From Saccharopolyspora sp. NFXS83 (GTDB lineage: Bacteria; Actinomycetota; Actinomycetes; Mycobacteriales; Pseudonocardiaceae), in assembly GCF_026241095.1 (NCBI RefSeq), contig NZ_JAPFGB010000016.1, positions 62,001-126,000 of the forward strand: a DNA stretch of 64,000 bases, in the 5' to 3' direction. Below are positions 1 through 64,000 of this stretch, one piece after another (the stretch's first letter is position 1; each line of letters begins with the position of its first letter). The translations under genes and the position numbers were made by a program. The notes under the pieces are model-generated. The model did no database searches. It worked only from the letters and a program-made list of their open reading frames with translations, and had not been told where the DNA came from.

Positions 1-318
1 ATCGGCAAGTTCCAGAACACCCGCTTCGAGCTGGCGGAGATGGCCACCGAGGTGCAGATCGGCCGCGTGTTCACCGACCGTTGCGTCGCCGACCACGTTC
101 GCGGTGAACTGAGCGTGGAGCACGCCGCCATGGCCAAGTGGTGGCTCACCGAGATGAACAAGCGCGTCGTGGACCGCTGCCTGCAGCTGCACGGCGGCTA
201 CGGCTACATGATGGAGTACCCGGTCGCGAAGGCCTTCCTGGACTCGCGGGTGCAGACCATCTACGGCGGCACCACCGAGATCATGAAGGAGATCGTGGGG
301 CGCTCGCTGGGGATCTGA
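1..318 (+). CDS. Acyl-CoA dehydrogenase, C-terminal part (cut by window edge)
   Basis: The reading frame is open from base 1 and ends at TGA 316-318, leaving about 105 C-terminal residues. They match the last helical domain of FAD-dependent acyl-CoA dehydrogenases: the LQLHGGYGYMMEYPV stretch and the terminal IYGGTTEIMKEIVGRSLG are family hallmarks around the FAD and subunit interface. The enzyme oxidises acyl-CoA to trans-2-enoyl-CoA in the cytoplasm, the first step of beta-oxidation. The N-terminal domain and catalytic glutamate lie outside the window, so chain-length preference cannot be judged. The next gene starts 18 bases downstream and may be co-transcribed. Confidence 0.9.
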   Translation: MGKFQNTRFELAEMATEVQIGRVFTDRCVADHVRGELSVEHAAMAKWWLTEMNKRVVDRCLQLHGGYGYMMEYPVAKAFLDSRVQTIYGGTTEIMKEIVGRSLGI

Positions 319-336
319 CGTCACGAGAGGTGCGGC

Positions 337-1497
337 ATGGACTGGATGGTCACTCCCGGCGCGGACCGTGCGCTGTCCGACGTGCTGCCCTCGACGCTCG
401 CCGCCCTCGGCATCGCGGGATTCACCGACACCCTCGGGATCCCGCGATGCCGTGCGGCGGCGGTGCTGCTCGTCGACGGGCTCGGCTGGTCGCTGCTCCA
501 CGAGCACGCCGCCGACGCGCCGTTCCTGGCCTCGTTGGCGACCCGCGAGCCGCTGCTGGCCGGGTTCCCGACGACGACGGCCACCAGCATCACCTCGCTC
601 GGCACCGGCTTGGCCTCCGGGGCGCACGGCATCGTCGGCTACACCTTCGCCGAACCGTCCGGCGGCCTGCTGCACCCGCTGGCCTGGGCCACCCACGGCA
701 CCGCCCGCGACGCGCGCGGGAAGCGGCGCAGCCTGCTCGACGCGTGGCCACCGGAGACCGCGCAGCCCGAACCGACGATGCTGCAACGCGCCGCCGACGC
801 GGGTGTCCAGGTGCGATCGGTGGCGCCCGCGGAGTTCGGCGGCACCGGGCTGACCAGGGCGGCCCTGCGCGGCGGCGAATTCCGCGGGGTGCACGCGCTC
901 GGCGACCTCGGCGCGGAAGTGCTCACCGCGTTGGCCGAACCCGGCCCCGCGCTGTGCTACGCCTACCACGGCCACCTCGACCTCGTCGGACACGGACACG
1001 GACCCGGTTCGCTGCCGTGGCGGATCCAGCTCGCCCAGGTGGACCGGCTGGTGGCTTCGATAGCGCAGCGGCTGCCCGGCGACTCCGCACTGCTGGTCGT
1101 CGCCGACCACGGCATGGTCACCATCGACCCGGCCGACACGTTCGACGCCGACACCGACCCCGCGCTGAGCGCCGGTGTCCGGCTGCTCGGCGGCGACGCT
1201 CGCGCCCGCCACATCTACCCCGAACCCGGTGCTCGCGACGACGTGCTGCAGGCGTGGCGCGCGGTGCTGGGGGAGCGCGGCGCGGTGGTGACCGGCGAGC
1301 AGGCCGTCGACGAAGGCTGGTTCGGCCCGGTCGTGACCGACTCGGTGCGCCCGCGCATCGGTGAGGTGCTGGCGGTGCTGCGCGATACGGCGGTGATCCG
1401 CTCCGCGGTGGAACCGGGGGAGTCCTCGCTGCGCGGGCACCACGGCTCGCTCACCGCGGCCGAACAGTTCGTCCCCTTGCTCGTGGCGCAAGGATGA
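337..1497 (+). CDS. Alkaline-phosphatase-superfamily phosphodiesterase/pyrophosphatase
   Basis: A 386-residue protein with the metal-ligand pattern of the type I phosphodiesterase/nucleotide pyrophosphatase branch of the alkaline phosphatase superfamily. Visible landmarks are LLVDGLGW near residue 47 (first metal aspartate), FPTTTATSITSLGTG near 78-91 (catalytic threonine), VVADHGM (metal Asp-His pair) and a C-terminal GHHGS (metal histidine). No signal peptide is seen, so it is probably cytoplasmic. It would hydrolyse phosphodiester or phosphonate-type bonds; the substrate is not predictable. It sits 18 bases after the acyl-CoA dehydrogenase and 29 before the DUF2236 gene, so the three may form one operon. 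Confidence 0.8.
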   Translation: MDWMVTPGADRALSDVLPSTLAALGIAGFTDTLGIPRCRAAAVLLVDGLGWSLLHEHAADAPFLASLATREPLLAGFPTTTATSITSLGTGLASGAHGIVGYTFAEPSGGLLHPLAWATHGTARDARGKRRSLLDAWPPETAQPEPTMLQRAADAGVQVRSVAPAEFGGTGLTRAALRGGEFRGVHALGDLGAEVLTALAEPGPALCYAYHGHLDLVGHGHGPGSLPWRIQLAQVDRLVASIAQRLPGDSALLVVADHGMVTIDPADTFDADTDPALSAGVRLLGGDARARHIYPEPGARDDVLQAWRAVLGERGAVVTGEQAVDEGWFGPVVTDSVRPRIGEVLAVLRDTAVIRSAVEPGESSLRGHHGSLTAAEQFVPLLVAQG

Positions 1498-1526
1498 TCG
1501 CGGTGGTGTGACGGCGACGGAGGTCG

Positions 1527-2405
1527 ATGATGACCGGCGAGAACACGTTCGACACCCCGGATCGGGGCCATTTCGGTCCGGACGCGGTGAGCTGGCACCT
1601 GCACGGCGATCCGGCCATGTGGGCGGCCGGGATCTGCAGCCTGTACCTGCAGGCGCTGCACCCGCGCGCGGTCGCGGGAGTCGTGCAGAACTCCGACTTC
1701 CAGCGCGACCCGCTCGGCAGGCTGCGGCGCACCAGCGCGTTCGTCGGCCTCGCCACCTACGGTGGCCGCGCCGAGGTGGACCGGGCCGCGTCGCGGGTGC
1801 GGCACGTGCACTCGATCCTCACCGCCACCGACCCCCGCGATGGAGCACCGATCCGGCTCGACGAGCCGGAACTGCTGCGGTGGGTGCACTGCGCCGAGGT
1901 CGCCTCGTTCGCCGCCGTGGTGCGGCGCGGCGGGTTCCCGCTCACCGATGTGCTGCTCGACCGGTACTTCGACGAGCAGCGCCGCTCCGCTGGGCTCGTC
2001 GGCCTCGACCCGGCGACCGTGCCCGGTTCCCGGCGGGAGATGGCGGCTTACTTCGCCCGGATGCGCCCGGTGCTCGCGCGGACCGAGGACGCCGAGCTGA
2101 TCTACCGCTTCCTGCACCGGCCGTTCCCCGAGTGGTGGCGGGCCGGGGTGAACCTGACCTACCGGCCGGTGGGGCACCTCGCCTACTCGCTGCTGCCCGG
2201 TTGGGCGCGGCGGATCTACGGCCGGCCTGCGTTCCCGCGCGCCGCGGTGACGGCGGGGCTGCGGGCCGCGCGCGCGACGGGTCTAGCGGTGCCGGGCGCG
2301 ATCCGCTGGCGCTTCCCCGCCGATCACGTGCTGCGCGCCGTGGAACGCCTCGGCGAACCGGTGTACCCGTCGGCCACTGCCGTCGCGGCGCTGGGAGCGG
2401 CGTAG
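1527..2405 (+). CDS. Oxygenase MpaB-like protein (DUF2236)
   Basis: A 292-residue protein resembling the DUF2236/MpaB family, which includes latex-clearing (Lcp) type and MpaB-type b-heme oxygenases. The region GDPAMWAAGICSLYLQALHP near residues 28-47 and the later RVRHVHSI and WVHCAEVASF segments are typical conserved helices; histidines there are candidates for heme or metal ligands. The internal ATG at 1527 is preferred over a longer frame from 1508 because it begins at the family's normal N-terminus. The gene ends 14 bases before the convergent ybaB-like gene. Its substrate is unknown; most actinomycete members are uncharacterised. Confidence 0.75.
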   Translation: MMTGENTFDTPDRGHFGPDAVSWHLHGDPAMWAAGICSLYLQALHPRAVAGVVQNSDFQRDPLGRLRRTSAFVGLATYGGRAEVDRAASRVRHVHSILTATDPRDGAPIRLDEPELLRWVHCAEVASFAAVVRRGGFPLTDVLLDRYFDEQRRSAGLVGLDPATVPGSRREMAAYFARMRPVLARTEDAELIYRFLHRPFPEWWRAGVNLTYRPVGHLAYSLLPGWARRIYGRPAFPRAAVTAGLRAARATGLAVPGAIRWRFPADHVLRAVERLGEPVYPSATAVAALGAA

Positions 2406-2419
2406 GCGCGCAGCGGGGT

Positions 2420-2944
2420 TCAGCGCAGGAACGAGTCGCGGGAGAAGTCCTCGTCGTCCCAGTCCTGGCCGCGGCGGGTGGGCGGGGTGCTCGGAGCGTT
2501 CGAGGAGGGGCGATTCCCCGCGGCGGGCGGGGTTTCCGCGCGCGGCGGTGCGGCGGGCGGTTCCGGGCGGGCCGCGGGCTGGTCGTCCAGGCCTGCCGGG
2601 GGCTGGGCGCCGTGGGCGTTGTAGGCCTCGCGGAACTGCTCGGCGCGGTCGCCCAGCACCGGTTCCACGGTGGCGTTCATCGTCTCCGCGGCCTGCTGGG
2701 TGGCTTGCCGGATCGTCTGCATGATGGCCTGCTGCAGGGCGGTGTGGGACTGGCGCATCGCCTGCTGGCTCAGGCGCAGGTCGAGGACGGCTCCGGAAGG
2801 GGCGACGGCCACCGTGACCGCGCCGTCCTGGCTGCGCGCCTCGCCGCGGATCGCACCCATCTTGTCCTTGAGCTGTGCCGCGGCGGTCGCCTGCTCCTCG
2901 AAGCGGGCCAGCATCTCCTGGATGCGCTGCTGAGCACTGGACAT
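2420..2944 (-). CDS. YbaB/EbfC-family nucleoid-associated protein
   Basis: A 174-residue protein whose first ~110 residues fit the YbaB/EbfC fold: an amphipathic N-terminal helix (QQRIQEMLARFEEQATAAAQ), a beta segment (GAVTVAVAPSGAVLDLRLS) and a C-terminal helix. YbaB proteins are small dimers that bind DNA in the nucleoid. The last ~60 residues are a proline/alanine-rich tail not found in short YbaB proteins, a layout common in actinomycete paralogues of the ESX-associated EspB-like/YbaB set. ATG 2944 has a GGGGAG Shine-Dalgarno about 7 bases upstream. This is not the recR-linked copy, since dnaX and recR are absent here. Confidence 0.75.
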   Translation of the reverse strand: MSSAQQRIQEMLARFEEQATAAAQLKDKMGAIRGEARSQDGAVTVAVAPSGAVLDLRLSQQAMRQSHTALQQAIMQTIRQATQQAAETMNATVEPVLGDRAEQFREAYNAHGAQPPAGLDDQPAARPEPPAAPPRAETPPAAGNRPSSNAPSTPPTRRGQDWDDEDFSRDSFLR

Positions 2945-3143
2945 GAAAAATCTCCCCAGATCCGAATGTTTTCAGGGAGCGTAGCCAGTGCGGTCCGATC
3001 ACTGGGCGAGTTCCTCTGATTCGGCCGTCGTGCGCAGTGTCGATCACAGTGGCGCGAGGCACAATAGGGGGAGCGGGAGGCCTTGTCGACCTCTTGTATC
3101 TATGCGTCGATCCGCCTAAGGTTCCCGATGTTCGGAACGGCAA

Positions 3144-3158
3144 TTCCGCATAGCGAAA
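3144..3158 (+). promoter_or_regulatory. IclR-like palindrome upstream of glcD
   Basis: TTCCGC-ATA-GCGAAA is an imperfect inverted repeat (5 of 6 arm pairs match) 25 bases upstream of the glcD ATG. It resembles operators bound by IclR-family regulators, which commonly control glyoxylate and glycolate genes. The assignment is by resemblance only; no iclR gene is present in the window. Confidence 0.4.
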
Positions 3159-3183
3159 TCCTCGGTACTGAGGAGGCGTGCCC

Positions 3184-4674
3184 ATGTCCCCGACCGGCAT
3201 CACCGCGGTCCCCGGCGCCGACCTCGACCGGTTGGTGCGCCGCATCCGCGACGTGCTCCCGGAGAACTCGGTGATCACCGACCCGCAACGGCGCCGCACC
3301 TACGAATGCGACGGGCTGGCCAGCTACCGGGTGGTGCCCGCCCTGGTCGTCCTGCCGGAGAGCACCGAGCAGGTCCAGCACGTCGTCGCGGCCTGCGCCG
3401 AACAGCAGGTGCCCTTCGTCGCGCGCGGCTCCGGCACCGGCCTGTCCGGCGGGGCGCTGCCGCACTCCGAAGGCGTGCTCATCGTGACCTCGAAGATGCG
3501 CCGCATCCTGGAGGTGGACGTCGCCAACCAGCGCGCCGTCGTCGAACCCGGCGTGATCAACCTCGACGTCACCGGCGCCGCCGCGCCGCACGGCTACTAC
3601 TTCGCGCCCGACCCGTCGAGCCAGCAGGTGTGCTCCGTCGGCGGCAACGTCGCCGAGAACTCCGGTGGCGCGCACTGCCTCAAGTACGGATTCACCACCC
3701 ACCACATCCTCGGGTTGCAGGTCGTGACCCCCGACGGCGATCTCGTCGAACTCGGCGGCCCCGCGCGAGAAGCACCCGGCTACGACCTGCTCGGCGCGTT
3801 CATCGGCAGCGAAGGCACGCTCGGCGTCGTCACCCGGATCACCGTGCGGTTGCTGCGCAAACCCGAAGTCGTGCAGACCCTGCTCGCCGGATTCGCCTCC
3901 ACCGACGACGCGGGAGCCGCCGTCTCCGCCATCATCAGCGCCGGCGTCACGCCCGCCGCCATCGAGATGATGGACGCGCTCGCCATCGAAGCCGCGGAGC
4001 AAGCCGTCCACTGCGGATACCCGGACGGCGCGGGCGCGGTCCTCGTCGTCGAACTCGACGGCCCCGCAGCCGAAGTCGAGCACACCTTCGCCGAAGTGCG
4101 GCGGCACTGCGACGAGCACGGCGCCTTCGAAATCCGCGTCGCCGCCGACGACCACGAACGCGCCATGATCTGGAAGGGCCGCAAATCCGCGTTCGCCGCC
4201 GTCGGCCGCATCAGCCCCGACTACATCGTGCAGGACGGGGTGATCCCGCGGACCGCGCTGCCCGAAGTGCTCGGCCGCATCGCGCGGCTCTCCGCCGACT
4301 CCGGGGTCCGCGTCGCCAACGTCTTCCACGCCGGAGACGGCAACCTGCACCCCCTGGTGCTGTTCGACGACGCCGAGCAGGGCGCGGCGGAACGCGCCGA
4401 AGCGGTCTCCGGAGCGATCCTCGACCTGTGCATCGAACACGGCGGCTCCATCACCGGTGAACACGGCGTCGGCGCCGACAAGGTCAAGTACATGGGCCGG
4501 ATGTTCACCGACGACGACCTCGACACCATGCAACTCGTGCGGTGCGCGTTCGACCCGGCCGGGATCTGCAACCCCGGCAAGGTGTTCCCGACGCCGCGGC
4601 TCTGCGGCGAAGTGCCCGGACCGCGCCGCGGCGTGCACCCGCTCACCGAAGCAGGATTGGCGGACCAGTTCTGA
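3184..4674 (+). CDS. glcD: Glycolate oxidase subunit GlcD (FAD-linked)
   Basis: A 496-residue FAD-linked oxidase of the GlcD/D-lactate dehydrogenase family. The PCMH-type FAD domain is visible as FVARGSGTGLSGGAL (residues ~79-93) and CSVGGNVAENSGGAHCLKYG; the C-terminal domain carries NVFHAGDGNLHP and GSITGEHGVGADK, typical of the substrate and FAD contacts. It oxidises glycolate to glyoxylate (or D-lactate to pyruvate). ATG 3184 is chosen over GTG 3178 because AGGAGG at 3171-3176 is 7 bases upstream. Its stop overlaps the glcE start (TGATG), and with glcF forms the full three-subunit enzyme. The triplet favours glycolate; lactate cannot be excluded. Confidence 0.9.
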   Translation: MSPTGITAVPGADLDRLVRRIRDVLPENSVITDPQRRRTYECDGLASYRVVPALVVLPESTEQVQHVVAACAEQQVPFVARGSGTGLSGGALPHSEGVLIVTSKMRRILEVDVANQRAVVEPGVINLDVTGAAAPHGYYFAPDPSSQQVCSVGGNVAENSGGAHCLKYGFTTHHILGLQVVTPDGDLVELGGPAREAPGYDLLGAFIGSEGTLGVVTRITVRLLRKPEVVQTLLAGFASTDDAGAAVSAIISAGVTPAAIEMMDALAIEAAEQAVHCGYPDGAGAVLVVELDGPAAEVEHTFAEVRRHCDEHGAFEIRVAADDHERAMIWKGRKSAFAAVGRISPDYIVQDGVIPRTALPEVLGRIARLSADSGVRVANVFHAGDGNLHPLVLFDDAEQGAAERAEAVSGAILDLCIEHGGSITGEHGVGADKVKYMGRMFTDDDLDTMQLVRCAFDPAGICNPGKVFPTPRLCGEVPGPRRGVHPLTEAGLADQF

Positions 4675-5930
4675 TGCCCGCGAACACCACCAACCCCGCC
4701 GCGCGCGCCGCGCTGGAGTCCGCGGCGGGCACCGGCGAGATCCGCGACGCGACCGCGGCGGACGAGGTAGCGGGCGTCCGGCCCACGTGGGTCGCCGCGG
4801 CCTCCGGCACCGACGAGGTGTCGGCGATCCTGCGCGCCGCCGCCGAACACGAACTCACCGTCGTGCCACGCGGATCCGGCAGCAAACTCGACTGGGGCGC
4901 CGCGCCGCGCTCCGCGGACCTGCTGCTGGACCTCTCCGCCAACAGCGGGATCGTCGAACACGCCGCGGGCGACCTGGTGCTCAGCGCCCGAGCCGGAACC
5001 CCGCTGGCCACCCTGCACGACACCGCCGCCGAAGCGGACCAGCAACTGCCCATCGACCCGCCGGACCGCGCCGCCACCGCGGGCGGCGTCGTGGCCACCG
5101 CGACCTCCGGCCCCGGCCGGTACTTCTTCGGCGGCGTGCGCGACCTGCTCATCGGCATCACCGTGGTGCTCGCCGACGGCACCGTGACGACCTCCGGCGG
5201 CAAAGTCGTCAAGAACGTCGCTGGCTACGACCTCGGCAAGCTCTACACCGGATCGTTCGGCACCCTCGGCGTGATCACCGAAGTGGTGTTCCGGCTGCAC
5301 CCGATCGCCGCCGAACACCGCTGGATCAGCAGCACCGTCGACACCGCCGCCGACGCGGCCACCATCGTCGACACCTACCGGCACTGCCAGGCGATGCCCA
5401 CCGCCATCGAACTCGACCGCCCCGAACCCGGCGGCGCCATCACCGTGAGCGCGCAGCTCGAAGGCCGCCCCGCCGCCACCCACGAACGCGCCGAAGCGCT
5501 CGCCCGCGACGTCGGCGGCACCGTCCACGACCGCGCACCCGACTGGTGGGGGCAACACCCGTTCGGGCCCTCGGACAACGCGCTGCGGCTCGGCGCCGAA
5601 CCCGCCGCGCTGACCACGCTGCTGACCGCCACCGACCGCGCCGCCACCGACACCGGGCTGTCACCCGCGCTGCGCGGGGCCGCCGGTCTCGGCGTGCTCC
5701 ACGCCGGACTGCCCGCCGCCGACGACCCCCGCGCCGTCGCCGACCTCGTCGCCGCGCTGCGCGGCCGGCTCGACTACGCCGTGCTGCAACGCGGAACCGC
5801 CACCGTGCGCGACGCCCTCGACCCGTGGGGACCGCAACCCGCCGGAATCAGCAGCCTGATGCGGCGGATCAAAGACCGGTTCGACCCCGGACACCGACTC
5901 GCCCCCGGCCGTTTCGCGGGAGGAATCTGA
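4674..5930 (+). CDS. glcE: Glycolate oxidase subunit GlcE (FAD-binding)
   Basis: A 418-residue protein with the FAD-binding half of the GlcD fold only, as expected for GlcE. Key segments are VVPRGSGSKLDWG (FAD pyrophosphate contact), GGVVATATSGPGRYFFGGVRD and GSFGTLGVITEVVFRLHP. ATG 4674 overlaps the glcD stop by one base and the glcE stop overlaps glcF ATG, so translation of the three subunits is probably coupled. It partners GlcD and GlcF in a membrane-associated complex that passes electrons from glycolate to the respiratory chain. The start at 4674 is preferred to an upstream in-frame 4542 because of this overlap. Confidence 0.88.
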   Translation: MPANTTNPAARAALESAAGTGEIRDATAADEVAGVRPTWVAAASGTDEVSAILRAAAEHELTVVPRGSGSKLDWGAAPRSADLLLDLSANSGIVEHAAGDLVLSARAGTPLATLHDTAAEADQQLPIDPPDRAATAGGVVATATSGPGRYFFGGVRDLLIGITVVLADGTVTTSGGKVVKNVAGYDLGKLYTGSFGTLGVITEVVFRLHPIAAEHRWISSTVDTAADAATIVDTYRHCQAMPTAIELDRPEPGGAITVSAQLEGRPAATHERAEALARDVGGTVHDRAPDWWGQHPFGPSDNALRLGAEPAALTTLLTATDRAATDTGLSPALRGAAGLGVLHAGLPAADDPRAVADLVAALRGRLDYAVLQRGTATVRDALDPWGPQPAGISSLMRRIKDRFDPGHRLAPGRFAGGI

Positions 5931-7261
5931 TGACCGACACCCCACCGCACGACCTGCTGCGCACCGGCGCGTTCGACGCGGTGCACCCGCCGCAGCGCGA
6001 ACTCATCGACGACTGCGTCCACTGCGGATTCTGCCTGCCCAGCTGCCCCACCTACGACCTGTGGGGTGAAGAGATGGACTCGCCGCGCGGGCGGATCTAC
6101 CTCATGAAGGAAGGGCTCGAAGGCGAACCCATGACCGACACCATGGTCGGTCACATGGACGCCTGCCTCGGCTGCATGGCCTGCGTCAGCGCCTGCCCCT
6201 CCGGCGTGCGCTACGGCACCCTCATCAACGAGACCCGCGCCCAGATCGAGCGCAACCACACCCGGAGCCGGTGGGAGAAGCTGCTGCGCACCGCGATCTT
6301 CACGGTGTTCCCCTATCCGCGCAGGCTCCGCGCGATGCGCGGGCCGCTCGCCCTCTACCAGCGCCTCCGCCTCGGCGAGCTGATGCGGCGCACCGGCATC
6401 ACCGCCGCGCTGCCGCCGCACCTGCGCGCCATGGAATCGCTCGCGCCGCCGATCAACCGGGAACCCCGGCTCGGCCACCGGGTGCCCGCCCGGGGAACCC
6501 GCCGCGCCACCGTCGGCATGATCACCGGCTGCGTGCAGAGCGCCTTCTTCCCCGACGTCAACGCCGCCACCGCCCGCGTGCTCGCCGCCGAAGGCTGCGA
6601 CGTCGTCATCCCGCCCGCGCAAGGATGCTGCGGCGCCCTCAGCGAACACTCCGGCCGCGAAGAAGAGGCCGTGGCGTTCGCGCGGGCACTGCTCGACACC
6701 TTCGACGAGTCCCGCGTGGACCACATCGTGATCAACTCGGCGGGGTGCGGATCCACCCTCAAGGAATACCCGCAGCTGCTGCGCGACGACCCGCACTACG
6801 CCGCCAAAGCCGAACGGTTCGCCGCCAAGGTGCGCGACATCGCCGAACTGCTCACCGAACTCGGCCCCGCCGCCACCCGGCACCCGCTGCCCGCGGCCAT
6901 CGCCTACCACGACGCCTGCCACCTCAGCCACGGCCAAGGCATCCGCTCCCAGCCGCGGGACCTGCTCCGCGACATCCCCGGCATCGAACTCCGCGAGATC
7001 AACCGCGGCGAACTGTGCTGCGGCTCGGCCGGGATCTACAACCTCCTGCAACCCGAAGCCGCCCGAGAACTCGGCGACCGCAAAGCCGCCCACGTCCAGG
7101 ACACCCGCGCCGACCTGCTCGTCACCGCCAACCCCGGCTGCTCCATGCAGATCCGCGCCGCGCTGGAACGACGCGGCGAGGCGCTGCCGATGGCCCACAC
7201 CGTGCAAGTGCTCGACGCCTCGATCCGCGGCGAATCAGTGGCAACCCTGCTGCACAGCTGA
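5930..7261 (+). CDS. glcF: Glycolate oxidase iron-sulfur subunit GlcF
   Basis: A 443-residue iron-sulfur protein. Two 4Fe-4S motifs are complete: Cys29/32/35/39 in CVHCGFCLPSC and Cys79/82/85/89 in CLGCMACVSAC. Two CCG (DUF3390-type cysteine-rich) domains follow, seen as AQGCCGALSEHSG and GELCCGSAGIYNL. It carries electrons from the GlcDE flavins to quinone. The start overlaps the glcE stop. The gene is followed by a 410-base gap packed with direct copies of the window's repeat and then by the permease gene, which probably imports the substrate of this enzyme. Confidence 0.92.
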   Translation: MTDTPPHDLLRTGAFDAVHPPQRELIDDCVHCGFCLPSCPTYDLWGEEMDSPRGRIYLMKEGLEGEPMTDTMVGHMDACLGCMACVSACPSGVRYGTLINETRAQIERNHTRSRWEKLLRTAIFTVFPYPRRLRAMRGPLALYQRLRLGELMRRTGITAALPPHLRAMESLAPPINREPRLGHRVPARGTRRATVGMITGCVQSAFFPDVNAATARVLAAEGCDVVIPPAQGCCGALSEHSGREEEAVAFARALLDTFDESRVDHIVINSAGCGSTLKEYPQLLRDDPHYAAKAERFAAKVRDIAELLTELGPAATRHPLPAAIAYHDACHLSHGQGIRSQPRDLLRDIPGIELREINRGELCCGSAGIYNLLQPEAARELGDRKAAHVQDTRADLLVTANPGCSMQIRAALERRGEALPMAHTVQVLDASIRGESVATLLHS

Positions 7262-7265
7262 GTCC

Positions 7266-7465
7266 GTGACAGGAAGGTTCCCTTCCACCACGCCGACCGG
7301 CGGCCCGGATGGCAGAAAGGTTCCCCTCCTCACGAAGGTGACAGGAAGGTTCCCTTGCTCGCCGCGCACCCGACGAGACGCCGGTCGAGCGGAGGCCCCT
7401 CCGTCGCAGAGGTGACAGAAAGGTTCCCTTGCTCGCATAGATGACAGGAAGGTTCCCTTCCTCGC
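7266..7465 (+). repeat. Cluster of five direct half-units of the GGAAGGTTCCCTTCC repeat
   Basis: Half-units in the same orientation begin near 7266, 7310, 7338, 7412 and 7442, each reading GTGACA(G/A)-like sequence, then the GGAAGGTTCCC core, then CTTCC or CTTGC, with or without TCGC. They are not paired into the large palindrome found elsewhere. They start five bases after the glcF stop. The rest of the glcF-permease gap (7466-7671) shows no gene and should hold the permease promoter. Confidence 0.85.
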
Positions 7466-7671
7466 AGCCAAGGCCGGACGCGTCCCGGCCTGCTCGCCGA
7501 TCGACGTCGCCTCTGGACGGGCCGGTAGCGGTCGAGAGTCCAGTGGGGACGAATCCGGTCAAGGCGCCGGGCGAACCCCTCCGCCGCGTCCGGTCAGCGC
7601 TACCGGACATGCCCACGCGCGGTTATCGTCGCCGTCTCGACACGTCGGGTCTCCGCCACAAAGGAGTGGTC

Positions 7672-9261
7672 GTGTACCAACAGATCCTGGCCCCGTTGTT
7701 CGGTTCGCTCGGCTGGAGCGCGGTAGCGGCAGCACTGCCGTTGCTCGTGCTGTTCGCACTGCTGGGCGTCGTGCGCATGACGGCGTGGAAGGCCTCGCTC
7801 GTCGCGCTGGCCGTCGCCCTCGCGATCGCGATGTTCGTCTACCCGATGCCCGTGGACCAGGCGCTGCTGTCGGCGACGCTCGGGGCGGCGTTCGGCTTCT
7901 TCCCGATCCTGTGGATCGTCATCAACGCCATCTGGATCTACCAGATGACCGTCACGACCGGCCATTTCGACGTGCTGCAACGCAGCTTCTCCCGGATCAG
8001 CGGCGACCGCCGGATCCAAGCCATGATCATCGCGTTCTGCTTCGGCGCGCTGCTCGAGGCGCTCGCCGGGTTCGGCACGCCGGTCGCGATCACCACGGTG
8101 ATGCTGCTGGCGCTCGGCATCAGCCCGATGACCTCGGCCGTCGTCGCGCTGGTCGCCAACACCGCTCCCGTCGCCTACGGGGCTCTCGCTTCGCCGCTGG
8201 TGACGCTCGCGAGCGTCACCGAGCTGCCGCTGGCCGACCTCGGCGCCATGACGGGGAGGCAGACCCCGCTGCTCGCGCTGTTCGTGCCGATGGTCCTCGT
8301 CGGCATCATCGACGGTGTGCGCGGCGTCCGGGAGACCCTGCCAGCCACCCTCACCTGCGGAGTCACCTTCGCCGTCGCCCAGTTCGCGGCGTCCAACTAC
8401 GTCTCCGTCCCGCTGACCGACATCATCGCCGCGCTCCTGGCAGCGGGAGCGACGGTGCTGCTGATGCGGGTGTGGACACCGCGCGGCGCCGAACCGCCCA
8501 CCTCCGAACCCGCGGGCAGTCGAGCGGAGGTGCTGCGGGCCTACGCGCCCTACCTGATCATCATCGCGGTGTTCGTCGTCGCCCAACTGGGCCCGATCGC
8601 CGATCTGCTCGACGCCGTCACGCTCAAGTTCAACTGGCCCGGCCTCGACATCCGCGACGCGGGAGGCGAAGCGCTCTCGCTCACCGAGTTCAAGTTCAAC
8701 TGGCTGTCCGGAGCGGGCTCGCTGCTGCTGATCGCAGGCCTGATCACCATCCCCGTGATCGGCATCAGCGCCCGCGACGCCCTCGGCCGCTACGCCGCCA
8801 CCTACCGGCAGCTCGCTTGGGCGATCGTGACGGTGATGACGGTGCTCGCCATCGCCTACGTCATGAACACCTCGGGGCAGACCGCGACGCTCGGCACCTG
8901 GATGGCTGCCACCGGTGGCTTGTTCGCCTTCCTCTCACCGATCCTCGGCTGGCTGGGCGTCGCCGTCACCGGCTCGGACACCTCGTCCAACTCGCTGTTC
9001 GGCGCGCTGCAGGTCACCGCGGCCGAACAGGCGGGGATCGATCCGATGCTGGCCGCCGCCGCCAACGGATCAGGCGGTGTGCTCGGCAAGATGATCTCGC
9101 CGCAGAACCTGGCGATCGCCGCCGGAGCCGTCGGCATGGCCGGGCGCGAAGGCGACCTCTTCCGCCGAGTCCTCCCGTTCAGCCTCGGTTTCCTCCTGCT
9201 GATGTGCGCGCTCATCGCCCTGCAAGCGACCCCGGTCCTGTCCTGGATGACCGCGATGTGA
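7672..9261 (+). CDS. L-lactate/glycolate permease (LctP/GlcA family)
   Basis: A 529-residue membrane protein with about 12-13 hydrophobic segments, the usual size for the LctP family (~550). Recognisable family segments include [45 protein letters not shown] and the C-terminal [15 protein letters not shown]. It imports L-lactate, D-lactate or glycolate with protons across the cytoplasmic membrane. GTG 7672 is chosen because AAGGAG at 7661-7666 is 5 bases upstream; a longer frame from 7441 is unlikely because it reads through the repeat cluster. Its position after glcDEF suggests glycolate or lactate uptake for that enzyme. Confidence 0.88.
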
Positions 9262-9310
9262 GCAAGGGAACCTTTCTGCCGCCGAAGCGAGGAAGGGAAC
9301 CTTCCGGTCA
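9260..9310 (-). repeat. Two direct half-units of the repeat, minus orientation
   Basis: Half-units at about 9260-9280 and 9287-9310 read in the minus orientation directly after the permease stop. They share the AAGGGAACCTT core but diverge at their ends. A complete palindromic copy follows 30 bases later. Confidence 0.75.
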
Positions 9311-9340
9311 ACTAGGCGCACGTTGCACGCCCTTCCGGCT

Positions 9341-9392
9341 GCGAGGAAGGGAACCTTCCTGCCACCGGTGACAGGAAAGTTCCCTTCCTCGC
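9341..9392. repeat. Palindromic repeat copy between permease and thiolase genes
   Basis: A 52-base pair of inverted half-units around a central CACCGGTG. Left arm has CTTCCTGCC, right arm GACAGGAAAG, so a few arm pairs are imperfect. Confidence 0.85.
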
Positions 9393-9408
9393 ACCGACGG
9401 GCATTGAC

Positions 9409-9429
9409 TGTGACAGTGATGGTGTCACA
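9409..9429 (+). promoter_or_regulatory. Perfect 7-bp inverted repeat at the thiolase promoter
   Basis: TGTGACA-(7 bases)-TGTCACA lies 44 bases upstream of the thiolase ATG and overlaps a TTGACT hexamer at 9404-9409. The size and spacing fit a dimeric TetR- or GntR-type operator controlling beta-oxidation, which is an inference from position. Confidence 0.45.
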
Positions 9430-9472
9430 CTCTGGGTGGAGTACTAGGCCGCAACGAGGAGGCACGTCGCCC

Positions 9473-10687
<1,215 letters not shown>

Positions 10688-10724
10688 CCCCACCCCGGAC
10701 CGAAGCCGCACCGGCCGCTGCGCC

Positions 10725-10776
10725 GCGAGGAAGGGAACCATCCTGTCACCGGTGGCAGGAAAGTTCCCTTGCTCGC
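10725..10776. repeat. Palindromic repeat copy between fadA and fadB
   Basis: Inverted pair around CACCGGTG lying between two co-directional genes of one pathway. Arms are slightly imperfect (ACCATCC on the left, AAAGTTCC on the right). Confidence 0.85.
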
Positions 10777-10830
10777 ACCACCGCCGCAGCTCGTGCCGGG
10801 CGCTCGTGAACCACGAAGGACATTTCCGCG

Positions 10831-13047
10831 ATGAGCGACCAGAGCACCATTCGCTGGGACCAGGACGCCGACGGCATCGTCGTGCTGACCCTCGACGACC
10901 CCCAGCAGCAGGCGAACACGATGAACGACCGCTACGTGCGGTCGATGGAAGAGACGCTGCAGCGCCTCCAGGACGAACGCGACAAGATCACCGGCGTGGT
11001 GCTCACCTCGGCGAAGAGCACCTTCTTCGCCGGTGGCGACCTGCGTGACCTGGTGCGGGTGCGCCCGGAGAACGTCGAAGAGTTCGCCGAGGTCAGCGCC
11101 ACGACCAAGCGGCAACTGCGCGCCCTGGAGACGCTCGGCGTGCCGGTCGTGGCCGCGCTCAACGGCACCGCGCTCGGCGGCGGGCTCGAGATCGCGCTGG
11201 CCTGCCACCACCGCATCGCGCTCAACGGCCCGAAGACCCGCTTCGGCCTGCCCGAGGTGACGCTGGGCCTGCTGCCCGGCGCCGGCGGCGTCGTCCGCAC
11301 CGTCCGCATGCTCGGCATCGCCGACGCACTGCTCAAGGTCCTCACCCAGGGGCAGCGGCTGCGCCCGGAGAAGGCCCGCGAACTCGGCCTGATCGACGAG
11401 GTCGTGGAGGACGCCGACGCGCTGCTGAGCCGCGCGAAGGAGTGGATCAAGGCCAACCCGGAGGCCGTGCAGCCCTGGGACCAGAAGGGCTACAAGATCC
11501 CCGGCGGCACCCCGTCGAACCCGAAGTTCGCCGCGAACCTGCCCGCGTTCCCGGCGAACCTGCGCAAGCAGCTCAAGGGCGCGCCGATGCCCGCGCCGAA
11601 GAACATCCTCGCCGCCGCCGTCGAAGGTGCCCAGGTCGACTTCGACACCGCGCTGGACATCGAAGGCCGCTACTTCGTGGACCTGGCCAGTGGTCAGACG
11701 GCGAAGAACATGAGCAAGGCCTTCTTCTTCGACCTCCAGCACATCAACTCCGGCGGCAGTCGTCCCGACGGCATCGAGCGGTGGAAGGCGAGCAAGGTCG
11801 CCGTGCTCGGTGGCGGCATGATGGGCGCGGGCATCGCCTACGTCTGCGCGAAGGCCGGCATGCAGGTGGTGCTCAAGGACATCTCCCTCGCCGCCGCCGA
11901 GAAGGGCAAGGCCTACTCGGAGAAGATCCTCGGCAAGGCCGTGGACAAGGGCCGCAGCACCGCGGCCGAGCGCGATGAGGTGCTCGCCCGCATCACCGCG
12001 ACCGACCAGAACGAGCAGCTCAGCGGCTGCGACCTGGTCATCGAGGCCGTCTTCGAGGACACCAGGCTCAAGCACCAGGTGTACAGCGAGATCGAGGACG
12101 TCATCGATGGCGACGCGCTGATCGCCTCCAACACCTCGACGTTGCCGATCACCTCGCTCGCCGAGGGCGTGCGGCGTCGCGAGGACTTCATCGGGCTGCA
12201 CTTCTTCTCCCCGGTCGACAAGATGCCGCTCGTGGAGATCATCTGCGGTGAGCAGACCAACGAGCGCGCGCTGGCCAGGGCGTTCGACGTGGTGCAGCAG
12301 ATCAAGAAGACGCCGATCGTCGTCAACGACAGCCGCGGGTTCTTCACCAGCCGCGTCATCGGGACCTTCTTGCACGAGGGCGTGGCGATGCTAGGCGAGG
12401 GCATCCACCCCGCGACGATCGAGCAGGCGTCGAACCAGGCCGGGTTCCCCGCCCCGGTCCTGCAGCTGTTCGACGAGCTCACCCTGACCCTCCCGCGCAA
12501 GATCCGGGAGGAGACGAAGCGGGCCATCGAGGAGGCCGGCGGCACCTGGACCCCGCACCCCGCCGACGAGATCCTCGACCGCATGGTCGAGGAGTTCGAG
12601 CGGCCCGGACGTTCGGGCGGTGCCGGGTTCTACGAGTACACCGACGGTGTGCGCGGCGGGCTGTGGTCCGGACTGGTCGACCGGCTGGGCGCCGGCAGCG
12701 TCGACCCGACGGAGGTCGAACTCGCCGACCTCACCGAGCGGTTGCTGTTCATCCAGGCCATCGAGACCGTGCGGTGCTTGGACGAGGGCGTGCTGCGGTC
12801 CGTTCCGGACGCCAACATCGGGTCGATCTTCGGCATCGGCTTCCCGGCGTGGAGCGGGGGAGTGGTGCAGTACATGAACGGCTACGCAGGTGGCCTCGCC
12901 GGTTTCGTCGAGCGGGCGAAGGAGCTCGCCGGCAACTACGGGCAGCGCTTCACGCCGCCGGAACCCCTGGTGCGCCGTGCCGAAGCGGGCGAGCCGTTCG
13001 CACTCGGCGAGCCCGACGACGAGATCGTCAACTCCACCGCGGCGTGA
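10831..13047 (+). CDS. fadB: Bifunctional enoyl-CoA hydratase / 3-hydroxyacyl-CoA dehydrogenase
   Basis: A 738-residue two-domain protein. Residues ~1-200 form the crotonase domain (FFAGGDLRDLV and LGGGLEIALACHHRIA, oxyanion hole glycines). From ~325 the dehydrogenase domain begins with the NAD motif VLGGGMMGAGIAYVCAK and contains SNTSTLPIT and GLHFFSPV with the catalytic histidine. It hydrates 2-enoyl-CoA and oxidises the 3-hydroxyacyl-CoA with NAD. It follows the thiolase gene with only a repeat between them. The stop codon TGA at 13045-13047 is itself part of the first bases of another repeat copy, so that repeat abuts or was captured by the gene end. Confidence 0.92.
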   Translation: MSDQSTIRWDQDADGIVVLTLDDPQQQANTMNDRYVRSMEETLQRLQDERDKITGVVLTSAKSTFFAGGDLRDLVRVRPENVEEFAEVSATTKRQLRALETLGVPVVAALNGTALGGGLEIALACHHRIALNGPKTRFGLPEVTLGLLPGAGGVVRTVRMLGIADALLKVLTQGQRLRPEKARELGLIDEVVEDADALLSRAKEWIKANPEAVQPWDQKGYKIPGGTPSNPKFAANLPAFPANLRKQLKGAPMPAPKNILAAAVEGAQVDFDTALDIEGRYFVDLASGQTAKNMSKAFFFDLQHINSGGSRPDGIERWKASKVAVLGGGMMGAGIAYVCAKAGMQVVLKDISLAAAEKGKAYSEKILGKAVDKGRSTAAERDEVLARITATDQNEQLSGCDLVIEAVFEDTRLKHQVYSEIEDVIDGDALIASNTSTLPITSLAEGVRRREDFIGLHFFSPVDKMPLVEIICGEQTNERALARAFDVVQQIKKTPIVVNDSRGFFTSRVIGTFLHEGVAMLGEGIHPATIEQASNQAGFPAPVLQLFDELTLTLPRKIREETKRAIEEAGGTWTPHPADEILDRMVEEFERPGRSGGAGFYEYTDGVRGGLWSGLVDRLGAGSVDPTEVELADLTERLLFIQAIETVRCLDEGVLRSVPDANIGSIFGIGFPAWSGGVVQYMNGYAGGLAGFVERAKELAGNYGQRFTPPEPLVRRAEAGEPFALGEPDDEIVNSTAA

Positions 13048-13096
13048 CAGGAAGGTCGCTTTCCTGTCACCAGTGACAGGAAAGCGACCTTCCTCG
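13044..13096. repeat. Variant palindromic repeat with matched GTCGCTTTCC / GGAAAGCGAC arms
   Basis: The usual GGTTCCCTTCC core is replaced by GGTCGCTTTCC on the left and GGAAAGCGACC on the right, keeping about 22 base pairs of perfect pairing (13049-13092). The compensating changes indicate selection on, or gene conversion of, both arms together. It begins with the fadB stop codon. Confidence 0.9.
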
Positions 13097-13142
13097 CATC
13101 CGCACGAGCCGCCGCGTCCGAGGGTTCCAGCGGCGGCCCGGT

Positions 13143-13194
13143 GCGAGGAAGGGAACCTTTCTCGCACCGGTGGCAGAAAGGTTCCCTTGCTCGC
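13143..13194. repeat. Palindromic repeat copy, second after fadB
   Basis: Inverted pair around CACCGGTG in which the left arm reads CTTTCTCGCACC rather than CTTTCTGCCACC, so the inner pairing is weakened. It lies 46 bases after the variant copy. Confidence 0.85.
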
Positions 13195-13210
13195 ACCGAC
13201 CCGGGCATGA

Positions 13211-13248
13211 AGAAGGGGCGCCGGACCACGTGGTCCGGCGCCCCTTCT
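13211..13248. terminator. Perfect 38-bp palindromic terminator between fadB and a convergent gene
   Basis: The sequence is fully self-complementary about 13229/13230, with centre ACCACGTGGT and G+C-rich arms containing GGGGCGCCGG. It lies between genes that converge, so it can stop transcription from both sides. There is no long T-run, as is common for actinomycete terminators. Confidence 0.85.
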
Positions 13249-13292
13249 GGGCACTGCGCAGCGGTGCGCTCATCGAGCCACCGCTGGACGGA

Positions 13293-14054
13293 TTACCGCT
13301 GTCCGGGGATCTGCGGCAGTCCGGTGGCGACGTTGTGCACGATCTGACCGGGTACGGCGGTGAGCTCGTCCGCCTTGGCCATGTCGGCCACCTTGCCGGC
13401 GGCGGGCACGACATCGCCGACCCTCGGCAGGTTCCCACCGCTCAGGTCGTGCTTGAGCAGCTCGTCGGGCCGGGCGACGGGGCCCACCGTGTAGCCGTGC
13501 GCGGCGTCGAGGGCGAGGGAGGTGTCTCCGGCGGAGACGCCCTGGTGGTCGGACTGGCGTGGCCCGATCTCGGCCTCGAGGAACTTCCCGTCGGGGGAGT
13601 GCATGTCGACGATGCCGGTGTGCCGCGGGTTGGCCGCGACGCCGATGGTCGGCCGGGTCTTGGTGAGGTCCTCGACGTCCAGCCGTGCTTCACCGATGTG
13701 CCTGGTGATGCGGGCGGGCTTGCCTTCGCTGAGCAGCGGTTCGCCGTCGCGCAGCTCGCCGGCGATGCCGTGCGTGGTGGTGACGATGTTCGCGCCGACC
13801 TGCTTGACCACGTTCGGAACGCCCGCGCGCAGTTGCGCGTCCAGGCAGGGGGCTTTGGTGCTGTTGAAACCAGGAGCGTCCTGCATGCGGCAGGCGTCCA
13901 CCGGCACGGTGACGCCGATGTCGTCGGGCACCGAGGAAAGGTCAGGCTTGACGAGTTCGGGTCCTGGCGCTGCCGAGGCGGTGCCGGCCCCGACTGCGGC
14001 GAATCCCGCGGCCACGACGGCTGCTTGCAACGTGCGCGTGGTCCAGGGGCGCAA
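13293..14054 (-). CDS. Secreted protein of unknown function
   Basis: I do not recognise a family. The start is taken as TTG 14054, 8 bases after AAGGAG, because it gives a clean signal peptide: MRPWTTRTLQAAVV, a hydrophobic core, and ASA-AP as probable cleavage site near residue 29. The mature protein (~225 residues) has two cysteines (CRMQ and CLDAQ) that could form a disulfide, and a GIAGELRDGEPLLSEGKP region, but no catalytic motif I can name. A longer frame to 14192 is improbable. Convergent with fadB, separated by the strong terminator; divergent from nothing obvious upstream. Confidence 0.65.
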   Translation of the reverse strand: MRPWTTRTLQAAVVAAGFAAVGAGTASAAPGPELVKPDLSSVPDDIGVTVPVDACRMQDAPGFNSTKAPCLDAQLRAGVPNVVKQVGANIVTTTHGIAGELRDGEPLLSEGKPARITRHIGEARLDVEDLTKTRPTIGVAANPRHTGIVDMHSPDGKFLEAEIGPRQSDHQGVSAGDTSLALDAAHGYTVGPVARPDELLKHDLSGGNLPRVGDVVPAAGKVADMAKADELTAVPGQIVHNVATGLPQIPGQR

Positions 14055-14319
14055 GATCAGTTCTCCTTGGTGTCGCGAGTGGGGCTCGGTTCCCGGCCCG
14101 GCGCCGGGGTGCGGTGCCGGGACGGGAACCTGGTGAGGCCGTCCGGTGCGGGTGTCGACGACCCGAAGGGGTCGCGCGGAGCCACGTGCCACTCCAGACG
14201 ATCAACGCGCTCCACATCGGCACTCCGGCGACCGCTCTTGATCCCTTGCGGAGCGATGCCCCTCGATCGAGTGGTCTTCGGCCACTCGTCCTGCGGGCGG
14301 AGGGGGAGGCAGGGCCGGT

Positions 14320-14949
14320 TCAGGCCTGCGGCATGAGGCTGGGGCTGATCAAGGCCATGAGGTGCTGGGTCGCGTGCTCGGCTGTGATCTCGGGCCGCTT
14401 CTCCCGCCAGAGCGCCAGCCGCTCGCACGCCCCGATGATCGATTCGGCGAACGCCTCCAGGCGAATCCGGTCCAGTTCGGGGCGGCTGGCTTCGAGCAGC
14501 CGGGCGGTGAGCTCCGTCTGCTGCTCCCGGGTGGCTTCGAGCTCGGTGTTGACGGTCGCGACGGGGATGGCGGCTTCGTTGCGCAGCAGCGCCCAGGACT
14601 GGGCGTGGTCATCGCTGAAGCGGAAGAACGCGAGCAGGCAGTCGTGCAGGAGCTGGGCGGAGTCCCCGGCCGCGCCGGCAGCCGCCTCGGTGGTGGCGTC
14701 GAGCAGCTCCCGCCGTGCGCGTTCGACGCAGGCGACCAGGAGTCCTTCCTTCGACCCGAAGTACTCGTAGAGCATCGGCTTGGACAGACCGACGCGGTGA
14801 GCGATGTCGTCCATCGAGGTGGCCTGGTAGCTGTTGGTTGCGAACACCTGCTCGGCGACGGCCAGTATCTGCTGTTCCCGCTCTGCCCTGGGGAGACGCT
14901 TGCGTCGCCCGTTCGTCGCGGAGTTTCCGGCGGCCTGCTCAACATTCAC
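14320..14949 (-). CDS. TetR-family transcriptional regulator
   Basis: A 209-residue regulator with the TetR N-terminal helix-turn-helix: EQQILAVAEQVFATNSYQATSMDDIAHRVGLS split across residues ~24-55, followed by KPMLYEYFGSKEGLL. The C-terminal ligand domain is all-helical. GTG 14949 lies 6 bases after a TAGGGT hexamer (14961-14956), suggesting a leaderless transcript. It is divergent from a flavin monooxygenase gene 105 bases away, and an inverted repeat CTACTT-TG-AAGTAG in the intergenic region is a likely operator. It probably represses that monooxygenase and perhaps itself. Confidence 0.85.
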   Translation of the reverse strand: MNVEQAAGNSATNGRRKRLPRAEREQQILAVAEQVFATNSYQATSMDDIAHRVGLSKPMLYEYFGSKEGLLVACVERARRELLDATTEAAAGAAGDSAQLLHDCLLAFFRFSDDHAQSWALLRNEAAIPVATVNTELEATREQQTELTARLLEASRPELDRIRLEAFAESIIGACERLALWREKRPEITAEHATQHLMALISPSLMPQA

Positions 14950-15011
14950 GATCCAACCCTACCGAGAATGGCCGCGATGAACCCTACCGGAGGTAACTTA
15001 CTCCTAGTAGG

Positions 15012-15025
15012 CTACTTTGAAGTAG
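15012..15025 (+). promoter_or_regulatory. Probable TetR operator between regulator and monooxygenase
   Basis: CTACTT-TG-AAGTAG, perfect 6-bp arms with a 2-base spacer, 30 bases upstream of the monooxygenase ATG and in the shared divergent region. A related CTAGTAG element sits just upstream (15004-15010). Confidence 0.5.
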
Positions 15026-15054
15026 GAAGGTGTGGTCGACCAGGGAGGGCTCGA

Positions 15055-16548
15055 ATGGCACAGGCGCCACCGCAGCGGCACGACACGTCCGTCGTCATCG
15101 TGGGCACCGGATTCGCCGGACTCGGCACGGCGATCAAGCTCAAGGAAGCGGGCATCCACGATTTCATCGTGCTGGAGAAGAGCGACGACCTCGGTGGCAC
15201 ATGGCGCGACAACACCTATCCGGGATGCGCGTGCGACGTGCCGTCGCTGATGTACTCCTTCTCGTTCGAGCAGAACCCGGACTGGTCCCGGTTGTTCGCC
15301 GAACAGCAGGAGATCTCCGACTACCTCCAGCGCTGCGCCGACAAGTACGGCATTCGCGAGCACATCCACTACGGCGTCGAGTTCACCGGCGCGGACTACG
15401 ACGAGGACACCCACACCTGGCGCGTGTCCACCGCGTCCGGTGTCGACTACGTCGGTCGCGCACTGGTCTCCGGCGTCGGTGCGCTGCACATCCCCAGCTA
15501 CCCGGAGCTGAACGGGCTGGAGCGCTTCCAGGGAGAGGTCTTCCACTCGGCGCAGTGGAACCACGACTACGACCTGGAGGGCAAGCGGGTCGCCGTCGTC
15601 GGCACGGGTGCCAGTGCCATCCAGTTCGTTCCGAAGGTGGCCGCGCAGGCGTCCAGGCTGCACCTGTTCCAGCGGACGCCCCCGTGGGTGCAGCCCAAGC
15701 CGGACCGGGAGATCCCGGAAAAGGTGCGGAAGTGGTTCCGCCGGGTCCCGCTCCTGCAGCGCGCCGCGCGCACCGCGGTCTACTGGACCCTCGAGTTCCG
15801 CTCGGTCGCGGTGCTGCGCAGCAAGCTGCTCGGCAAGATCTCCGAGCACTTCGCCAAGCGCTACATCCGACGGGTCGTGAAAGATCCCGAAACGCGCGAA
15901 GCCGTCGTGCCCCAGTACTCCATGGGGTGCAAGCGGATCCTGCTCTCCAGCGACTACTACCCGGCGCTCAACAGGCCGAACGTCGACCTCCGCACGAGCG
16001 GTGTCGCGGAGGTCAAGGAGAACTCGGTCGTCGCCGGCGATGGTGAGGAGCACCCGGTCGACGCCATCATCTTCGGCACCGGGTTCCACGTGACCGACGC
16101 CTTCGACCACCTCGACATCATCGGGCGGGGCGGGCGGAAGTTGCGAGACGCCTGGAAGGACGGGATGCAGGCCCACCTGGGCGTGACCGTTTCCGGTTTC
16201 CCCAACCTGTTCTTCCTGCTCGGCCCGAACACCGGTCTCGGGCACAACTCCGTCGTGTTCATGATCGAGTCGCAGATCAACTACGTGCTGAGCTGCCTCC
16301 GGCCGATTCACCGCGGCGAGGTCGATCAGATCGACGTGCGGCAATCCGTGCAGGACGAGTTCAACGACAAGATCCAGCACCAGCTCTCCGGCGCGGTGTG
16401 GTCCGCGGGCGGATGCCAGAGCTGGTACCTGGACGTCAATGGCGTCAACCGGACGATCTGGCCCGGTTTCACCTGGAACTACTGGCTGCGGACCCGCAAG
16501 GCCGATCCGGCGGACTTCGAGATCAAAGCGGCAACCGGGCGCCATTGA
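15055..16548 (+). CDS. FAD/NADPH-dependent monooxygenase (Baeyer-Villiger type)
   Basis: A 497-residue flavoprotein monooxygenase. The N-terminal FAD Rossmann motif is VVIVGTGFAGLGTAIKLKEA, then DLGGTWRDNTYPGCACDVP, typical of Baeyer-Villiger enzymes and their class B relatives; a second Rossmann motif VAVVGTGASAIQFVP binds NADPH, and FQRTPPWVQPK follows. It would insert oxygen into ketones or oxidise a soft nucleophile using NADPH and O2. ATG 15055 has GGGAGGG 5 bases upstream. The divergent TetR gene and shared operator point to substrate-induced expression. Similar enzymes are often annotated as cyclohexanone or 4-hydroxyacetophenone monooxygenase, but the substrate is not inferable. Confidence 0.87.
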   Translation: MAQAPPQRHDTSVVIVGTGFAGLGTAIKLKEAGIHDFIVLEKSDDLGGTWRDNTYPGCACDVPSLMYSFSFEQNPDWSRLFAEQQEISDYLQRCADKYGIREHIHYGVEFTGADYDEDTHTWRVSTASGVDYVGRALVSGVGALHIPSYPELNGLERFQGEVFHSAQWNHDYDLEGKRVAVVGTGASAIQFVPKVAAQASRLHLFQRTPPWVQPKPDREIPEKVRKWFRRVPLLQRAARTAVYWTLEFRSVAVLRSKLLGKISEHFAKRYIRRVVKDPETREAVVPQYSMGCKRILLSSDYYPALNRPNVDLRTSGVAEVKENSVVAGDGEEHPVDAIIFGTGFHVTDAFDHLDIIGRGGRKLRDAWKDGMQAHLGVTVSGFPNLFFLLGPNTGLGHNSVVFMIESQINYVLSCLRPIHRGEVDQIDVRQSVQDEFNDKIQHQLSGAVWSAGGCQSWYLDVNGVNRTIWPGFTWNYWLRTRKADPADFEIKAATGRH

Positions 16549-16659
16549 TGCTTCGCACGGGCGTTCGATATAGTTCCGGGTGTCGTTGTTGGAACAGCCC
16601 CGGCTGAGTTCACCGGTGTTGGGCCGGAGGGCGGGGCGCATCTTGAGCTAGGGGCTCCG

Positions 16660-17355
16660 ATGCCACAGGCCCGCACGTTGTCGTCCGACGAGATCCGGGG
16701 ACTCCGCGAAGAACTGTCCTCCGGCGGTACACCGACGCTGTGGTTCACCTCAGCAGCGGTCGGTGTGCCGGAGGGGCGGTCCGGCAAGGTCATCGCGCTG
16801 GACGAGCCGGCCGAGGGCGACTTCATCCAGATCCGTCCGGCCGGGTCCAAGGACGTCCTGTCCTTCTCGGCGGCGGAGGTGACGACGGTCAAGCCACCGC
16901 GCAAGCGCAAGGAGCCAGAACCGGCCGCCCCCGCCCCCGTCGCCGAAGCCCCCCGGGCAGCGGCGAAGGCGCCGGAGCCGAAGCCGGCCGCCGCCCCCGC
17001 TCGTCCGGAGCCCGCGCGTTCCGCGCCGAGCGCCGGTGCCGACTCCGCTCCGAAACCCGCCGCGGCGGCGAACCGGCGCAAGCCGAAGCCGCCGGCGGGC
17101 GCCACCGTGATCTTGACGGCCGACCAGGCCGGCCAGTGGAACGTCGAGGTCAGCACCGGGAAGAAGCGGGTCCTGCGCCCCACTCCCGTGTCGACCTCGG
17201 CCGTGGCCCAGGCGGCCAAGTCGTTGCACGAAGAGGTCGCCGCCGCCGTCGAACCGCTGCTGGAGGCGGCGCGGGAACAGCAGCGCGAACGCGTCGAGCA
17301 GCTCGAGCAGCAGCTCGCCGACGCCCAGCGCATGCTCCACGAACTCACCGAGTGA
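16660..17355 (+). CDS. Conserved actinomycete protein, DUF6319-like
   Basis: A 231-residue protein in three parts: an ordered N-terminal ~80 residues (LREELSSGGTPTLWFTSAAVG and GSKDVLSFSAAEVT), a ~80-residue Ala/Pro/Lys-rich linker, and a C-terminal ~60 residues that start with a short domain (TVILTADQAGQWNVEVSTGKK) and end in a coiled coil (EQQRERVEQLEQQLADAQRM). I recall this pattern as the actinobacterial DUF6319 family, whose function is unknown. No signal peptide or membrane segment is seen. ATG 16660 is preceded by weak Shine-Dalgarno sequence. It is followed by two direct repeat half-units. Confidence 0.65.
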   Translation: MPQARTLSSDEIRGLREELSSGGTPTLWFTSAAVGVPEGRSGKVIALDEPAEGDFIQIRPAGSKDVLSFSAAEVTTVKPPRKRKEPEPAAPAPVAEAPRAAAKAPEPKPAAAPARPEPARSAPSAGADSAPKPAAAANRRKPKPPAGATVILTADQAGQWNVEVSTGKKRVLRPTPVSTSAVAQAAKSLHEEVAAAVEPLLEAAREQQRERVEQLEQQLADAQRMLHELTE

Positions 17356-17385
17356 CCCCGTCCTGACACCGAGCCCACGCGGAAC

Positions 17386-17439
17386 GTGGCAGAAAGGTTC
17401 CCTTCCTCCCAACGGTGGCAGAAAGGTTCCCTTCCTCGC
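17386..17439 (+). repeat. Two direct half-units after the DUF6319-like gene
   Basis: Half-units at 17386-17410 and 17415-17439, both GTGGCAGAAAGG type in plus orientation, separated by four bases. They do not form the large palindrome. Confidence 0.85.
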
Positions 17440-17546
17440 AGTCGTCGGCCCGTCCTGCGGCGGGACGTCGAGTTCCGGGTGCCGCAGCAGCCCGTCGGTC
17501 GCGGTACCGCGCGGTCACGCAGGTCAAGGTCGACGGGAAGAACGCC

Positions 17547-17552
17547 TAGAAT
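17547..17552 (+). promoter_or_regulatory. -10 hexamer TAGAAT for a leaderless transcript
   Basis: TAGAAT ends 7 bases before GTG 17560, the spacing expected if transcription starts on the start codon. Confidence 0.55.
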
Positions 17553-17559
17553 CGAGGGC

Positions 17560-17970
17560 GTGACTCGGATGCTGACTCCACGCTGGTTGCTGATGCACGC
17601 GGTGTTCGTGGCCGCGGTGATCGCAACGGCCTTCCTGGCCTGGTGGCAGTGGGATCGGGCGCATGAAGCCGGCGGCAGCTTCCAGAACCTGGGTTACGCG
17701 CTGCAGTGGCCGCTGTTCGGGGTGTTCACGCTCTGCATGTGGGTCTGGTTGATCCGCATGGAGCTGCAGCAGCAAGGCCCGCCGGAGACCGTGTCCGGCA
17801 ACTCGGAATCCGCGGATCCGGCGGAAACCGAGGGCGACGGCGCCAAGAGCCGCAGGCGTCCGCTCGTGCCGCCGCCCGCACCTCCCGTGGAGGTGAGCGA
17901 GGATCCGGAGCTCGCCGAGTACAACCGCTACCTCGCGGAACTCAACGACGCCGACCAGCGGGCGGGCTGA
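17560..17970 (+). CDS. Small membrane protein with two transmembrane helices
   Basis: A 136-residue protein. Two hydrophobic segments, WLLMHAVFVAAVIATAFLAW (residues ~9-28) and WPLFGVFTLCMWVWLI (~49-64), are followed by a charged, proline-rich cytoplasmic-looking tail ending in EYNRYLAELNDADQRAG. The layout resembles a widespread actinomycete protein sometimes mislabelled as a glucitol operon regulator; no real function is known. GTG 17560 is preferred as a leaderless start (TAGAAT 7 bases upstream); ATG 17569 is the alternative. It converges on the next gene with a 17-base gap. Confidence 0.7.
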   Translation: MTRMLTPRWLLMHAVFVAAVIATAFLAWWQWDRAHEAGGSFQNLGYALQWPLFGVFTLCMWVWLIRMELQQQGPPETVSGNSESADPAETEGDGAKSRRRPLVPPPAPPVEVSEDPELAEYNRYLAELNDADQRAG

Positions 17971-17987
17971 CCGGGCCGGATCCGGCG

Positions 17988-18359
17988 TCAGTTGAAGGTG
18001 ATGTCGCCGTTGATCTGCTCGCTCTGGATCAAGTTGTGCACGGTGCCGGAATTCTGGTTCACCACCCGGTTCTGCGTCGCGGACAGCTCGTGGTGCACCT
18101 CCGCGCCCGCGTCGCGCAGCTCCGCGCCGAACTCCGGATCGTCCTGAGCGACCTGGTCCAGCCGTTCGGCCAACGCCTCGATCTGCGGTCGGCCCGCCTC
18201 GCTCTCCGCGGCCTCCAACGCGGCCAGCGTCGCAGGGTCGTCGCGACGGCGCAGCAGGCCGCGCACCTTGTCCAGCGCGCTCTGCGCGGTGCTGCCCAGT
18301 GCGACGGCGATCTGCCCGCCGAGCGCGGTGGCGAGGGAATCGAAGAACGGGTCGATCAT
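17988..18359 (-). CDS. Small helical protein with C-terminal amyloid-type motif (Bell/BASS-like)
   Basis: A 123-residue protein. ATG 18359 has GGAGG 5 bases upstream; a longer frame to 18407 lacks one. Residues ~1-95 are predicted helical: hydrophobic MIDPFFDSLATALGGQIAVA, a basic KVRGLLRRR, then an Ala/Glu-rich stretch ending DDPEFGAELRDAG. This is the layout of Bell-domain proteins, which are thought to act like the fungal HeLo cell-death domains. Residues ~97-123 (NQNSGTVHNLIQSEQINGD and FN) resemble bacterial amyloid signalling motifs (BASS, RHIM-like) with their G-V-H, Q and G-D-hydrophobic spacing. No NLR or TIR receptor gene lies nearby, so it would be an orphan effector. The assignment is by pattern, not by search. 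Confidence 0.55.
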   Translation of the reverse strand: MIDPFFDSLATALGGQIAVALGSTAQSALDKVRGLLRRRDDPATLAALEAAESEAGRPQIEALAERLDQVAQDDPEFGAELRDAGAEVHHELSATQNRVVNQNSGTVHNLIQSEQINGDITFN

Positions 18360-18718
18360 TGGTTCCTCCGCACGGTTCGTTGTGACCAAGTGTAGGCGCT
18401 CGATCACCGAGCTCGTCGTGACTTCGGTCTATCCGCCGCGACCGTCGGCCGGGCGGCCGTGACTCGGGGCGGAAGAATGCGGTGGTTGCGCCGCACGGTG
18501 GATTTTCCTCGCGGTGCCAGGGCGAATGCCGTTTTCAGAAGGTCGGCCGGAGGTCGGCCTTGACAGACCGGTGTGATATCAACGGAGGGACCGACGGAGC
18601 AGGTTCGGCGACCTCACGGCAGAGTTGCCGCGCCTTCCCGGAACGCTCGGAACCGCCGCCCTGGCGCACGCGCCGGGCCCGCGGCTAGCGGTCGAGACCA
18701 GGTCGTCAAAGACATGCG
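18360..18718. other. Intergenic region without a gene
   Basis: Between two divergent genes. I see no credible ORF. A TTGACA hexamer at 18560-18565 could be a -35 element for the penicillin-binding protein gene, but no good -10 follows at 16-18 bases. No repeat copy is present. Confidence 0.6.
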
Positions 18719-20827
18719 GTGATTGGGGCAGGCGTGCGCAGCGGCGTGCTGTTGAAGATGTTCGGGCTGTGCGTACTGGCCGGCGTGCTGGTGGCGTTCC
18801 TGATGATGCCGATGGCGACAGGCGCCGGAGCGGTGGTGAACCAGGCCACCGACGCGATGTCGAGCATGTCCAGTTCGCTGGCCAAGCGGGACATGCCTCA
18901 GGTGTCGGTGGTGACCGACAAGGACGGCGAGCCGATCGCGCACTTCTTCAAGGACTACCGGGTCGAGACGAAGCCCGAGCAGATCTCCGGCTACATGAAG
19001 GCCGCGATCACCGCGGTGGAGGACAAGCGCTTCTGGAACCACGACGGCGTCGACTGGCAGGGCACGATGCGTGCGCTCGCGAAGAACGTCAGCACCGGCG
19101 GCACGGCGCAGGGCGCATCGACGATCACGCAGCAGTACGTGAAGAACTACCTGGTGCACGTCGTCGCCCAGAACGAGGTCGACGCGGAGAAGGCCAAGGA
19201 GACGACGATCGCGCGAAAGCTGCGCGAAGCGAAGATCGCCGTTGAGCTCGAACGCACCATGACCAAGGAGGAGATCCTCACCGGCTACCTGAACGTGGTG
19301 CCGGTCGGGAACCAGACCTTCGGCGTGGGCGCAGGCGCGCAGACCTACTTCGGCACCACCCCGGACAAGCTGACGGTCTCCCAGTCGGCGCTGCTCGCGG
19401 CGGTCGTCAACCAGCCCGGTTCGCTGAACCCGCGGTCCAATCCGGATGAGGCGCTGGAACGCCGCAACCTGGTGATCGACCTGATGACGGATCCGCACAA
19501 CAGCCTCCGGATCAGCGAGGAAGACGCCCAGATCGCGAAGAACGAGCCGCTCGGGTTGACGCCGCAACTGGGGCGTCCGCCGAACGGCTGCGTCGGCATC
19601 GGCGACGGCACCACCGACGGGTTCTTCTGCGAGTACGTGCGCCACTACCTGGAACGTTCCGGCATCGACGACGACAAGCTGGAAACCGGCGGCTACACGA
19701 TCCGCACCACGCTGGACCGCAAGTCCAGCGACGCGGCGAAGGAAGCGGCGAAGAAGCAGGTCCCGACGCAGACCGATGGCATCGCCAACGCCATGTCCGT
19801 CGTCGAACCGGGGACGGACAAGCACAAGGTCCGCGCGCTGGTCGCCAACCGCGACTTCGGCAACGACCCGAACGCGGGGCAGACGGCCTACGACATCGTC
19901 AGCAGGGTGCAGCCCTTCGGTGCCGGGTCGATCTACAAGGTCTTCACCGCCGCCGCCGCCCTCGAGCAGGGCATGACGATCCACGACAACGTCCCCGTGC
20001 CCGCGACCTACACCTCCAGGGTGTACAAGAACGGGACGAACCCGTACACGGTCGGCAACGCCGAGGGCGTTCAGCCAGGGGACCGCACCCTGCAGATGGC
20101 GCTCGCGACCTCGCCCAACACCGGCTTCGTCGCACTGCAGGAGAAGGTCGGTCTCAACGCCACCGTCGACATGGCCTCCAAGCTCGGCCTGCGGCAAGGC
20201 ATGAACGGCGTGAACAGCAGCGGCTCCACCCTCGACGACGACGGCTCCAACGGGCCGTCCCAGGCCGAGGCGGTCAAGAAGAACAAGCGCGGTGCCTTCA
20301 CCCTCGGCTACACGCCCACCAGCGTGCTGGAGCTGTCGAACGTGGCCGCCACCATCATGAGCGGCGGCACCTACTGCCCGCCGACGCCGCTGGAGGAGAT
20401 CCACGACCGCAACGGCAACGAGGTCCCGATCAAGGAAGCACCGTGCGAGCAGGTCATCTCGCCGGAGATCGCCGGTCAGCTCGCGCAAGGCATGAGCAAG
20501 GACGACACCGAAGGCACCTCCAAGGTCGCGGCGAGTGCGGCGGGCTGGACGCGGCCGATGATCGGCAAGACCGGAACCACGCAGGAGAGCAAGTCCGCCG
20601 CCTTCCTGGCCGCGACCCCGCAGATGGCCGGTGCGGTGCTGACCTACGCCGACGGCTCGCGTCCCCGCGGCATCTGCGATGGCGGCGGGGAGTCCCCGCC
20701 GTTCCTCTGCGGTGACGGCAACATCTTCGGTGGAAAGGTGCCGGCCCGGACCTGGTTCGACGCCATGACGAGGATCCACGAAGGCCTTCCGGCCGCGCCG
20801 CTGCCGGGCGGCCCGCCCGCCCCGTAA
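18719..20827 (+). CDS. Class A penicillin-binding protein (transglycosylase/transpeptidase)
   Basis: A 702-residue bifunctional cell wall synthase. After an N-terminal membrane anchor (KMFGLCVLAGVLVAFLMMP) comes the GT51 domain with AITAVEDKRFWNHDGVDW (catalytic glutamate near residue 102) and GASTITQQYVKN. The transpeptidase domain has the three expected motifs: SIYK near residue 404 (nucleophilic serine), SPN in LATSPNTGF, and KTGTT near 618. It polymerises lipid II and cross-links peptide stems outside the membrane. GTG 18719 opens the frame; GTG 18734 is an alternative giving MRSGVLLKMF. No PASTA domains; length is typical for actinobacterial PonA-like proteins. Confidence 0.9.
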   Translation: MIGAGVRSGVLLKMFGLCVLAGVLVAFLMMPMATGAGAVVNQATDAMSSMSSSLAKRDMPQVSVVTDKDGEPIAHFFKDYRVETKPEQISGYMKAAITAVEDKRFWNHDGVDWQGTMRALAKNVSTGGTAQGASTITQQYVKNYLVHVVAQNEVDAEKAKETTIARKLREAKIAVELERTMTKEEILTGYLNVVPVGNQTFGVGAGAQTYFGTTPDKLTVSQSALLAAVVNQPGSLNPRSNPDEALERRNLVIDLMTDPHNSLRISEEDAQIAKNEPLGLTPQLGRPPNGCVGIGDGTTDGFFCEYVRHYLERSGIDDDKLETGGYTIRTTLDRKSSDAAKEAAKKQVPTQTDGIANAMSVVEPGTDKHKVRALVANRDFGNDPNAGQTAYDIVSRVQPFGAGSIYKVFTAAAALEQGMTIHDNVPVPATYTSRVYKNGTNPYTVGNAEGVQPGDRTLQMALATSPNTGFVALQEKVGLNATVDMASKLGLRQGMNGVNSSGSTLDDDGSNGPSQAEAVKKNKRGAFTLGYTPTSVLELSNVAATIMSGGTYCPPTPLEEIHDRNGNEVPIKEAPCEQVISPEIAGQLAQGMSKDDTEGTSKVAASAAGWTRPMIGKTGTTQESKSAAFLAATPQMAGAVLTYADGSRPRGICDGGGESPPFLCGDGNIFGGKVPARTWFDAMTRIHEGLPAAPLPGGPPAP

Positions 20828-20840
20828 GCGCGCTCGATCG

Positions 20841-20882
20841 AGAAGAGGGGCCGTCCGCTGAGCAGCGGACGGCCCCTCTTCT
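20841..20882. terminator. Hairpin terminator shared by two convergent genes
   Basis: A 19-bp perfect stem (20841-20859 with 20864-20882) and loop GAGC. Located between the penicillin-binding protein gene and the convergent CPBP gene, so it works for both. Confidence 0.88.
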
Positions 20883-20889
20883 CATGCGC

Positions 20890-21837
20890 TCAGCGGCGGC
20901 TGAGGCGGCGAACTCCGCGCGTCAAGCCCGAAACCTCCTGAACCACCAGCGCCACCGGGAGCTTGCCGAGCAGCACCAGCAGCAGAATCGCCAACGCCAG
21001 CACGATCCAGCCGGACCAGCCGAGCAGGCCCGACGTGACGTTGTCCACCGGATGTCCCGCGGCGCTGAACAGAATGCCGAAACCGGCGGCGGCGTTGACG
21101 AACCCGTGCCCGATCGCGGCGGGCCACACGCTGCCGGTCGCCAACCTCAACCACCCGAGGAGCGCACTCAGCAGACCGCAGAAGCAGACCATCATGATGA
21201 ACGCGACGACGATCGGGGCATTCGGATAGTTGTATCCGAGGATGAGCAGCGGAGCGTGCCACAGCCCCCACAGGACGCCCGTCACCAGGAACGCGGCGGG
21301 CTGCCCCAGCGGCAGCAAGGCGGAGGTCAGGTAGCCGCGCCAGCCGACTTCCTCCCCGAAAGCGGGGATGACGTTCAACCAGCCGAGCAACATCACCTGC
21401 ACGAGCTGCATCAGCGCCAACGACGACACCGACGGCGCGCCAGCACCGCCCTCCGCGAGACCGAACTGCTCCGACAGACCGGAGAAACCGGTCCAGTCCG
21501 CGTGATAAACCCCGAACAGCGCGCCGAGCCCCAGCGCGATCAGCATCAGGACCGGCGGGCCGAACCACGCGATCAGCGCCCGCCCCCACCACACCCGGAC
21601 GCCACCGGCATTGGTGATGCCCAGGCCGCGCAGCGGTGCGTCCCGGGGGCTGATCCACTTCGTGACCACGAACGCGGACGCCGCGGGCACGAACATCATC
21701 ACCACCAGCAGCAGCGGTGCCCACGCCCACGTCAAACCCGCGCCCGTCAGCCACAACGGAATGGTCAACACCCACGTCCCCAGATAGGTCAGCCCGACGA
21801 AGCTCACCACACCCCGAACATCAACTCGATCACCCAC
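20890..21837 (-). CDS. CPBP-family intramembrane glutamic endopeptidase
   Basis: A 315-residue protein with about eight membrane segments. The CPBP (CAAX protease and bacteriocin-processing) motifs are present in order: EEVGWRGYL near residue 160, GLWHAPLLILGYNYP, and HGFVNAAAG. These glutamate and histidine residues form the active site in the Rce1/MroQ group. GTG 21837 follows GGGAGG by about 8 bases; the longer frame reaching 22212 reads across a repeat copy and an opposite gene and is rejected. The substrate is unknown; family members process peptides or prenylated proteins in the membrane. Confidence 0.82.
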   Translation of the reverse strand: MGDRVDVRGVVSFVGLTYLGTWVLTIPLWLTGAGLTWAWAPLLLVVMMFVPAASAFVVTKWISPRDAPLRGLGITNAGGVRVWWGRALIAWFGPPVLMLIALGLGALFGVYHADWTGFSGLSEQFGLAEGGAGAPSVSSLALMQLVQVMLLGWLNVIPAFGEEVGWRGYLTSALLPLGQPAAFLVTGVLWGLWHAPLLILGYNYPNAPIVVAFIMMVCFCGLLSALLGWLRLATGSVWPAAIGHGFVNAAAGFGILFSAAGHPVDNVTSGLLGWSGWIVLALAILLLVLLGKLPVALVVQEVSGLTRGVRRLSRR

Positions 21838-21878
21838 ACCCCCATCCTCCCAACGCCCCCGAACCTCCCGCCCGCCCG

Positions 21879-21930
21879 GCGAGGAAGGGAACCTTCGTGT
21901 CACCGGTGGCAGAAAGGTTCCCTTCCTCGC
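21879..21930. repeat. Palindromic repeat copy between divergent CPBP and serine hydrolase genes
   Basis: Inverted pair around CACCGGTG between divergently transcribed genes, showing the repeat is not confined to gene ends. Left arm CTTCGTGTC against right arm GGCAGAAAG breaks three pairs. Confidence 0.85.
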
Positions 21931-21955
21931 CGGAACGGCGTGACAGCATGAACCC

Positions 21956-23314
21956 ATGACGACCTTGCTGCCTTCCACTGATCGAGCGCTGCTCAGACGG
22001 CTGGCCGTTGAGCAGAGCCAGAACCGCGTTCCCTCTCTGATAGCCGGGCTGGTCCGCGATGGGGAAACGCTCTGGACCGGCAGCAGAGGACTCGTGTCGG
22101 GCGAAGCCCCGACCTCGAACACGCAGTACCGAATCGGGTCGATCACCAAATCGTTCATCGCCGTCCTGGTGATGCGGCTGCGCGACGAAGGCCTCCTCAA
22201 CCTCGAAGACAAGCTGGATCAGCACGTCCCAGGCACCGCCATCGGCGATCGCAGCATCACCCGCCTGCTGACGCACACCAGCGGAATGAGCGCGGAGCCG
22301 GCGGGCCAGTGGTGGGAACGCACCGAGGGCGGCCCGGTCGAGGACTTGATCGCCGGCATCGACGAGGACGCCGTCCGTTCGCGCCCCAGGCACGGCTTCC
22401 ACTACTCGAACACCGGTTTCGGAGTTCTCGGGGAGCTCGTTGCCCGGCTACGGGGGCGCTCTTGGTACGAATCGGTCCGAGAAGAGATCCTCCTGCCGCT
22501 GGGCATGAATCGGACCACCTTCGGTCCGGAAAGTCCGCACGCGCAGGGCTGGGCGGTCCATCCGTGGGCCGACGTGCTGTTGCCGGAGCCCGCGGAAGAC
22601 GGCGGGGCGATGGCCCCTGCGGGACAGCTGTGGTCCACCTTGGACGACATGCTGCGGTGGGCGCGGTTCGTCGCCGGCGAGACAGCGGAGGTGCTGCATC
22701 CGGACACGGTGGCGGAGATGCGGGCCGCGGGGGCGGTGGACGACGGGGACTTCTGGCGTGCCGGGTACGGACTCGGCTTCCAGCTGATCAGGCACCAAGG
22801 GCGGCGGCTTGCCGGGCACACCGGTTCGATGCCCGGATTCCTGGCGACCGTGATGGCCGATGCCGCGGATCGGACCGGTGTCATCTTCATGGCCAACACG
22901 ACCGCAGGAGTGTCGTCGGCGCTCATCACGGACTTGCTCGGCCTGCTCGACGAACATGAACCGCGGATACCGCAGCCGTGGGCTCCGAGCACGCGGGTCG
23001 AGCCTGATCTGCTCGAGCTCACCGGTCAGTGGTACTGGGGGCCGTCTCCCTACGTTCTGCGGATTCTTCCCGACGGCCTGCTGGATCTGGTGCCGTGGCA
23101 GGGACGTGGCCGAGCATCTCGTTTCCGCCGGAACGAAGACGGAACGTGGACCGGCTTGGACGGCTACTACTCGGGTGAGCGACTCCACGTGGGCCGTTCC
23201 TCCGACGGAAGCGTGACCCACCTGAACCTGAACACCTTCATCTTCACCCGAACCCCGTACGACCCGAACGCGCCGATCCCCGGCGGCGCAGCCCCCTGGC
23301 GCTCCACCCCCTGA
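21956..23314 (+). CDS. Serine hydrolase of the beta-lactamase class C / DD-peptidase family
   Basis: A 452-residue protein with the three motifs of the beta-lactamase-like family: SITK at about residues 62-65 (nucleophile and general base), YSN near 149, and a HTG at about 288 in place of KTG. Cytoplasmic by appearance: no signal peptide follows MTTLLPSTDRALL. A C-terminal ~110-residue beta-rich domain (from TGQWYWGPSPYVLR) is common in esterase-like members. It may hydrolyse esters or peptides; true beta-lactam hydrolysis is not implied. ATG 21956 is the only good start. Confidence 0.85.
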   Translation: MTTLLPSTDRALLRRLAVEQSQNRVPSLIAGLVRDGETLWTGSRGLVSGEAPTSNTQYRIGSITKSFIAVLVMRLRDEGLLNLEDKLDQHVPGTAIGDRSITRLLTHTSGMSAEPAGQWWERTEGGPVEDLIAGIDEDAVRSRPRHGFHYSNTGFGVLGELVARLRGRSWYESVREEILLPLGMNRTTFGPESPHAQGWAVHPWADVLLPEPAEDGGAMAPAGQLWSTLDDMLRWARFVAGETAEVLHPDTVAEMRAAGAVDDGDFWRAGYGLGFQLIRHQGRRLAGHTGSMPGFLATVMADAADRTGVIFMANTTAGVSSALITDLLGLLDEHEPRIPQPWAPSTRVEPDLLELTGQWYWGPSPYVLRILPDGLLDLVPWQGRGRASRFRRNEDGTWTGLDGYYSGERLHVGRSSDGSVTHLNLNTFIFTRTPYDPNAPIPGGAAPWRSTP

Positions 23315-23328
23315 CCCCGCTGTTCGAT

Positions 23329-23380
23329 GCGAGGAAGGGAACCTTTCTGCCACCGGTGACAGAAAGGTTCCCTTCCTCGT
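23329..23380. repeat. Palindromic repeat copy after the serine hydrolase gene
   Basis: Nearly perfect inverted pair with CTTTCTGCC on the left and GACAGAAAGG on the right. It ends 16 bases before the iron-box-like sequence. Confidence 0.87.
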
Positions 23381-23396
23381 GCCCAGACGGTGCGGG

Positions 23397-23415
23397 TTAG
23401 GTTAGGCTTTCCTTG
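23397..23415 (+). promoter_or_regulatory. Iron box (IdeR/DmdR/DtxR-type) upstream of the aroG remnant
   Basis: TTAGGTTAGGCTTTCCTTG matches the actinobacterial iron-box consensus TWAGGTWAGSCTWACCTWA at 17 of 19 positions. It is 50 bases upstream of the first start codon of the deleted DAHP synthase gene. Confidence 0.7.
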
Positions 23416-23464
23416 GTATTGAGTGGGTGGGTTGATCGAACAGCCGTCGATCGGAGTCGTGCCT

Positions 23465-23997
23465 GTGAGTGGGAAGTCCGTCGTTGAGGTCACCTCGCCG
23501 GCCCGGCTGCTGGCGGAGATCCCCGCCGACGACGGGGTCGCGACCAAGGTCGCGGCATGGCGCCGGTCGATCGGAGGCGTTCTCACCGGCCGTGATGACC
23601 GCGTCCTCGTGGTCGTGGGGCCGTGCTCGGTGCACGACGTGGTGGCGACGAGGCACTACGCGAACCACCTGCGCGAGCCGCTGGTTTACCGCCCGCCGTG
23701 GTCATCGATGCGAGCCACGGGAACAGCGGAAAAGACCACACCAAGCAACCGAAGGTGGTCTCCGCGGTCGGAGCTCAGCTCGCGAGCGGGGTCGACGTGA
23801 TCCGCGGCGTGATGGTGGAAAGTTTCATCGTCGGTGGACGGCAGGACATCGGTACGACGATTCCCGTTCGCGGGCAGAGCATCACCGACGCCTGCCTGGG
23901 CTGGGAGGACACCGCGACAGTGCTGCGGGACCTGGCCGCATCGGTGCGGGCGTCCAGGCGCACGTGTGATTCAGCGAACTGGCTTCAGCTGGCATGA
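23465..23997 (+). pseudogene. Deleted class I DAHP synthase (aroG-type) pseudogene
   Basis: Two pieces of a class I 3-deoxy-D-arabino-heptulosonate 7-phosphate synthase are joined. The first (from GTG 23465) has SPARLLAEIPADDGVATKV and LVVVGPCSVHD, the N-terminal part with the metal-binding cysteine. Then in another frame comes AVVIDASHGNSGKDHTKQP, VMVESFIVGGRQDIG and SITDACLGWEDTATVLRDLA, the C-terminal quarter with the catalytic histidine. Roughly 175 central residues are missing, judged against ~350-residue enzymes, including the KPRT loop and the lysine/arginine residues that bind phosphoenolpyruvate; the junction is near 23650-23690 and shifts frame. It cannot encode an active enzyme. 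The iron box suggests the parent gene supplied chorismate for an iron-regulated siderophore. Confidence 0.85.
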
Positions 23998-24037
23998 GCT
24001 GCAGCGTCACGCGCTCGTGACGTTCATGCTGGGAGGC

Positions 24038-24469
24038 GTGCCCGAAGACCTGCGCATCAACTCAAAGCTGACCGTCCCGGCAGCTGAATTATTCGAACGG
24101 TTCTCGCGTTCCTCCGGTCCTGGCGGGCAGCACGTCAACACAACGGACTCCCGGGTGGAGCTCGTCTTCGACCTGGCGAACTCGAAGATTCCCGAACAGA
24201 TGCGGGACCGCGCGCTCAGCCGCTTGGAGTCTCGCCTGTTCAACGGCGTCCTCACCGTCGTCGCTTCTGAACACCGCAGCCAGCTGCTCAACCGGACCGC
24301 GGCACGGGAACGGTTGGCAGCGTTGCTGGCCGAAGCGATCGCCCCTGAACCGCCACCTCGGCGTCGGACAAAACCGACCGCCGGTTCGCGACGGCGTCGC
24401 CTGGACGGTAAGAAGCGTCGTGGCCAGGTGAAACAGTGGCGACGGCGCGGCGATCCGGGAGACAGCTGA
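24038..24469 (+). CDS. arfB: Peptidyl-tRNA hydrolase ArfB (stalled-ribosome rescue)
   Basis: A 143-residue protein of ArfB/YaeJ length. The GGQ catalytic loop lies in [20 protein letters not shown] (residues ~18-37), and the C-terminal third is a basic tail (RRRLDGKKRRGQVKQWRRRG) that enters the mRNA channel of stalled ribosomes. It hydrolyses peptidyl-tRNA when no stop codon is present. GTG 24038 matches the family N-terminus; CATGCT ends 7 bases upstream, so it may be leaderless. In-frame ATG 24026 is the alternative. It follows the aroG remnant by 40 bases. Confidence 0.85.
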   Translation: MPEDLRINSKLTVPAAELFERFSRSSGPGGQHVNTTDSRVELVFDLANSKIPEQMRDRALSRLESRLFNGVLTVVASEHRSQLLNRTAARERLAALLAEAIAPEPPPRRRTKPTAGSRRRRLDGKKRRGQVKQWRRRGDPGDS

Positions 24470-24531
24470 AGCGACCCCACCGCCTGTCCGGTTAGCCTCG
24501 AACGCAAGAATGACCAGAGAGGACCGGACTC

Positions 24532-25461
24532 ATGCGGACGGCTTGGGTGATGCCTGGTGGATCAACGTTCGGTGCCGTCCAAGCCGGACTAGCCACCGCA
24601 CTGTTCGAAGCGGAAGTCGAACCTGATCTGCTGATCGGTACGTCAGCGGGCTCCTTGAACGCCGCTTGGCTCGCCCGCGACCCGTCCCCCCGAGGGGCGG
24701 GCGAGCTGCGGGAACTGTGGTGCACGATGCGTCGTTGCGACATCTTCCCCATCCAGCCGACCCGCATCCTCGCCGGGAAGCTCGGCATAACGAACCACCT
24801 GATGGCGAGCAGCGGGCTCGCACGCTGGGTTCACCGCACGCTTCCATACCGGACGTTCGAGCAAGCCGAGATCCCTCTCACCGTGACCGCTACCGACGTC
24901 GATACGGGTGCGGCGGTGTACTTCGATCAGGGCCCGCTGCTTCCGGCACTGGTCGCGTCCTGCTCCATACCTGGCCTGTTCCCGCCTCTCAAAGTGAACG
25001 AACGTTGGCTCGTGGACGGGGGAGCCGCAGCTTTCATGCCGATCAGCAAGGCCGTGGAGCTCGGGGCGGAGCGGGTTTTCGTGCTGCCATGTGAAGGTGA
25101 TGAGCCGTTCAGCTGGCAGCACCGCAAGCGCGGCGTCGGCTCCGTCGCGACATTGCCGGCGCCCCGAACGCCTCCTCGATCGGTCAGCGGAGTCAACGGT
25201 GCGGCACTCGGAGCTGCGATGCTCGCGTCGGCACGGCTCGATTTGCAGCTGAACTCGACCCGCTGCGACCTCTACGTGCTCCCGGCGCCCTCCACGGCTG
25301 GGTTGTCCCAGTACTCGTTCTCACACTCGGCTGCCCTGATCGACGCAGCTTGGCGCCTCGCAGAAGCCTGGTACCCCCGAGCCCGCCCACTCCAGGCCGG
25401 CCCAGTCGACAGCAACGGCCACCCCGAGCACAGCAACCCACCCCTCGCCACCCACCGCTGA
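24532..25461 (+). CDS. Patatin-like phospholipase
   Basis: A 309-residue lipid acyl hydrolase. The N-terminal glycine-rich oxyanion loop (PGGSTFGAVQAG), nucleophile elbow GTSAG (residues ~36-40) and the Asp of the DGG motif (near 162, LVDGGAAAFMP) form the Ser-Asp dyad of patatins. No signal peptide is visible. It would hydrolyse phospholipid or acyl-CoA esters. ATG 24532 is preceded by AGAGAGGA about 8 bases upstream, with a TTAGCCT promoter-like element further up. The arfB gene ends 62 bases earlier. Confidence 0.85.
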   Translation: MRTAWVMPGGSTFGAVQAGLATALFEAEVEPDLLIGTSAGSLNAAWLARDPSPRGAGELRELWCTMRRCDIFPIQPTRILAGKLGITNHLMASSGLARWVHRTLPYRTFEQAEIPLTVTATDVDTGAAVYFDQGPLLPALVASCSIPGLFPPLKVNERWLVDGGAAAFMPISKAVELGAERVFVLPCEGDEPFSWQHRKRGVGSVATLPAPRTPPRSVSGVNGAALGAAMLASARLDLQLNSTRCDLYVLPAPSTAGLSQYSFSHSAALIDAAWRLAEAWYPRARPLQAGPVDSNGHPEHSNPPLATHR

Positions 25462-25469
25462 AGCAGCGA

Positions 25470-25515
25470 AGCAAGGGAACCTTCCTGTCACCAGTGACAG
25501 GAAGGTTCCCTTGCT
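25470..25515. repeat. Palindromic repeat copy with GCAAGG/CCTTGC arms
   Basis: Here the outer arm pair is AGCAAGGG with CCCTTGCT rather than GAGGAAGGG with CCCTTCCTC, again changed on both sides. The centre is CACCAGTG. Perfect pairing of 22 bp apart from the two central bases. Confidence 0.9.
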
Positions 25516-25634
25516 CGGAGGCTCCAGCGGCGCTGGTGTGGCGGTGAAATCTGGGCATGCGAATGCCCGGAGGTCGGCGGTGGCCGTTCCTCCGGTGCGG
25601 GCGGGCCTGCTAGTTGAACAGGTGGGCCTTCACC

Positions 25635-26615
25635 TCATCGCGCGGTGGGGATGGTTCGAACCTCTACCTCGGGACGGGTTCTGAGAGCCGCCGCTTGATG
25701 TGCTCGGCGAATGCTCTCGACGACTTCTTCGGGGTTGTTCGTCAGATCGGTGGGGAGGATTTGGACTACTGCAATGCCGTGAGCCGCATAGCGGGTGTTG
25801 CGTTTTGTGGTCGCCGCATAGTCGGCTTTGGAGAAGTGGTAAGCGAAAGAGTCGATTTCGATGGCAAGTGCTACATCGTCGAACCAGGCGTCCGGAATCC
25901 CGATGTAGTGGCCGTGTGCGTTGAACAAGGAGACGTTCCACGAAGGCTGAGGGAGGTCGGACCGTTTGATGATCTTGAAGGCCTGGAGCTCGGCGGGCGA
26001 GCGGAGGTCGGCTGTCATGGCGCGCAAGATGTCCCTGGGAAGTCCGGTCCCGCGCCTGGTTCCCCTGTCCAATTCCTGCTTCAGCGCGCGAGGCGAACAT
26101 CCGGGAGTTCGCTGGATTGCTTCGATCAGCAACGACTCCGTCGCTTCTCGAGGTTGCCATGTGCGTGCCGCGTCCATCACGGCCCGTGCCGCTGGCGCCA
26201 GCGGAATCTCGTTCTTGATGACCGAGTCCGGTAGCCGTGTGGTGCGTTCGAACTTAATCTGATCGCTACCTTGAATCTTCTGGCCGTGTGGAATCAGGAC
26301 GTGAACCGGGGCATTCTCATCGGGCGTCGTCAAGCCGTGGATTCGCGCACCGTGCATTCCGGTGATCATGGCTGAGGGGCCGGCTCGTAGCAGTGCGGCC
26401 GTGATCAGATCATGAGTGGTGGGTGGTCCTGGGGCGACCAGAACGATGCCTGGGAGGAGTCGGGTCCATGGTCCGTCTGCTCGAGCGCGACGGTAGCTGG
26501 TGGACTGCGAGACGCCGAGTTTCTCCAGTTCGCGGACGTGGAACACGCGCCGAGGAGAGGTCTGGACGATGCTTTGAGTGATTACAGTCGATGACATGTG
26601 GTCACTATCGGTCAC
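25635..26615 (-). CDS. AbiEi-like winged-helix protein with C-terminal DUF559/Vsr-like nuclease domain
   Basis: A 326-residue protein. The N-terminal ~60 residues (VFHVRELEKLGVSQSTSYRR, PWTRLLPGIVLV) look like the AbiEi-type winged-helix domain of type IV antitoxins. The C-terminal ~120 residues contain IPDAWFDDVALAIEIDSFAY and AHGIAVVQILPTDLTNN, the pattern of DUF559/Vsr-like PD-(D/E)XK nucleases. Actinomycetes carry many such stand-alone genes. No AbiEii toxin is adjacent, so a working toxin-antitoxin pair is not supported. Lower GC in its third codon positions than neighbours hints at acquisition. ATG 26615 is used; MSSTVITQ at residue 7 is an alternative. Confidence 0.65.
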   Translation of the reverse strand: MTDSDHMSSTVITQSIVQTSPRRVFHVRELEKLGVSQSTSYRRARADGPWTRLLPGIVLVAPGPPTTHDLITAALLRAGPSAMITGMHGARIHGLTTPDENAPVHVLIPHGQKIQGSDQIKFERTTRLPDSVIKNEIPLAPAARAVMDAARTWQPREATESLLIEAIQRTPGCSPRALKQELDRGTRRGTGLPRDILRAMTADLRSPAELQAFKIIKRSDLPQPSWNVSLFNAHGHYIGIPDAWFDDVALAIEIDSFAYHFSKADYAATTKRNTRYAAHGIAVVQILPTDLTNNPEEVVESIRRAHQAAALRTRPEVEVRTIPTAR

Positions 26616-26682
26616 GATGGGTTTCCGCTAGTGGAGAACATGCCTCGGTGTGTCGGCCGCGCCTTGACGTACGCGTGGAGAA

Positions 26683-26734
26683 GCGAGGAAGGGAACCTTT
26701 CTGTCACTGATGACAGGAAGGTTCCCTTCCTCTC
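26683..26734. repeat. Palindromic repeat copy at the end of the S33 hydrolase gene
   Basis: Inverted pair with centre CACTGATG; the right end overlaps the hydrolase stop codon region at 26733-26735. Arms differ at one inner pair (CTTTCTG against CAGGAAG). Confidence 0.85.
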
Positions 26735-28175
26735 AAAACCGCGGGAGGTCGTTGCAGGGGGTGTGGGGGGGTGGGAGGGCTTCGGTTAGGAGGTAGCGGG
26801 CTGCTGCGGTGTCCAGGCAGGTGCTGTGTTGGCTGGCGAAGGCCCCGTGGGAGCGGCTGCCGTCAAGGGTGATCAGCCGGGAATCGGGGAGCCGAGCCTG
26901 CATCCGGCGGGCGCCGTCGAGCGGGGTGGTGGGGTCGTGCTCGGCTTGGGTGAGCAGGACGGGTGGCATGTCGGGATGTCCGAGCCGGGTGGTTTCGCGT
27001 GGCTCAGGCCAGAAGGCGCAGGTGTCGGCTTCCAGTCCGGTGAGCACGGGCTGCGGGTCAGCGGCACGCAGGGCGCGGACCGCGCCTAGGACGTCGTGGA
27101 CGGTCGGGCGCGGGCTGTCGGCGCACTTGACGGTGCGCAGCGCCGCTTCGTAGTTGTGATCGTCGGGCTCGGTGGGGCGCAGCGCGGTGTTGTCGCCGGT
27201 GTGCACGTATCGGCTGAGGGCGCGGGCGAACGGTTCCCACCGCTCGGTGCGCGACAGCGTGCGGTAGACGACCCGGTCGAATTCGTCCGGTCCGAATTCA
27301 CCGGTGGGGAGCGCGCTGCGCGCGTGGAGGTAGTGCTCTCGGACGGTGGTCCGGTCGTTGCCGAGTCCGATATCGGGGCGTGAGGCGATCCAGTCGAACA
27401 GGGCGTCGCGCTGTTCGAGCATGGCGAATCCTTGGCGGACGTCGAAGTCGTGCCAGGCGTCGGGGCTGACGACGCTGTCGAGCACCATGCGTCCGGTGCG
27501 CAGGGGAAATTCGGCGGCGTAGGCGGCACCGAGGTAGGTGCCGTAGGACACGCCCACGTAGTTCAGCCGCGGTTCGCCGAGTGCCTGCCTGATCCGGTCC
27601 ATGTCGTGCGCGGTGTTCGTGGTGTTGATGTGCGGTAGCGCCGGTCCGATGGCACGGGCGCAGTCGTCGGCGAGCCGGTGCAGTCCGTCGAGGTAGGCGC
27701 GTTCCTGACCTGCCCCGGCGGGCACGGGATCGGGTCGCGGGTGGTCGAACAGCCCGCCTGCGGGGCCGCAGTCGACCGGTGCGCTGCGGCCGACGCCGCG
27801 CGGGTCGAATCCGATGATGTCGTAGCTCTGCCGCACTTCGGCGGGCATTTTGGCGCGTTTGCTCTCGGCGTAGTCGAGCCCGGTGCCGCCGGGTCCGCCC
27901 GGATTGACCAGGAGCGCTCCGCGTTGTTGTTCGGACGTCCCGGAGGCGCGGATGCGGGACACGGCGACGTCGATCGTCGGACCGTCTTCTTTCGCGTAGT
28001 CCAGCGGAACCCGTATGTGTCCACATTGGACTTCAGGGGTGTCGGTCACGTCGATCGGGCACGACCCGAAGTGGATCTCGCCGGGCGGCTCGGCGGTGGC
28101 GGTGGGAATCGGCAGAAGGGTGGCGAGCAGAGGTGCGAGCAGGAGGGCGGTGCGGCTTCGACGCAAGTTGAACAC
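26733..28175 (-). CDS. Secreted alpha/beta hydrolase (S33, tripeptidyl aminopeptidase-like)
   Basis: A 480-residue secreted hydrolase. The signal peptide is TALLLAPLLATLLPIPTATA with cleavage probably after ATA near residue 28. The nucleophile elbow is YVGVSYGTYLG (serine near 209); LLVNPGGPGGTGLD is the oxyanion loop, and IIGFDPRGVGRS and a C-terminal TAP-like domain with LDGSRSHGAFA (histidine) complete the pattern. Such enzymes release N-terminal tripeptides or cleave esters outside the cell. GTG 28175 starts 46 bases from a Zur-like box that it shares with the divergent metallophore operon, so it could be zinc-regulated; this is inference. Confidence 0.85.
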   Translation of the reverse strand: MFNLRRSRTALLLAPLLATLLPIPTATAEPPGEIHFGSCPIDVTDTPEVQCGHIRVPLDYAKEDGPTIDVAVSRIRASGTSEQQRGALLVNPGGPGGTGLDYAESKRAKMPAEVRQSYDIIGFDPRGVGRSAPVDCGPAGGLFDHPRPDPVPAGAGQERAYLDGLHRLADDCARAIGPALPHINTTNTAHDMDRIRQALGEPRLNYVGVSYGTYLGAAYAAEFPLRTGRMVLDSVVSPDAWHDFDVRQGFAMLEQRDALFDWIASRPDIGLGNDRTTVREHYLHARSALPTGEFGPDEFDRVVYRTLSRTERWEPFARALSRYVHTGDNTALRPTEPDDHNYEAALRTVKCADSPRPTVHDVLGAVRALRAADPQPVLTGLEADTCAFWPEPRETTRLGHPDMPPVLLTQAEHDPTTPLDGARRMQARLPDSRLITLDGSRSHGAFASQHSTCLDTAAARYLLTEALPPPHTPCNDLPRF

Positions 28176-28220
28176 GCTGGGTTACTCCAGTGTTACCTGA
28201 ATGGGGTTTGCCAACTGTAT

Positions 28221-28235
28221 TGAACATGATTATCG
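28221..28235 (+). promoter_or_regulatory. Zur-like box in front of the metallophore operon
   Basis: TGAACATGATTATCG matches the 7-1-7 actinobacterial Zur box TGAAAATGATTTTCA at 12 of 15 positions. It lies 40 bases upstream of the ATP-grasp gene and 46 from the divergent hydrolase gene. Confidence 0.55.
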
Positions 28236-28274
28236 TTACCGTCCGCTAGTGGGCAACGGTGCGGAGGAGTCGGA

Positions 28275-29543
28275 GTGGGTCACCTGCTGATGGTGGAAAG
28301 CTGGGTCGGGGCGATGAGCACGTTGCTGCCCCGAGGAATCCGGGACGGGGGCCACCGATTCAGCTTCCTCACCCGGGACGTGCAGCACTACCTGCGCGCG
28401 TGGAACCGGCCCGGCGCTCATCCCTTGCTCGGCGCGGAGAACGTGCTCCACGCCGAGACCAACGAGGTGGCTTCGCTGGTCGAACACGTCGCGAAGCTCC
28501 AGCCCGCGCTGGGATTCGACGGTGTGCTCACCTCGTGCGACTACTACCTTGGCGCGACCGCGCACCTCGCTCAGCACCTCGGTTTGCCGGGCTCGCCACC
28601 GGAAGCGGTGGCTCGCGCCTGCAACAAGGACCAGACCCGATTAGCCCTGCGCGAGGCTGGGGTCGCCGGGCCGGCTTTCGCGCTCGCCGACGGCGCCTCC
28701 GGGCTGCGCGAAGCGGCCCTGGCCCTCGGGTTCCCGCTGGTGATCAAGCCGGTCGACCTGTGCGCGGGAATGTTCGTGCGCAAGGTGTCGAACGAGGCGG
28801 AACTGAGCGAAGCGGTGCGTGAGCTGGAGGGCTTCCCGGTCAACGCACGCGGGCAGCGCCGCAGTGGCACCGTGCTGCTCGAAGAGCTGTTGACCGGCCC
28901 CGAAGTGAGCGTGGAAGCGGTGACCGCGCACGGTCGAACGACCGTCGTCGGAGTGACGGACAAGAGCATCGCGGGCGAGTCCTGCTTCGTCGAAACGGGG
29001 CACATGTTCCCCGCCGCTCTCGACGCCGGCACGGAGCAGGCCGTCACCTCGGTCGCCGTCGCCGCCATCGAGGCGCTCGGTTTGGACAACACCGTCACCC
29101 ACACCGAGCTCAAATTGACCCCGATGGGACCTCGCATCGTCGAGGTCAACCCGCGCCCGGCGGGCAACCAGATCACCGAGCTCGTCCGGCGGGTGACGGG
29201 GATCGACCTGCCCGCGGTGCACGCGCAACTCGCGTTGGGAGAACCACCGCGGCTGGCGGCCGACTCGACAGGTGCGGGCAGCGCGGCGATCTCCTTCCTG
29301 CTCCCGCCTCGGACCGGGCCGATCGATCGGATCGACGGTGCAGAGGGAATTCACGAGATCAGCGGCGTCGTCGACAGCGCCTTCAAAGCGGCGGGGCACG
29401 TGGCGGGGCCGGCGACCAGCAACAACAACTACCTCGGCCACGTCATGACGACCGATCCGGAGCCCGGTGCGGCGCGAGCTCGTGCCGAGGCGGCGATCGG
29501 CTCCCTGGAGGTCGTCTACGCAGCGGATCTGGTCGGCGCATGA
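28275..29543 (+). CDS. ATP-grasp ligase of a probable metallophore pathway
   Basis: A 422-residue ATP-grasp enzyme. Residues ~110-300 hold the core: FPLVIKPVDLCAGMFVRKV (ATP lysines), VLLEELLTGPEVSVEAV, and RIVEVNPRPAGNQITELV with the metal-binding Glu and Asn. It should form an amide between a carboxylate and an amine through an acyl phosphate, like the L-amino acid ligases. GTG 28275 has GGAGGAG 5 bases upstream. It is the first of six genes with 4-base overlaps and stands behind a Zur-like box. I infer that it joins amino-acid building blocks of a metal-chelating compound; the substrates are unknown. Confidence 0.8.
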   Translation: MGHLLMVESWVGAMSTLLPRGIRDGGHRFSFLTRDVQHYLRAWNRPGAHPLLGAENVLHAETNEVASLVEHVAKLQPALGFDGVLTSCDYYLGATAHLAQHLGLPGSPPEAVARACNKDQTRLALREAGVAGPAFALADGASGLREAALALGFPLVIKPVDLCAGMFVRKVSNEAELSEAVRELEGFPVNARGQRRSGTVLLEELLTGPEVSVEAVTAHGRTTVVGVTDKSIAGESCFVETGHMFPAALDAGTEQAVTSVAVAAIEALGLDNTVTHTELKLTPMGPRIVEVNPRPAGNQITELVRRVTGIDLPAVHAQLALGEPPRLAADSTGAGSAAISFLLPPRTGPIDRIDGAEGIHEISGVVDSAFKAAGHVAGPATSNNNYLGHVMTTDPEPGAARARAEAAIGSLEVVYAADLVGA

Positions 29544-30373
29544 AGGACGCCTTCCTGTCATTGGACCGGTTCACCGCAGCCGTCGGAGCGGGGATGGCGG
29601 GTGAGGAGGTCGACGAAGCGACGGTGAGCGTCGGTTTCCTCACCCAGCAGGGTGTGCGGCATTCCGGGCGCGGGAGCTCCTACCGCAACCATGTGCTGAG
29701 CTTGCGGGTCGAGGACTCCGTCGGATCGTGCGCCGTGGAGCCGGGAGTGCTGACCGACGAACTGGTCGTCGAGTGCGTCGGTGCTCCGGTCGGCCGGTTG
29801 CTGCGGCATCCGGAGCCCGCGGTGCGCATCGCGGCGGCGGACGCGTACTTGATGTGGCGGCGCCCGCACCACGAGCACGCGGAGGAAGTCCGGCTTCGCC
29901 GCGGAAGTTCCCTGCAGAAGTCGTTGCAGCGGGCCGACGTCGTGGTCGGGATGGTGCCGGAACACGCTCGCCGGGTCTTGGTGATCGGAGTGGTGAACTC
30001 GCTGCTCCACCAGCTCCGCCGTCGCGGTGTCGACTACGTCGCCTGCGACTTCAAAGGCGGTGTGACCGAGTGGGGCGAACCGATCGTGCACGACGCCATG
30101 GCCGAGGTCGGTGGCTGCGATGCCGTGCTGGCTTCCGGGATGGTCGCGGGCGGCGAGACCTTCGAACCGTTGCTGGCGCACGTGCGCGCCACCGGAACAC
30201 CGCTGGTCATGTTCGCGCAGACCGCGAGCGCGGTGTTGCCGTGGTTCCTCGGTTCCGGTGTCACCGCGATCTCCGCCGAGCCCTACCCGTTCTTCTGGCT
30301 CGACGGCGGCGCCAGCTCGATCTACCGCTACTCCGGTCCGCGGAATCCGGAGCCAGGGAAGGACATTCGTTGA
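29540..30373 (+). CDS. DUF4213/DUF364 protein (putative heavy-metal chelation)
   Basis: A 277-residue protein. The N-terminal ~90 residues (SVGFLTQQGVRHSGRGSSYR) fit DUF4213 and the C-terminal part (VLVIGVVNSLLHQLRRRGVD, SGMVAGGETFEPLLAHVR, PLVMFAQTASAVLPWF) fits DUF364, a Rossmann-like domain Pfam calls putative heavy-metal chelation. ATG 29540 overlaps the ATP-grasp stop (ATGA). Family members occur next to molybdate, iron or siderophore genes. In this operon it may bind a metal or act as an enzyme in metallophore assembly. No cysteine-rich metal site is visible, so the role is open. Confidence 0.72.
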   Translation: MKDAFLSLDRFTAAVGAGMAGEEVDEATVSVGFLTQQGVRHSGRGSSYRNHVLSLRVEDSVGSCAVEPGVLTDELVVECVGAPVGRLLRHPEPAVRIAAADAYLMWRRPHHEHAEEVRLRRGSSLQKSLQRADVVVGMVPEHARRVLVIGVVNSLLHQLRRRGVDYVACDFKGGVTEWGEPIVHDAMAEVGGCDAVLASGMVAGGETFEPLLAHVRATGTPLVMFAQTASAVLPWFLGSGVTAISAEPYPFFWLDGGASSIYRYSGPRNPEPGKDIR

Positions 30374-31455
30374 TCGACCTCAGCACGAGCCCGGCCCGAG
30401 CGGCAAACCCGGACCTGCTGTCGCTGATGCGGGACACACCGGTCACCCGGATCAGCACGCCGCTGCCGGATCACCAGCCGGGATTCTGGGCGAAGCTCGA
30501 ATGCCTCGGCGCCGGCGGCATGAAGGCGCGCGCCGCGATCGCGATGCTGCGCGGAGCCCGTTCCCGCGGCGAACTCCGGCCCGGAGCGCCCGTCGTGGAG
30601 TCGACCAGCGGCACCCTCGGGATCGGGCTCGCCTTCGCCGGTCAAGCGCTCGGACATCCGGTCGTGCTCGTCGTCGACCGGGAATTGGAGCGCAGCATGC
30701 GGTCGCTGCTGCGTGCGCACGGCGTCCGGACCGAGGTCGTCGACCGCCCGCACCCCGCGGGAGGCTGGCAGCAGGCCCGGCTGGATCGGGTGCACCAGCT
30801 GTGCGCGGAACTGCCTGACGCTTACTGGCCGGACCAGTACAACAACCCGGACAACCCGGCCGGATACGTGAAGCTGGCGGAAGAACTCGTCGCCCAGCTC
30901 GGTTCGGCCGACACCCTGGTCTGCAGCGTCGGGTCGGGCGGGCACAGCGCGGGCATCATCCGCACGTTGCGGCGGCACTGGCCCCGGCTGCGCCTGATCG
31001 GGGTCGACACCGTGGGCTCGACGATCTTCGGGCAGCCCGCGCGACGCCGCCTCATGCGAGGGCTCGGCAGCAGCATCTTCCCGCGCAACGTCGCCTACGC
31101 CGAGTTCGACGAGGTGCACTGGGTGGGTCCGGCCGAAGCCGTCGACGCCTGCCGCCGGCTCGCCGCGCACTCCTTCGTCAGCGGGGGGTGGAGCACCGGC
31201 GCGGTCGCCTTGGTGGCGGGCTGGGAAGCCCGGCGCGAGTCCGGTTCCCAAGTCGTCACCGTCTTCCCCGACGGGCCGCACCGCTACCTCGACTCGATCT
31301 TCGACGACGACTTCTGCCACGAACACGGCCTGCTCGGCGGACGACCGGCGACCCGCCCGGTGGAGATCGCCGACGCCGCGGCCGTCGAAGTGCACGGCTG
31401 GGCGCGGTGCGGTGCCGTTCACGACCCCGCGCGGTCCGCGGAGGTGCCCGCGTGA
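30370..31455 (+). CDS. Cysteine-synthase-like PLP enzyme
   Basis: A 361-residue fold-type II PLP enzyme. The PLP lysine is in GAGGMKARAAIAM, in the place of the SVKDR of CysK, and ESTSGTLGIGLAFAG corresponds to the TSGNTG substrate loop; VGSGGHSAGI is the phosphate-binding glycine loop. In siderophore clusters such proteins (SbnA-like) make 2,3-diaminopropionate precursors by beta-replacement on activated serine; here the altered loop suggests another nucleophile. TTG 30370 overlaps the preceding TGA and has GGAAGGA 7 bases upstream. A C-terminal ~40-residue extension beyond CysK is present. Confidence 0.75.
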   Translation: MIDLSTSPARAANPDLLSLMRDTPVTRISTPLPDHQPGFWAKLECLGAGGMKARAAIAMLRGARSRGELRPGAPVVESTSGTLGIGLAFAGQALGHPVVLVVDRELERSMRSLLRAHGVRTEVVDRPHPAGGWQQARLDRVHQLCAELPDAYWPDQYNNPDNPAGYVKLAEELVAQLGSADTLVCSVGSGGHSAGIIRTLRRHWPRLRLIGVDTVGSTIFGQPARRRLMRGLGSSIFPRNVAYAEFDEVHWVGPAEAVDACRRLAAHSFVSGGWSTGAVALVAGWEARRESGSQVVTVFPDGPHRYLDSIFDDDFCHEHGLLGGRPATRPVEIADAAAVEVHGWARCGAVHDPARSAEVPA

Positions 31456-32480
31456 AGCTCACCTGGCACACCGGCACGCTGCGGCTGCGGGAGCCGTTTC
31501 GCATCTCCCGCTCCGTCATGCACGAACGGGACGCGGTGTGGATCGACGTGTCGCACGACGGGCACATCGGGCACGGAGAAGCCGTCACCAGCGTGTACTA
31601 CGACCTCGACGTCCCGCGAATCGTCACCCAGCTCGAAGCGCTGCGACCGGTCATCGACAGCAGCGACGATCCCGGCGAACTCATCGCCGAGGCACGGCGG
31701 TGGGCCGCGCTCGATCCTGGGCTGCGGTGTGGCATGGAAGCCGCGGTACACGACCTGGCGGCGAAATGCCGCGGCATCACCGTGCGAGAACTGATCGGCG
31801 CACCGGAATTCGAGACCGCGCGGACGGCCTGCACCATCGGCATCGTCGACACGGCTCACGCGGTGCGAACCGCCACCGACCTCGTCGCCAGAGGATTCGG
31901 CGTCCTCAAAGTCAAACTCGGGGACGGCGCCGAGGACGTGGCCAGGGTGGCGGCGATCCGCGAGGCCGCTCCCGACGCCCGGCTGCTGCTCGACCCCAAC
32001 GGAGCCTGGGCCCCGGATCAGGCGGTGCGCATCCTCGAAACCCTGGAACCGCACGGGATTTCCGCCGTCGAACAACCCATCCGTCCCGGCACGCCAGCGG
32101 ATCTCGGGTGGGTCGCCCAGCGCAGCCCCATCCCCGTGATCGCGGACGAAGACGCGCACACGATCGACGACGTCCGCGAACTCGGATCTTCCGTGCAGGG
32201 GGTGAACGTGAAACTGGCCAAGTGCGGCGGCATCCAGGCCGCCGTCGAGATCATCGAAACGGCTCGGTCCGCCGGTGTCGACGTGATGCTCGGATGCCTG
32301 GTCGCCAGCTCGCTGGGCATCGCTCCCGCGGTGCACCTCGCCGGATTCGCCCGCTGGACGGACCTCGACGGACACCTGCTGCTCGCCGACGACCCCTGGG
32401 ACGGGATCGGAGGGATCGACGGAACCCTGCGGCTCAGCGGACGCCCAGGGCTGGGCGTGCGGCCGAGGTCAACGCCATGA
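31452..32480 (+). CDS. Enolase-superfamily dipeptide-epimerase-like protein
   Basis: A 342-residue protein of the muconate-lactonizing/dipeptide epimerase branch. The acid-base lysines are in VLKVKLGDG (second lysine of KxK) and NVKLAKCGG; metal ligands are DPNGAW, EQPI and IADED. This set is that of L-Ala-D/L-Glu and related dipeptide epimerases, which invert an alpha carbon. It overlaps the previous gene by GTGA. With an ATP-grasp ligase upstream, a ligate-then-epimerise scheme giving a D-configured residue in the product is plausible; N-succinyl amino acid racemase activity is the alternative. Confidence 0.8.
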   Translation: MKLTWHTGTLRLREPFRISRSVMHERDAVWIDVSHDGHIGHGEAVTSVYYDLDVPRIVTQLEALRPVIDSSDDPGELIAEARRWAALDPGLRCGMEAAVHDLAAKCRGITVRELIGAPEFETARTACTIGIVDTAHAVRTATDLVARGFGVLKVKLGDGAEDVARVAAIREAAPDARLLLDPNGAWAPDQAVRILETLEPHGISAVEQPIRPGTPADLGWVAQRSPIPVIADEDAHTIDDVRELGSSVQGVNVKLAKCGGIQAAVEIIETARSAGVDVMLGCLVASSLGIAPAVHLAGFARWTDLDGHLLLADDPWDGIGGIDGTLRLSGRPGLGVRPRSTP

Positions 32481-33760
32481 CGACGTGGAGGCTCGTCCGG
32501 AGCTTCCCGGTCGCCGTGCAGGTACTGCTGGTCAACCAGCTCGGCGTCAACATCGGGTTCTACCTGCTCATCCCGTACCTCGCCGGTTACCTCGGGCACG
32601 ACCTGGGCATGTCCGCCGCCCTGGTCGGAGTGGTGCTCGGAGTGCGCAACCTGAGCCAGCAAGGCCTGTTCCTCCTCGGCGGCACCGCTGCCGACCGGCT
32701 CGGTGCGCGCGGGGTCATCATCGCGGGATGCGCGCTGCGCACCGTCGGGTTCGGCCTGTTCGCGCTCGGCACGTCGCTGCCGATCCTGCTGGTCGCCTCG
32801 ATTCTCAGCGGGCTGGCCGGGGCGTTGTTCAACCCCGCCGTGCGCTCCTACCTCGCGCAGGAGACGGGGGAGCGGCGAGCCGAGGCGTTCGCGTTGTTCA
32901 CCGTGTTCGCGAACACGGGGGCGCTGATCGGGCCGCTGCTCGGCAGCGCGCTCGTCGTCATCGGCTTCGCCACTTCCGCGCTCGTCGCCGCGCTGGTCTT
33001 CGCGCTGCTCACCCTCGCGCAGATCGCGGTGTTGCCGTCCAGGCCAGTGCCGCCGGCGCGCAACACGGTCCTGCGGGACTGGCGCGGCGTGCTCGGCAAC
33101 AAGAGGTTCCTCATGTTCACGCTCGCGCTGACCGGGATGTTCGCCCTGCAGAACCAGCTCTACCTGGTCCTGCCGATGGAAGCGGCCCGGCTCACCGGAT
33201 CCAGCGGCACCGTCGCCGCCGTGTTCATCGTGTCCACGGTGACCGGACTGCTGCTGCAAGTCCGCATCACCAGGTTCTGCCAGCGGAAGTGCTCCCAGAG
33301 CAGCGCCATCGCGGCGGGCATGGGCATGATGGGGCTGGCGTTCCTCGCCACGGTGCTCGGCGGGCTCGCCATCCCCGATGCGCCCGCCGCGCTCGACTTG
33401 CCCGAAATGCTGCTCAGGCTCAGCCCGGTGCTGGTGGCGACGCTCGTGCTCACCCTGGGACTGCTGGTGGCGCAGCCGTTCGTCAACGACCTCATCCCCT
33501 CATTCGGGCCGAACGCCCTGTCCGGCACCTACTTCGGGGTCTTCTACCTGGCCGCAGGGGTCACGGCGGCAGCGGGCAACGCGGTGATCGGCCGGGTGAG
33601 CGACGTCGCCGCGCACCCGTGGGCACCGTCCGCGCTGTGCCTCGGCCTCGGACTCGCCTCGGCCGCCGCGGTGTTCGTGCTGCACCGCAACGGACTCGCA
33701 GGTCCGGAACCGACTTCGAAACCAGGAGCCTCCGCGTGCACAACGATGCCAACTTCCTGA
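32477..33760 (+). CDS. MFS transporter, probable metallophore exporter
   Basis: A 427-residue major facilitator with about 12 membrane segments. The loop between helices 2 and 3 reads GGTAADRLGARGVI, the DRxGRR-type signature. It is in the middle of the biosynthetic operon (ATGA overlap with the epimerase, and its last 25 bases overlap the methyltransferase). By position it corresponds to the exporter of known metallophore clusters (for example CntE for staphylopine). It would export the chelator to the outside for uptake by the ABC system downstream. Substrate is inferred from context only. Confidence 0.82.
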   Translation: MTTWRLVRSFPVAVQVLLVNQLGVNIGFYLLIPYLAGYLGHDLGMSAALVGVVLGVRNLSQQGLFLLGGTAADRLGARGVIIAGCALRTVGFGLFALGTSLPILLVASILSGLAGALFNPAVRSYLAQETGERRAEAFALFTVFANTGALIGPLLGSALVVIGFATSALVAALVFALLTLAQIAVLPSRPVPPARNTVLRDWRGVLGNKRFLMFTLALTGMFALQNQLYLVLPMEAARLTGSSGTVAAVFIVSTVTGLLLQVRITRFCQRKCSQSSAIAAGMGMMGLAFLATVLGGLAIPDAPAALDLPEMLLRLSPVLVATLVLTLGLLVAQPFVNDLIPSFGPNALSGTYFGVFYLAAGVTAAAGNAVIGRVSDVAAHPWAPSALCLGLGLASAAAVFVLHRNGLAGPEPTSKPGASACTTMPTS

Positions 33761-34521
33761 CCGACAACCCCGAGCTCTACGAGGAGCAGTTCCCCGACCC
33801 GGAACACCTCGCCGCGCGGTTCGTCCTCGACCTGATCGGCCGGTACGGAGGCGGGGAGGACTTGCTCGACGTCGGCTGCGGCAGCGGTCGCGATGCCGCG
33901 CACTGGTCGCGGAACGGGTACCGCGTGACCGGAATCGACACGTCGCCGCGGATGATCGAACACGCGCAACGGCAATGTCCCGACGGCATATTCGCTCTCG
34001 CCGACATGCGCACGTTCCGGCTTGAGGCCGCATTCGATGCCATCACGTGCCTCGACAGCGCTTTCCTGTACTGCCACACGAATTCCGATCTCGACGATTT
34101 TCTCGAACGGTGTCGCGCACACCTGCGTCCCGGTGGGCTGCTCATCGCCGAAATGCGCAACGGGGCGTTCTTCCTCGGCAACTCCGAGTTGCTCGACGGT
34201 ATTCGGGAACGGTCCGTGCAGTGGAAAGGGGTGGCGTATCGATCTCGGACCCGGCTGTGGATCGATCACGCCGAGCAGTTGCTGCGGCGAGAACGGATAT
34301 GGGACTGGCCGGATTGCGGGCGAGAACTCATCCAGCGATCCGCCTGGCGCCTGCTCTTCCCGCAGGAGCTCCGCCGAATCCTCGGCCAAGCGGGTTTTGA
34401 CGTGCTCGCCATGTTCGACCACCCCGGCCCGCGCACCGACCCGGCCTGGCACCCCGGCGCGGACCTCAGCGCCGCCCTCTCCGGCGACCGCCTCCACCTC
34501 ATCGCCCAACGCACCGCCTGA
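33736..34521 (+). CDS. Class I SAM-dependent methyltransferase
   Basis: A 261-residue methyltransferase. Motif I is LLDVGCGSGRDAAHW near residues 41-55, followed by GYRVTGIDTSPRMIEHA and a post-motif CLDSAFLYC; the C-terminal half has a mostly beta architecture ending in LHLIAQRTA. GTG 33736 is preferred: AGGAG is 8 bases upstream, and the gene overlaps the end of the MFS gene. It likely N- or O-methylates the product or an intermediate of the pathway. It closes the biosynthetic operon and is followed by a perfect palindromic repeat. Confidence 0.82.
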   Translation: MHNDANFLTDNPELYEEQFPDPEHLAARFVLDLIGRYGGGEDLLDVGCGSGRDAAHWSRNGYRVTGIDTSPRMIEHAQRQCPDGIFALADMRTFRLEAAFDAITCLDSAFLYCHTNSDLDDFLERCRAHLRPGGLLIAEMRNGAFFLGNSELLDGIRERSVQWKGVAYRSRTRLWIDHAEQLLRRERIWDWPDCGRELIQRSAWRLLFPQELRRILGQAGFDVLAMFDHPGPRTDPAWHPGADLSAALSGDRLHLIAQRTA

Positions 34522-34530
34522 GCTCGTGGT

Positions 34531-34582
34531 GCGAGGAAGGGAACCTTCCTGTCACCGGTGACAGGAAGGTTCCCTTCCTCGC
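34531..34582. repeat. Perfect 52-bp palindromic repeat copy between biosynthesis and uptake genes
   Basis: The best copy in the window: both 26-base arms are exact complements, centre CACCGGTG. It lies 10 bases after the methyltransferase stop and 39 before the second Zur-like box. Confidence 0.93.
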
Positions 34583-34621
34583 GGGGGCGTGGCGTGAGGT
34601 AGATCCCCTTTCGAGGGTTGT

Positions 34622-34636
34622 TGAAAAGTATTATCG
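34622..34636 (+). promoter_or_regulatory. Zur-like box in front of the ABC uptake operon
   Basis: TGAAAAGTATTATCG fits the Zur box at 11 of 15 positions; the flanking bases also extend pairing (GAAAA and TTTTC, 9 bases apart). It and the box at 28221 are identical at 16 of 21 aligned positions including flanks. It is 69 bases upstream of the binding-protein ATG. Confidence 0.55.
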
Positions 34637-34704
34637 TTTTCTTTTGGTGTGGCTGGTCGGGTGGCCGGCGGTGAAGGCATCGGAACCGGAATGGAGGGCC
34701 GCGC

Positions 34705-36282
34705 ATGGAGTCCGAGAGGTCGGTCGTGTACTCGTCTGATCGGAACCCGGTGACGAGGCGGGGTTTCTTGGGACTGACTGCGGCGGTCGCACTGGCGGCG
34801 GGCGTGTCGGGATGTGCCGCGGGGGGTTCCGGTCAGGGTGCCGGGGCGCCGCGGCCAGGTGGCCGGTTGCGCGCGGTGTTTCCGGGCGGAGGTGCCGATG
34901 AGGTGCTGGATCCGCACACCACGGATCTGTACGCCGAGGTCGCCCGGGCGAAGGCGCTGTTCGACAAGCTCGCGGATTACGGATCCGACATGTCGCCGCA
35001 GCCGCGGCTGGCTGAGCGGTGGGAGTCGAGCGCGGACCTGCTCACCTGGCGAGTTCCGCTCCGGCAGGCCGTGTTCCACGATGGAAAGCCGCTGCGCGCC
35101 GACGACGTGTTATCGAGCTACGCGCGCATCCTGCGCCCCGACAGCACGCGCCGCGCCAAGGCGAGCCTCTCGGTGATCGACCTCGCCAACAGTCGCGCGA
35201 TCGACGACCGCACCGTCGAGTTCCGGCTGAAACGCCCCTATGCGGAGTTCCCCAACGCGCTCGCCACCCTGGGCGCCTACATCGTCCCGGAGGGCGCGCA
35301 GAACTTCGACCACCCCATCGGTTCAGGCCCGTTCCGGTTCACCTCGTTCGAGCCGGGCCGCAGTTTCCTCGCTACGCGGAACCCGGACTACTGGGAGGGC
35401 GCGGCGCACCTGGACGAGCTGGAAATCCTGGTCAGCAATGACGAATCCGCCCGGGTCAACGCACTGCTCGGCGATCAGGCGGACTACGCGCACGACTTGA
35501 CCGCCACCACCGCCCGCAGCCATGAGGAAGCCGGTCAGATCCAGATCCACCGGCTTCCGTTGAGCAACTTCCACGCGTTGGCGATGAAGGTGGACCGTCC
35601 GCCGTTCGACCGGCGCGAGGTTCGACAGGCGTTCTTCCACCTGATCGACCGCGAGGAACTCGTCCGGTCGGTGCTGCAGGGGTCCGGTGAGGTCGCCAAC
35701 GACCTTTTCGGCAAGAACTACCAGTACTACAACGGGGCACTGCCGCAGCGGCGGCAGGATCTGAACCAGGCCAGAACGCTGTTGCGGCAGGCGGGCGCGG
35801 AGAACCTGACGGTCGAACTGCTCACCTCCGAGGCGTCGCCAGGTTTGCGCGAAGCCGCGCTGGCCATCGCGGACCAGGCGAAGCAGGCAGGGGTGACGGT
35901 CAAGGTGACCCTGGGAAACAAGGACACCTACTGGTCGGACATCGCCGAGCAAGGGTCCGTGGTGAGCTACCGATCCGGAGCGATGCCGATCGAGTCCCAC
36001 ATCTCGCAGCGGCTGCTGTCAGGTTCGACGACGAACAACACCAAGTGGCAGCGTCGCGAATTCGACGAGCTCTACCACCAAGCACAGGCCACATCGGACG
36101 AACGCGCCCGCACCGAGCTCTACATGGAGATGCAGCGCGAACTGTTCGAAGAAGGCGGCTTCCTGTGGTGGGGCGTGTCGGACTGGATCGTGGCGTCGGC
36201 GAACCGGGTCGGCGGGATCGATGACCGCGCACCGGCGAACACCTTGGACTGGGCTCGGTTCGACAAGGTGTGGATGGGGTGA
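34705..36282 (+). CDS. ABC transporter substrate-binding lipoprotein (peptide/nickel family)
   Basis: A 525-residue family 5 solute-binding protein. The N-terminus has a twin-arginine motif (TRRGFLG) and then a lipobox VSGC with cysteine at residue 37, so it should be exported, perhaps through Tat, and anchored as a lipoprotein. The binding domain is typical of Dpp/Opp/Nik proteins: LAERWESSADLLTWRVPLR, GSGPFRF and the family 5 signature. ATG 34705 has GGAGGG upstream. It starts a four-gene operon with two permeases and a fused ATPase, as in the CntABCDF metallophore importer, and is placed just after the biosynthetic genes. Confidence 0.88.
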   Translation: MESERSVVYSSDRNPVTRRGFLGLTAAVALAAGVSGCAAGGSGQGAGAPRPGGRLRAVFPGGGADEVLDPHTTDLYAEVARAKALFDKLADYGSDMSPQPRLAERWESSADLLTWRVPLRQAVFHDGKPLRADDVLSSYARILRPDSTRRAKASLSVIDLANSRAIDDRTVEFRLKRPYAEFPNALATLGAYIVPEGAQNFDHPIGSGPFRFTSFEPGRSFLATRNPDYWEGAAHLDELEILVSNDESARVNALLGDQADYAHDLTATTARSHEEAGQIQIHRLPLSNFHALAMKVDRPPFDRREVRQAFFHLIDREELVRSVLQGSGEVANDLFGKNYQYYNGALPQRRQDLNQARTLLRQAGAENLTVELLTSEASPGLREAALAIADQAKQAGVTVKVTLGNKDTYWSDIAEQGSVVSYRSGAMPIESHISQRLLSGSTTNNTKWQRREFDELYHQAQATSDERARTELYMEMQRELFEEGGFLWWGVSDWIVASANRVGGIDDRAPANTLDWARFDKVWMG

Positions 36283-37226
36283 ACCTTCGGCGCTACGTTG
36301 TCCGGCGAGTACTGCTGGGCGTCGTTCAAGTCCTCCTCGCCATGGTGCTGGTGTTCCTCTTGACCGAGGCGTTGCCGGGTGACGCGGCGGTCACCGCCGC
36401 CGGGGACAATCCGGACCCGGCGATCATCGAGCTGATGCGTGAGCAGCTGGGGCTGAACGCACCGTGGTGGCAACGTCTCGGCGAGTGGATGTTCGGGGCG
36501 GTGCAAGGGAACTTCGGCCGGTCGTTGGTCGGACCTCACTCCGTCCTGGACATCATCGGTTCTTCCGTCGGCCCCACCTTGTTGCTGGCGATGTTGACGC
36601 TGGCCCTGGTCGTACCGGTGTCGTTGGGGCTCGGGATCCTCGCCGCGAACAGGGAAGGTCGCCTCGCCGATCGCGTCATCACCTCCACGACCCTCGGGCT
36701 GTACTCGGTTCCCGAGTTCGCGATGGGAATTCTGCTGGTCACGGTGTTCGCCGTGCAGCTCGGCTGGCTACCGCCGACGGCCGTCGGCGGTAGCAACCTG
36801 CTGAGCCGTCCGGACGTGCTGGTGCTGCCCGTGCTGGTGCTGTTGCTCCGCCCGATCTGCTCGCTGAGCAGGCTGATCCGAGCAGGAATGATCGAAGCAC
36901 TGCAGTCGGGATTTGTGCAGCAGGCGCGGCGCTGCGGGCTGTCACCCCTGCGGGTTCAGCTGGCTCATGCGTTGCCCAACGCCGCCGTTCCCGCCGTGCA
37001 GCAACTCGCGCGGACGACCGACTGGCTCATCGGCGGCGTCATCGTCGTGGAGGCGATCTTCGTGATCCCAGGGCTGGGTACGACGCTGATCGAGGCGGTC
37101 TCCGCACGTGACCTCCCGGTGATGCAGGGGTTGTCCCTGGTGTTGGCGAGCGTGACCGTCCTGGTGAACCTCGCCGCCGACATCGTTGCTCGCCTTCTCG
37201 CACCGGCTGCGGAGGTAGACGGATGA
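36279..37226 (+). CDS. ABC transporter permease (NikB/DppB type)
   Basis: A 315-residue membrane protein with six predicted helices. MNLRRYVVRRVLLGVVQVLL is the usual first helix of DppB-type permeases and the EAA loop lies around QQARRCGLSPLRVQLAHALP. GTG 36279 overlaps the binding-protein stop (GTGA); GTG 36270 gives three extra residues and is less likely. It pairs with the next permease to form the channel of the uptake system. Confidence 0.88.
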   Translation: MNLRRYVVRRVLLGVVQVLLAMVLVFLLTEALPGDAAVTAAGDNPDPAIIELMREQLGLNAPWWQRLGEWMFGAVQGNFGRSLVGPHSVLDIIGSSVGPTLLLAMLTLALVVPVSLGLGILAANREGRLADRVITSTTLGLYSVPEFAMGILLVTVFAVQLGWLPPTAVGGSNLLSRPDVLVLPVLVLLLRPICSLSRLIRAGMIEALQSGFVQQARRCGLSPLRVQLAHALPNAAVPAVQQLARTTDWLIGGVIVVEAIFVIPGLGTTLIEAVSARDLPVMQGLSLVLASVTVLVNLAADIVARLLAPAAEVDG

Positions 37227-38014
37227 GGCGCTTCGTGATCCCGGGCGCGCTGATCGCCCTGCCGATCGTGCTGGCGGCGTTCGGGCCGATCTTCGCGTCC
37301 ACCGACGTGGCAAAGGACATCGCGTTCAGCAGCGGCGCCGGGCATCTGTTCGGCACCGACTTCGTCGGCCGAGACGTGTGGAACGAAGTGCTTCTGGGCG
37401 GTCGCTCGGTCGTGCTGATCGCTGTGGCGGCGACCCTGTGCACGTACCTCGTAGCGGTCCCGATCGGGGTCGCGGTGGGGATGAGCCGGTCCAGGTTCCT
37501 CGGCGAAGTGGTGATGCGGCCCCTGGACATCGTCCTGGCGGTACCGTCGATGCTCTTGTTGCTGTTGCTGGCTTCCACGGCACCGAACGTCATGTGGGCG
37601 CTGGTCGTGATCGTCACGGTGATCAACCTTCCGGATGTCATCAGGATTTCGCGAGCCTCGGCGCTCGCGATCTCAGCGAGACCGGCAGTCGAGGCGATGT
37701 GCCTCCAAGGGGAGAACCGGCTCCGCATCGGTCTCGGCTATGTCGCGCGGGCCATGGTGCGAACATTGGCCGCGGATTTGGGAATCAGGTTCACCGGCGC
37801 CGTCTACCTCGTCGCGTCGGCGAGCTTCCTCGGTGTCGGGGTGTCCCCGCAGACCAGCGATTGGGCGGCGATGGTGGATCGCAACCGCACCGGCCTGTTC
37901 CTGCAGCCCTGGGCGGTTGTGCTGCCCGCACTGCTGATCGTGGCATTGTCGGTGGGGGTCAATCTGGCGTTCGACCAGCTGTTGCGCAGGAAGCGGCGAG
38001 AGGTGCGCACGTGA
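37223..38014 (+). CDS. ABC transporter permease (NikC/DppC type)
   Basis: A 263-residue permease, shorter than DppC (about 300) because the N-terminal helix is brief (MRRFVIPGALIALPIVLAA). FGTDFVGRDVWNEVLLGGR is the typical DppC-family segment after the first helix, and the EAA-like loop is near MCLQGENRLRIGLGYVA. ATG 37223 overlaps the NikB-like stop. It forms the heterodimeric channel with the previous protein. Confidence 0.87.
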   Translation: MRRFVIPGALIALPIVLAAFGPIFASTDVAKDIAFSSGAGHLFGTDFVGRDVWNEVLLGGRSVVLIAVAATLCTYLVAVPIGVAVGMSRSRFLGEVVMRPLDIVLAVPSMLLLLLLASTAPNVMWALVVIVTVINLPDVIRISRASALAISARPAVEAMCLQGENRLRIGLGYVARAMVRTLAADLGIRFTGAVYLVASASFLGVGVSPQTSDWAAMVDRNRTGLFLQPWAVVLPALLIVALSVGVNLAFDQLLRRKRREVRT

Positions 38015-39582
38015 ACGTCGTCGATGTCGGCGAGCTGAAGGTTTCGCTGGGCGCCCGGCCCGTCGTCGCCGGAGTGTCGTTCGCCATGGCGGCCGGCGAG
38101 GTGACCGCGCTGGTGGGGGAGTCCGGCAGTGGCAAGACCACCACCGGACTCGCGCTGCTCGGTGAGCACCCGCCCGGTGCGGAGGTCGACGGCGAAGTAG
38201 TAGTGGCCGGTCATCGCGTGGAAGCCGAACGTCCACCCGCCCCCGGCCAGATCGGCTACATCCCGCAGCACCCCTCGGCTGCGCTCAACCCGGTCCGCCG
38301 TGTCGGCTCGGTGCTGCGCGAGATCGCGCGCCGCCACATCGGCGCGGTTCCGCGCGCGCAACGCAAGGAACTGGTGCGCACCAAGGTCGCGACCGCGTTG
38401 CGCCGAGCTCAGCTTCCCGAAGGGGACACCCTGCTCAACCGCTACCCGCACCAGCTCTCCGGTGGGCAGCAGCAGCGCATCCTGCTTGCCCAAGCGCTGG
38501 TGTGCGACCCGGTCGTGGTGATCGCGGACGAGCCCACGACCGGGCAGGACGCGCTCACGCGCGGACAGATCGTGGAGGAACTGCGAGGCCTCTCCGAGCT
38601 GGGAATCGCCGTGCTGCTGCTGACCCACGACCTCGACGTGGTGCGACAGCTGGCGCACCACGTGTTGGTGATGCGGGCCGGGTCGGTCGTCGAATCCGGC
38701 CCCGCTGCCGAGGTTCTGAGTTCGCCTGCGCACGCCTACACGAGGCTGCTGGTCGAGTCGCAGCCCGACGGCCGTGCGCCGCTCGGTACCGGCGATGCCG
38801 ATTCCCCAGCCGCGGTGGTCTCCGCACGTGAACTGGTCGCCGGACACCGTGCGCGGGGGAGGTTCACCGAGACCTTGCACGCGGTGTCGCTCGAGATCCG
38901 AGCGGGCGAGCGCATCGCGGTCGTGGGTCGTTCCGGCAGCGGGAAGACGACGCTGGCCCGATGCCTCGCCGGTCTGCACCCGCCCCGGCACGGAGCGGTG
39001 CTGCTCGACGGAACGCCGCTCGCCGCTCGATTGCGCGGGCGCACCCGCGAACAACTGGCGGACATCCAGTACGTCTTCCAGGACGCCCGCGCATCGTTCA
39101 ACGAGTTCGCACCTGTCGTCGACCAGGTCGCCAGGACCGCGGAACGGCTTCGAGGCGTTGATCGACGAGAGGCTCGCCGCCAGGCCGGCGGGTGGTTCCA
39201 GCGAATCGGACTCGGCCCGGAGATCACGGCACGGCTGCCCGAGTCGTTGTCCGGTGGCGAGTTGCAACGAGCCGCGCTCGTTCGGGCGCTGCTCGCGGAT
39301 CCGCGGGTCCTGATCTGCGATGAGATCACGTCCGGGCTGGACACGGTCACCCAAGCCGAACTTCTCGGCGTGCTGAAGGAACTCCAGAGCGCAGCGCAGT
39401 GCGCGTTGGTGGTGATCACGCACGACCTGGGAGTGGTGGCCGACCTGGCCGAGCAGGTCGTGATCGTCGATGAAGGTCACATCGTCGAACAGGGGCCGGC
39501 CGCGGAAGTGCTGCGTGCTCCACAGCATTCGATGACGTGTGCGCTGATCGAGGCGGCGACGAGCCGAATCGCTCGGGCCTGA
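38011..39582 (+). CDS. Fused double ATP-binding subunit of the ABC importer
   Basis: A 523-residue protein with two complete ATPase domains in one chain, equal to NikD plus NikE or DppD plus DppF. The first has GESGSGKTTTG (Walker A), LSGGQQQR (signature) and VVIADEPTTG; the second has GRSGSGKTTLARC, LSGGELQR and VLICDEITSG. GTG 38011 overlaps the permease stop. Two-domain fusions are frequent in actinomycetes. It powers import of the metal-loaded compound together with the binding protein and permeases. Confidence 0.9.
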   Translation: MNVVDVGELKVSLGARPVVAGVSFAMAAGEVTALVGESGSGKTTTGLALLGEHPPGAEVDGEVVVAGHRVEAERPPAPGQIGYIPQHPSAALNPVRRVGSVLREIARRHIGAVPRAQRKELVRTKVATALRRAQLPEGDTLLNRYPHQLSGGQQQRILLAQALVCDPVVVIADEPTTGQDALTRGQIVEELRGLSELGIAVLLLTHDLDVVRQLAHHVLVMRAGSVVESGPAAEVLSSPAHAYTRLLVESQPDGRAPLGTGDADSPAAVVSARELVAGHRARGRFTETLHAVSLEIRAGERIAVVGRSGSGKTTLARCLAGLHPPRHGAVLLDGTPLAARLRGRTREQLADIQYVFQDARASFNEFAPVVDQVARTAERLRGVDRREARRQAGGWFQRIGLGPEITARLPESLSGGELQRAALVRALLADPRVLICDEITSGLDTVTQAELLGVLKELQSAAQCALVVITHDLGVVADLAEQVVIVDEGHIVEQGPAAEVLRAPQHSMTCALIEAATSRIARA

Positions 39583-39720
39583 GCGTGCGACGGAGATTTC
39601 GGGACGACGCGGCGGCGTGCGGTGCGAGGAGGGGAGCATGCCTCCATGGTTCGCCGTCGAACGTGCGTTCGTCATCGCTGAAGCGGGTGGAGCTCGCGTC
39701 GCCCGATCTTGCTCGCTAGG

Positions 39721-40329
39721 TCACCCGGCGTAGTCGACCTCGGACAGGGCGGTTGCATTCGAGTGCAGCGCTCCCGCCCGGCCCGGGATCGAGATCTCGA
39801 AGTGGACGCTGGGGCTGTACCGAGGGTCCTGGCGGGCGTCGTAGATCTCCGTCGCCGCGCTCTGCCAGAACGGCGCGGCGCCCTCGATCGCGGGGTTCGT
39901 GTGCAGGTAGATCGTTGAGTACTCCGGCGTGGCCGACACGAAATCGCAGGCCATCGACACCAGTGCGCTCGCCAGGCCGTGGCGGCGGTGCTCGCGGTCC
40001 ACGTAGACGCGGAACAACTGGGCCGTCCGGCCATCGCCGTACCGGGCCGCCAGCCACTCCGGATGCGGTGGGCATCGCGGGCCGCCCGAACGGATCGCCG
40101 TCGTTGCCGCGACTTGTTCGTCCCGCACCGCCACGAACAGCGCGTGGCGCGGGTTGTTCAGGTACGCGCCTTCGATGTCCACGACATCCGAGTGCCAGCG
40201 GGCGTGGTAGCCGTGCCCGAACTCCTTGTAGAAGGTGTCGAGCATGACCCGCCGGGCGCCCTCGACGTCTTCGCGGCGGGCTCGGCGCACGACGTACTCG
40301 CCGATCCGGTGCTCTTCCTGGTGATCCAT
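39721..40329 (-). CDS. GNAT-family N-acetyltransferase
   Basis: A 202-residue GNAT protein. The acetyl-CoA motif A is LFRVYVDREHRRHGLASALV (V-x4-R-x2-G/A pattern), preceded by a beta-strand region AATTAIRSGG. ATG 40329 is preceded by GGAG about 6 bases upstream; the longer frame reaching 40395 lacks one. A Zur-like box 74 bases upstream puts it in the same suspected regulon as the metallophore genes, which end 140 bases away on the other strand. It could acetylate the metallophore or an unrelated amine; the target is unknown. Confidence 0.78.
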   Translation of the reverse strand: MDHQEEHRIGEYVVRRARREDVEGARRVMLDTFYKEFGHGYHARWHSDVVDIEGAYLNNPRHALFVAVRDEQVAATTAIRSGGPRCPPHPEWLAARYGDGRTAQLFRVYVDREHRRHGLASALVSMACDFVSATPEYSTIYLHTNPAIEGAAPFWQSAATEIYDARQDPRYSPSVHFEISIPGRAGALHSNATALSEVDYAG

Positions 40330-40402
40330 GTGCTCTCCATCGGGTTCTCGCGCCTGAGTCGCCGAGGAACGCGACTTCTGGTGCGCCGATCCCACAATAC
40401 AA

Positions 40403-40417
40403 TGACTCTCGTTTTCA
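40403..40417 (-). promoter_or_regulatory. Zur-like box upstream of the GNAT gene
   Basis: On the minus strand TGAAAACGAGAGTCA fits the Zur box at 11 of 15 positions and is the weakest of the three: the left half is good, the right half poor. Confidence 0.4.
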
Positions 40418-40451
40418 ATAAGTCGGTGGTCGAGGACAGCGATGCGCTGGA

Positions 40452-40503
40452 GCGAGGAAGGGAACCTTCATGTCACCAGTGACATGAAGGTTCCCTTCCT
40501 CGC
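40452..40503. repeat. Palindromic repeat copy with matched ATG substitution in both arms
   Basis: The inner arm pair is CTTCATGTCAC with GTGACATGAAG, whereas other copies have CTTCCTGTCAC with GTGACAGGAAG. One change on each side keeps the stem intact. Centre CACCAGTG. Confidence 0.92.
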
Positions 40504-40552
40504 GGTCCACGGCTGGGCTGCGCGGGCTCGGGAGCGGGCGCAGGCTGCAGGA

Positions 40553-42010
40553 ATGGTGTGTCTGGTTACCGGAGCGAGCGGCTACGTCGGTGGGCGGTTG
40601 GTGCCGCAGTTGCTGGCGGACGGTCGGCAGGTCAGGTGCCTGGTGCGGAACCCGGAGAAGCTGCGGGACGTTCCTTGGCGGGATTCGGTGGACGTGGTTC
40701 GCGGGGACCTGCTGCGGGATGAGGACGTGGCCGCGGCGTGCGAGGGGGTCGAGGCCGTCTATTACCTGGTCCACTCGATGGCCGAGTCCGGTTTCGCCGT
40801 TCGGGACCGGAAGGCCGCGCTGATCATGGGGCAGGCGGCCCGGGAGGCCTCGGTTCAGCGCATCGTGTACCTCGGAGGGGTGCATCCGCCGGTGGAGGAT
40901 CTCTCGGAGCACATGGCGTCGCGGGCGGAAGTCGGCGAGATCCTGTTGCGCAGCGGGGTTCCGACGGTGGTGCTGCAGGCCGCAGTGATCATCGGTTCCG
41001 GGTCGGCGAGCTTCGAGATGCTGCGGCATTTGACCGAGCGGCTGCCCGTGATGGTGACCCCGCGCTGGGTGCACAACCGGGTCCAGCCGATCGCGGTGCG
41101 GGACGTGGTGCACTACCTGGTTTCGGCGTCGCGCGTACCGCGATCGATCAACCGCTCCTTCGACTTGGGCGGCCCGGACGTCCTGACCTACGGCGAGATG
41201 ATGCGCCGCTACGCGGTCGTGGCCGGTCTGCCGCCGAGGCGAATGCTGCCGGTCGGCGTGCTCACGCCTTGGTTGAGCGCACAGTGGATCAACGTCGTGA
41301 CTCCCGTGCCGAAGAAGGTGGGGGCGCCGCTGATCGAGTCCCTCATCCACGAGGCGGTCTGCTCGGAGAGCGACATCGACGAGGTGGTGCCTCGGCCGAC
41401 GGGAGGTTTGACCGGCTACGACAGGTCCGTTGAGCTTGCCTTGAACAAGATCCGGAATGCGGAGACCGAGACGCGCTGGTCGGACGCGGCCCCGGCGGAC
41501 GCTCCCTCCGAGCCGCTGCCGTCGGACCCGACCTGGTCCGGCGGCACCGTCTTCTCGGACGTGCGCGAGAAGTGGAGTCCGGTGGCCCCGGAACGATTGT
41601 GGTGCGTCGTCGAGGGTGTCGGCGGTGAGCACGGGTGGTATTCCCCGTGGCTGCTGTGGGCGGTGCGGGGAGCTGTCGACAAGATCTCCGGCGGGGTGGG
41701 ACTGCGACGGGGGCGTCGCCATGCGCAGCGCCTGCGCGTGGGGGAGGCGCTCGACTGGTGGCGCGTGGAGGAGCTCGCCGAGGGGAGGATTCTTCGGCTG
41801 CGAGCAGAAATGCGTCTGCCGGGGCGAGCGTGGCTCGAGTTCGTCATCGCGCCCGGCGAGGAGGGCGGATCGCACTACCGCCAGCGCGCGGTGTTCGTGC
41901 CGCGCGGATTGGCCGGGCACGTCTACTGGTGGGTTCTCGTTCCGTTCCACGGATTGATTTTCGGTGGAATGGCGCGCAACGTCCTCCGTGCCGCTTCGGA
42001 AGGGGAGTGA
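40553..42010 (+). CDS. NAD(P)-binding SDR-like protein with C-terminal DUF2867
   Basis: A 485-residue two-part protein. The N-terminal ~330 residues are an atypical SDR/NmrA fold: CLVTGASGYVGGRLVPQLL (NAD(P) site), LVRNPEKL, VEAVYYLVHSM and GVHPPVEDLSEHM. The C-terminal ~150 residues (WYSPWLLWAVRGAVDKISGG, LRLRAEMRLPGRAWLEF) match DUF2867, a START-like domain fused to such SDRs. The substrate is unknown; members are often annotated as nucleoside-diphosphate-sugar epimerase or oxidoreductase. ATG 40553 is the first start that gives the SDR N-terminus. Confidence 0.8.
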   Translation: MVCLVTGASGYVGGRLVPQLLADGRQVRCLVRNPEKLRDVPWRDSVDVVRGDLLRDEDVAAACEGVEAVYYLVHSMAESGFAVRDRKAALIMGQAAREASVQRIVYLGGVHPPVEDLSEHMASRAEVGEILLRSGVPTVVLQAAVIIGSGSASFEMLRHLTERLPVMVTPRWVHNRVQPIAVRDVVHYLVSASRVPRSINRSFDLGGPDVLTYGEMMRRYAVVAGLPPRRMLPVGVLTPWLSAQWINVVTPVPKKVGAPLIESLIHEAVCSESDIDEVVPRPTGGLTGYDRSVELALNKIRNAETETRWSDAAPADAPSEPLPSDPTWSGGTVFSDVREKWSPVAPERLWCVVEGVGGEHGWYSPWLLWAVRGAVDKISGGVGLRRGRRHAQRLRVGEALDWWRVEELAEGRILRLRAEMRLPGRAWLEFVIAPGEEGGSHYRQRAVFVPRGLAGHVYWWVLVPFHGLIFGGMARNVLRAASEGE

Positions 42011-42160
42011 CTCCCGCGGAGCGCTGATGCGCCAGGTGCGCAGGGCCTTCATCGGGGCGACCGTGACCGGAGGGGGTCAACGCACTGCTCGGCCGAGGAA
42101 GAACCGTAGCTCGCCTCGGGTGGTCTTCGGGACGAGAACGAATCGACCTGCCCGAAAAAC

Positions 42161-42199
42161 AAAATGGACAAGAACGCTGATCAGCGCCTTGTCCATTTT
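42161..42199 (-). terminator. Terminator of the tRNA-Arg gene
   Basis: AAAATGGACAAG (42161-42172) pairs with CTTGTCCATTTT (42188-42199), and a nested CGCTGATCAGCG forms the tip. On the minus strand the stem is followed by a T-rich run, the pattern of an intrinsic terminator downstream of the tRNA. Confidence 0.85.
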
Positions 42200-42211
42200 C
42201 GCTATTCCGGG

Positions 42212-42284
42212 TGCCCTCGGCAGGACTCGAACCTGCGACACCTGCCTCCGGAGGGCAGTGCTCTATCCGCTGAGCTACGAGGGC
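42212..42284 (-). tRNA. tRNA-Arg (anticodon CCG)
   Basis: On the minus strand GCCCTCGTAGCTCAGCGGAT opens the acceptor and D arm; the anticodon loop CTCCGGA gives CCG for the codon CGG, and the T arm contains GGTTCGAATCC. The acceptor stem closes with CGAGGGC and discriminator A. CCA is not encoded. Length 73 bases. It is 160 bases from the zinc exporter gene. In many actinobacteria a tRNA-Arg lies near argS, which bears on the inversion discussed in the findings. Confidence 0.95.
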
Positions 42285-42444
42285 TTGCTGTTGTTGACGT
42301 GCGTAAGCCTAGCGCACGCGTCGGTGTGCGCCGAAAGGGGGTGACGGTTCGCGCGGTGGGCGGTGCGTCCAGCAGCTGGACACTTGGTTGCATTCATGCG
42401 CATCTCGCTATATATCATGGAGCCGTGCGGATGGGAGGTTCGTG

Positions 42445-43362
42445 ATGGGGCATGGCCACGGCCACGGGGCGGCAGCGGGATCCGCTAGCGCCTCCGGGCG
42501 CTACTCGCGGCGCCTGGCGATGGCGTTCGGCGTGTTGTTGGCGTTCTTCGTCCTGGAAGCGGCGGTCGGATATCTCACCTCATCGCTGGCGCTGCTGTCG
42601 GACGCGGGGCACATGCTGACCGACGTCCTGGGCGTCGGGATGGCGCTCGCCGCGATCACCGCGGCGCGGCGTCCCGCTTCGGCCAAGCGGACTTTCGGCT
42701 GGTACCGCATCGAAGTGCTCGCCGCGCTCGCCAACGCCGTGCTGTTGTTCGGCGTCGCCGGCTACATCCTCATCGAAGCCATCGGCCGCTTCCAGCAGCC
42801 GCCCGAAGTGGCCGGGCTGCCGATGATGCTCACCGCAGCGGCCGGGCTCGCAGCGAACGTGGTGGCGTTCCTGCTGCTGCGGGAAGGTGCGGAGGAGAGC
42901 CTCAACCTGCGTGGTGCGTACCTGGAGGTGCTGGCCGACACCATCGGATCGGTCGGGGTGCTGATCGGGGGAGCGCTGGCCTGGGCCTTCGGGTGGTACC
43001 TGGTCGACCCGATCGTCGCCGTCGCCGTGGGCCTGTTCGTGCTGCCGCGCACCTGGAAGTTGGCGCGGCAGGCCTTGCGGATCCTGGTGCAGCAGGCGCC
43101 GGAAGGCGTCGACGTGCACGCCATGCGCGACGACCTCGCCGCACTGCCCGCCGTGAACGAAGTGCACGACCTGCACGTGTGGACGTTGACCTCCGGCATG
43201 GAAGTCGCGTCGGCGCACCTCACCACGCCGGCCGAAGCCGATCACGGCGACGTGCTCGTGTCCGCGCAGCGCTTGCTGGCCGAGCGCTACCGCATCGAGC
43301 ACGCCACCTTGCAGGTCGAGCCCGCCGAGTGCGCCCGCCGATGCCAGGGGCTGACCTGGTGA
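42445..43362 (+). CDS. Cation diffusion facilitator (zinc efflux)
   Basis: A 305-residue CDF protein with six membrane helices. The histidine-rich N-terminus (GHGHGHG) and motifs LLSDAGHMLTDV (metal-site Asp and His), EVLADTIGSVGVLIGGAL and VDPIVAVAVG mark the Zn2+/H+ antiporter site; a cytoplasmic domain ending in VHDLHVWTLTSGMEVASAHL follows. It exports zinc, cadmium or cobalt. ATG 42445 has GGAGG 7 bases upstream. Its stop codon (43360-43362) overlaps the first bases of a repeat half-unit. Together with the metallophore locus the window holds genes for both zinc uptake and efflux. Confidence 0.92.
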   Translation: MGHGHGHGAAAGSASASGRYSRRLAMAFGVLLAFFVLEAAVGYLTSSLALLSDAGHMLTDVLGVGMALAAITAARRPASAKRTFGWYRIEVLAALANAVLLFGVAGYILIEAIGRFQQPPEVAGLPMMLTAAAGLAANVVAFLLLREGAEESLNLRGAYLEVLADTIGSVGVLIGGALAWAFGWYLVDPIVAVAVGLFVLPRTWKLARQALRILVQQAPEGVDVHAMRDDLAALPAVNEVHDLHVWTLTSGMEVASAHLTTPAEADHGDVLVSAQRLLAERYRIEHATLQVEPAECARRCQGLTW

Positions 43363-43412
43363 CAGAAAGGTTCCCTTGCTCGCGCCGGTGACAGGAAGGT
43401 TCCCTTGCTCGC
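43359..43412 (+). repeat. Two direct half-units between the CDF gene and the rho terminator
   Basis: Half-units at 43359-43383 and 43388-43412, both with CTTGCTCGC ends, same orientation, four bases apart. The first includes the CDF stop codon. Confidence 0.88.
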
Positions 43413-43426
43413 GCCGGGGCGCGAAA

Positions 43427-43461
43427 AAACCGGCCCGCACCTGTGGGGTGCGGGCCGGTTT
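43427..43461 (-). terminator. Intrinsic terminator of rho
   Basis: A 15-bp stem (43427-43441 with 43447-43461, loop TGTGG) followed on the minus strand by a T-run (six T). It lies 18 bases after the rho stop. Confidence 0.92.
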
Positions 43462-43479
43462 CGTGGGGTGGGGCGACGG

Positions 43480-45444
43480 TCAGTCGTCGTCCTTGCCGCC
43501 CGGGGCGTTCTTGGCGACCTGCATCAGGAACTCGATGTTGGTGCGCGACTTGCGCAACCGGTCCTGCAGGAGTTCCAGCGACTGCTGGGCGTCGAGCGCG
43601 GCGAGCACCCGGCGCAGCTTGTGGGTCACGGCGAGCTCGTCGGGCGAGAGCAGGATCTCGTCCTTGCGGGTGCTGGAAGCGTCGACGTCGACGGCGGGGA
43701 ACAACCGCTTGTCGGCGAGCTTGCGGTCCAGCTTGAGCTCGGCGTTGCCGGTGCCCTTGAACTCCTCGAAGATCACCGTGTCCATCGTGGACCCGGTTTC
43801 CACCAGCGCCGTGGCGAAGATGGTCAGCGAGCCGCCGTTCTCGATGTTGCGGGCCGCGCCGAGGAAGCGCTTCGGCGGGTACAGCGCCGTCGAGTCGACA
43901 CCACCGGAGAGGATCCGGCCGGACGCCGGGGCCGCCAGGTTGTAGGCGCGGCCGAGGCGGGTGATCGAGTCGAGCAGCACGACCACGTCGTGACCCATCT
44001 CGACGAGGCGCTTGGCCCGCTCGATGGACAGCTCGGCCACCGTGGTGTGGTCCGACGGCGGGCGGTCGAAGGTGGAGGCGATGACCTCGCCCTTGACCGA
44101 GCGCTGCATGTCGGTGACCTCTTCGGGGCGCTCGTCGGCGAGCACCACCATGAGGTGGCATTCCGGGTTGTTCGTGGTGATCGCGTTGGCGATCGCCTGC
44201 AGCACCATCGTCTTACCGGCCTTCGGCGGCGAGACGATCAGCGCGCGCTGACCCTTGCCGACGGGCATGACGAGGTCGATGATCCGCCCGGTGAGGTTCT
44301 GCGGTTCGGTCTCCAGCCGCAGCCGCTCGTTCGGGTACAGCGGAGTCATCTTGTGGAACTCCGACCGCCCCTTCGCGGCGTCCGGCTCGAGGCCGTTGAT
44401 GGCGTCGACGCGGACCAGCGGGTTGAACTTCTGCCGCTGCTGCTCGTTGTCGCGGGGCTGGCGGATGACGCCCTTGATCGCGTCACCTCGGCGCAGGCCG
44501 TACTTGCGGACCAGCGACAGCGACACGTACACGTCGTTCGGCCCGGCGAGGTAGCCGGACGTGCGGACGAACGCGTAGTTCTCCAGCACGTCGAGGATGC
44601 CGGCGACGGGCAGCAGGACGTCGTCCTCGCGCACCTCCGGCTCGTTGCCGCCGCCTTCGGCGCGGCCCCGGTTGCGCCGACGGTCCCGGAACCGGCGTCC
44701 GCGCCTGCGGCCACCGTCCTCATCGGAGTCGTCCTGCGGGCGGTTGTCCTGCTTGTCCTGCTGCTGCCGGGAGTTCTGCCGGTCGTTGCGGTCTTGGCCG
44801 CCGCCCCGGTTGTCCTGGCGGTCCCGGTTGTCCTGGCCACCGCGGTCGTTGCGGTCCTGCCGGTCGCCCCGGTTGTCCTGTCGGTCGCCCCGGTCCTGGC
44901 CGCGCTCGCCGTCCTGGTCCTGGTTGCCGCCGCCGGAACGGTTGTTGGAGCGACGGCGCCGGTTGTTGCCGCGACGTCCTTCGTCCTCGCCGCCCTGCTC
45001 GGCGCCTTGCTGCCTGCGGGAACGTCCGCGGGTCGGCGCGGAGCCGTTGGCGCCGGAATCCGGGGTCGCGGCCGCCTCCTGCTGCTGGGGCGCGGAATCG
45101 GACTCGTCGAGCGAGGGCTGGTGGGCCTTGCCGCGGCTCGGCGCGCTTTCCTGCGCCGCACCGCTTTCCTGCGCGGGCTGCTTGGCCGGGCGGGAACGGG
45201 CCGGCGCGCCGCCTTGCCGTTCCTTGATGGCCGCGATCAGGTCGCCTTTGCGCAGACCGCTGGTGTCGATCCCCAGTTCCCCGGCAAGTTGTCGCAGTTC
45301 GGCGAGAACCATGCCGGACAGTCCTCCGCGGCGACGCGGGGCGCCATTGGTCTCGGCGCCCGCGGCCGGCTGCTCAGACTCCTGCTGGCCAGCCTGGGAG
45401 ACGCCGTTGGTCGTCTCGCTGCTCAACAGTTCGGTGTTGCTCAC
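43480..45444 (-). CDS. rho: Transcription termination factor Rho
   Basis: A 654-residue Rho, against about 420 in E. coli. Residues ~41-75 form the Rho N-terminal SAP-like helix region; ~80-270 are an inserted disordered region rich in Arg, Gly, Gln, Asn and Asp (repeats of QDNRGD and DRQDRND near 180-235); then the cold-shock RNA-binding domain and the ATPase core with SPPKAGKTMVL (Walker A), LDSITRLGRAYN and the Q and R loops. The long insert is a known actinobacterial feature and binds RNA. Rho terminates untranslated transcripts. It is followed by a strong terminator and lies on the minus strand after thrB, with a long gap upstream. Confidence 0.95.
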   Translation of the reverse strand: MSNTELLSSETTNGVSQAGQQESEQPAAGAETNGAPRRRGGLSGMVLAELRQLAGELGIDTSGLRKGDLIAAIKERQGGAPARSRPAKQPAQESGAAQESAPSRGKAHQPSLDESDSAPQQQEAAATPDSGANGSAPTRGRSRRQQGAEQGGEDEGRRGNNRRRRSNNRSGGGNQDQDGERGQDRGDRQDNRGDRQDRNDRGGQDNRDRQDNRGGGQDRNDRQNSRQQQDKQDNRPQDDSDEDGGRRRGRRFRDRRRNRGRAEGGGNEPEVREDDVLLPVAGILDVLENYAFVRTSGYLAGPNDVYVSLSLVRKYGLRRGDAIKGVIRQPRDNEQQRQKFNPLVRVDAINGLEPDAAKGRSEFHKMTPLYPNERLRLETEPQNLTGRIIDLVMPVGKGQRALIVSPPKAGKTMVLQAIANAITTNNPECHLMVVLADERPEEVTDMQRSVKGEVIASTFDRPPSDHTTVAELSIERAKRLVEMGHDVVVLLDSITRLGRAYNLAAPASGRILSGGVDSTALYPPKRFLGAARNIENGGSLTIFATALVETGSTMDTVIFEEFKGTGNAELKLDRKLADKRLFPAVDVDASSTRKDEILLSPDELAVTHKLRRVLAALDAQQSLELLQDRLRKSRTNIEFLMQVAKNAPGGKDDD

Positions 45445-46300
45445 GAATGTCCTTCCTGACCGGACCGCGCCTCCTACGCGACCCAGCGGATTGCCCGCCC
45501 GCTCTTGTCAACGGACGGCCTTTTTGTGCTACCAGCCTGATGCCGGTCGAGTTCAACACGCACGCGCGGCTCGATCGACGTCGGCGACCAGGCGGAACCA
45601 GCAGCACCGGGCGGTGGGAGGTACCCGGGTCATGTGCTCGTCCGAATGCCGTTACGCGGTGCGGTTTTCACGCTTCTGCGCGTCAGAACCACGGTGCACG
45701 TGCGAAGCATCCACTCCGATCCACACTCGCCGATGCACGCCTTGCTGCCGCCTCACTCAGGTGTTGTCGTTCTTGGGGAGCGCTGTGATTTCCGGTCCGG
45801 CCCGATATACCGCTGCGCAGAATCGGGACGACAGGCACCGGGGTGCGCCGAACCGGCGTCGATCGCTTCAGGAACGTGACCGTCACGGTCAGGCCCCCAC
45901 GCTGCGTCGGCCGGGACTCACAGGTCGGCAGCCCCGCGCGAACCCCATTGAGTTGACAACTCCTGCCTCTGTCACCGCGACCGGATACTCGCCGATCCTG
46001 ATCTTCACCCACGTGGAGCGGAGCCCAATTCACTAGCGAGAGATGTGCCCCGGAGAACGATGCCCCGGTTACGGCACCGGCGCCCTGCGCGCGGTGACTG
46101 ATTGACCTTGAGGGTAGACGCCCCACCACCGAGGTGCAACAACCTCCAGAGGCGCGGCATGCTCTCATTTGATCACAGTGTCTTCAAACGCCGGTCGCGC
46201 CACAGCACTCACCGAGTCGAAACACCTGTCGAACAGCACTGACGTTCTGCCGACATGTCCTTTGTACCACCACACCGGTGGGAATGGTCGGGCCGGGCGG
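45445..46300. other. Long intergenic region between thrB and rho
   Basis: 856 bases with no credible gene: the ORFs in all frames have poor codon usage and no recognisable protein. It should hold the rho promoter and a long 5' leader (Rho leaders are often used for autoregulation); a TTGACA at 45511-45506 on the minus strand may be a -35. No repeat copy is present. Confidence 0.55.
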
Positions 46301-47227
46301 TCATTCCGGCGATGTGGGATCCGATATCACCTGAACGCCATGCCGATCCACCGGAAGGCGCAGCGCGGTGAATCCGGTGATGTCGACGGTGTCGGGGAGC
46401 TCGCCGCCCGAGGGCAGTGCGAGCACCGTCGGCCCGGCGCCGGAGACCGCCGCGGGTACGCCGGCCGCGCGCAGCCGCCGCACCAGCTCGATCGTTCCCG
46501 GCCAGGCCGATTCCCGGTAGTCCTGGTGCAGCCGGTCCGCCGTGGCGGCCAGCAGCAGCGAGGGGTCGCTGGTCAGGGCGTGCACGGCGAGCGCGGCGCG
46601 GCCCGCGGCGAACGCCGCGTCGGCGTGCGGGACCTGCTCGGGGAGCAGGCCGCGCGTGGTGTGCGTGGTGGACTCGGAGGCGGTGACGAGCGCGATCGGG
46701 TGCAAGTCGGGGTGCGCGGGCAAGGCCGCGGCCCGGAACCGGTCGGTGTCGCGCCAGGCGATCACCACGCCGCCCAGCAGGCTCGCCGCGACGTTGTCGC
46801 CGTGACCCTCGCACTCGGCGGCCAGGTGCAGCGCCTGCTCGAGGTTCTTGTTCTCCCGCAGCGGGAAACCGGCGAGCTCGTAGGCCGCGGCGATGCCCGC
46901 GACGATGGCCGCCGCGGAGGAGCCCAGACCGCGCGAATGCGGAATGGTGTTGTGGCAGCGCAACCGGACGGCCGGTGCGGGCACGCCGAGCTCCGCCCAC
47001 GTGCGGTGCAGGATGCGCACGATGAGGTGCTCGTGGTCGGTGGGCACGGAGCCCGCGCCCTCACCTTCGGCCGCCACCTGCGCGCTGCGCGCCGGCCCGT
47101 CGGTCACCGCGACGTGCACCGTGTCGTACAGCGCGAGCGCCATGCCGAGCGCGTCGAAACCGGAACCGAGGTTGGCGGTGGAGGCGGGCACCGTGACCCG
47201 CACTCCACCGCCCGCTCGCAGGCTCAC
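46301..47227 (-). CDS. thrB: Homoserine kinase
   Basis: A 308-residue GHMP kinase. The ATP-binding loop is [16 protein letters not shown], the N-terminal signature is [20 protein letters not shown], and the C-terminal GAGPTVLAL is the third GHMP motif. It phosphorylates homoserine with ATP for threonine synthesis. GTG 47227 overlaps the thrC stop (GTGA). It ends the lysA-hom-thrC-thrB operon and is followed by the 856-base gap before rho. Confidence 0.95.
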
Positions 47228-48315
47228 ACCAGTTCCAGCGCGGTGGCCACGGCACGCGGGTCCACCGGCAGCGGCTCGACCTCGACCATGCCGGACAGGG
47301 CCGTGTCGGGGTCCTTGAGCCCGTGCCCGGTCACCGTGCAGACGACCTTCGAACCGCGCGGCAGCCGTCCGTCCTCGGCGGTCGCCAGCAGACCGGCCAC
47401 GCTGGAAGCGGAGGCGGGTTCGACGAACACGCCCTCCCGGGACGACAGCAGCCGGTAGGCGTGCAGGATCTCCTCGTCGGTGACCGCGGAGAACAGCCCG
47501 TTCGAGGCGCTCTTCGCGGCCTCCGCGTGCTGCCAGGAGGCGGGGCTGCCGACCCGGATCGCGGTGGCGATCGTCTCCGGGTTCGTGACGGGCGCGCCGT
47601 GCACGAGCGGCGCGGCACCGGCCGCCTGGAAGCCGAACATGCGCGGGGTGGCCGCGATGACGTCGTCCGCGGAGTACTCCGCGTAGCCCTTCCAGTAGGC
47701 GGTGATGTTGCCCGCGTTGCCCACCGGCAGGCAGTGCACGTCCGGCGCGGAGCCGAGCACGTCGCAGATCTCGAAGGCCGCGGTCTTCTGGCCTTCCAGC
47801 CGAACCGGGTTCACCGAGTTGACCAAGGTAACCGGGTGTTCGGCGGAGGTCTTGCGGGCCAGCTCCAGGCAGTCGTCGAAGTTGCCCTGCACCTGCAGGA
47901 TCTTCGCGCCGTGCGCGACGGCCTGCGCCAGCTTGCCCATGGCGATCTTGCCCTGCGGCACCAGCACGGCCGAGGTGAGCCCGGCGCGCGAGGCGTAGGC
48001 CGCCGCGGAGGCCGAGGTGTTGCCGGTGGAGGCGCAGATGACGGCCTTGCTGCCCGCGGCGAGCGCGTGCGTCATGGCGACCGTCATGCCGCGGTCCTTG
48101 AACGAGCCGGTCGGGTTCGCGCCCTCGACCTTCAGGTACACCTCGCAGCCGGTGAGCTCGGACAGGTGCTGCGCGGCGACCAGCGGCGTGTTGCCCTCCT
48201 GCAGGGTCACCACGCGGGCGCCCTCGGGGATCTCCACGCGGTCCCGGTACGCCTCGATGAGGCCGGGCCAGCCCGCCCTCGCCCCGGTGGGCGCGCTCTG
48301 GATGTTCGAAGTCAC
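47224..48315 (-). CDS. thrC: Threonine synthase
   Basis: A 363-residue PLP enzyme of fold type II. The PLP lysine is in [28 protein letters not shown] is the phosphate loop, and [15 protein letters not shown] is another conserved segment. It converts O-phosphohomoserine to threonine. ATG 48315 overlaps the hom stop (ATGA). Length and pattern fit the short actinobacterial threonine synthase. Confidence 0.95.
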
Positions 48316-49616
48316 GACGATTCACCTTCCACGCGCATCACGCTGACGACCTCCCGCACCGACGCCAGCTGCGCGATCTTGTCCACGGTGGACTTGAGCG
48401 CGGCGTCTGTCGCGGTGTGGGTGACCACGACCAGGCTGGCCTCTTCGCCGCGACCCGCCTGGCGCACCACCGAAATGCTCACATCGTTGTCGTTGAACGT
48501 GGCCGCCACTTGGGAGAGCACGCCCGGTTTGTCGTCCACATCGAGGCTGATGTGGTAGCGGGTCGGGGTGGCCCCCATCGGTTGCACCGGCAGCTTCGCG
48601 TGCGCGGACTCGCGGGGGCCCTTGCCCGCCACGACCAGGTTCCGCGCGACCGCCACCAGATCGCCCAGCACGGCGCTCGCGCTCGGCGCACCGCCCGCGC
48701 CCTGGCCGTAGAACATCAGGCTTCCCGCGGCCTCGGCCTCCACGAACACCGCGTTGAACGCGCCGCCCACGCTGGCCAGCGGGTGGTCGCGGGGGATCAT
48801 CGCGGGGTGCACCCGCGCCGAGACCGACTCGGTGCCGTCCTCGGCGACGACGCGCTCGCAGATCGCGAGCAGCTTCACCGTGCGGTCCAGCGACTTCGCC
48901 GCCGCGATGTCGCCGGGGCGCACCGCCGAAATGCCCTCGCGGTAGACGTCGGTGGCCGCGACCCGGGTGTGGAACGCGAGCGCGGCCAGGATGGTGGCCT
49001 TCGCCGCCGCGTCGAACCCGTCCACGTCGGCGGTCGGGTCCGCTTCCGCGTAGCCGAGCCGGCCGGCCTCGTCGAGCGTCTCCGAATAGCTGGCGCCGGT
49101 CGAGTCCATCGCGGAGAGGATGTAGTTCGTCGTGCCGTTGACGATGCCCATCACCCGGTTGATGCGGTCCCCGGCGAGCGACTCGCGCAGCGGGCGCAGC
49201 AGCGGGATGGCACCGGCGACGGCGGCCTCGAAGTAGATGTCCACCCCGGCCTCGTCGGCCGCCGAGTACAGCTCGGAGCCGTGCTCGGCCAGCAGCGCCT
49301 TGTTGCCGGTCACCACGGACTTGCCGCCGCGCAACGCGCGCAGCAGCAGCGACCGCGCGGGCTCGATGCCGCCGATGAGCTCCACGACCACGTCCACGTC
49401 GCCGTCGACCAGCGCCGCGGCGTCCGTGGTCAGCAGGTGCTCGGGAACGTTCGGATGCTTGTGGGGGCGCCGCACGGCGACCCCGGTGACCTGCACGGGA
49501 GCCCCGGTCCGCGCCGCGAACTCCTCGGGGCGGCCCTGTAGCAGGCGCAGTACCTCGGTGCCGACCGTGCCGCAGCCCAGCAGCGCGACGCGGATCGGCT
49601 CACGGTCCTCGATCAC
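48312..49616 (-). CDS. hom: Homoserine dehydrogenase with ACT domain
   Basis: A 434-residue enzyme. NAD(P) motif [17 protein letters not shown] at the N-terminus, the substrate region [19 protein letters not shown] and the C-terminal ACT domain near [17 protein letters not shown]. It reduces aspartate semialdehyde to homoserine and the ACT domain allows threonine feedback inhibition. GTG 49616 follows lysA directly. It feeds thrC and thrB in the same operon, while lysA draws on the diaminopimelate branch. Confidence 0.95.
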
Positions 49617-51035
49617 TCACACCTCCAGCCGGAGCAGGTCGTCCTCGGTCTCCCTGCGCAGCAGCAGTCGCGTCCGCCCGTCCCGCACGGCGACCACCGG
49701 CGGTTTGGGCAGACGGTTGTAGTTGCTCGCCATCACGTAGCAGTAGGCACCGGTCGCGGCGACGGCCAGCAGGTCGCCCGGAGCAATGTCCTCCGGCAAC
49801 CAGCAGTCTCGCACCACAACGTCACCGGACTCACAATGCTTGCCCACGATGCGGGACAGCACCGGGTCCGCTTCAGCGGATCGGGAGACGAGCCTGCAGT
49901 CGTACACCGCGTCGTAGAGCGAGGTGCGGATGTTGTCGCTCATGCCGCCGTCGACGCTGACGTAGCGCCGCGACACACCGCCGTCGAGCTCGACGTCCTT
50001 GATCGTGCCCACTTCGTAGACGGTTACCGTGCCCGGCCCGGCGATGGCGCGACCCGGTTCGACGGCGACCTTCGGCGGTTCGAAACCGGCGAGGTCGCAT
50101 TCCTTGCGGACCACGTCGTGCAGCCGGGTGGCCAGCTCGTTGACCGGCAGCGGATCGTCGTCCGCGGTGTAGGCGATGCCGAGACCGCCACCGAGGTCGA
50201 CCGTCGTCAGCTTCTCCAGCGCCTCCGCGCCGTGCTCGGCGCGCAGGTCGGCCAGCAGCGCCACCACGCGGTGCGCGGACAGGCCGAAGCCGTCGTCGTC
50301 GAAGATCTGCGAACCGATGTGGCTGTGCAGGCCCACCAGGTCGAGCGCCTCGGCCTTGATCACGCGGCGGGCGGCTTCGGCCGCCTGCCCGGAAGCCAGC
50401 GAGAAGCCGAACTTCTGGTCCTCGTGCGCGGTCGCGATGAACTCGTGCGTGTGGGCCTCGACCCCGACGGTCACCCGGATCATCACCGGCTGAGTCACGC
50501 CGCGTTCGCGGGCGAGGTGGTCCAGCCGGGCGATCTCGTGGAACGAGTCCAGCACGATGGAACCGACACCGGCGTCGACCGCGGTGGCCAGCTCGTCGAC
50601 GGACTTGTTGTTGCCGTGGAACGTGATGCGCTCCGGCGGGAACTCGGCGCGCAGCGCGACGCGCAGCTCACCGCCGCTGCACACGTCCAGGCTCAGGCCC
50701 TCGTCGGCGACCCAGCGGGCCACCTCGGTGCACAGGAACGCCTTCGACGCGTAGTGCACCGAGGTCGGGTCGCCGAACGCCGTCGCGTACTCGGCGCACC
50801 GGGCGCGGAAGTCGGCTTCGTCCAGGACGAACAGCGGGGTGCCGTACTCGCGGGCGAGCTCGCGCACGTCGGTTCCGGCGAAGCTGACCGAGCCGTCGGC
50901 GTCGCGGTGCGCGCCACGTGGCCACACCGCCGCGTGCAACTCATCGAGCTCGGCCTCGTCTGCCGGGACCGGCCCGGCGGTGCTGCCCGGCAACAGGACC
51001 TCGGCGTGCCGAGGTCCGGCGGGGTGGGCGCGCAT
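49617..51035 (-). CDS. lysA: Diaminopimelate decarboxylase
   Basis: A 472-residue PLP-dependent decarboxylase of the alanine racemase fold. The PLP lysine is in [24 protein letters not shown] and [11 protein letters not shown] are PLP-phosphate contacts, and the C-terminal cysteine-glutamate site lies in KHCESGDVV. It converts meso-diaminopimelate to lysine. ATG 51035 is used; the gene starts 93 bases after argS and its stop is adjacent to the hom GTG. The lysA-hom arrangement is the standard actinobacterial one. Confidence 0.95.
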
Positions 51036-51128
51036 GATCGCGGCTCCTCTGCGAAATCGTGCCGAACCGGGGGAGCCGTACCCGGCCCCCCGGCGCAGCC
51101 GCCCGAAGCCGGGCGTGGACGTTGTGGA

Positions 51129-52790
51129 TCACATCTGGTCGGGCGCGGTGACCCCGAGCAGGCCCAGGCCGTTGGCCAGTACCTGGCGGGTCGCCTCGCA
51201 CAACTGCAACCGCGCGACCGTCAGCGGATTCGCCTGGTCGTCGCCCGGCTGCAACACGCGGCACGCGTCGTAGAACTTGTGGTAGGCGCTGGCCACTTCC
51301 TCCAGGTACCGCGCGATGCGGTGCGGTTCCCGCAATTCGGCGGCCGAGAGCACCACTCGCGGGTACTCGCCCAGGGTGCGGATCAGGTCGCCCTCGCGTT
51401 CGTGGGCGAGCAGCGACAGGTCCGCTTCCTCGACCGGTCCCCGGTCGATGCCCAGGGACTCGGCGTTGCGCTGCAACGACGCCAGCCGCGCGTGCGCGTA
51501 CTGCACGTAGAAGACCGGGTTCTCGTTGCTGCGCTTGCTGATCAGGTCCAGGTCGATGTCCACCGCGGAGTCCACCGAGGAGCGGGTCAGCGAGTAGCGG
51601 GCGGCGTCCACGCCGACCGCCTCGACCAGGTCCTCCAAGGTGACCACGGTGCCGGCGCGCTTGCTCATCCGGACCGGTTTGCCCTCGCGCACCAGGTTCA
51701 CCATCTGCCCGATGAGCACCTCGACGGCGTCCGGGTCGTCGTCGAACGCGGCGGCGGCGGCCTTGAGCCTGCTCACGTAGCCGTGGTGGTCGGCGCCCAG
51801 CATGTACAGGCACAGGTCGAAGCCGCGGCCCCGCTTGTCCCGCAGGTAGGCGACGTCACCGGCGATGTAGGCCGTGGCGCCGTCGCTCTTGATCACGACG
51901 CGGTCCTTGTCGTCGCCGAACTCGGTGGAGCGCAGCCACCAGGCGCCGTCGGCGAAGTACAGGTGCCCGGAGGCCTTGAGCTGCTCCACCGACTCGCTCA
52001 CGGCGCCGGAAGCGTGCAGCGAGTCCTCGTGGAAGAACACGTCGAAGTCGGTGCCGAACTCGTGCAGGCTGCGCTTGATCTCGTCGAACATCAGGCCCAC
52101 GCCGACCCGGCGGAACGTCTCGTGCCGCTGGTCCTCCGGCTGCTCCAACGCACCCGGCTCGGCTTCCAGCACCTGCCGCGCGATGTCGGCGATGTAGTCG
52201 CCGCCGTAGCCGTCCTCCGGCGCGGGCTCGCCCTTCGCCGCGGCGAGCAGCGACAGCACGAAGCGGTCGATCTGCGCGCCCGCGTCGTTGAAGTAGTACT
52301 CGCGGACCACCTCGGCGCCCTGCGCGGACAGCGCGCGGCCCAGCGCGTCGCCGACCGCGGCCCAGCGGGTGCCGCCCAGGTGGATCGGACCGGTGGGGTT
52401 CGCCGACACGAACTCCAGGTTCACCCGAAGGCCCTGGTAGCGGTCGCCACGCCCGAACTCGGCGCCCGCGGACACGACGTCGCGCACGATGCCCGCCTGC
52501 GCGTCGGTGGCGAGCCGGAGGTTGAGGAAACCCGGACCGGCGACCGTCACCTCGGTGATGCCGTCCTGACCGGTCAACGACTCGGCCAGCCACGTCGCCA
52601 GGTCGCGCGGCGACACGCCGACCTTCTTCGCGACCTGCATGGCCACGTTCGTCGCGTAGTCGCCGTGCTCCGGGTTGCGGGGGCGCTCCACGGTGACCGT
52701 CTCAGGCAGCACGGACACATCCAGTTCGCGTGCGGACAGCACGTCGACGGCGGTGTTGCGGACGAGATCAGCGAGCGCGGCAGGAGTCAC
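51129..52790 (-). CDS. argS: Arginyl-tRNA synthetase
   Basis: A 553-residue class I synthetase. The HIGH-equivalent motif lies in [17 protein letters not shown] and the KMSK equivalent in [10 protein letters not shown]; the N-terminal ArgRS additional domain is visible as [18 protein letters not shown] 52790 is chosen because the frame before it lacks family sequence; TAGACT ends 7 bases upstream on the minus strand, so the transcript appears leaderless. First gene of the argS-lysA-hom-thrC-thrB-rho group. Confidence 0.95.
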
Positions 52791-52797
52791 CCGACAA

Positions 52798-52803
52798 AGT
52801 CTA
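52798..52803 (-). promoter_or_regulatory. -10 hexamer TAGACT for leaderless argS
   Basis: TAGACT on the minus strand, followed by 7 bases and then GTG 52790; no Shine-Dalgarno is present. Confidence 0.55.
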
Positions 52804-52999
52804 AGGATGAGTCGTCGCTGTTCAGCGAACGGGTGCGAGCAGCAGCCGAGTCCGCTGCACTGCGGGTAATCGCGCGGTGACCCGAATGTGAGAGCGTGAC
52901 GCACGACGTGTTCGACGTACGCCCACCGGTGGCCGCGGGATCTCTAGACTGGCGAGCCGGGTCACCTGGCGACCGATGGCGAGACGAGGTCCGAACAGC

Positions 53000-53800
53000 A
53001 TGGCGAGCGGTAAGAAGAACAAAGCGATGCGCAAAGCACGCGGTTCCGTGGTGCAGCAGCGCTCGATCCCGTGGATGACGTTGTCCGGAGTCGGGGTCGT
53101 CCTCCTCGTCGCCGTCGTCGTGTTCGGGTACGCCTACGTGCGCTACGCCGACCAGGCCGAGTCGCGGGAGGCGCAGGCGAAGGCCGAGGCCGCGGCGGCG
53201 CCGTTCAAGCCCACCCCGCAGAACCCGGACCCGTCGAAGAACATCCCGGACGTCGAGACCGCCGACTACGCGGGCCAGCAGCACGTCACCAGCACCCAGC
53301 GCGTCGCCTACGACAAGACCCCGCCGTTCGGCGGTCCGCACGACGGCATCTGGGCCGACTGCACCGGCGTCGTCTACCCGCAGGCGGTGCGGACCGAGAA
53401 CATGGTGCACTCCCTGGAGCACGGCGCCGTGTGGATCGCCTACGACCCGGCGAAGGTCGACGAGGCGGGCAAGGCGAAGCTCAGCCAGCGGGTGGAGAAC
53501 AAGCCCTACACGATGATGTCGCCGTACCCGGAGCTCGACAGCCCGATCTCGGTGCAGTCCTGGGGCCACCAGCTCAAGCTCGACAGCCCCGACGACCCGC
53601 GCATCGACCAGTTCATCGCGGCGCTCAAGCAGAACCCGAACAACGTCTACCCCGAGGTCGGCGGCTCCTGCCAGGCCTACCCTGGCGCGTTCGACACCCA
53701 GAACCCGCCGCCGTTCGACCCGACCCCGCCGCCCGCGGACGCCATCCCCATGAGCGGGGAAGGCACCCAGCCCGGGCAGGGCGAGATGGGCGGACGGTGA
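53000..53800 (+). CDS. DUF3105 membrane-anchored protein
   Basis: A 266-residue protein. After a basic start (ASGKKNKAMRKARGS) there is one membrane helix (MTLSGVGVVLLVAVVVFGYA), and an extracellular DUF3105 domain containing GGPHDGIWADCTGVVYPQ, MVHSLEHGAVWIAYDP and VSVQSWGHQLKLD-like conserved segments. The C-terminus is proline-rich. Function unknown; cysteines suggest a possible metal or disulfide role. ATG 53000 is preferred to 52976 because it begins at the conserved MASGKKNK start. The next gene overlaps by GTGA and encodes DUF305, a pairing common in actinomycetes. Confidence 0.8.
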   Translation: MASGKKNKAMRKARGSVVQQRSIPWMTLSGVGVVLLVAVVVFGYAYVRYADQAESREAQAKAEAAAAPFKPTPQNPDPSKNIPDVETADYAGQQHVTSTQRVAYDKTPPFGGPHDGIWADCTGVVYPQAVRTENMVHSLEHGAVWIAYDPAKVDEAGKAKLSQRVENKPYTMMSPYPELDSPISVQSWGHQLKLDSPDDPRIDQFIAALKQNPNNVYPEVGGSCQAYPGAFDTQNPPPFDPTPPPADAIPMSGEGTQPGQGEMGGR

Positions 53801-54474
53801 GCGGTCCGGACGGGGCAGCGGGTCCGCCGCTGCCCGCGCGCATCGCCGTCGCCGTCGGCGCCGCCGTGGCGCTGCTGCTGCTCGGCGGCGCGCTCGGCCT
53901 GCTGCTCGCCACCCCGGCGAAGGACTCCGAACCCGCTGCCAGCAACGTCGACATCGGGTTCGCGCAGGACATGTCCACGCACCACCAGCAGGCCGTCACC
54001 ATGGCCACGCTCGCCCGGGAGCACGGGGCGGACGTGGCGGTGCGCCAGCTGGCGTTCGACATCGAGACGAACCAGCGCGACCAGATCGGGCGCATGCAGG
54101 GCTGGCTGAACCTGTGGGGCGAACCGGTGAGCGCCGCCGGGGCGCCGATGCAGTGGATGCAGGGCGGCGGGCACGAGCACGGCACGGATCACCACGCCAT
54201 GGCAGGCGGAGCCACCATGCCCGGCATGGCCGACACCGCCGAGCTGGATCGGCTGCGCTCGCTCAACGGGCCCGCGTTCGACACGTACTTCCTGCAGCTC
54301 ATGCTGCGCCACCACGAAGGCGGGGCACCGATGGCCCGCTACGGCGCCGAGCACGCCGGGCTCGCGCCGGTGCGCGGGCTCGCCGCGAACATGCTCGGTT
54401 CGCAGGGCAGCGAGAGCGAACTCATGCGCGGCATGCTGGCCGATCGCCGCGTGCCGCCGCTGCCCGCGGGCTGA
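53797..54474 (+). CDS. DUF305 family protein
   Basis: A 225-residue membrane-anchored protein. A single N-terminal helix (IAVAVGAAVALLLLGGALGL) precedes the DUF305 ferritin-like domain, which has two copies of the typical pattern: FAQDMSTHHQQAVTMATLA and FLQLMLRHHEGGAPMARYG. The paired histidines and methionines can bind copper or another metal. A His/Met-rich loop (GGGHEHGTDHHAMAGG) adds metal-binding potential. GTG 53797 overlaps the DUF3105 stop, so they are coupled. A palindromic repeat follows 52 bases later. Confidence 0.83.
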   Translation: MSGPDGAAGPPLPARIAVAVGAAVALLLLGGALGLLLATPAKDSEPAASNVDIGFAQDMSTHHQQAVTMATLAREHGADVAVRQLAFDIETNQRDQIGRMQGWLNLWGEPVSAAGAPMQWMQGGGHEHGTDHHAMAGGATMPGMADTAELDRLRSLNGPAFDTYFLQLMLRHHEGGAPMARYGAEHAGLAPVRGLAANMLGSQGSESELMRGMLADRRVPPLPAG

Positions 54475-54525
54475 CACCGGCCCGTTCCACCCCTGGCACG
54501 ACGCGTGGACCCCGCGCGCAGCGGT

Positions 54526-54577
54526 GCGAGGAGGGGAACCTTCCTGTCACCCGTGACAGGAAGGTTCCCCTCCTCGC
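54526..54577. repeat. Palindromic repeat copy with GAGGGGAACC/GGTTCCCCTC arms
   Basis: Both arms carry the same extra change (AGGAGGGG against CCCCTCCT), keeping the stem perfect apart from the centre CACCCGTG. With the half-units at 43359-43412 it brackets the inverted argS-rho block. Confidence 0.9.
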
Positions 54578-54583
54578 GGGGCG

Positions 54584-54970
54584 TCAGCCGCAGTGCGCGC
54601 TGGTCGTGGCGTTGCGGATGAGGAAGACCGCCAGCAGCGCGAGGGCCGCACCGCCGAGCGCGAGCATGGGCATCAGCGGCACCTGGATCCGGTCGACCGT
54701 GAGCGCAACCCCGAACATCATCACCGGGTACGCGAACCGGAGGCCGAAGCGCTGCCACCCGTTCGACCACCGCACCCGGCCGCCGGTGAGCAGCGCGAGG
54801 CCCGCGGCGAACCCGAGCAGCACCGGGACCGACAGTTCGAAGCCCGGCTCGCCGTGGTCGAACGACCAGGTCAGCAGTGCTGCGACCCCGGTGGCGGCAC
54901 CGAGGAACAGCAACGGCAGCGAGATCCACAACCGGACCGTGAGGTTGCACAGGACAGAGCAGGGCAGCAC
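54584..54970 (-). CDS. Small integral membrane protein
   Basis: A 128-residue protein with four predicted helices (WISLPLLFLGAATGVAALLTW, a second near LLGFAAGLALLTG, then VMMFGVALTVDRI and LALGGAALALLAVFLI). No catalytic motif is seen. The start is uncertain: GTG 54970 keeps the hydrophobic N-terminus, but no good Shine-Dalgarno precedes it and a longer frame exists to 55108. It lies between DUF305 and rpmE and is transcribed away from rpmE. I do not recognise a family. Confidence 0.5.
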   Translation of the reverse strand: MLPCSVLCNLTVRLWISLPLLFLGAATGVAALLTWSFDHGEPGFELSVPVLLGFAAGLALLTGGRVRWSNGWQRFGLRFAYPVMMFGVALTVDRIQVPLMPMLALGGAALALLAVFLIRNATTSAHCG

Positions 54971-55206
54971 GGGTAAAGGATGATCGTGCGCTGCTCCGCC
55001 CGCACTGCTCAGCGGCGACCACTCGGCGGACGGTCGTCCCGTCGCGCTGGGCGGTCGTGCGGCGCCGCCACGAGGAATAACGTTCGGCCCGCCTGCGTTC
55101 CAGGTCAACGCATTCGGTCTGGCAGAATGACAGGCCGAGTCGGCTCCGGTTCACCTCGCGATGACGGTCGACGAGGACCCGGCGGCCCCGAACAGGAGGA
55201 CACGCT

Positions 55207-55434
55207 TTGAAGGCGGACATTCACCCCGAGTACGTCACCACCCAGGTGAACTGCGGCTGCGGGAACAGCTTCACCACCCGGAGCACCACCAAGGCCGGCA
55301 GCATCACGGTCGAGGTCTGCTCGAACTGCCACCCGTTCTACACGGGCAAGCAGAAGATCCTGGACACCGGCGGCCGGGTGGCTCGTTTCGAGGCCCGCTA
55401 CGGCCGTCGTCAGAAGGACGGCGCCCAGAAGTAG
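55207..55434 (+). CDS. rpmE: 50S ribosomal protein L31 (zinc-containing type)
   Basis: A 75-residue L31 with the full four-cysteine zinc ribbon: Cys16 and Cys18 in NCGCGNSF, Cys37 and Cys40 in [13 protein letters not shown] 55207 has AGGAGG about 8 bases upstream. Zinc-type L31 is often replaced by a Zur-controlled zinc-free paralogue when zinc is scarce; no paralogue is in the window. A hairpin with T4 tail follows, so it can be transcribed alone before prfA. Its separation from rho differs from the usual actinobacterial rho-rpmE order. Confidence 0.93.
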
Positions 55435-55442
55435 CTGAGCCG

Positions 55443-55482
55443 ACGGCGCCCGCTCTCGCGCACTGCGCGGGGCGGGCGCCGT
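55443..55482 (+). terminator. Terminator of rpmE
   Basis: ACGGCGCCCGC (55443-55453) pairs with GCGGGCGCCGT (55472-55482); the stem ends in TTTT. Loop of 18 bases includes a smaller GC hairpin. Confidence 0.8.
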
Positions 55483-55567
55483 TTTCGTGTCGAACCCCGG
55501 CCGGGTTCGGCCCGCACCGTTCCGTTCAGCCGGTCCCGTTGCCGGTCCAGGAGTGAAGAGGGTTCCC

Positions 55568-56641
55568 GTGGAAACGTCGAAGCTCGAAGAGTTGCTCGCC
55601 GAGCACGCGGAACTGGAGCGGCGGCTGGCCGAGCCGGACGTGCACGCCGACCAGGCCACCGCGCGCAAGCTCGGGCGCCGCTACGCGGAACTGACCCCGC
55701 TGGCCAAAGCAGCCGCCGAATGGGAGCAGACCCGGTCCGACCTGGCCACGGCGCGGGAACTGGCCGCCGAGGACGACGGGTTCGCCGCGGAGGCCGATGC
55801 GCTCGCCGAAGAACTTCCCGCGCTGGAGACGAAGCTCACCGAACTGCTGCTGCCGCGGGACCCGCACGATTCCTCCGACGTCGTGCTGGAGGTCAAATCC
55901 GGTGAAGGCGGTGAGGAATCGGCGTTGTTCGCGGGCGACCTGCTGCGGATGTACCTGCGCTACGCCGAGCGGCAAGGCTGGCGGGCCGACGTGCTCGACG
56001 CCACCGAATCCGACCTGGGCGGCTACAAGGACGTCACGGTCGCGGTGAAGACCAAGGCCGGGGACACCGGACCCGACGGCGTCTGGGCGAAGCTGAAGTT
56101 CGAAGGCGGCGTGCACCGCGTGCAGCGGGTGCCGGTGACCGAGTCCCAAGGCCGGGTGCACACCTCCGCCGCCGGGGTGCTGGTGTACCCGGAGACCGAA
56201 GAGGTCGAAGTCGAGGTCGACGAGAAGGACCTCCGCATCGACGTGTACCGGTCCTCAGGTCCCGGCGGGCAGAGCGTCAACACCACCGACTCCGCGGTGC
56301 GCATCACGCACCTGCCCACGGGCACCGTCGTGTCCTGCCAGAACGAGAAATCGCAGCTGCAGAACAAGCTGCGCGCCATCCAGGTGCTGCGCGCCCGGTT
56401 GCAGGCGCTCGCCGAGGAGGAGGCGCAGAAGGAGGCCGCCGAGACGCGGCGCAGCCAAGTGCGCACAGTGGACCGGTCCGAACGCGTCCGCACCTACAAC
56501 TTCGCGGAGAACCGCATCTCCGATCACCGGGTGAACTACAAGGCCTACAACCTGGACCACGTGCTCGACGGCGAACTCGACGGGGTGCTCGGTGCGCTGG
56601 TCGCTGCGGACCGGGAAGAGCGGCTCGCTTCCAGCTCGTGA
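55568..56641 (+). CDS. prfA: Peptide chain release factor 1
   Basis: A 357-residue release factor. The GGQ peptidyl-hydrolysis loop is in [19 protein letters not shown] and the stop-codon-reading PxT motif of RF1 is PVT in [16 protein letters not shown], so it recognises UAA and UAG. GTG 55568 follows GAAGAGGG by 5 bases; a longer frame from 55487 is unlikely. The methyltransferase gene prmC that modifies the GGQ glutamine lies immediately downstream. Confidence 0.93.
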
Positions 56642-56671
56642 GGGGCCTCCGAACCGACCGGTGTGTCCGTC

Positions 56672-56693
56672 GTGACAGGAAGGTTCCCCTCCG
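56672..56693 (+). repeat. Single half-unit of the repeat between prfA and prmC
   Basis: One plus-orientation half-unit with GGTTCCCCTCC core, no inverted partner. Together with 60167-60191 it is one of two isolated halves. Confidence 0.8.
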
Positions 56694-56745
56694 TCCGGGG
56701 TGTCGCCTGAACGAGGCGGCGGATCACGCGCTCTAAGCTTGCCCC

Positions 56746-57621
56746 GTGACTCGACAGCCACTGCGCCTGGCCATCCTCGAAGCGGAACGCATGTTGTCCG
56801 CGGCAGGCGTGGCGAGCCCCCGCACCGACGCCGAACTGCTGGCCGCGCACTTGCTCGGCGTGGAGCGGACGAAACTGATGATGGTGCCGCTGGTCGACCC
56901 GCCGGTGGTGGAGGCGCTGCAGGCGCTGGTCCGGCAACGCGCGGACCGGATTCCGCTGCAGCACCTGGTGGGAACCGCGAGCCTCGGCAACGTGACGCTC
57001 AGCGTCGGGCCCGGCGTGTTCGTCCCCCGCCCGGAGACCGAACTGCTGCTGGCGTGGGGGCTCGCGACCCTCGAAGGCGTCGAACGCCCCATCGTGGTCG
57101 ATCTGTGCACGGGAACCGGTGCGCTGGCACTGGCCATGGCCAACGCGCGCCCGGACGCGCAGGTGCACGCCGTGGAAGTCGACCCGCACGCGCTGGCCTG
57201 GGCACGGCACAACATCGATCAGCAGGCGGTGGCCGGGGACACCCCGGTGCGGCTCTACGCGGGCGACGTGTTCGACCAGACGCTGCTGATGGAACTGGAG
57301 GGCCTGGTCGACCTGGTGCTGTGCAACCCGCCGTACGTGCCGGAGGGCACGCCGGTTCCGCCCGAGGTGCGCGATCACGATCCGCACGGTGCGGTCTTCG
57401 GCGGGCGCGACGGGCTCGACGTGGTCCGGCAGGTCGTCGGGTGCGCGGCTCGACTGCTCCGGCAGGGCGGTGGCCTGGCGATCGAGCACGACGACACCCA
57501 CGGCGGCTCCGTGCCCGCGCTGCTCAAGGCGCGGCGCGTGCTCAGCGACGTCGAGGACCACGCCGATCTGGCGGGGCGCCCCAGGTTCGCCACCGCCCAC
57601 CGGGCCGCCCCCGAGCTCTGA
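56746..57621 (+). CDS. prmC: Release factor glutamine methyltransferase
   Basis: A 291-residue SAM-dependent methyltransferase. The N-terminal helical domain precedes VFVPRPETELLL, VVDLCTGTGALALAMA (motif I) and the catalytic CNPPYVPEG (NPPY), the motif that grips glutamine. It N5-methylates the glutamine of the GGQ loop of release factors 1 and 2. GTG 56746 lies 6 bases after TAAGCT (56734-56739), so it appears leaderless. Gene order prfA-prmC is conserved. Confidence 0.93.
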   Translation: MTRQPLRLAILEAERMLSAAGVASPRTDAELLAAHLLGVERTKLMMVPLVDPPVVEALQALVRQRADRIPLQHLVGTASLGNVTLSVGPGVFVPRPETELLLAWGLATLEGVERPIVVDLCTGTGALALAMANARPDAQVHAVEVDPHALAWARHNIDQQAVAGDTPVRLYAGDVFDQTLLMELEGLVDLVLCNPPYVPEGTPVPPEVRDHDPHGAVFGGRDGLDVVRQVVGCAARLLRQGGGLAIEHDDTHGGSVPALLKARRVLSDVEDHADLAGRPRFATAHRAAPEL

Positions 57622-57762
57622 CCCGCCGGCCGAGCCCCGGCTGATCCCCCGCGTAAACCCGCCGGAGTCCAGGTCGTGAGGACCTGCACTCCTGCCGTCG
57701 GCTGCCCGATTGCGGCCGTCGCCCCCGTCGGTGCACTCCTCTCTCCGCACGTCGTGATGGCC

Positions 57763-57814
57763 GCGAGGAGGGGAACCTTTCTGCCACATGTGGCAGAAAG
57801 GTTCCCCTCCTCGC
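57763..57814. repeat. Perfect palindromic repeat copy with GAGGGG arms
   Basis: Both 26-base arms are exact complements; the centre is CACATGTG rather than CACCGGTG, and the inner arm reads CTTTCTGCCACA. Confidence 0.92.
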
Positions 57815-57866
57815 ATGAGCCCGCGGAACGGCGCGGGGCGCAGGGGGCGGGGGCGGGCGCACGAAA

Positions 57867-57899
57867 AATCCGGCCAGGGGCTGTGCCCCTGGCCGGATT
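57867..57899 (-). terminator. Terminator of the DivIVA/Scy-like gene
   Basis: A 15-bp stem (57867-57881 with 57885-57899, loop TGT) preceded by five A on the plus strand, that is, followed by T on the minus strand. It is 70 bases past the stop of the minus-strand gene. Confidence 0.85.
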
Positions 57900-57968
57900 G
57901 GATCCGTCCAGATGTGCCGGTGCGCCCGGCGGTGGAACCGGTCCGCGTAGGTGTGTTCGCGCTCCGGG

Positions 57969-59549
57969 TCAGCGACGCGGGCGGGAACCCTGCTCGGCCG
58001 GTTCGGCCTTGGGAGCTCCACCTTGGTTGGCCGGACGCTGCTGCTGCTCGGCGGTGGTGCCGGGGATGGGCAGCTGGATCCGCCGCGTCGGCGGATCGTG
58101 CGGGTTCTGCTGCTGCGCCGGCGCGTTGCCGGGCAGGTTCTGGCGCTGGATCTTCTCCGTCGGCCCGTCACCCGCGGCGGGTTGCGACTTGCGCTGTTCC
58201 CGCGGCTGCGGCGGTCGCTCCTCGGCGACAGCGGTCTCCGCGGACTTGCGCGCCTGCTCGCGCGCCTCCGCGGCGGCTTCCCGCAGCGCGGCTTCCTCTT
58301 CGTCCTCCTGCGCGAGGCGGGACAGCAGCGGAGTCGTCTGCCCGAGCAGTTCGGCGGCGTCCCGCAACTTCCCGGCGACGGTGTCGCGCAGCTCGGTCAG
58401 CGAATGCACCTGCTGGTCGGCCTTGGTGAGCCTGCGCTGGCACTCCTCGGTGGTGACGCCCAGCCGCTTCTCCGCGTCGAGGCGCGCCTCGCGGATGAGG
58501 CGTTCGCTTTCGCGGGTGCCTTCCTCGACGAGCCGGGTCGCTTCGTCCGTGGTCTCCCGGATCATCCGCTCGGAACGCTCGGTGGCCTCGCTGACCAGCC
58601 GCTCGGCTTCCTGGGTGCTCTCCCGCTCGCGCTTCTGCGCGGCTTCGACGCTGTCCTTCTCCCGCTGCTGCGCCGCCGCGGTGCTCTCCTGCTCGCGGCG
58701 CTGCGCGGCCTCGGTGCTCTCCCGTTCGAGGCGCTGGGCGGCTTCGGTGCTCTCCCGCTCCAGCTTCTCGGCGGCTTGGGTGGACTCGGTGGTGAGCCTG
58801 GTGGCCTCGTCGGTGGCTTCGCGGACCCGCCGGTGCGCCTCGTTGGTGCCTTCCCGCAGCCTGCGGTTGGCTTCCTCGGTGGCTTCGCGGACGCGGCGCT
58901 GGGCGTCGGCCTTGCTGGTGGTCTCCTGCTCGGTGAGGGTCTTCATCGACTCGGTCCGCCGCGCGGCCATCGCGATCTCGAAGTCCTCTTCGACCTGCAC
59001 GCGGCGGGCCTCGGACTCCTCATCGGCGCGCTTGCGGTTCTCCTCGGCCTCGCTGGTGATCCGCTCCGCCTCGGCCTTGGCCTTGTCGAGCACCGAGCGG
59101 TGCTCCTGCTCCATCTCGGAGCGGCGGGTGTCGACCTCGGCGATGAGCTTCTCGTAGCGGGTGCGCAGCGCCCCGGCTTCCGCTTCGGAGCGGGAGCGCG
59201 TCTCGGCGGCGTCCTTCTCCGCGCGCGAGCGGATGTCGTTGGCCTCGTCCTGCGCCAGCCGCAGCATCCGCTGCAACCGCTCGCTGAGCCCTTCCAGCGT
59301 CGTCGGCGGCTTCGACAGCCGTTCCACCTGTCCGCGCAGGTTCTCGATCTCCGAGCGGGAGGACTCGAGCTGCTTCGACACGTCTCGTGCCTGCGAAACG
59401 GCCGCGTCGCGGTCGGAGGTGATGATGCGCAGATCTGCGTCGACCCGTTCGAGATGCTCGTCGACCTGGGCGCGGTCGTATCCGTTCTTGCGAACGAGGT
59501 CGAAGCCCGATCCCAGCGGGAGAAGATCACGGTCGTCGGCGAGGCCCAT
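57969..59549 (-). CDS. DivIVA/Scy-like coiled-coil protein with 11-residue repeats
   Basis: A 526-residue filament-type protein. The N-terminal region (FDLVRKNGYDRAQVDEHLER) matches the DivIVA/GpsB membrane-binding start. Most of the rest is coiled coil. Residues 222-375 are fourteen consecutive 11-residue repeats such as ESTEAAQRLER, EATDEATRLTT and EGTNEAHRRVR, a hendecad pattern; the C-terminal ~80 residues are Gln/Pro-rich and disordered (GNAPAQQQNPHDPPTRR). The organisation recalls Streptomyces Scy/FilP or Wag31-interacting cytoskeletal proteins that organise polar growth. It is not a classic DivIVA, being twice as long. ATG 59549 is the only good start. Confidence 0.82.
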   Translation of the reverse strand: MGLADDRDLLPLGSGFDLVRKNGYDRAQVDEHLERVDADLRIITSDRDAAVSQARDVSKQLESSRSEIENLRGQVERLSKPPTTLEGLSERLQRMLRLAQDEANDIRSRAEKDAAETRSRSEAEAGALRTRYEKLIAEVDTRRSEMEQEHRSVLDKAKAEAERITSEAEENRKRADEESEARRVQVEEDFEIAMAARRTESMKTLTEQETTSKADAQRRVREATEEANRRLREGTNEAHRRVREATDEATRLTTESTQAAEKLERESTEAAQRLERESTEAAQRREQESTAAAQQREKDSVEAAQKRERESTQEAERLVSEATERSERMIRETTDEATRLVEEGTRESERLIREARLDAEKRLGVTTEECQRRLTKADQQVHSLTELRDTVAGKLRDAAELLGQTTPLLSRLAQEDEEEAALREAAAEAREQARKSAETAVAEERPPQPREQRKSQPAAGDGPTEKIQRQNLPGNAPAQQQNPHDPPTRRIQLPIPGTTAEQQQRPANQGGAPKAEPAEQGSRPRR

Positions 59550-59730
59550 GGTGCCACGCTACCTGGAAGGCAACAGCGTTGTGGGAGGTGTGGGCGGGAT
59601 GACGGGAGAATTCGCCGACGTGGACCACCTGCTCGGTGGTGCGGCGTCCGGTACCGGGTCGAAAGTCCCTTGACCGGCCGGTCAGTCAAGGCGAACGGTG
59701 AGGGAGTCGGCAGCGCTGGAGGTGATCGAC

Positions 59731-60123
59731 ATGGCCACCATGGCGAACGAACCGTCGAAGATCAAGCCGTGGACCCGGTGGCAGGACTGGGCCGCGCTGG
59801 TGCTCGGGGTGTACGTGATCCTCGCGACGATGTGGACGCGGACCAGCAGCGGCGCGATCTCGGCGATGATCGTCCTCGGGGCGTTGCTGGTGCTCGCCGC
59901 GGTGTGGTCGCTCGCCATGCCCGGCTCGATGACCAGTGAGTACGCCCACATGTTGCTGGGAGTGCTGCTGTTCCTCTCGCCGTGGGTGCTCGGCTACGCG
60001 GCGCTCACCGGCGCGGCGTGGACGTCCTGGGTGGTGGGGGTGCTGGCCGTCGTTGTCGGTGCCGCCGCGCTCCCCGAGGCGAACGTGGCGCACGGCAGGG
60101 GCATGGCCGCCGGCCAGCACTAG
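59731..60123 (+). CDS. SPW repeat membrane protein
   Basis: A 130-residue protein with four membrane segments arranged as two related halves, each with a tryptophan-rich turn (WTRWQDWAALVLGVYVI and LLFLSPWVLGYAAL), the SPW repeat pattern. ATG 59731 has GGAGG 9 bases upstream; the longer frame from 59698 is less likely. Function unknown; members occur in envelope-stress or vitamin-related loci. Confidence 0.72.
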   Translation: MATMANEPSKIKPWTRWQDWAALVLGVYVILATMWTRTSSGAISAMIVLGALLVLAAVWSLAMPGSMTSEYAHMLLGVLLFLSPWVLGYAALTGAAWTSWVVGVLAVVVGAAALPEANVAHGRGMAAGQH

Positions 60124-60166
60124 GCCGGACCGTCCGGGATTCCGGTTCGGCTCAGCCTGCCGATCC

Positions 60167-60191
60167 GTGACAGGAAGGTTCCCTTCCTCGC
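60167..60191 (+). repeat. Single half-unit of the repeat after the SPW gene
   Basis: A complete plus-orientation half-unit, GTGACAGGAAGG to CTTCCTCGC, without an inverted partner. Confidence 0.85.
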
Positions 60192-60257
60192 ATTCGGCGT
60201 CGGGCGTCGGCGTGCGCTCCGCGCGGTGCTGCTCCCCCGAGGTGGAGAGGCGTGCCG

Positions 60258-60983
60258 ATGGATGGATCATCGGGTAGGTGGACGCCCCCGTCCGCCGGGG
60301 AGTCCGGGGCGGGCCGTCGCGCCCGGTCCCCGGGCCGGACGGGCGCCGCCGGTCGGACGGGGCCGCGCGAAGTGCTCGGCGGCGGTCCGGCTTCGGCGCG
60401 GGACCGGATCCTCTCGGCGGCGGGGGAGTTGTTCGCCGAGTCGGGGTTCGCGGCCACCCCCACCTCGCGGATCGCGGAGCGGGCCCAGGTGCCCAAGGGG
60501 CTGATCCACTACTACTTCCGCCGGAAACCCGACCTGCTCGTCGCGCTCGTGGAGAGGTTGCCCGCCGAGCGGATCGACGCCGACCGGGTCGTGGTCGTCG
60601 GGGACCTGGTGGGCAGCCTCGGCAGGCTGGTCGATGAACTGGACCGCGCGTGCGCGTCCGCGTCGCCGCTCAGCCACTTGCTGTGGCGGGAGGCCGACAC
60701 GCACAGCGCGGTGCGGCGGGCGCTGCGGGAGCGGTTCCGGGGTGCGGTGGAGCAGATCCGCCAGGTCGTGGCGCGCGCCCTGCCGGAGCGCGCCGACGAC
60801 GGTGAGCTCGACACGGCCGCGGTCCTGCTGGCCAGGGCGGTCGACCACCGGCATGCGGTGACCGGACGCGTCGAACGCGATGCCGCGGCCGACCTTGAGA
60901 TCGACTTCATCGCCCGCGCGCTGCAACCGCACGTTCGGCGCGGGGCTCGGGTGCGCACCGCCGGAGGAGCCGATCTCGGCTGA
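60258..60983 (+). CDS. TetR-family transcriptional regulator
   Basis: A 241-residue regulator with an unusual ~45-residue Gly/Arg/Ala-rich N-terminal extension, then the TetR helix-turn-helix: ARDRILSAAGELFAESGFAA, TSRIAERAQVPKGLIHYYF and RRKPDLLVALVERL. The ligand domain is helical. ATG 60258 is used because GGAGAGG is 7 bases upstream; GTG 60252 is too near it. It ends 9 bases before the convergent epimerase gene. Its target is not evident; the SPW gene upstream is 134 bases away on the same strand. Confidence 0.8.
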   Translation: MDGSSGRWTPPSAGESGAGRRARSPGRTGAAGRTGPREVLGGGPASARDRILSAAGELFAESGFAATPTSRIAERAQVPKGLIHYYFRRKPDLLVALVERLPAERIDADRVVVVGDLVGSLGRLVDELDRACASASPLSHLLWREADTHSAVRRALRERFRGAVEQIRQVVARALPERADDGELDTAAVLLARAVDHRHAVTGRVERDAAADLEIDFIARALQPHVRRGARVRTAGGADLG

Positions 60984-60991
60984 CGGGCCGG

Positions 60992-61432
60992 TCAGGCCGC
61001 GGGTTCGACGAGCTCCACCAGCACGCCGCCGGCGTCCTTCGGATGCACGAAGTTGATGCGGCTGTCGGCGGTGCCGCGACGCGGGGCGTCGTAGAGCAAC
61101 CGCAGTCCTTTGGCACGCAGTGCCGCGCTGGCGGCCTCGACGTCGGTGACCCGGAACGCGAGTTGCTGCAGCCCTGGGTTGTTGCGCTCGAGGAACTTCG
61201 CGATCGCGGAATCCGGTCGCAGGGGAGCGAGCAACTGGATCTGGGTGGCCCCCGCGGTGTCGCCCGGCGCCCGCAGCATCGCCTCGTGGACCCCTTGCTC
61301 CTCGTTGACCTCGCTGTGGGTGACTTCGAGGCCGAAGGTCGAGCGCTGGAACTCGATCGCGGCGTCGAGGTCGGCCACCGCGATGCCGACGTGATCGACG
61401 GCGGTGATCAGTCCGCTCAGTTCGCTGTGCAT
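60992..61432 (-). CDS. mce: Methylmalonyl-CoA epimerase
   Basis: A 146-residue VOC-fold protein. Two glyoxalase-like halves are visible; metal ligands are expected in DHVGIAVADLDA (His), GLQQLAFRVTD and VLVELVEPAA (Glu). It interconverts the 2R and 2S forms of methylmalonyl-CoA for propionyl-CoA use or polyketide precursor supply. ATG 61432 is 7 bases after TAGGCT on the minus strand (61445-61440), so it seems leaderless. A longer frame to 61603 reads through promoter sequence. The thiolase gene further on is often clustered with mce in actinomycetes. Confidence 0.9.
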   Translation of the reverse strand: MHSELSGLITAVDHVGIAVADLDAAIEFQRSTFGLEVTHSEVNEEQGVHEAMLRAPGDTAGATQIQLLAPLRPDSAIAKFLERNNPGLQQLAFRVTDVEAASAALRAKGLRLLYDAPRRGTADSRINFVHPKDAGGVLVELVEPAA

Positions 61433-61439
61433 GGTGGGC

Positions 61440-61445
61440 AGCCTA
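61440..61445 (-). promoter_or_regulatory. -10 hexamer TAGGCT for leaderless mce
   Basis: TAGGCT on the minus strand, then 7 bases to ATG 61432. Confidence 0.5.
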
Positions 61446-61546
61446 ACGCGCCGTGAACCCGGCGTGAGTGTGCGAAATGTGGCAAGAAAAGGTGTTGTGC
61501 GCTGCTGGGATTGCACTGATCGGCGGAGTCGGGGGTGCAGTGACCG

Positions 61547-61571
61547 ACGTGAACATGTTGCTAGTTCACGT
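61547..61571 (+). promoter_or_regulatory. Inverted repeat upstream of the secreted protein gene
   Basis: ACGTGAAC - 9 bases - GTTCACGT, perfect 8-bp arms, ending 13 bases before the start codon. It may be an operator or a 5' leader hairpin near the ribosome-binding site. Confidence 0.45.
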
Positions 61572-61584
61572 CGAAAGGTAAGTG

Positions 61585-62595
61585 ATGGTTGCGAAGAAAC
61601 CAAACCGGCTGAGACCTCGGCCGCTCCTGATCGCGGCGGTCGCCGCGGTCGTCACCATGGGCGTGCCCTCGTTCGCCGTCGCGGCAGGGGGCGGCGGGAC
61701 CGTCTCCGGTGGCGGTGGCCCCAACCCCGAGGAGATCCGGCTCAAGCACGAACGCGCTCGAGTCGCCGCGGCCCCGCTGAAGTTCGGGGCCGAATCCTAC
61801 GAATCCGTGCGATCCGCGGCGGCGGACGCCGCGGGAACCGCCGACTGCTCGGTGAGCACGGACGCCGCCACCTACCTGACCCTGTCGACGACCTGGCCTG
61901 AAGTCGCGGGATCCGGGGAGGCGCCGTCGCCCATGACCCTGTCCCGCTACGACGACCAGACCGCGCTTGCCGACCCCGAGCAGCGCGGCGACGGGCTCTT
62001 CTTCAACCCGGGGGTCGGGATCTGGCAGCTCGACTCCGCCGGTCTCGGGGCGGACGAGACGGCGGCCACCGCCATCGACTCGGCCGCCGCGGCGTCGAAG
62101 GTCGCGCCGTACCTGGTGGGGAAGTACTGCGACTCGGTGGGCTCCGGTGCTTCCAGCGCCGCCGCGCGCGCCACGGCTTGGAAGGCCTGGCACGCCTGTG
62201 ACGAAGGCGCCTGCGAGGACGTCTACCAGCGGCTCGCGAAAGAAGGGGTCGCCAAGGACTCCACCGTGTCCCGGTACGGCGGCGCGGAACCACGCAAGTG
62301 CACCTACGAGGGCGCGTCCTACGACTGCCTCTACGTCGACCCCGGTGCCGTCGAAGGCGAAGATGCCTGGACATCGCCGGACTTCGGGCCCGCACCGGTT
62401 CCCGATCCGTTCTACGTCTTCACCTACACCAGCGGCGGCGCCGATTACGAGGTCCGCTACTGGCTCGATGCCGACTCCGGCGCGGAAAGCGACGTGTCCG
62501 CGTCGCGGGAGCTGGGCGTCGACGCGCGCACCGCGCTGCACTGGGAAGCCGACTCCGGCCTCTGCGACACCACGGCCACCCGCGGCGACTGCTGA
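61585..62595 (+). CDS. Secreted cysteine-rich protein, possibly lysozyme-like
   Basis: A 336-residue exported protein. The signal peptide is PRPLLIAAVAAVVTMGVPSF with cleavage near AVA-AG (residue ~34). The mature part has eight cysteines, likely four disulfides. FFNPGVGIWQLDSAGLG resembles the catalytic-cleft region of some transglycosylase/lysozyme-fold proteins, but I cannot identify a catalytic glutamate with confidence. ATG 61585 follows AAGG weakly; GTG 61582 is the alternative. The family is not recognised with certainty; a cell-wall role is an inference from export and the cysteine pattern. Confidence 0.6.
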   Translation: MVAKKPNRLRPRPLLIAAVAAVVTMGVPSFAVAAGGGGTVSGGGGPNPEEIRLKHERARVAAAPLKFGAESYESVRSAAADAAGTADCSVSTDAATYLTLSTTWPEVAGSGEAPSPMTLSRYDDQTALADPEQRGDGLFFNPGVGIWQLDSAGLGADETAATAIDSAAAASKVAPYLVGKYCDSVGSGASSAAARATAWKAWHACDEGACEDVYQRLAKEGVAKDSTVSRYGGAEPRKCTYEGASYDCLYVDPGAVEGEDAWTSPDFGPAPVPDPFYVFTYTSGGADYEVRYWLDADSGAESDVSASRELGVDARTALHWEADSGLCDTTATRGDC

Positions 62596-62601
62596 ACCGC
62601 T

Positions 62602-62655
62602 GCGAGGAAGGGAACCTTCCTGTCAGACCGGTGACGGGAAGGTTCCCTTCCTCGC
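62602..62655. repeat. Palindromic repeat copy with shifted centre
   Basis: Inverted pair whose centre is TGTCAGACCGGTGACG, so the two arms are 2 bases further apart than usual; otherwise the outer arms pair perfectly. A degenerate GGGAACGTTCCC trace follows at about 62680. Confidence 0.85.
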
Positions 62656-62851
62656 GTTCCGGTGGCGCGGGGGTGGTGTCGGGAACGTTCCCTTCCGGCC
62701 GAGGGCGGACCTGTGCGAAGGTGCGCGGATGGCACTGCGTGCCACGATGGGTGTGGTCCGGTCGAGCCGAGTGGGCGCATCATGAGGGCGGTGCACGGCG
62801 CCGTTCCGACGGCGCGCAGCGGTAGTCGATGAGGATGGCCGGGAGGCGACT

Positions 62852-64000
62852 GTGAGCACTTCTGTGATCGTTTCGGGGGCACGCACTCCGATGGGGCGCC
62901 TGCTGGGCTCGTTGAAGGATTTTTCAGGTGCGCAGCTCGGCGGCGTGGCCATCAAGGCCGCGCTGGAGCGAGGCGGCGTCGCCCCTGAACAGGTGCAGTA
63001 CACGATCATGGGCCAGGTGCTGACCGCCGGAGCGGGGCAGATCCCCGCCCGGCAGGCGGCGGTCAACGCGGGCATCCCGATGGACGTCCCGGCGCTGACG
63101 ATCAACAAGGTGTGCCTGTCCGGCCTCGACGCGATCGCGCTCGCCGACCAGCTCATCCGCGCCGGCGAGTTCGACGTGGTCGTCGCGGGCGGCCAGGAGT
63201 CGATGACGCAAGCCCCGCACCTGCTGACGAGCTCCCGCGAGGGCGTCAAGTTCGGCGACGCGCAGCTGGTAGACCACATGGCTCTCGACGGCTTGACCTG
63301 TGCTTTCGACGAGATCGCGATGGGTGCTTCGACGGAGAAGCACAACGGCAGGCACGGGCTGACCAGGCAGGAGCAGGACGAGTTCGCCGCCCGGTCGCAC
63401 CAGCGCGCCGGTGCCGCGGCGGCGCGCGGCGTGTTCGCCGAGGAAATCGCCCCGGTGACGGTGCCGCAGCGCAAGGGCGACCCGATCACCGTCGACACCG
63501 ACGAGGGCGTCCGGCCGGACACGACGGCCGAAGGCCTCGGCAAGCTGCGCCCGGCGTTCGCCCCCGACGGCACGATCACGCCGGGCTCCGCGTCGCAGAT
63601 CTCTGATGGTGCCGCCGCGGTCGTGGTGATGAGCAAGTCGAAGGCCGAGGAGCTCGGCCTGACCTGGCTGGCCGAGATCGGCGCGCACGGCGTCGTGTCC
63701 GGGCCGGACGCGAGCCTGCACGAGCAGCCGTCGAACGCGATCAAAGCCGCTTGCGCGAAGGAGCAGGTGGACGCCGCCGAGCTCGACCTCGTGGAGATCA
63801 ACGAGGCGTTCGCCGCGGTCGGCATCGTCTCCAGCAGGGCCCTGGGGGTCTCCGACGAGATCGTCAACGTCAACGGCGGAGCCATCGCGCTCGGCCACCC
63901 GCTCGGCATGTCCGGCGCGCGGCTGGCGCTGCACCTGGCGTTGGAGCTGCGGCGCCGTGGCGGCGGAACCGGCGTGGCCGCGCTGTGCGGCGGCGGCGGG
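62852..64000 (+). CDS. Acetyl-CoA acetyltransferase, C-terminus cut by window edge
   Basis: The first 383 residues of a biosynthetic-type thiolase. The nucleophilic cysteine is in [33 protein letters not shown] has the catalytic histidine, and ALCGGGG at the edge begins the second cysteine motif; only about 10 residues are missing. Compared with the fadA copy at 9.5 kb the pattern ([20 protein letters not shown] start) is that of AtoB/PhaA enzymes that join two acetyl-CoA. GTG 62852 has GGGAGG 6 bases upstream. It may work with methylmalonyl-CoA epimerase upstream in ethylmalonyl-CoA-type carbon flow, which is inference. Confidence 0.9.

Follow-up and report, generated by a model that had tools for sequence, protein, structure and literature searches.

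A probable Zur-controlled locus for a non-NRPS zinc metallophore in Saccharopolyspora, with a sister cluster behind a cobalamin riboswitch

What is made, exported and taken up again by a gene cluster of Saccharopolyspora sp. NFXS83 that sets a few amino-acid-type enzymes next to an MFS exporter and an ABC importer? The cluster lies in the window, the 64,000-nucleotide stretch of DNA that we analyzed. A preliminary description, made from the sequence alone, proposed a Zur-controlled locus for a small chelator. Every gene that it listed was found on the strand stated, including the peptide/nickel-type importer (lipoprotein, two permeases and fused ATPase; G–J) and the adjoining GNAT (K). The parts of the cluster, by position in the window, are:

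28221..28235, + strand: Zur-like box, 12/15, 39 bases upstream of gene A
28275..29543, + strand: A, ATP-grasp L-amino-acid-ligase-like protein, LAL_C2 (Pfam over cut-off; PDB 3vot/BacD)
29540..30373, + strand: B, DUF364-fold protein
30370..31455, + strand: C, SbnA/CysK2-like PLP-dependent enzyme, PALP (TTG start assumed)
31452..32480, + strand: D, enolase-superfamily (MR_MLE) dipeptide epimerase-like protein (Pfam, NCBIfam, PDB)
32477..33760, + strand: E, MFS exporter (Pfam)
33736..34521, + strand: F, class I methyltransferase (Pfam, conservation, PDB)
34622..34636, + strand: Zur-like box, 11/15, upstream of the importer operon
34705..36282, + strand: G, solute-binding lipoprotein, family 5, nickel/peptide type (Pfam, NCBIfam)
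36270..37226, + strand: H, ABC permease, start 36270 or 36279 (Pfam, NCBIfam)
37223..38014, + strand: I, ABC permease (Pfam)
38011..39582, + strand: J, fused NikD/NikE-like ATPase (NCBIfam)
39721..40329, − strand: K, GNAT acetyltransferase, open frame extending to 40395 (Pfam)
40403..40417, − strand: Zur-like box, 11/15, upstream of K

Genes A–F (28275–34521) are six overlapping genes on the + strand. Overlaps of 4 bases or more had been reported, and we find 4 bases each at A/B, B/C (with the TTG start assumed for C), C/D and D/E, and 25 bases at E/F. The 183-base gap between F and G holds a palindromic element, and K is divergent, on the strand opposite to A–J.

In a PDB search, A was nearest to the BL00235 and BacD ligases. 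It has the ATP-grasp and LAL_C2 domains and the E-x-N-x-R motif of L-amino acid ligases; this motif, which we take to be the ATP-grasp site, is at least 95% conserved in 81 sequences (E290, N292, R294). D was nearest to PDB entry 3iji and to dipeptide epimerases and falls short of the NCBIfam epimerase cut-offs. Its dipeptide epimerase residue set is complete, with KxK (K153/K155), the D/E/D metal ligands (D181/E207/D232), the second lysine (K254) and DxD (D304/D306) each at least 95% conserved in 80 sequences; we presume that D/E/D binds the metal and DxD the amine. The PDB matches of F include amino-sugar N-methyltransferases, which at this low similarity do not pin down what F acts on.

B had been called a DUF4213/DUF364 protein, and this holds for the fold while the profile match falls slightly short: its predicted structure (pLDDT 91.8) has the DUF364 fold by both Foldseek and VIA-align, and its score against Pfam DUF364 (PF04016) is 21.4 bits, with a cut-off of 23. 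The DUF364 proteins Dhaf4260 and PH1506 are 11–14% identical to B. Their neighbors have been described as metal transporters, with function unproven (PMC2954201), and the 2010 DUF364 structure paper proposes from gene neighbors that DUF364 might act in metal-chelator synthesis. The reaction of DUF364 proteins is itself unproven. C is cysteine-synthase-like, as first described, with SbnA as its top PDB match; it scores 254.2 bits against the SbnA model TIGR03945, under the NCBIfam cut-off of 349.95, and keeps the lysine of an MK motif that aligns with VK in an SbnA-family row. The "altered" loop attributed to it, STSGTLG, is present but also occurs in the aligned CysK2-like protein of a C–E pair (see below).

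The transport genes resemble those of the staphylopine system, as the preliminary description had proposed. E is the MFS exporter, and G–J, which correspond to the CntABCDF-type importer, match NikA/CntA, Opp/Nik permease and NikD/CntF models, J above the NikD cut-off and the others below theirs. Members of solute-binding family 5 import peptides too. Nicotianamine synthase, opine dehydrogenase and NRPS families, all stated to be missing, are indeed not among the matches listed for the scanned window proteins (Pfam for A–I and K; NCBIfam for A–H, J and K).

These gene contents separate the cluster from known zinc chelator systems. The opine zincophores staphylopine and pseudopaline resemble it in zinc-linked control, putative for the cluster, an exporter, a peptide/nickel- or FecCD-type ABC importer and a short enzyme set without NRPS. 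The window instead has the B–C core with an ATP-grasp enzyme, an epimerase and a methyltransferase, and the matches listed for A–F include neither a nicotianamine synthase (CntL-like) nor an opine dehydrogenase (CntM-like); since these two defining enzymes are absent, the cluster is not staphylopine-type. Spohn et al. 2016 reportedly located the aes genes for [S,S]-EDDS in Amycolatopsis japonicum via Zur sites, and EDDS was therefore the identity first suspected for the window. We rejected it after finding that a 13/15 Zur-like box in genome G385 precedes an SbnB/LysA/SbnA/MATE operon instead (locus L185, putatively aes). EDDS synthesis is actinobacterial, like the window cluster, and under Zur control, for which the window shows candidate boxes; L185 has an SbnA-like enzyme and an exporter. 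Its four genes, however, are SbnB-like, LysA-like, SbnA-like and MATE, with no DUF364, ATP-grasp, enolase or methyltransferase gene, so we take the window cluster not to be EDDS-type; the SbnB-like (OCD) protein and LysA/SbnH-like decarboxylase of L185 are in turn not among the matches listed for window proteins. By the enzymes tested, then, the cluster is neither EDDS-type nor opine-type. Nor does it match the SbnA/SbnB Dap module of staphyloferrin B, which shares the SbnA-like enzyme: C scores 254 bits where 350 are required, and no SbnB match was found. C–E pairs of Amycolatopsis-like and Mycobacterium-like genomes were initially assumed to be EDDS genes and then dropped. The SbnA-like genes of L158 and L159 were read as lying next to an NRPS-like gene and within a different cluster.

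Zur control is described for EDDS and coelibactin (PMC6103462) and for EDDS (PMC9252823), the metallophore types of antiSMASH 7 include aminopolycarboxylic and opine-like ones (PMC10320115), and an opine zincophore survey names both kinds of importer seen here, dipeptide/oligopeptide and FecCD (PMC7438024). The cluster had been called undescribed, and our searches of an open-access library found no description of it.

A search for B in 150 relatives gave 35 positive genomes, and the contexts of these and later hits define three locus types. Type I is the window arrangement, A-B-C-D-E-F-G-H-I-J(-K). Type II is B-C-E, with or without G–J, and the host genome carries one copy. Type III has B and C that are more distant; in the annotated examples a FecCD-type importer and an MFS protein accompany them, and in some a GHMP kinase as well. 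We also found a hybrid, L128 (A-B-C-E with GHMP kinase and FecCD parts), and a locus, L066, that combines type III B and C with G–J. A type III B query had no match in G385, in a search that held no positive genome, which makes this absence uninformative. B of some type occurs in 93 of 297 family genomes (E 1e-60).

The gene set is not rare. A named scan of all genomes found at least 516 stretches encoding a B relative (by two patterns, so that one gene may count twice). We analyzed the best 80, ranked by likeness to the window's B; this ranking favors type I and leaves the accompanying genes unselected, and it cannot show how often B occurs without the rest, although types II and III show that such B genes exist. 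Among these 80 actinobacterial loci (Saccharopolyspora, Streptoalloteichus, Actinokineospora, Lentzea, Micromonospora, Actinoplanes, Nonomuraea, Frankia, Streptomyces, Embleya and other genera), A, B, C and D are present in all 80, A to J are complete and in order in 71, and K is matched within the stretch in 50. Three of the nine exceptions reach a contig end (L238, L265, L266) and three lack only a match to F (L206, L227, L230); L213 lacks G and H, L221 lacks E–J and L222 lacks F–J. Streptomyces angustmyceticus and Rhodococcus sp. ZPP carry type I copies on plasmids. A tree for C with 58 sequences shows the C–E pairs, the type III rows and the II' copies as one starred clade each, and II and II' together as another. 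Type I (20 rows) is not a single clade: 16 rows group together, and L136 and three Micromonosporaceae rows sit on an open fork. The EDDS and SbnA rows are on long branches, with unsure placement.

We scored Zur-like boxes at thresholds of 11/15 and 12/15 against TGAAAATGATTTTCA, which we take to be the Zur consensus and did not derive from the data. The window holds five sites at 11/15 or better, versus 0.9 expected. Those at 28221, 34622 and 40403 are in the promoter regions of A, G and K, respectively, and the remaining two, at 35420 and 37779, are intragenic. A box at 11/15 or better lies within 300 bases 5' of A in 68 of the 78 loci with enough sequence (from the best 80 of at least 516), and reaches 12/15 in 47 of the 78. 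In the same loci, 12/15 matches number 47 in 26.5 kb upstream against 15 in 1,526 kb elsewhere, and the reversed pattern gave 0. The preliminary description had raised the question of whether gene set, importer and boxes always go together; in this sample, 9 of 80 loci are not complete in order and 10 of 78 have no 11/15 box upstream of A. In the family sample, all 14 type I loci (window included) have a box at 11/15 or better, 53–71 bases from box start to A start. Five further loci with A, type I or hybrid, have one in L128, L130 and L135 and none in L131 and L136. A box also precedes G in L035, L036 and L037, and scores below 11/15 in most other family loci. Of 19 type III loci, 15 contain a box at 12/15 at some place in the stretch, and type II loci have none at 12/15.

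Across the whole host genome, matches at 12/15 or better fill 19 rows at 17 places, with 0 for the reversed pattern, which at this threshold occurs 3 times in G385 and once in genome G067. We examined seven boxed stretches outside the cluster, from these three genomes, and only two adjoin genes that can be linked to zinc or a chelator: L185, and L191 of the host, whose 12/15 box separates AztA from AztB; AztC follows downstream, and all three score above their NCBIfam cut-offs. aztA and aztB are zinc-importer genes. By reading, the other five (L186–L190), two of them stronger host-genome boxes, have no adjoining zinc gene. Judged from these patterns, the case for Zur control of the locus, which the preliminary description had proposed, is strong.

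Type II loci carry another regulatory element. Their conserved leader was first spotted by eye in six loci. An iron box was considered and rejected (best match 11 of 19 in six upstream regions), the conserved leader being a cobalamin riboswitch (RF00174, Rfam), present in the first 11 type II loci examined, including the host's second copy, L004. For a second sample we took the 24 best type II B matches in 297 genomes, of which 11 were already done and G004 was omitted; the 12 new loci, fetched unseen, have B-C-E in 12 of 12, G–J in 8 of 12 and the riboswitch in 12 of 12. The total is 23 of 23 type II loci tested, on the same strand as B and 117–253 nt upstream of it, versus 0 of 18 controls (seven type I, seven type III, the window, L037, L066 and L128). 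With riboswitches in 23 of 23 type II loci and boxes in 15 of 19 type III loci, the B–C core is independently tied to metals.

Zur-like boxes, an exporter, an importer and a few enzymes that join amino acids fit a metallophore, and we consider it very probable that the locus is repressed by Zur and serves to make, export and re-import a small non-NRPS zinc metallophore. The earlier idea of an amino-acid-derived chelator with MFS export and ABC import thus gains support from gene-set conservation, the boxes and the predicted catalytic residues of A and D; beyond it, B-C-E emerges as a common part that is also found behind a cobalamin riboswitch, there with no A, D or F. We infer the following pathway. 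At low zinc, release of Zur from the three boxes would allow A–F, G–J and K to be expressed as three units. C would convert an activated serine, probably O-phosphoserine, to an aminoacrylate that it then joins to an amine, and B would finish the core in a second step; B, C and E are the part common to types I and II. In the window version, A would ligate an amino acid onto the core, D would invert one stereocenter of the resulting dipeptide and F would methylate it. E would export the product, and G with H–J would re-import the metal complex.

Could the same genes serve another chemistry? The resemblance of A to the BacD and BL00235 ligases and of D to dipeptide epimerases would also suit a dipeptide antibiotic or antimetabolite, induced by zinc limitation, with the MFS protein for self-resistance and no role as a metal carrier. 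We find this improbable, because a complete ABC importer adjoins in 71 of 80 loci (the best 80 of at least 516) and sister clusters without A, D and F bear a B12 riboswitch. A new arrangement of the aminopolycarboxylate (EDDS/EDHA-like) route, in which C would produce N-(2-amino-2-carboxyethyl)-amino acids and B would stand in for SbnB, appears doubtful. C is SbnA-like, and the putative EDDS operon L185 likewise combines a Zur-like box with an SbnA-like enzyme. However, OCD/SbnB-like and LysA/SbnH-like decarboxylase proteins are not among the matches listed for the scanned window proteins, and the tree puts the EDDS-locus enzyme well away from C, on a long branch whose position is uncertain. 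Such a route would be one chemical form of the metallophore reading.

The cluster might instead serve sulfur metabolism or copper stress, as for the mycobacterial CysK2–MFS pair, with zinc control secondary. Among Amycolatopsis-like, Mycobacterium-like and other genomes, 15 fetched loci have C but not B; their C is 53–61% identical to the window's, E is present in 14 of the 15, and we presume these pairs to be of the CysK2–Rv0849 type. One of them, L115, adjoins genes that read like copper genes. CysK2 and RicR also turn up in the same papers. Against this highly improbable reading, the C–E pairs group in a clade separate from types I and II (99/98), lack B and, within the fetched stretches, a full importer, and have no 12/15 Zur-like box before C in any of the 15 loci, the two matches found lying elsewhere in L124 and L126.

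Returning to the metallophore reading, the occurrence of B-C-E with either Zur-like boxes or a B12 riboswitch suggests a single chelator family with a zinc and a cobalt version. A cobalt version would suit the bare B-C-E found with a B12 sensor, and the addition of A, D and F accompanies the Zur-like boxes; these extra enzymes may shift the metal preference. Cobalamin riboswitches also govern genes unrelated to cobalt uptake, such as metE (PMC11260477), which makes the cobalt reading less certain than the zinc reading.

What is new here is a riboswitch-bearing sister cluster alongside a Zur-boxed metallophore-type locus. We put forward tentatively, at slightly below an even chance, that B and C are the founding pair of an unrecognized metallophore class whose metal is set by added enzymes, zinc under Zur with A, D and F, and cobalt in a bare form that is a dedicated carrier under the cobalamin riboswitch, with the host cell making both. 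If this is true, DUF364, whose fold was solved in 2010 without a function, would gain a reaction context, and many actinobacteria, probably hundreds of species and Streptomyces included, would have a metallophore route without NRPS, nicotianamine synthase or opine dehydrogenase. It would also reveal an apparent dedicated cobalt metallophore whose B12 riboswitch and zinc counterpart lend themselves to comparison within one genome.

A 36-base palindrome of the GGGAACCTTCCTGTCACC type recurs across the window in nine copies with at most 3 mismatches, against 0 expected by chance. One copy separates the methyltransferase gene (F) from the ABC importer genes (G-J), and another adjoins the divergent GNAT gene (K). 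The positions of these copies, and of an RNA leader in the window, are:

9349, 10733, 21887, 23337, 25475, 26691, 34539, 40460 and 54534: copies of the GGGAACCTTCCTGTCACC-type palindrome
55140-55187: L31-Actinobacteria ribosomal protein leader (Rfam RF03158)

The genome's top-scoring Zur-like box, matching 14/15 positions of the consensus, lies on contig C67 near 40592 (L186). By reading, one of the two genes flanking it resembles isopenicillin N synthase and the other a nuclease, and we saw no zinc link there.

The genome carries a second copy of the DUF364-fold, SbnA/CysK2-like and MFS exporter genes (B-C-E; L004, contig C45), with a cobalamin riboswitch at 14067-14234 and no match to G-J within the fetched stretch. 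A geosmin synthase-like gene, so assigned by reading, lies nearby. Two loci of another genome, G385, hold C-E pairs without B (L115 and L116); the genes flanking the L115 pair appear copper-gene-like by reading.

In a further genome, G388, we found a hybrid cluster (L128) that combines the ATP-grasp ligase gene (A) and B-C-E with a GHMP kinase, FecCD parts and a GNAT, with an 11/15 Zur-like box preceding A and no match to D (epimerase-like enolase), F or G-J. The more distant type III loci (L052-L070, L137 and L138) pair a DUF364 protein with a PALP enzyme. Annotated examples contain a FecCD-type importer and an MFS protein, and some a GHMP kinase, possibly a serine kinase. A Zur-like box lies inside the stretch in 15 of 19 type III loci (L052-L070), and we consider type III a candidate second zinc metallophore family.
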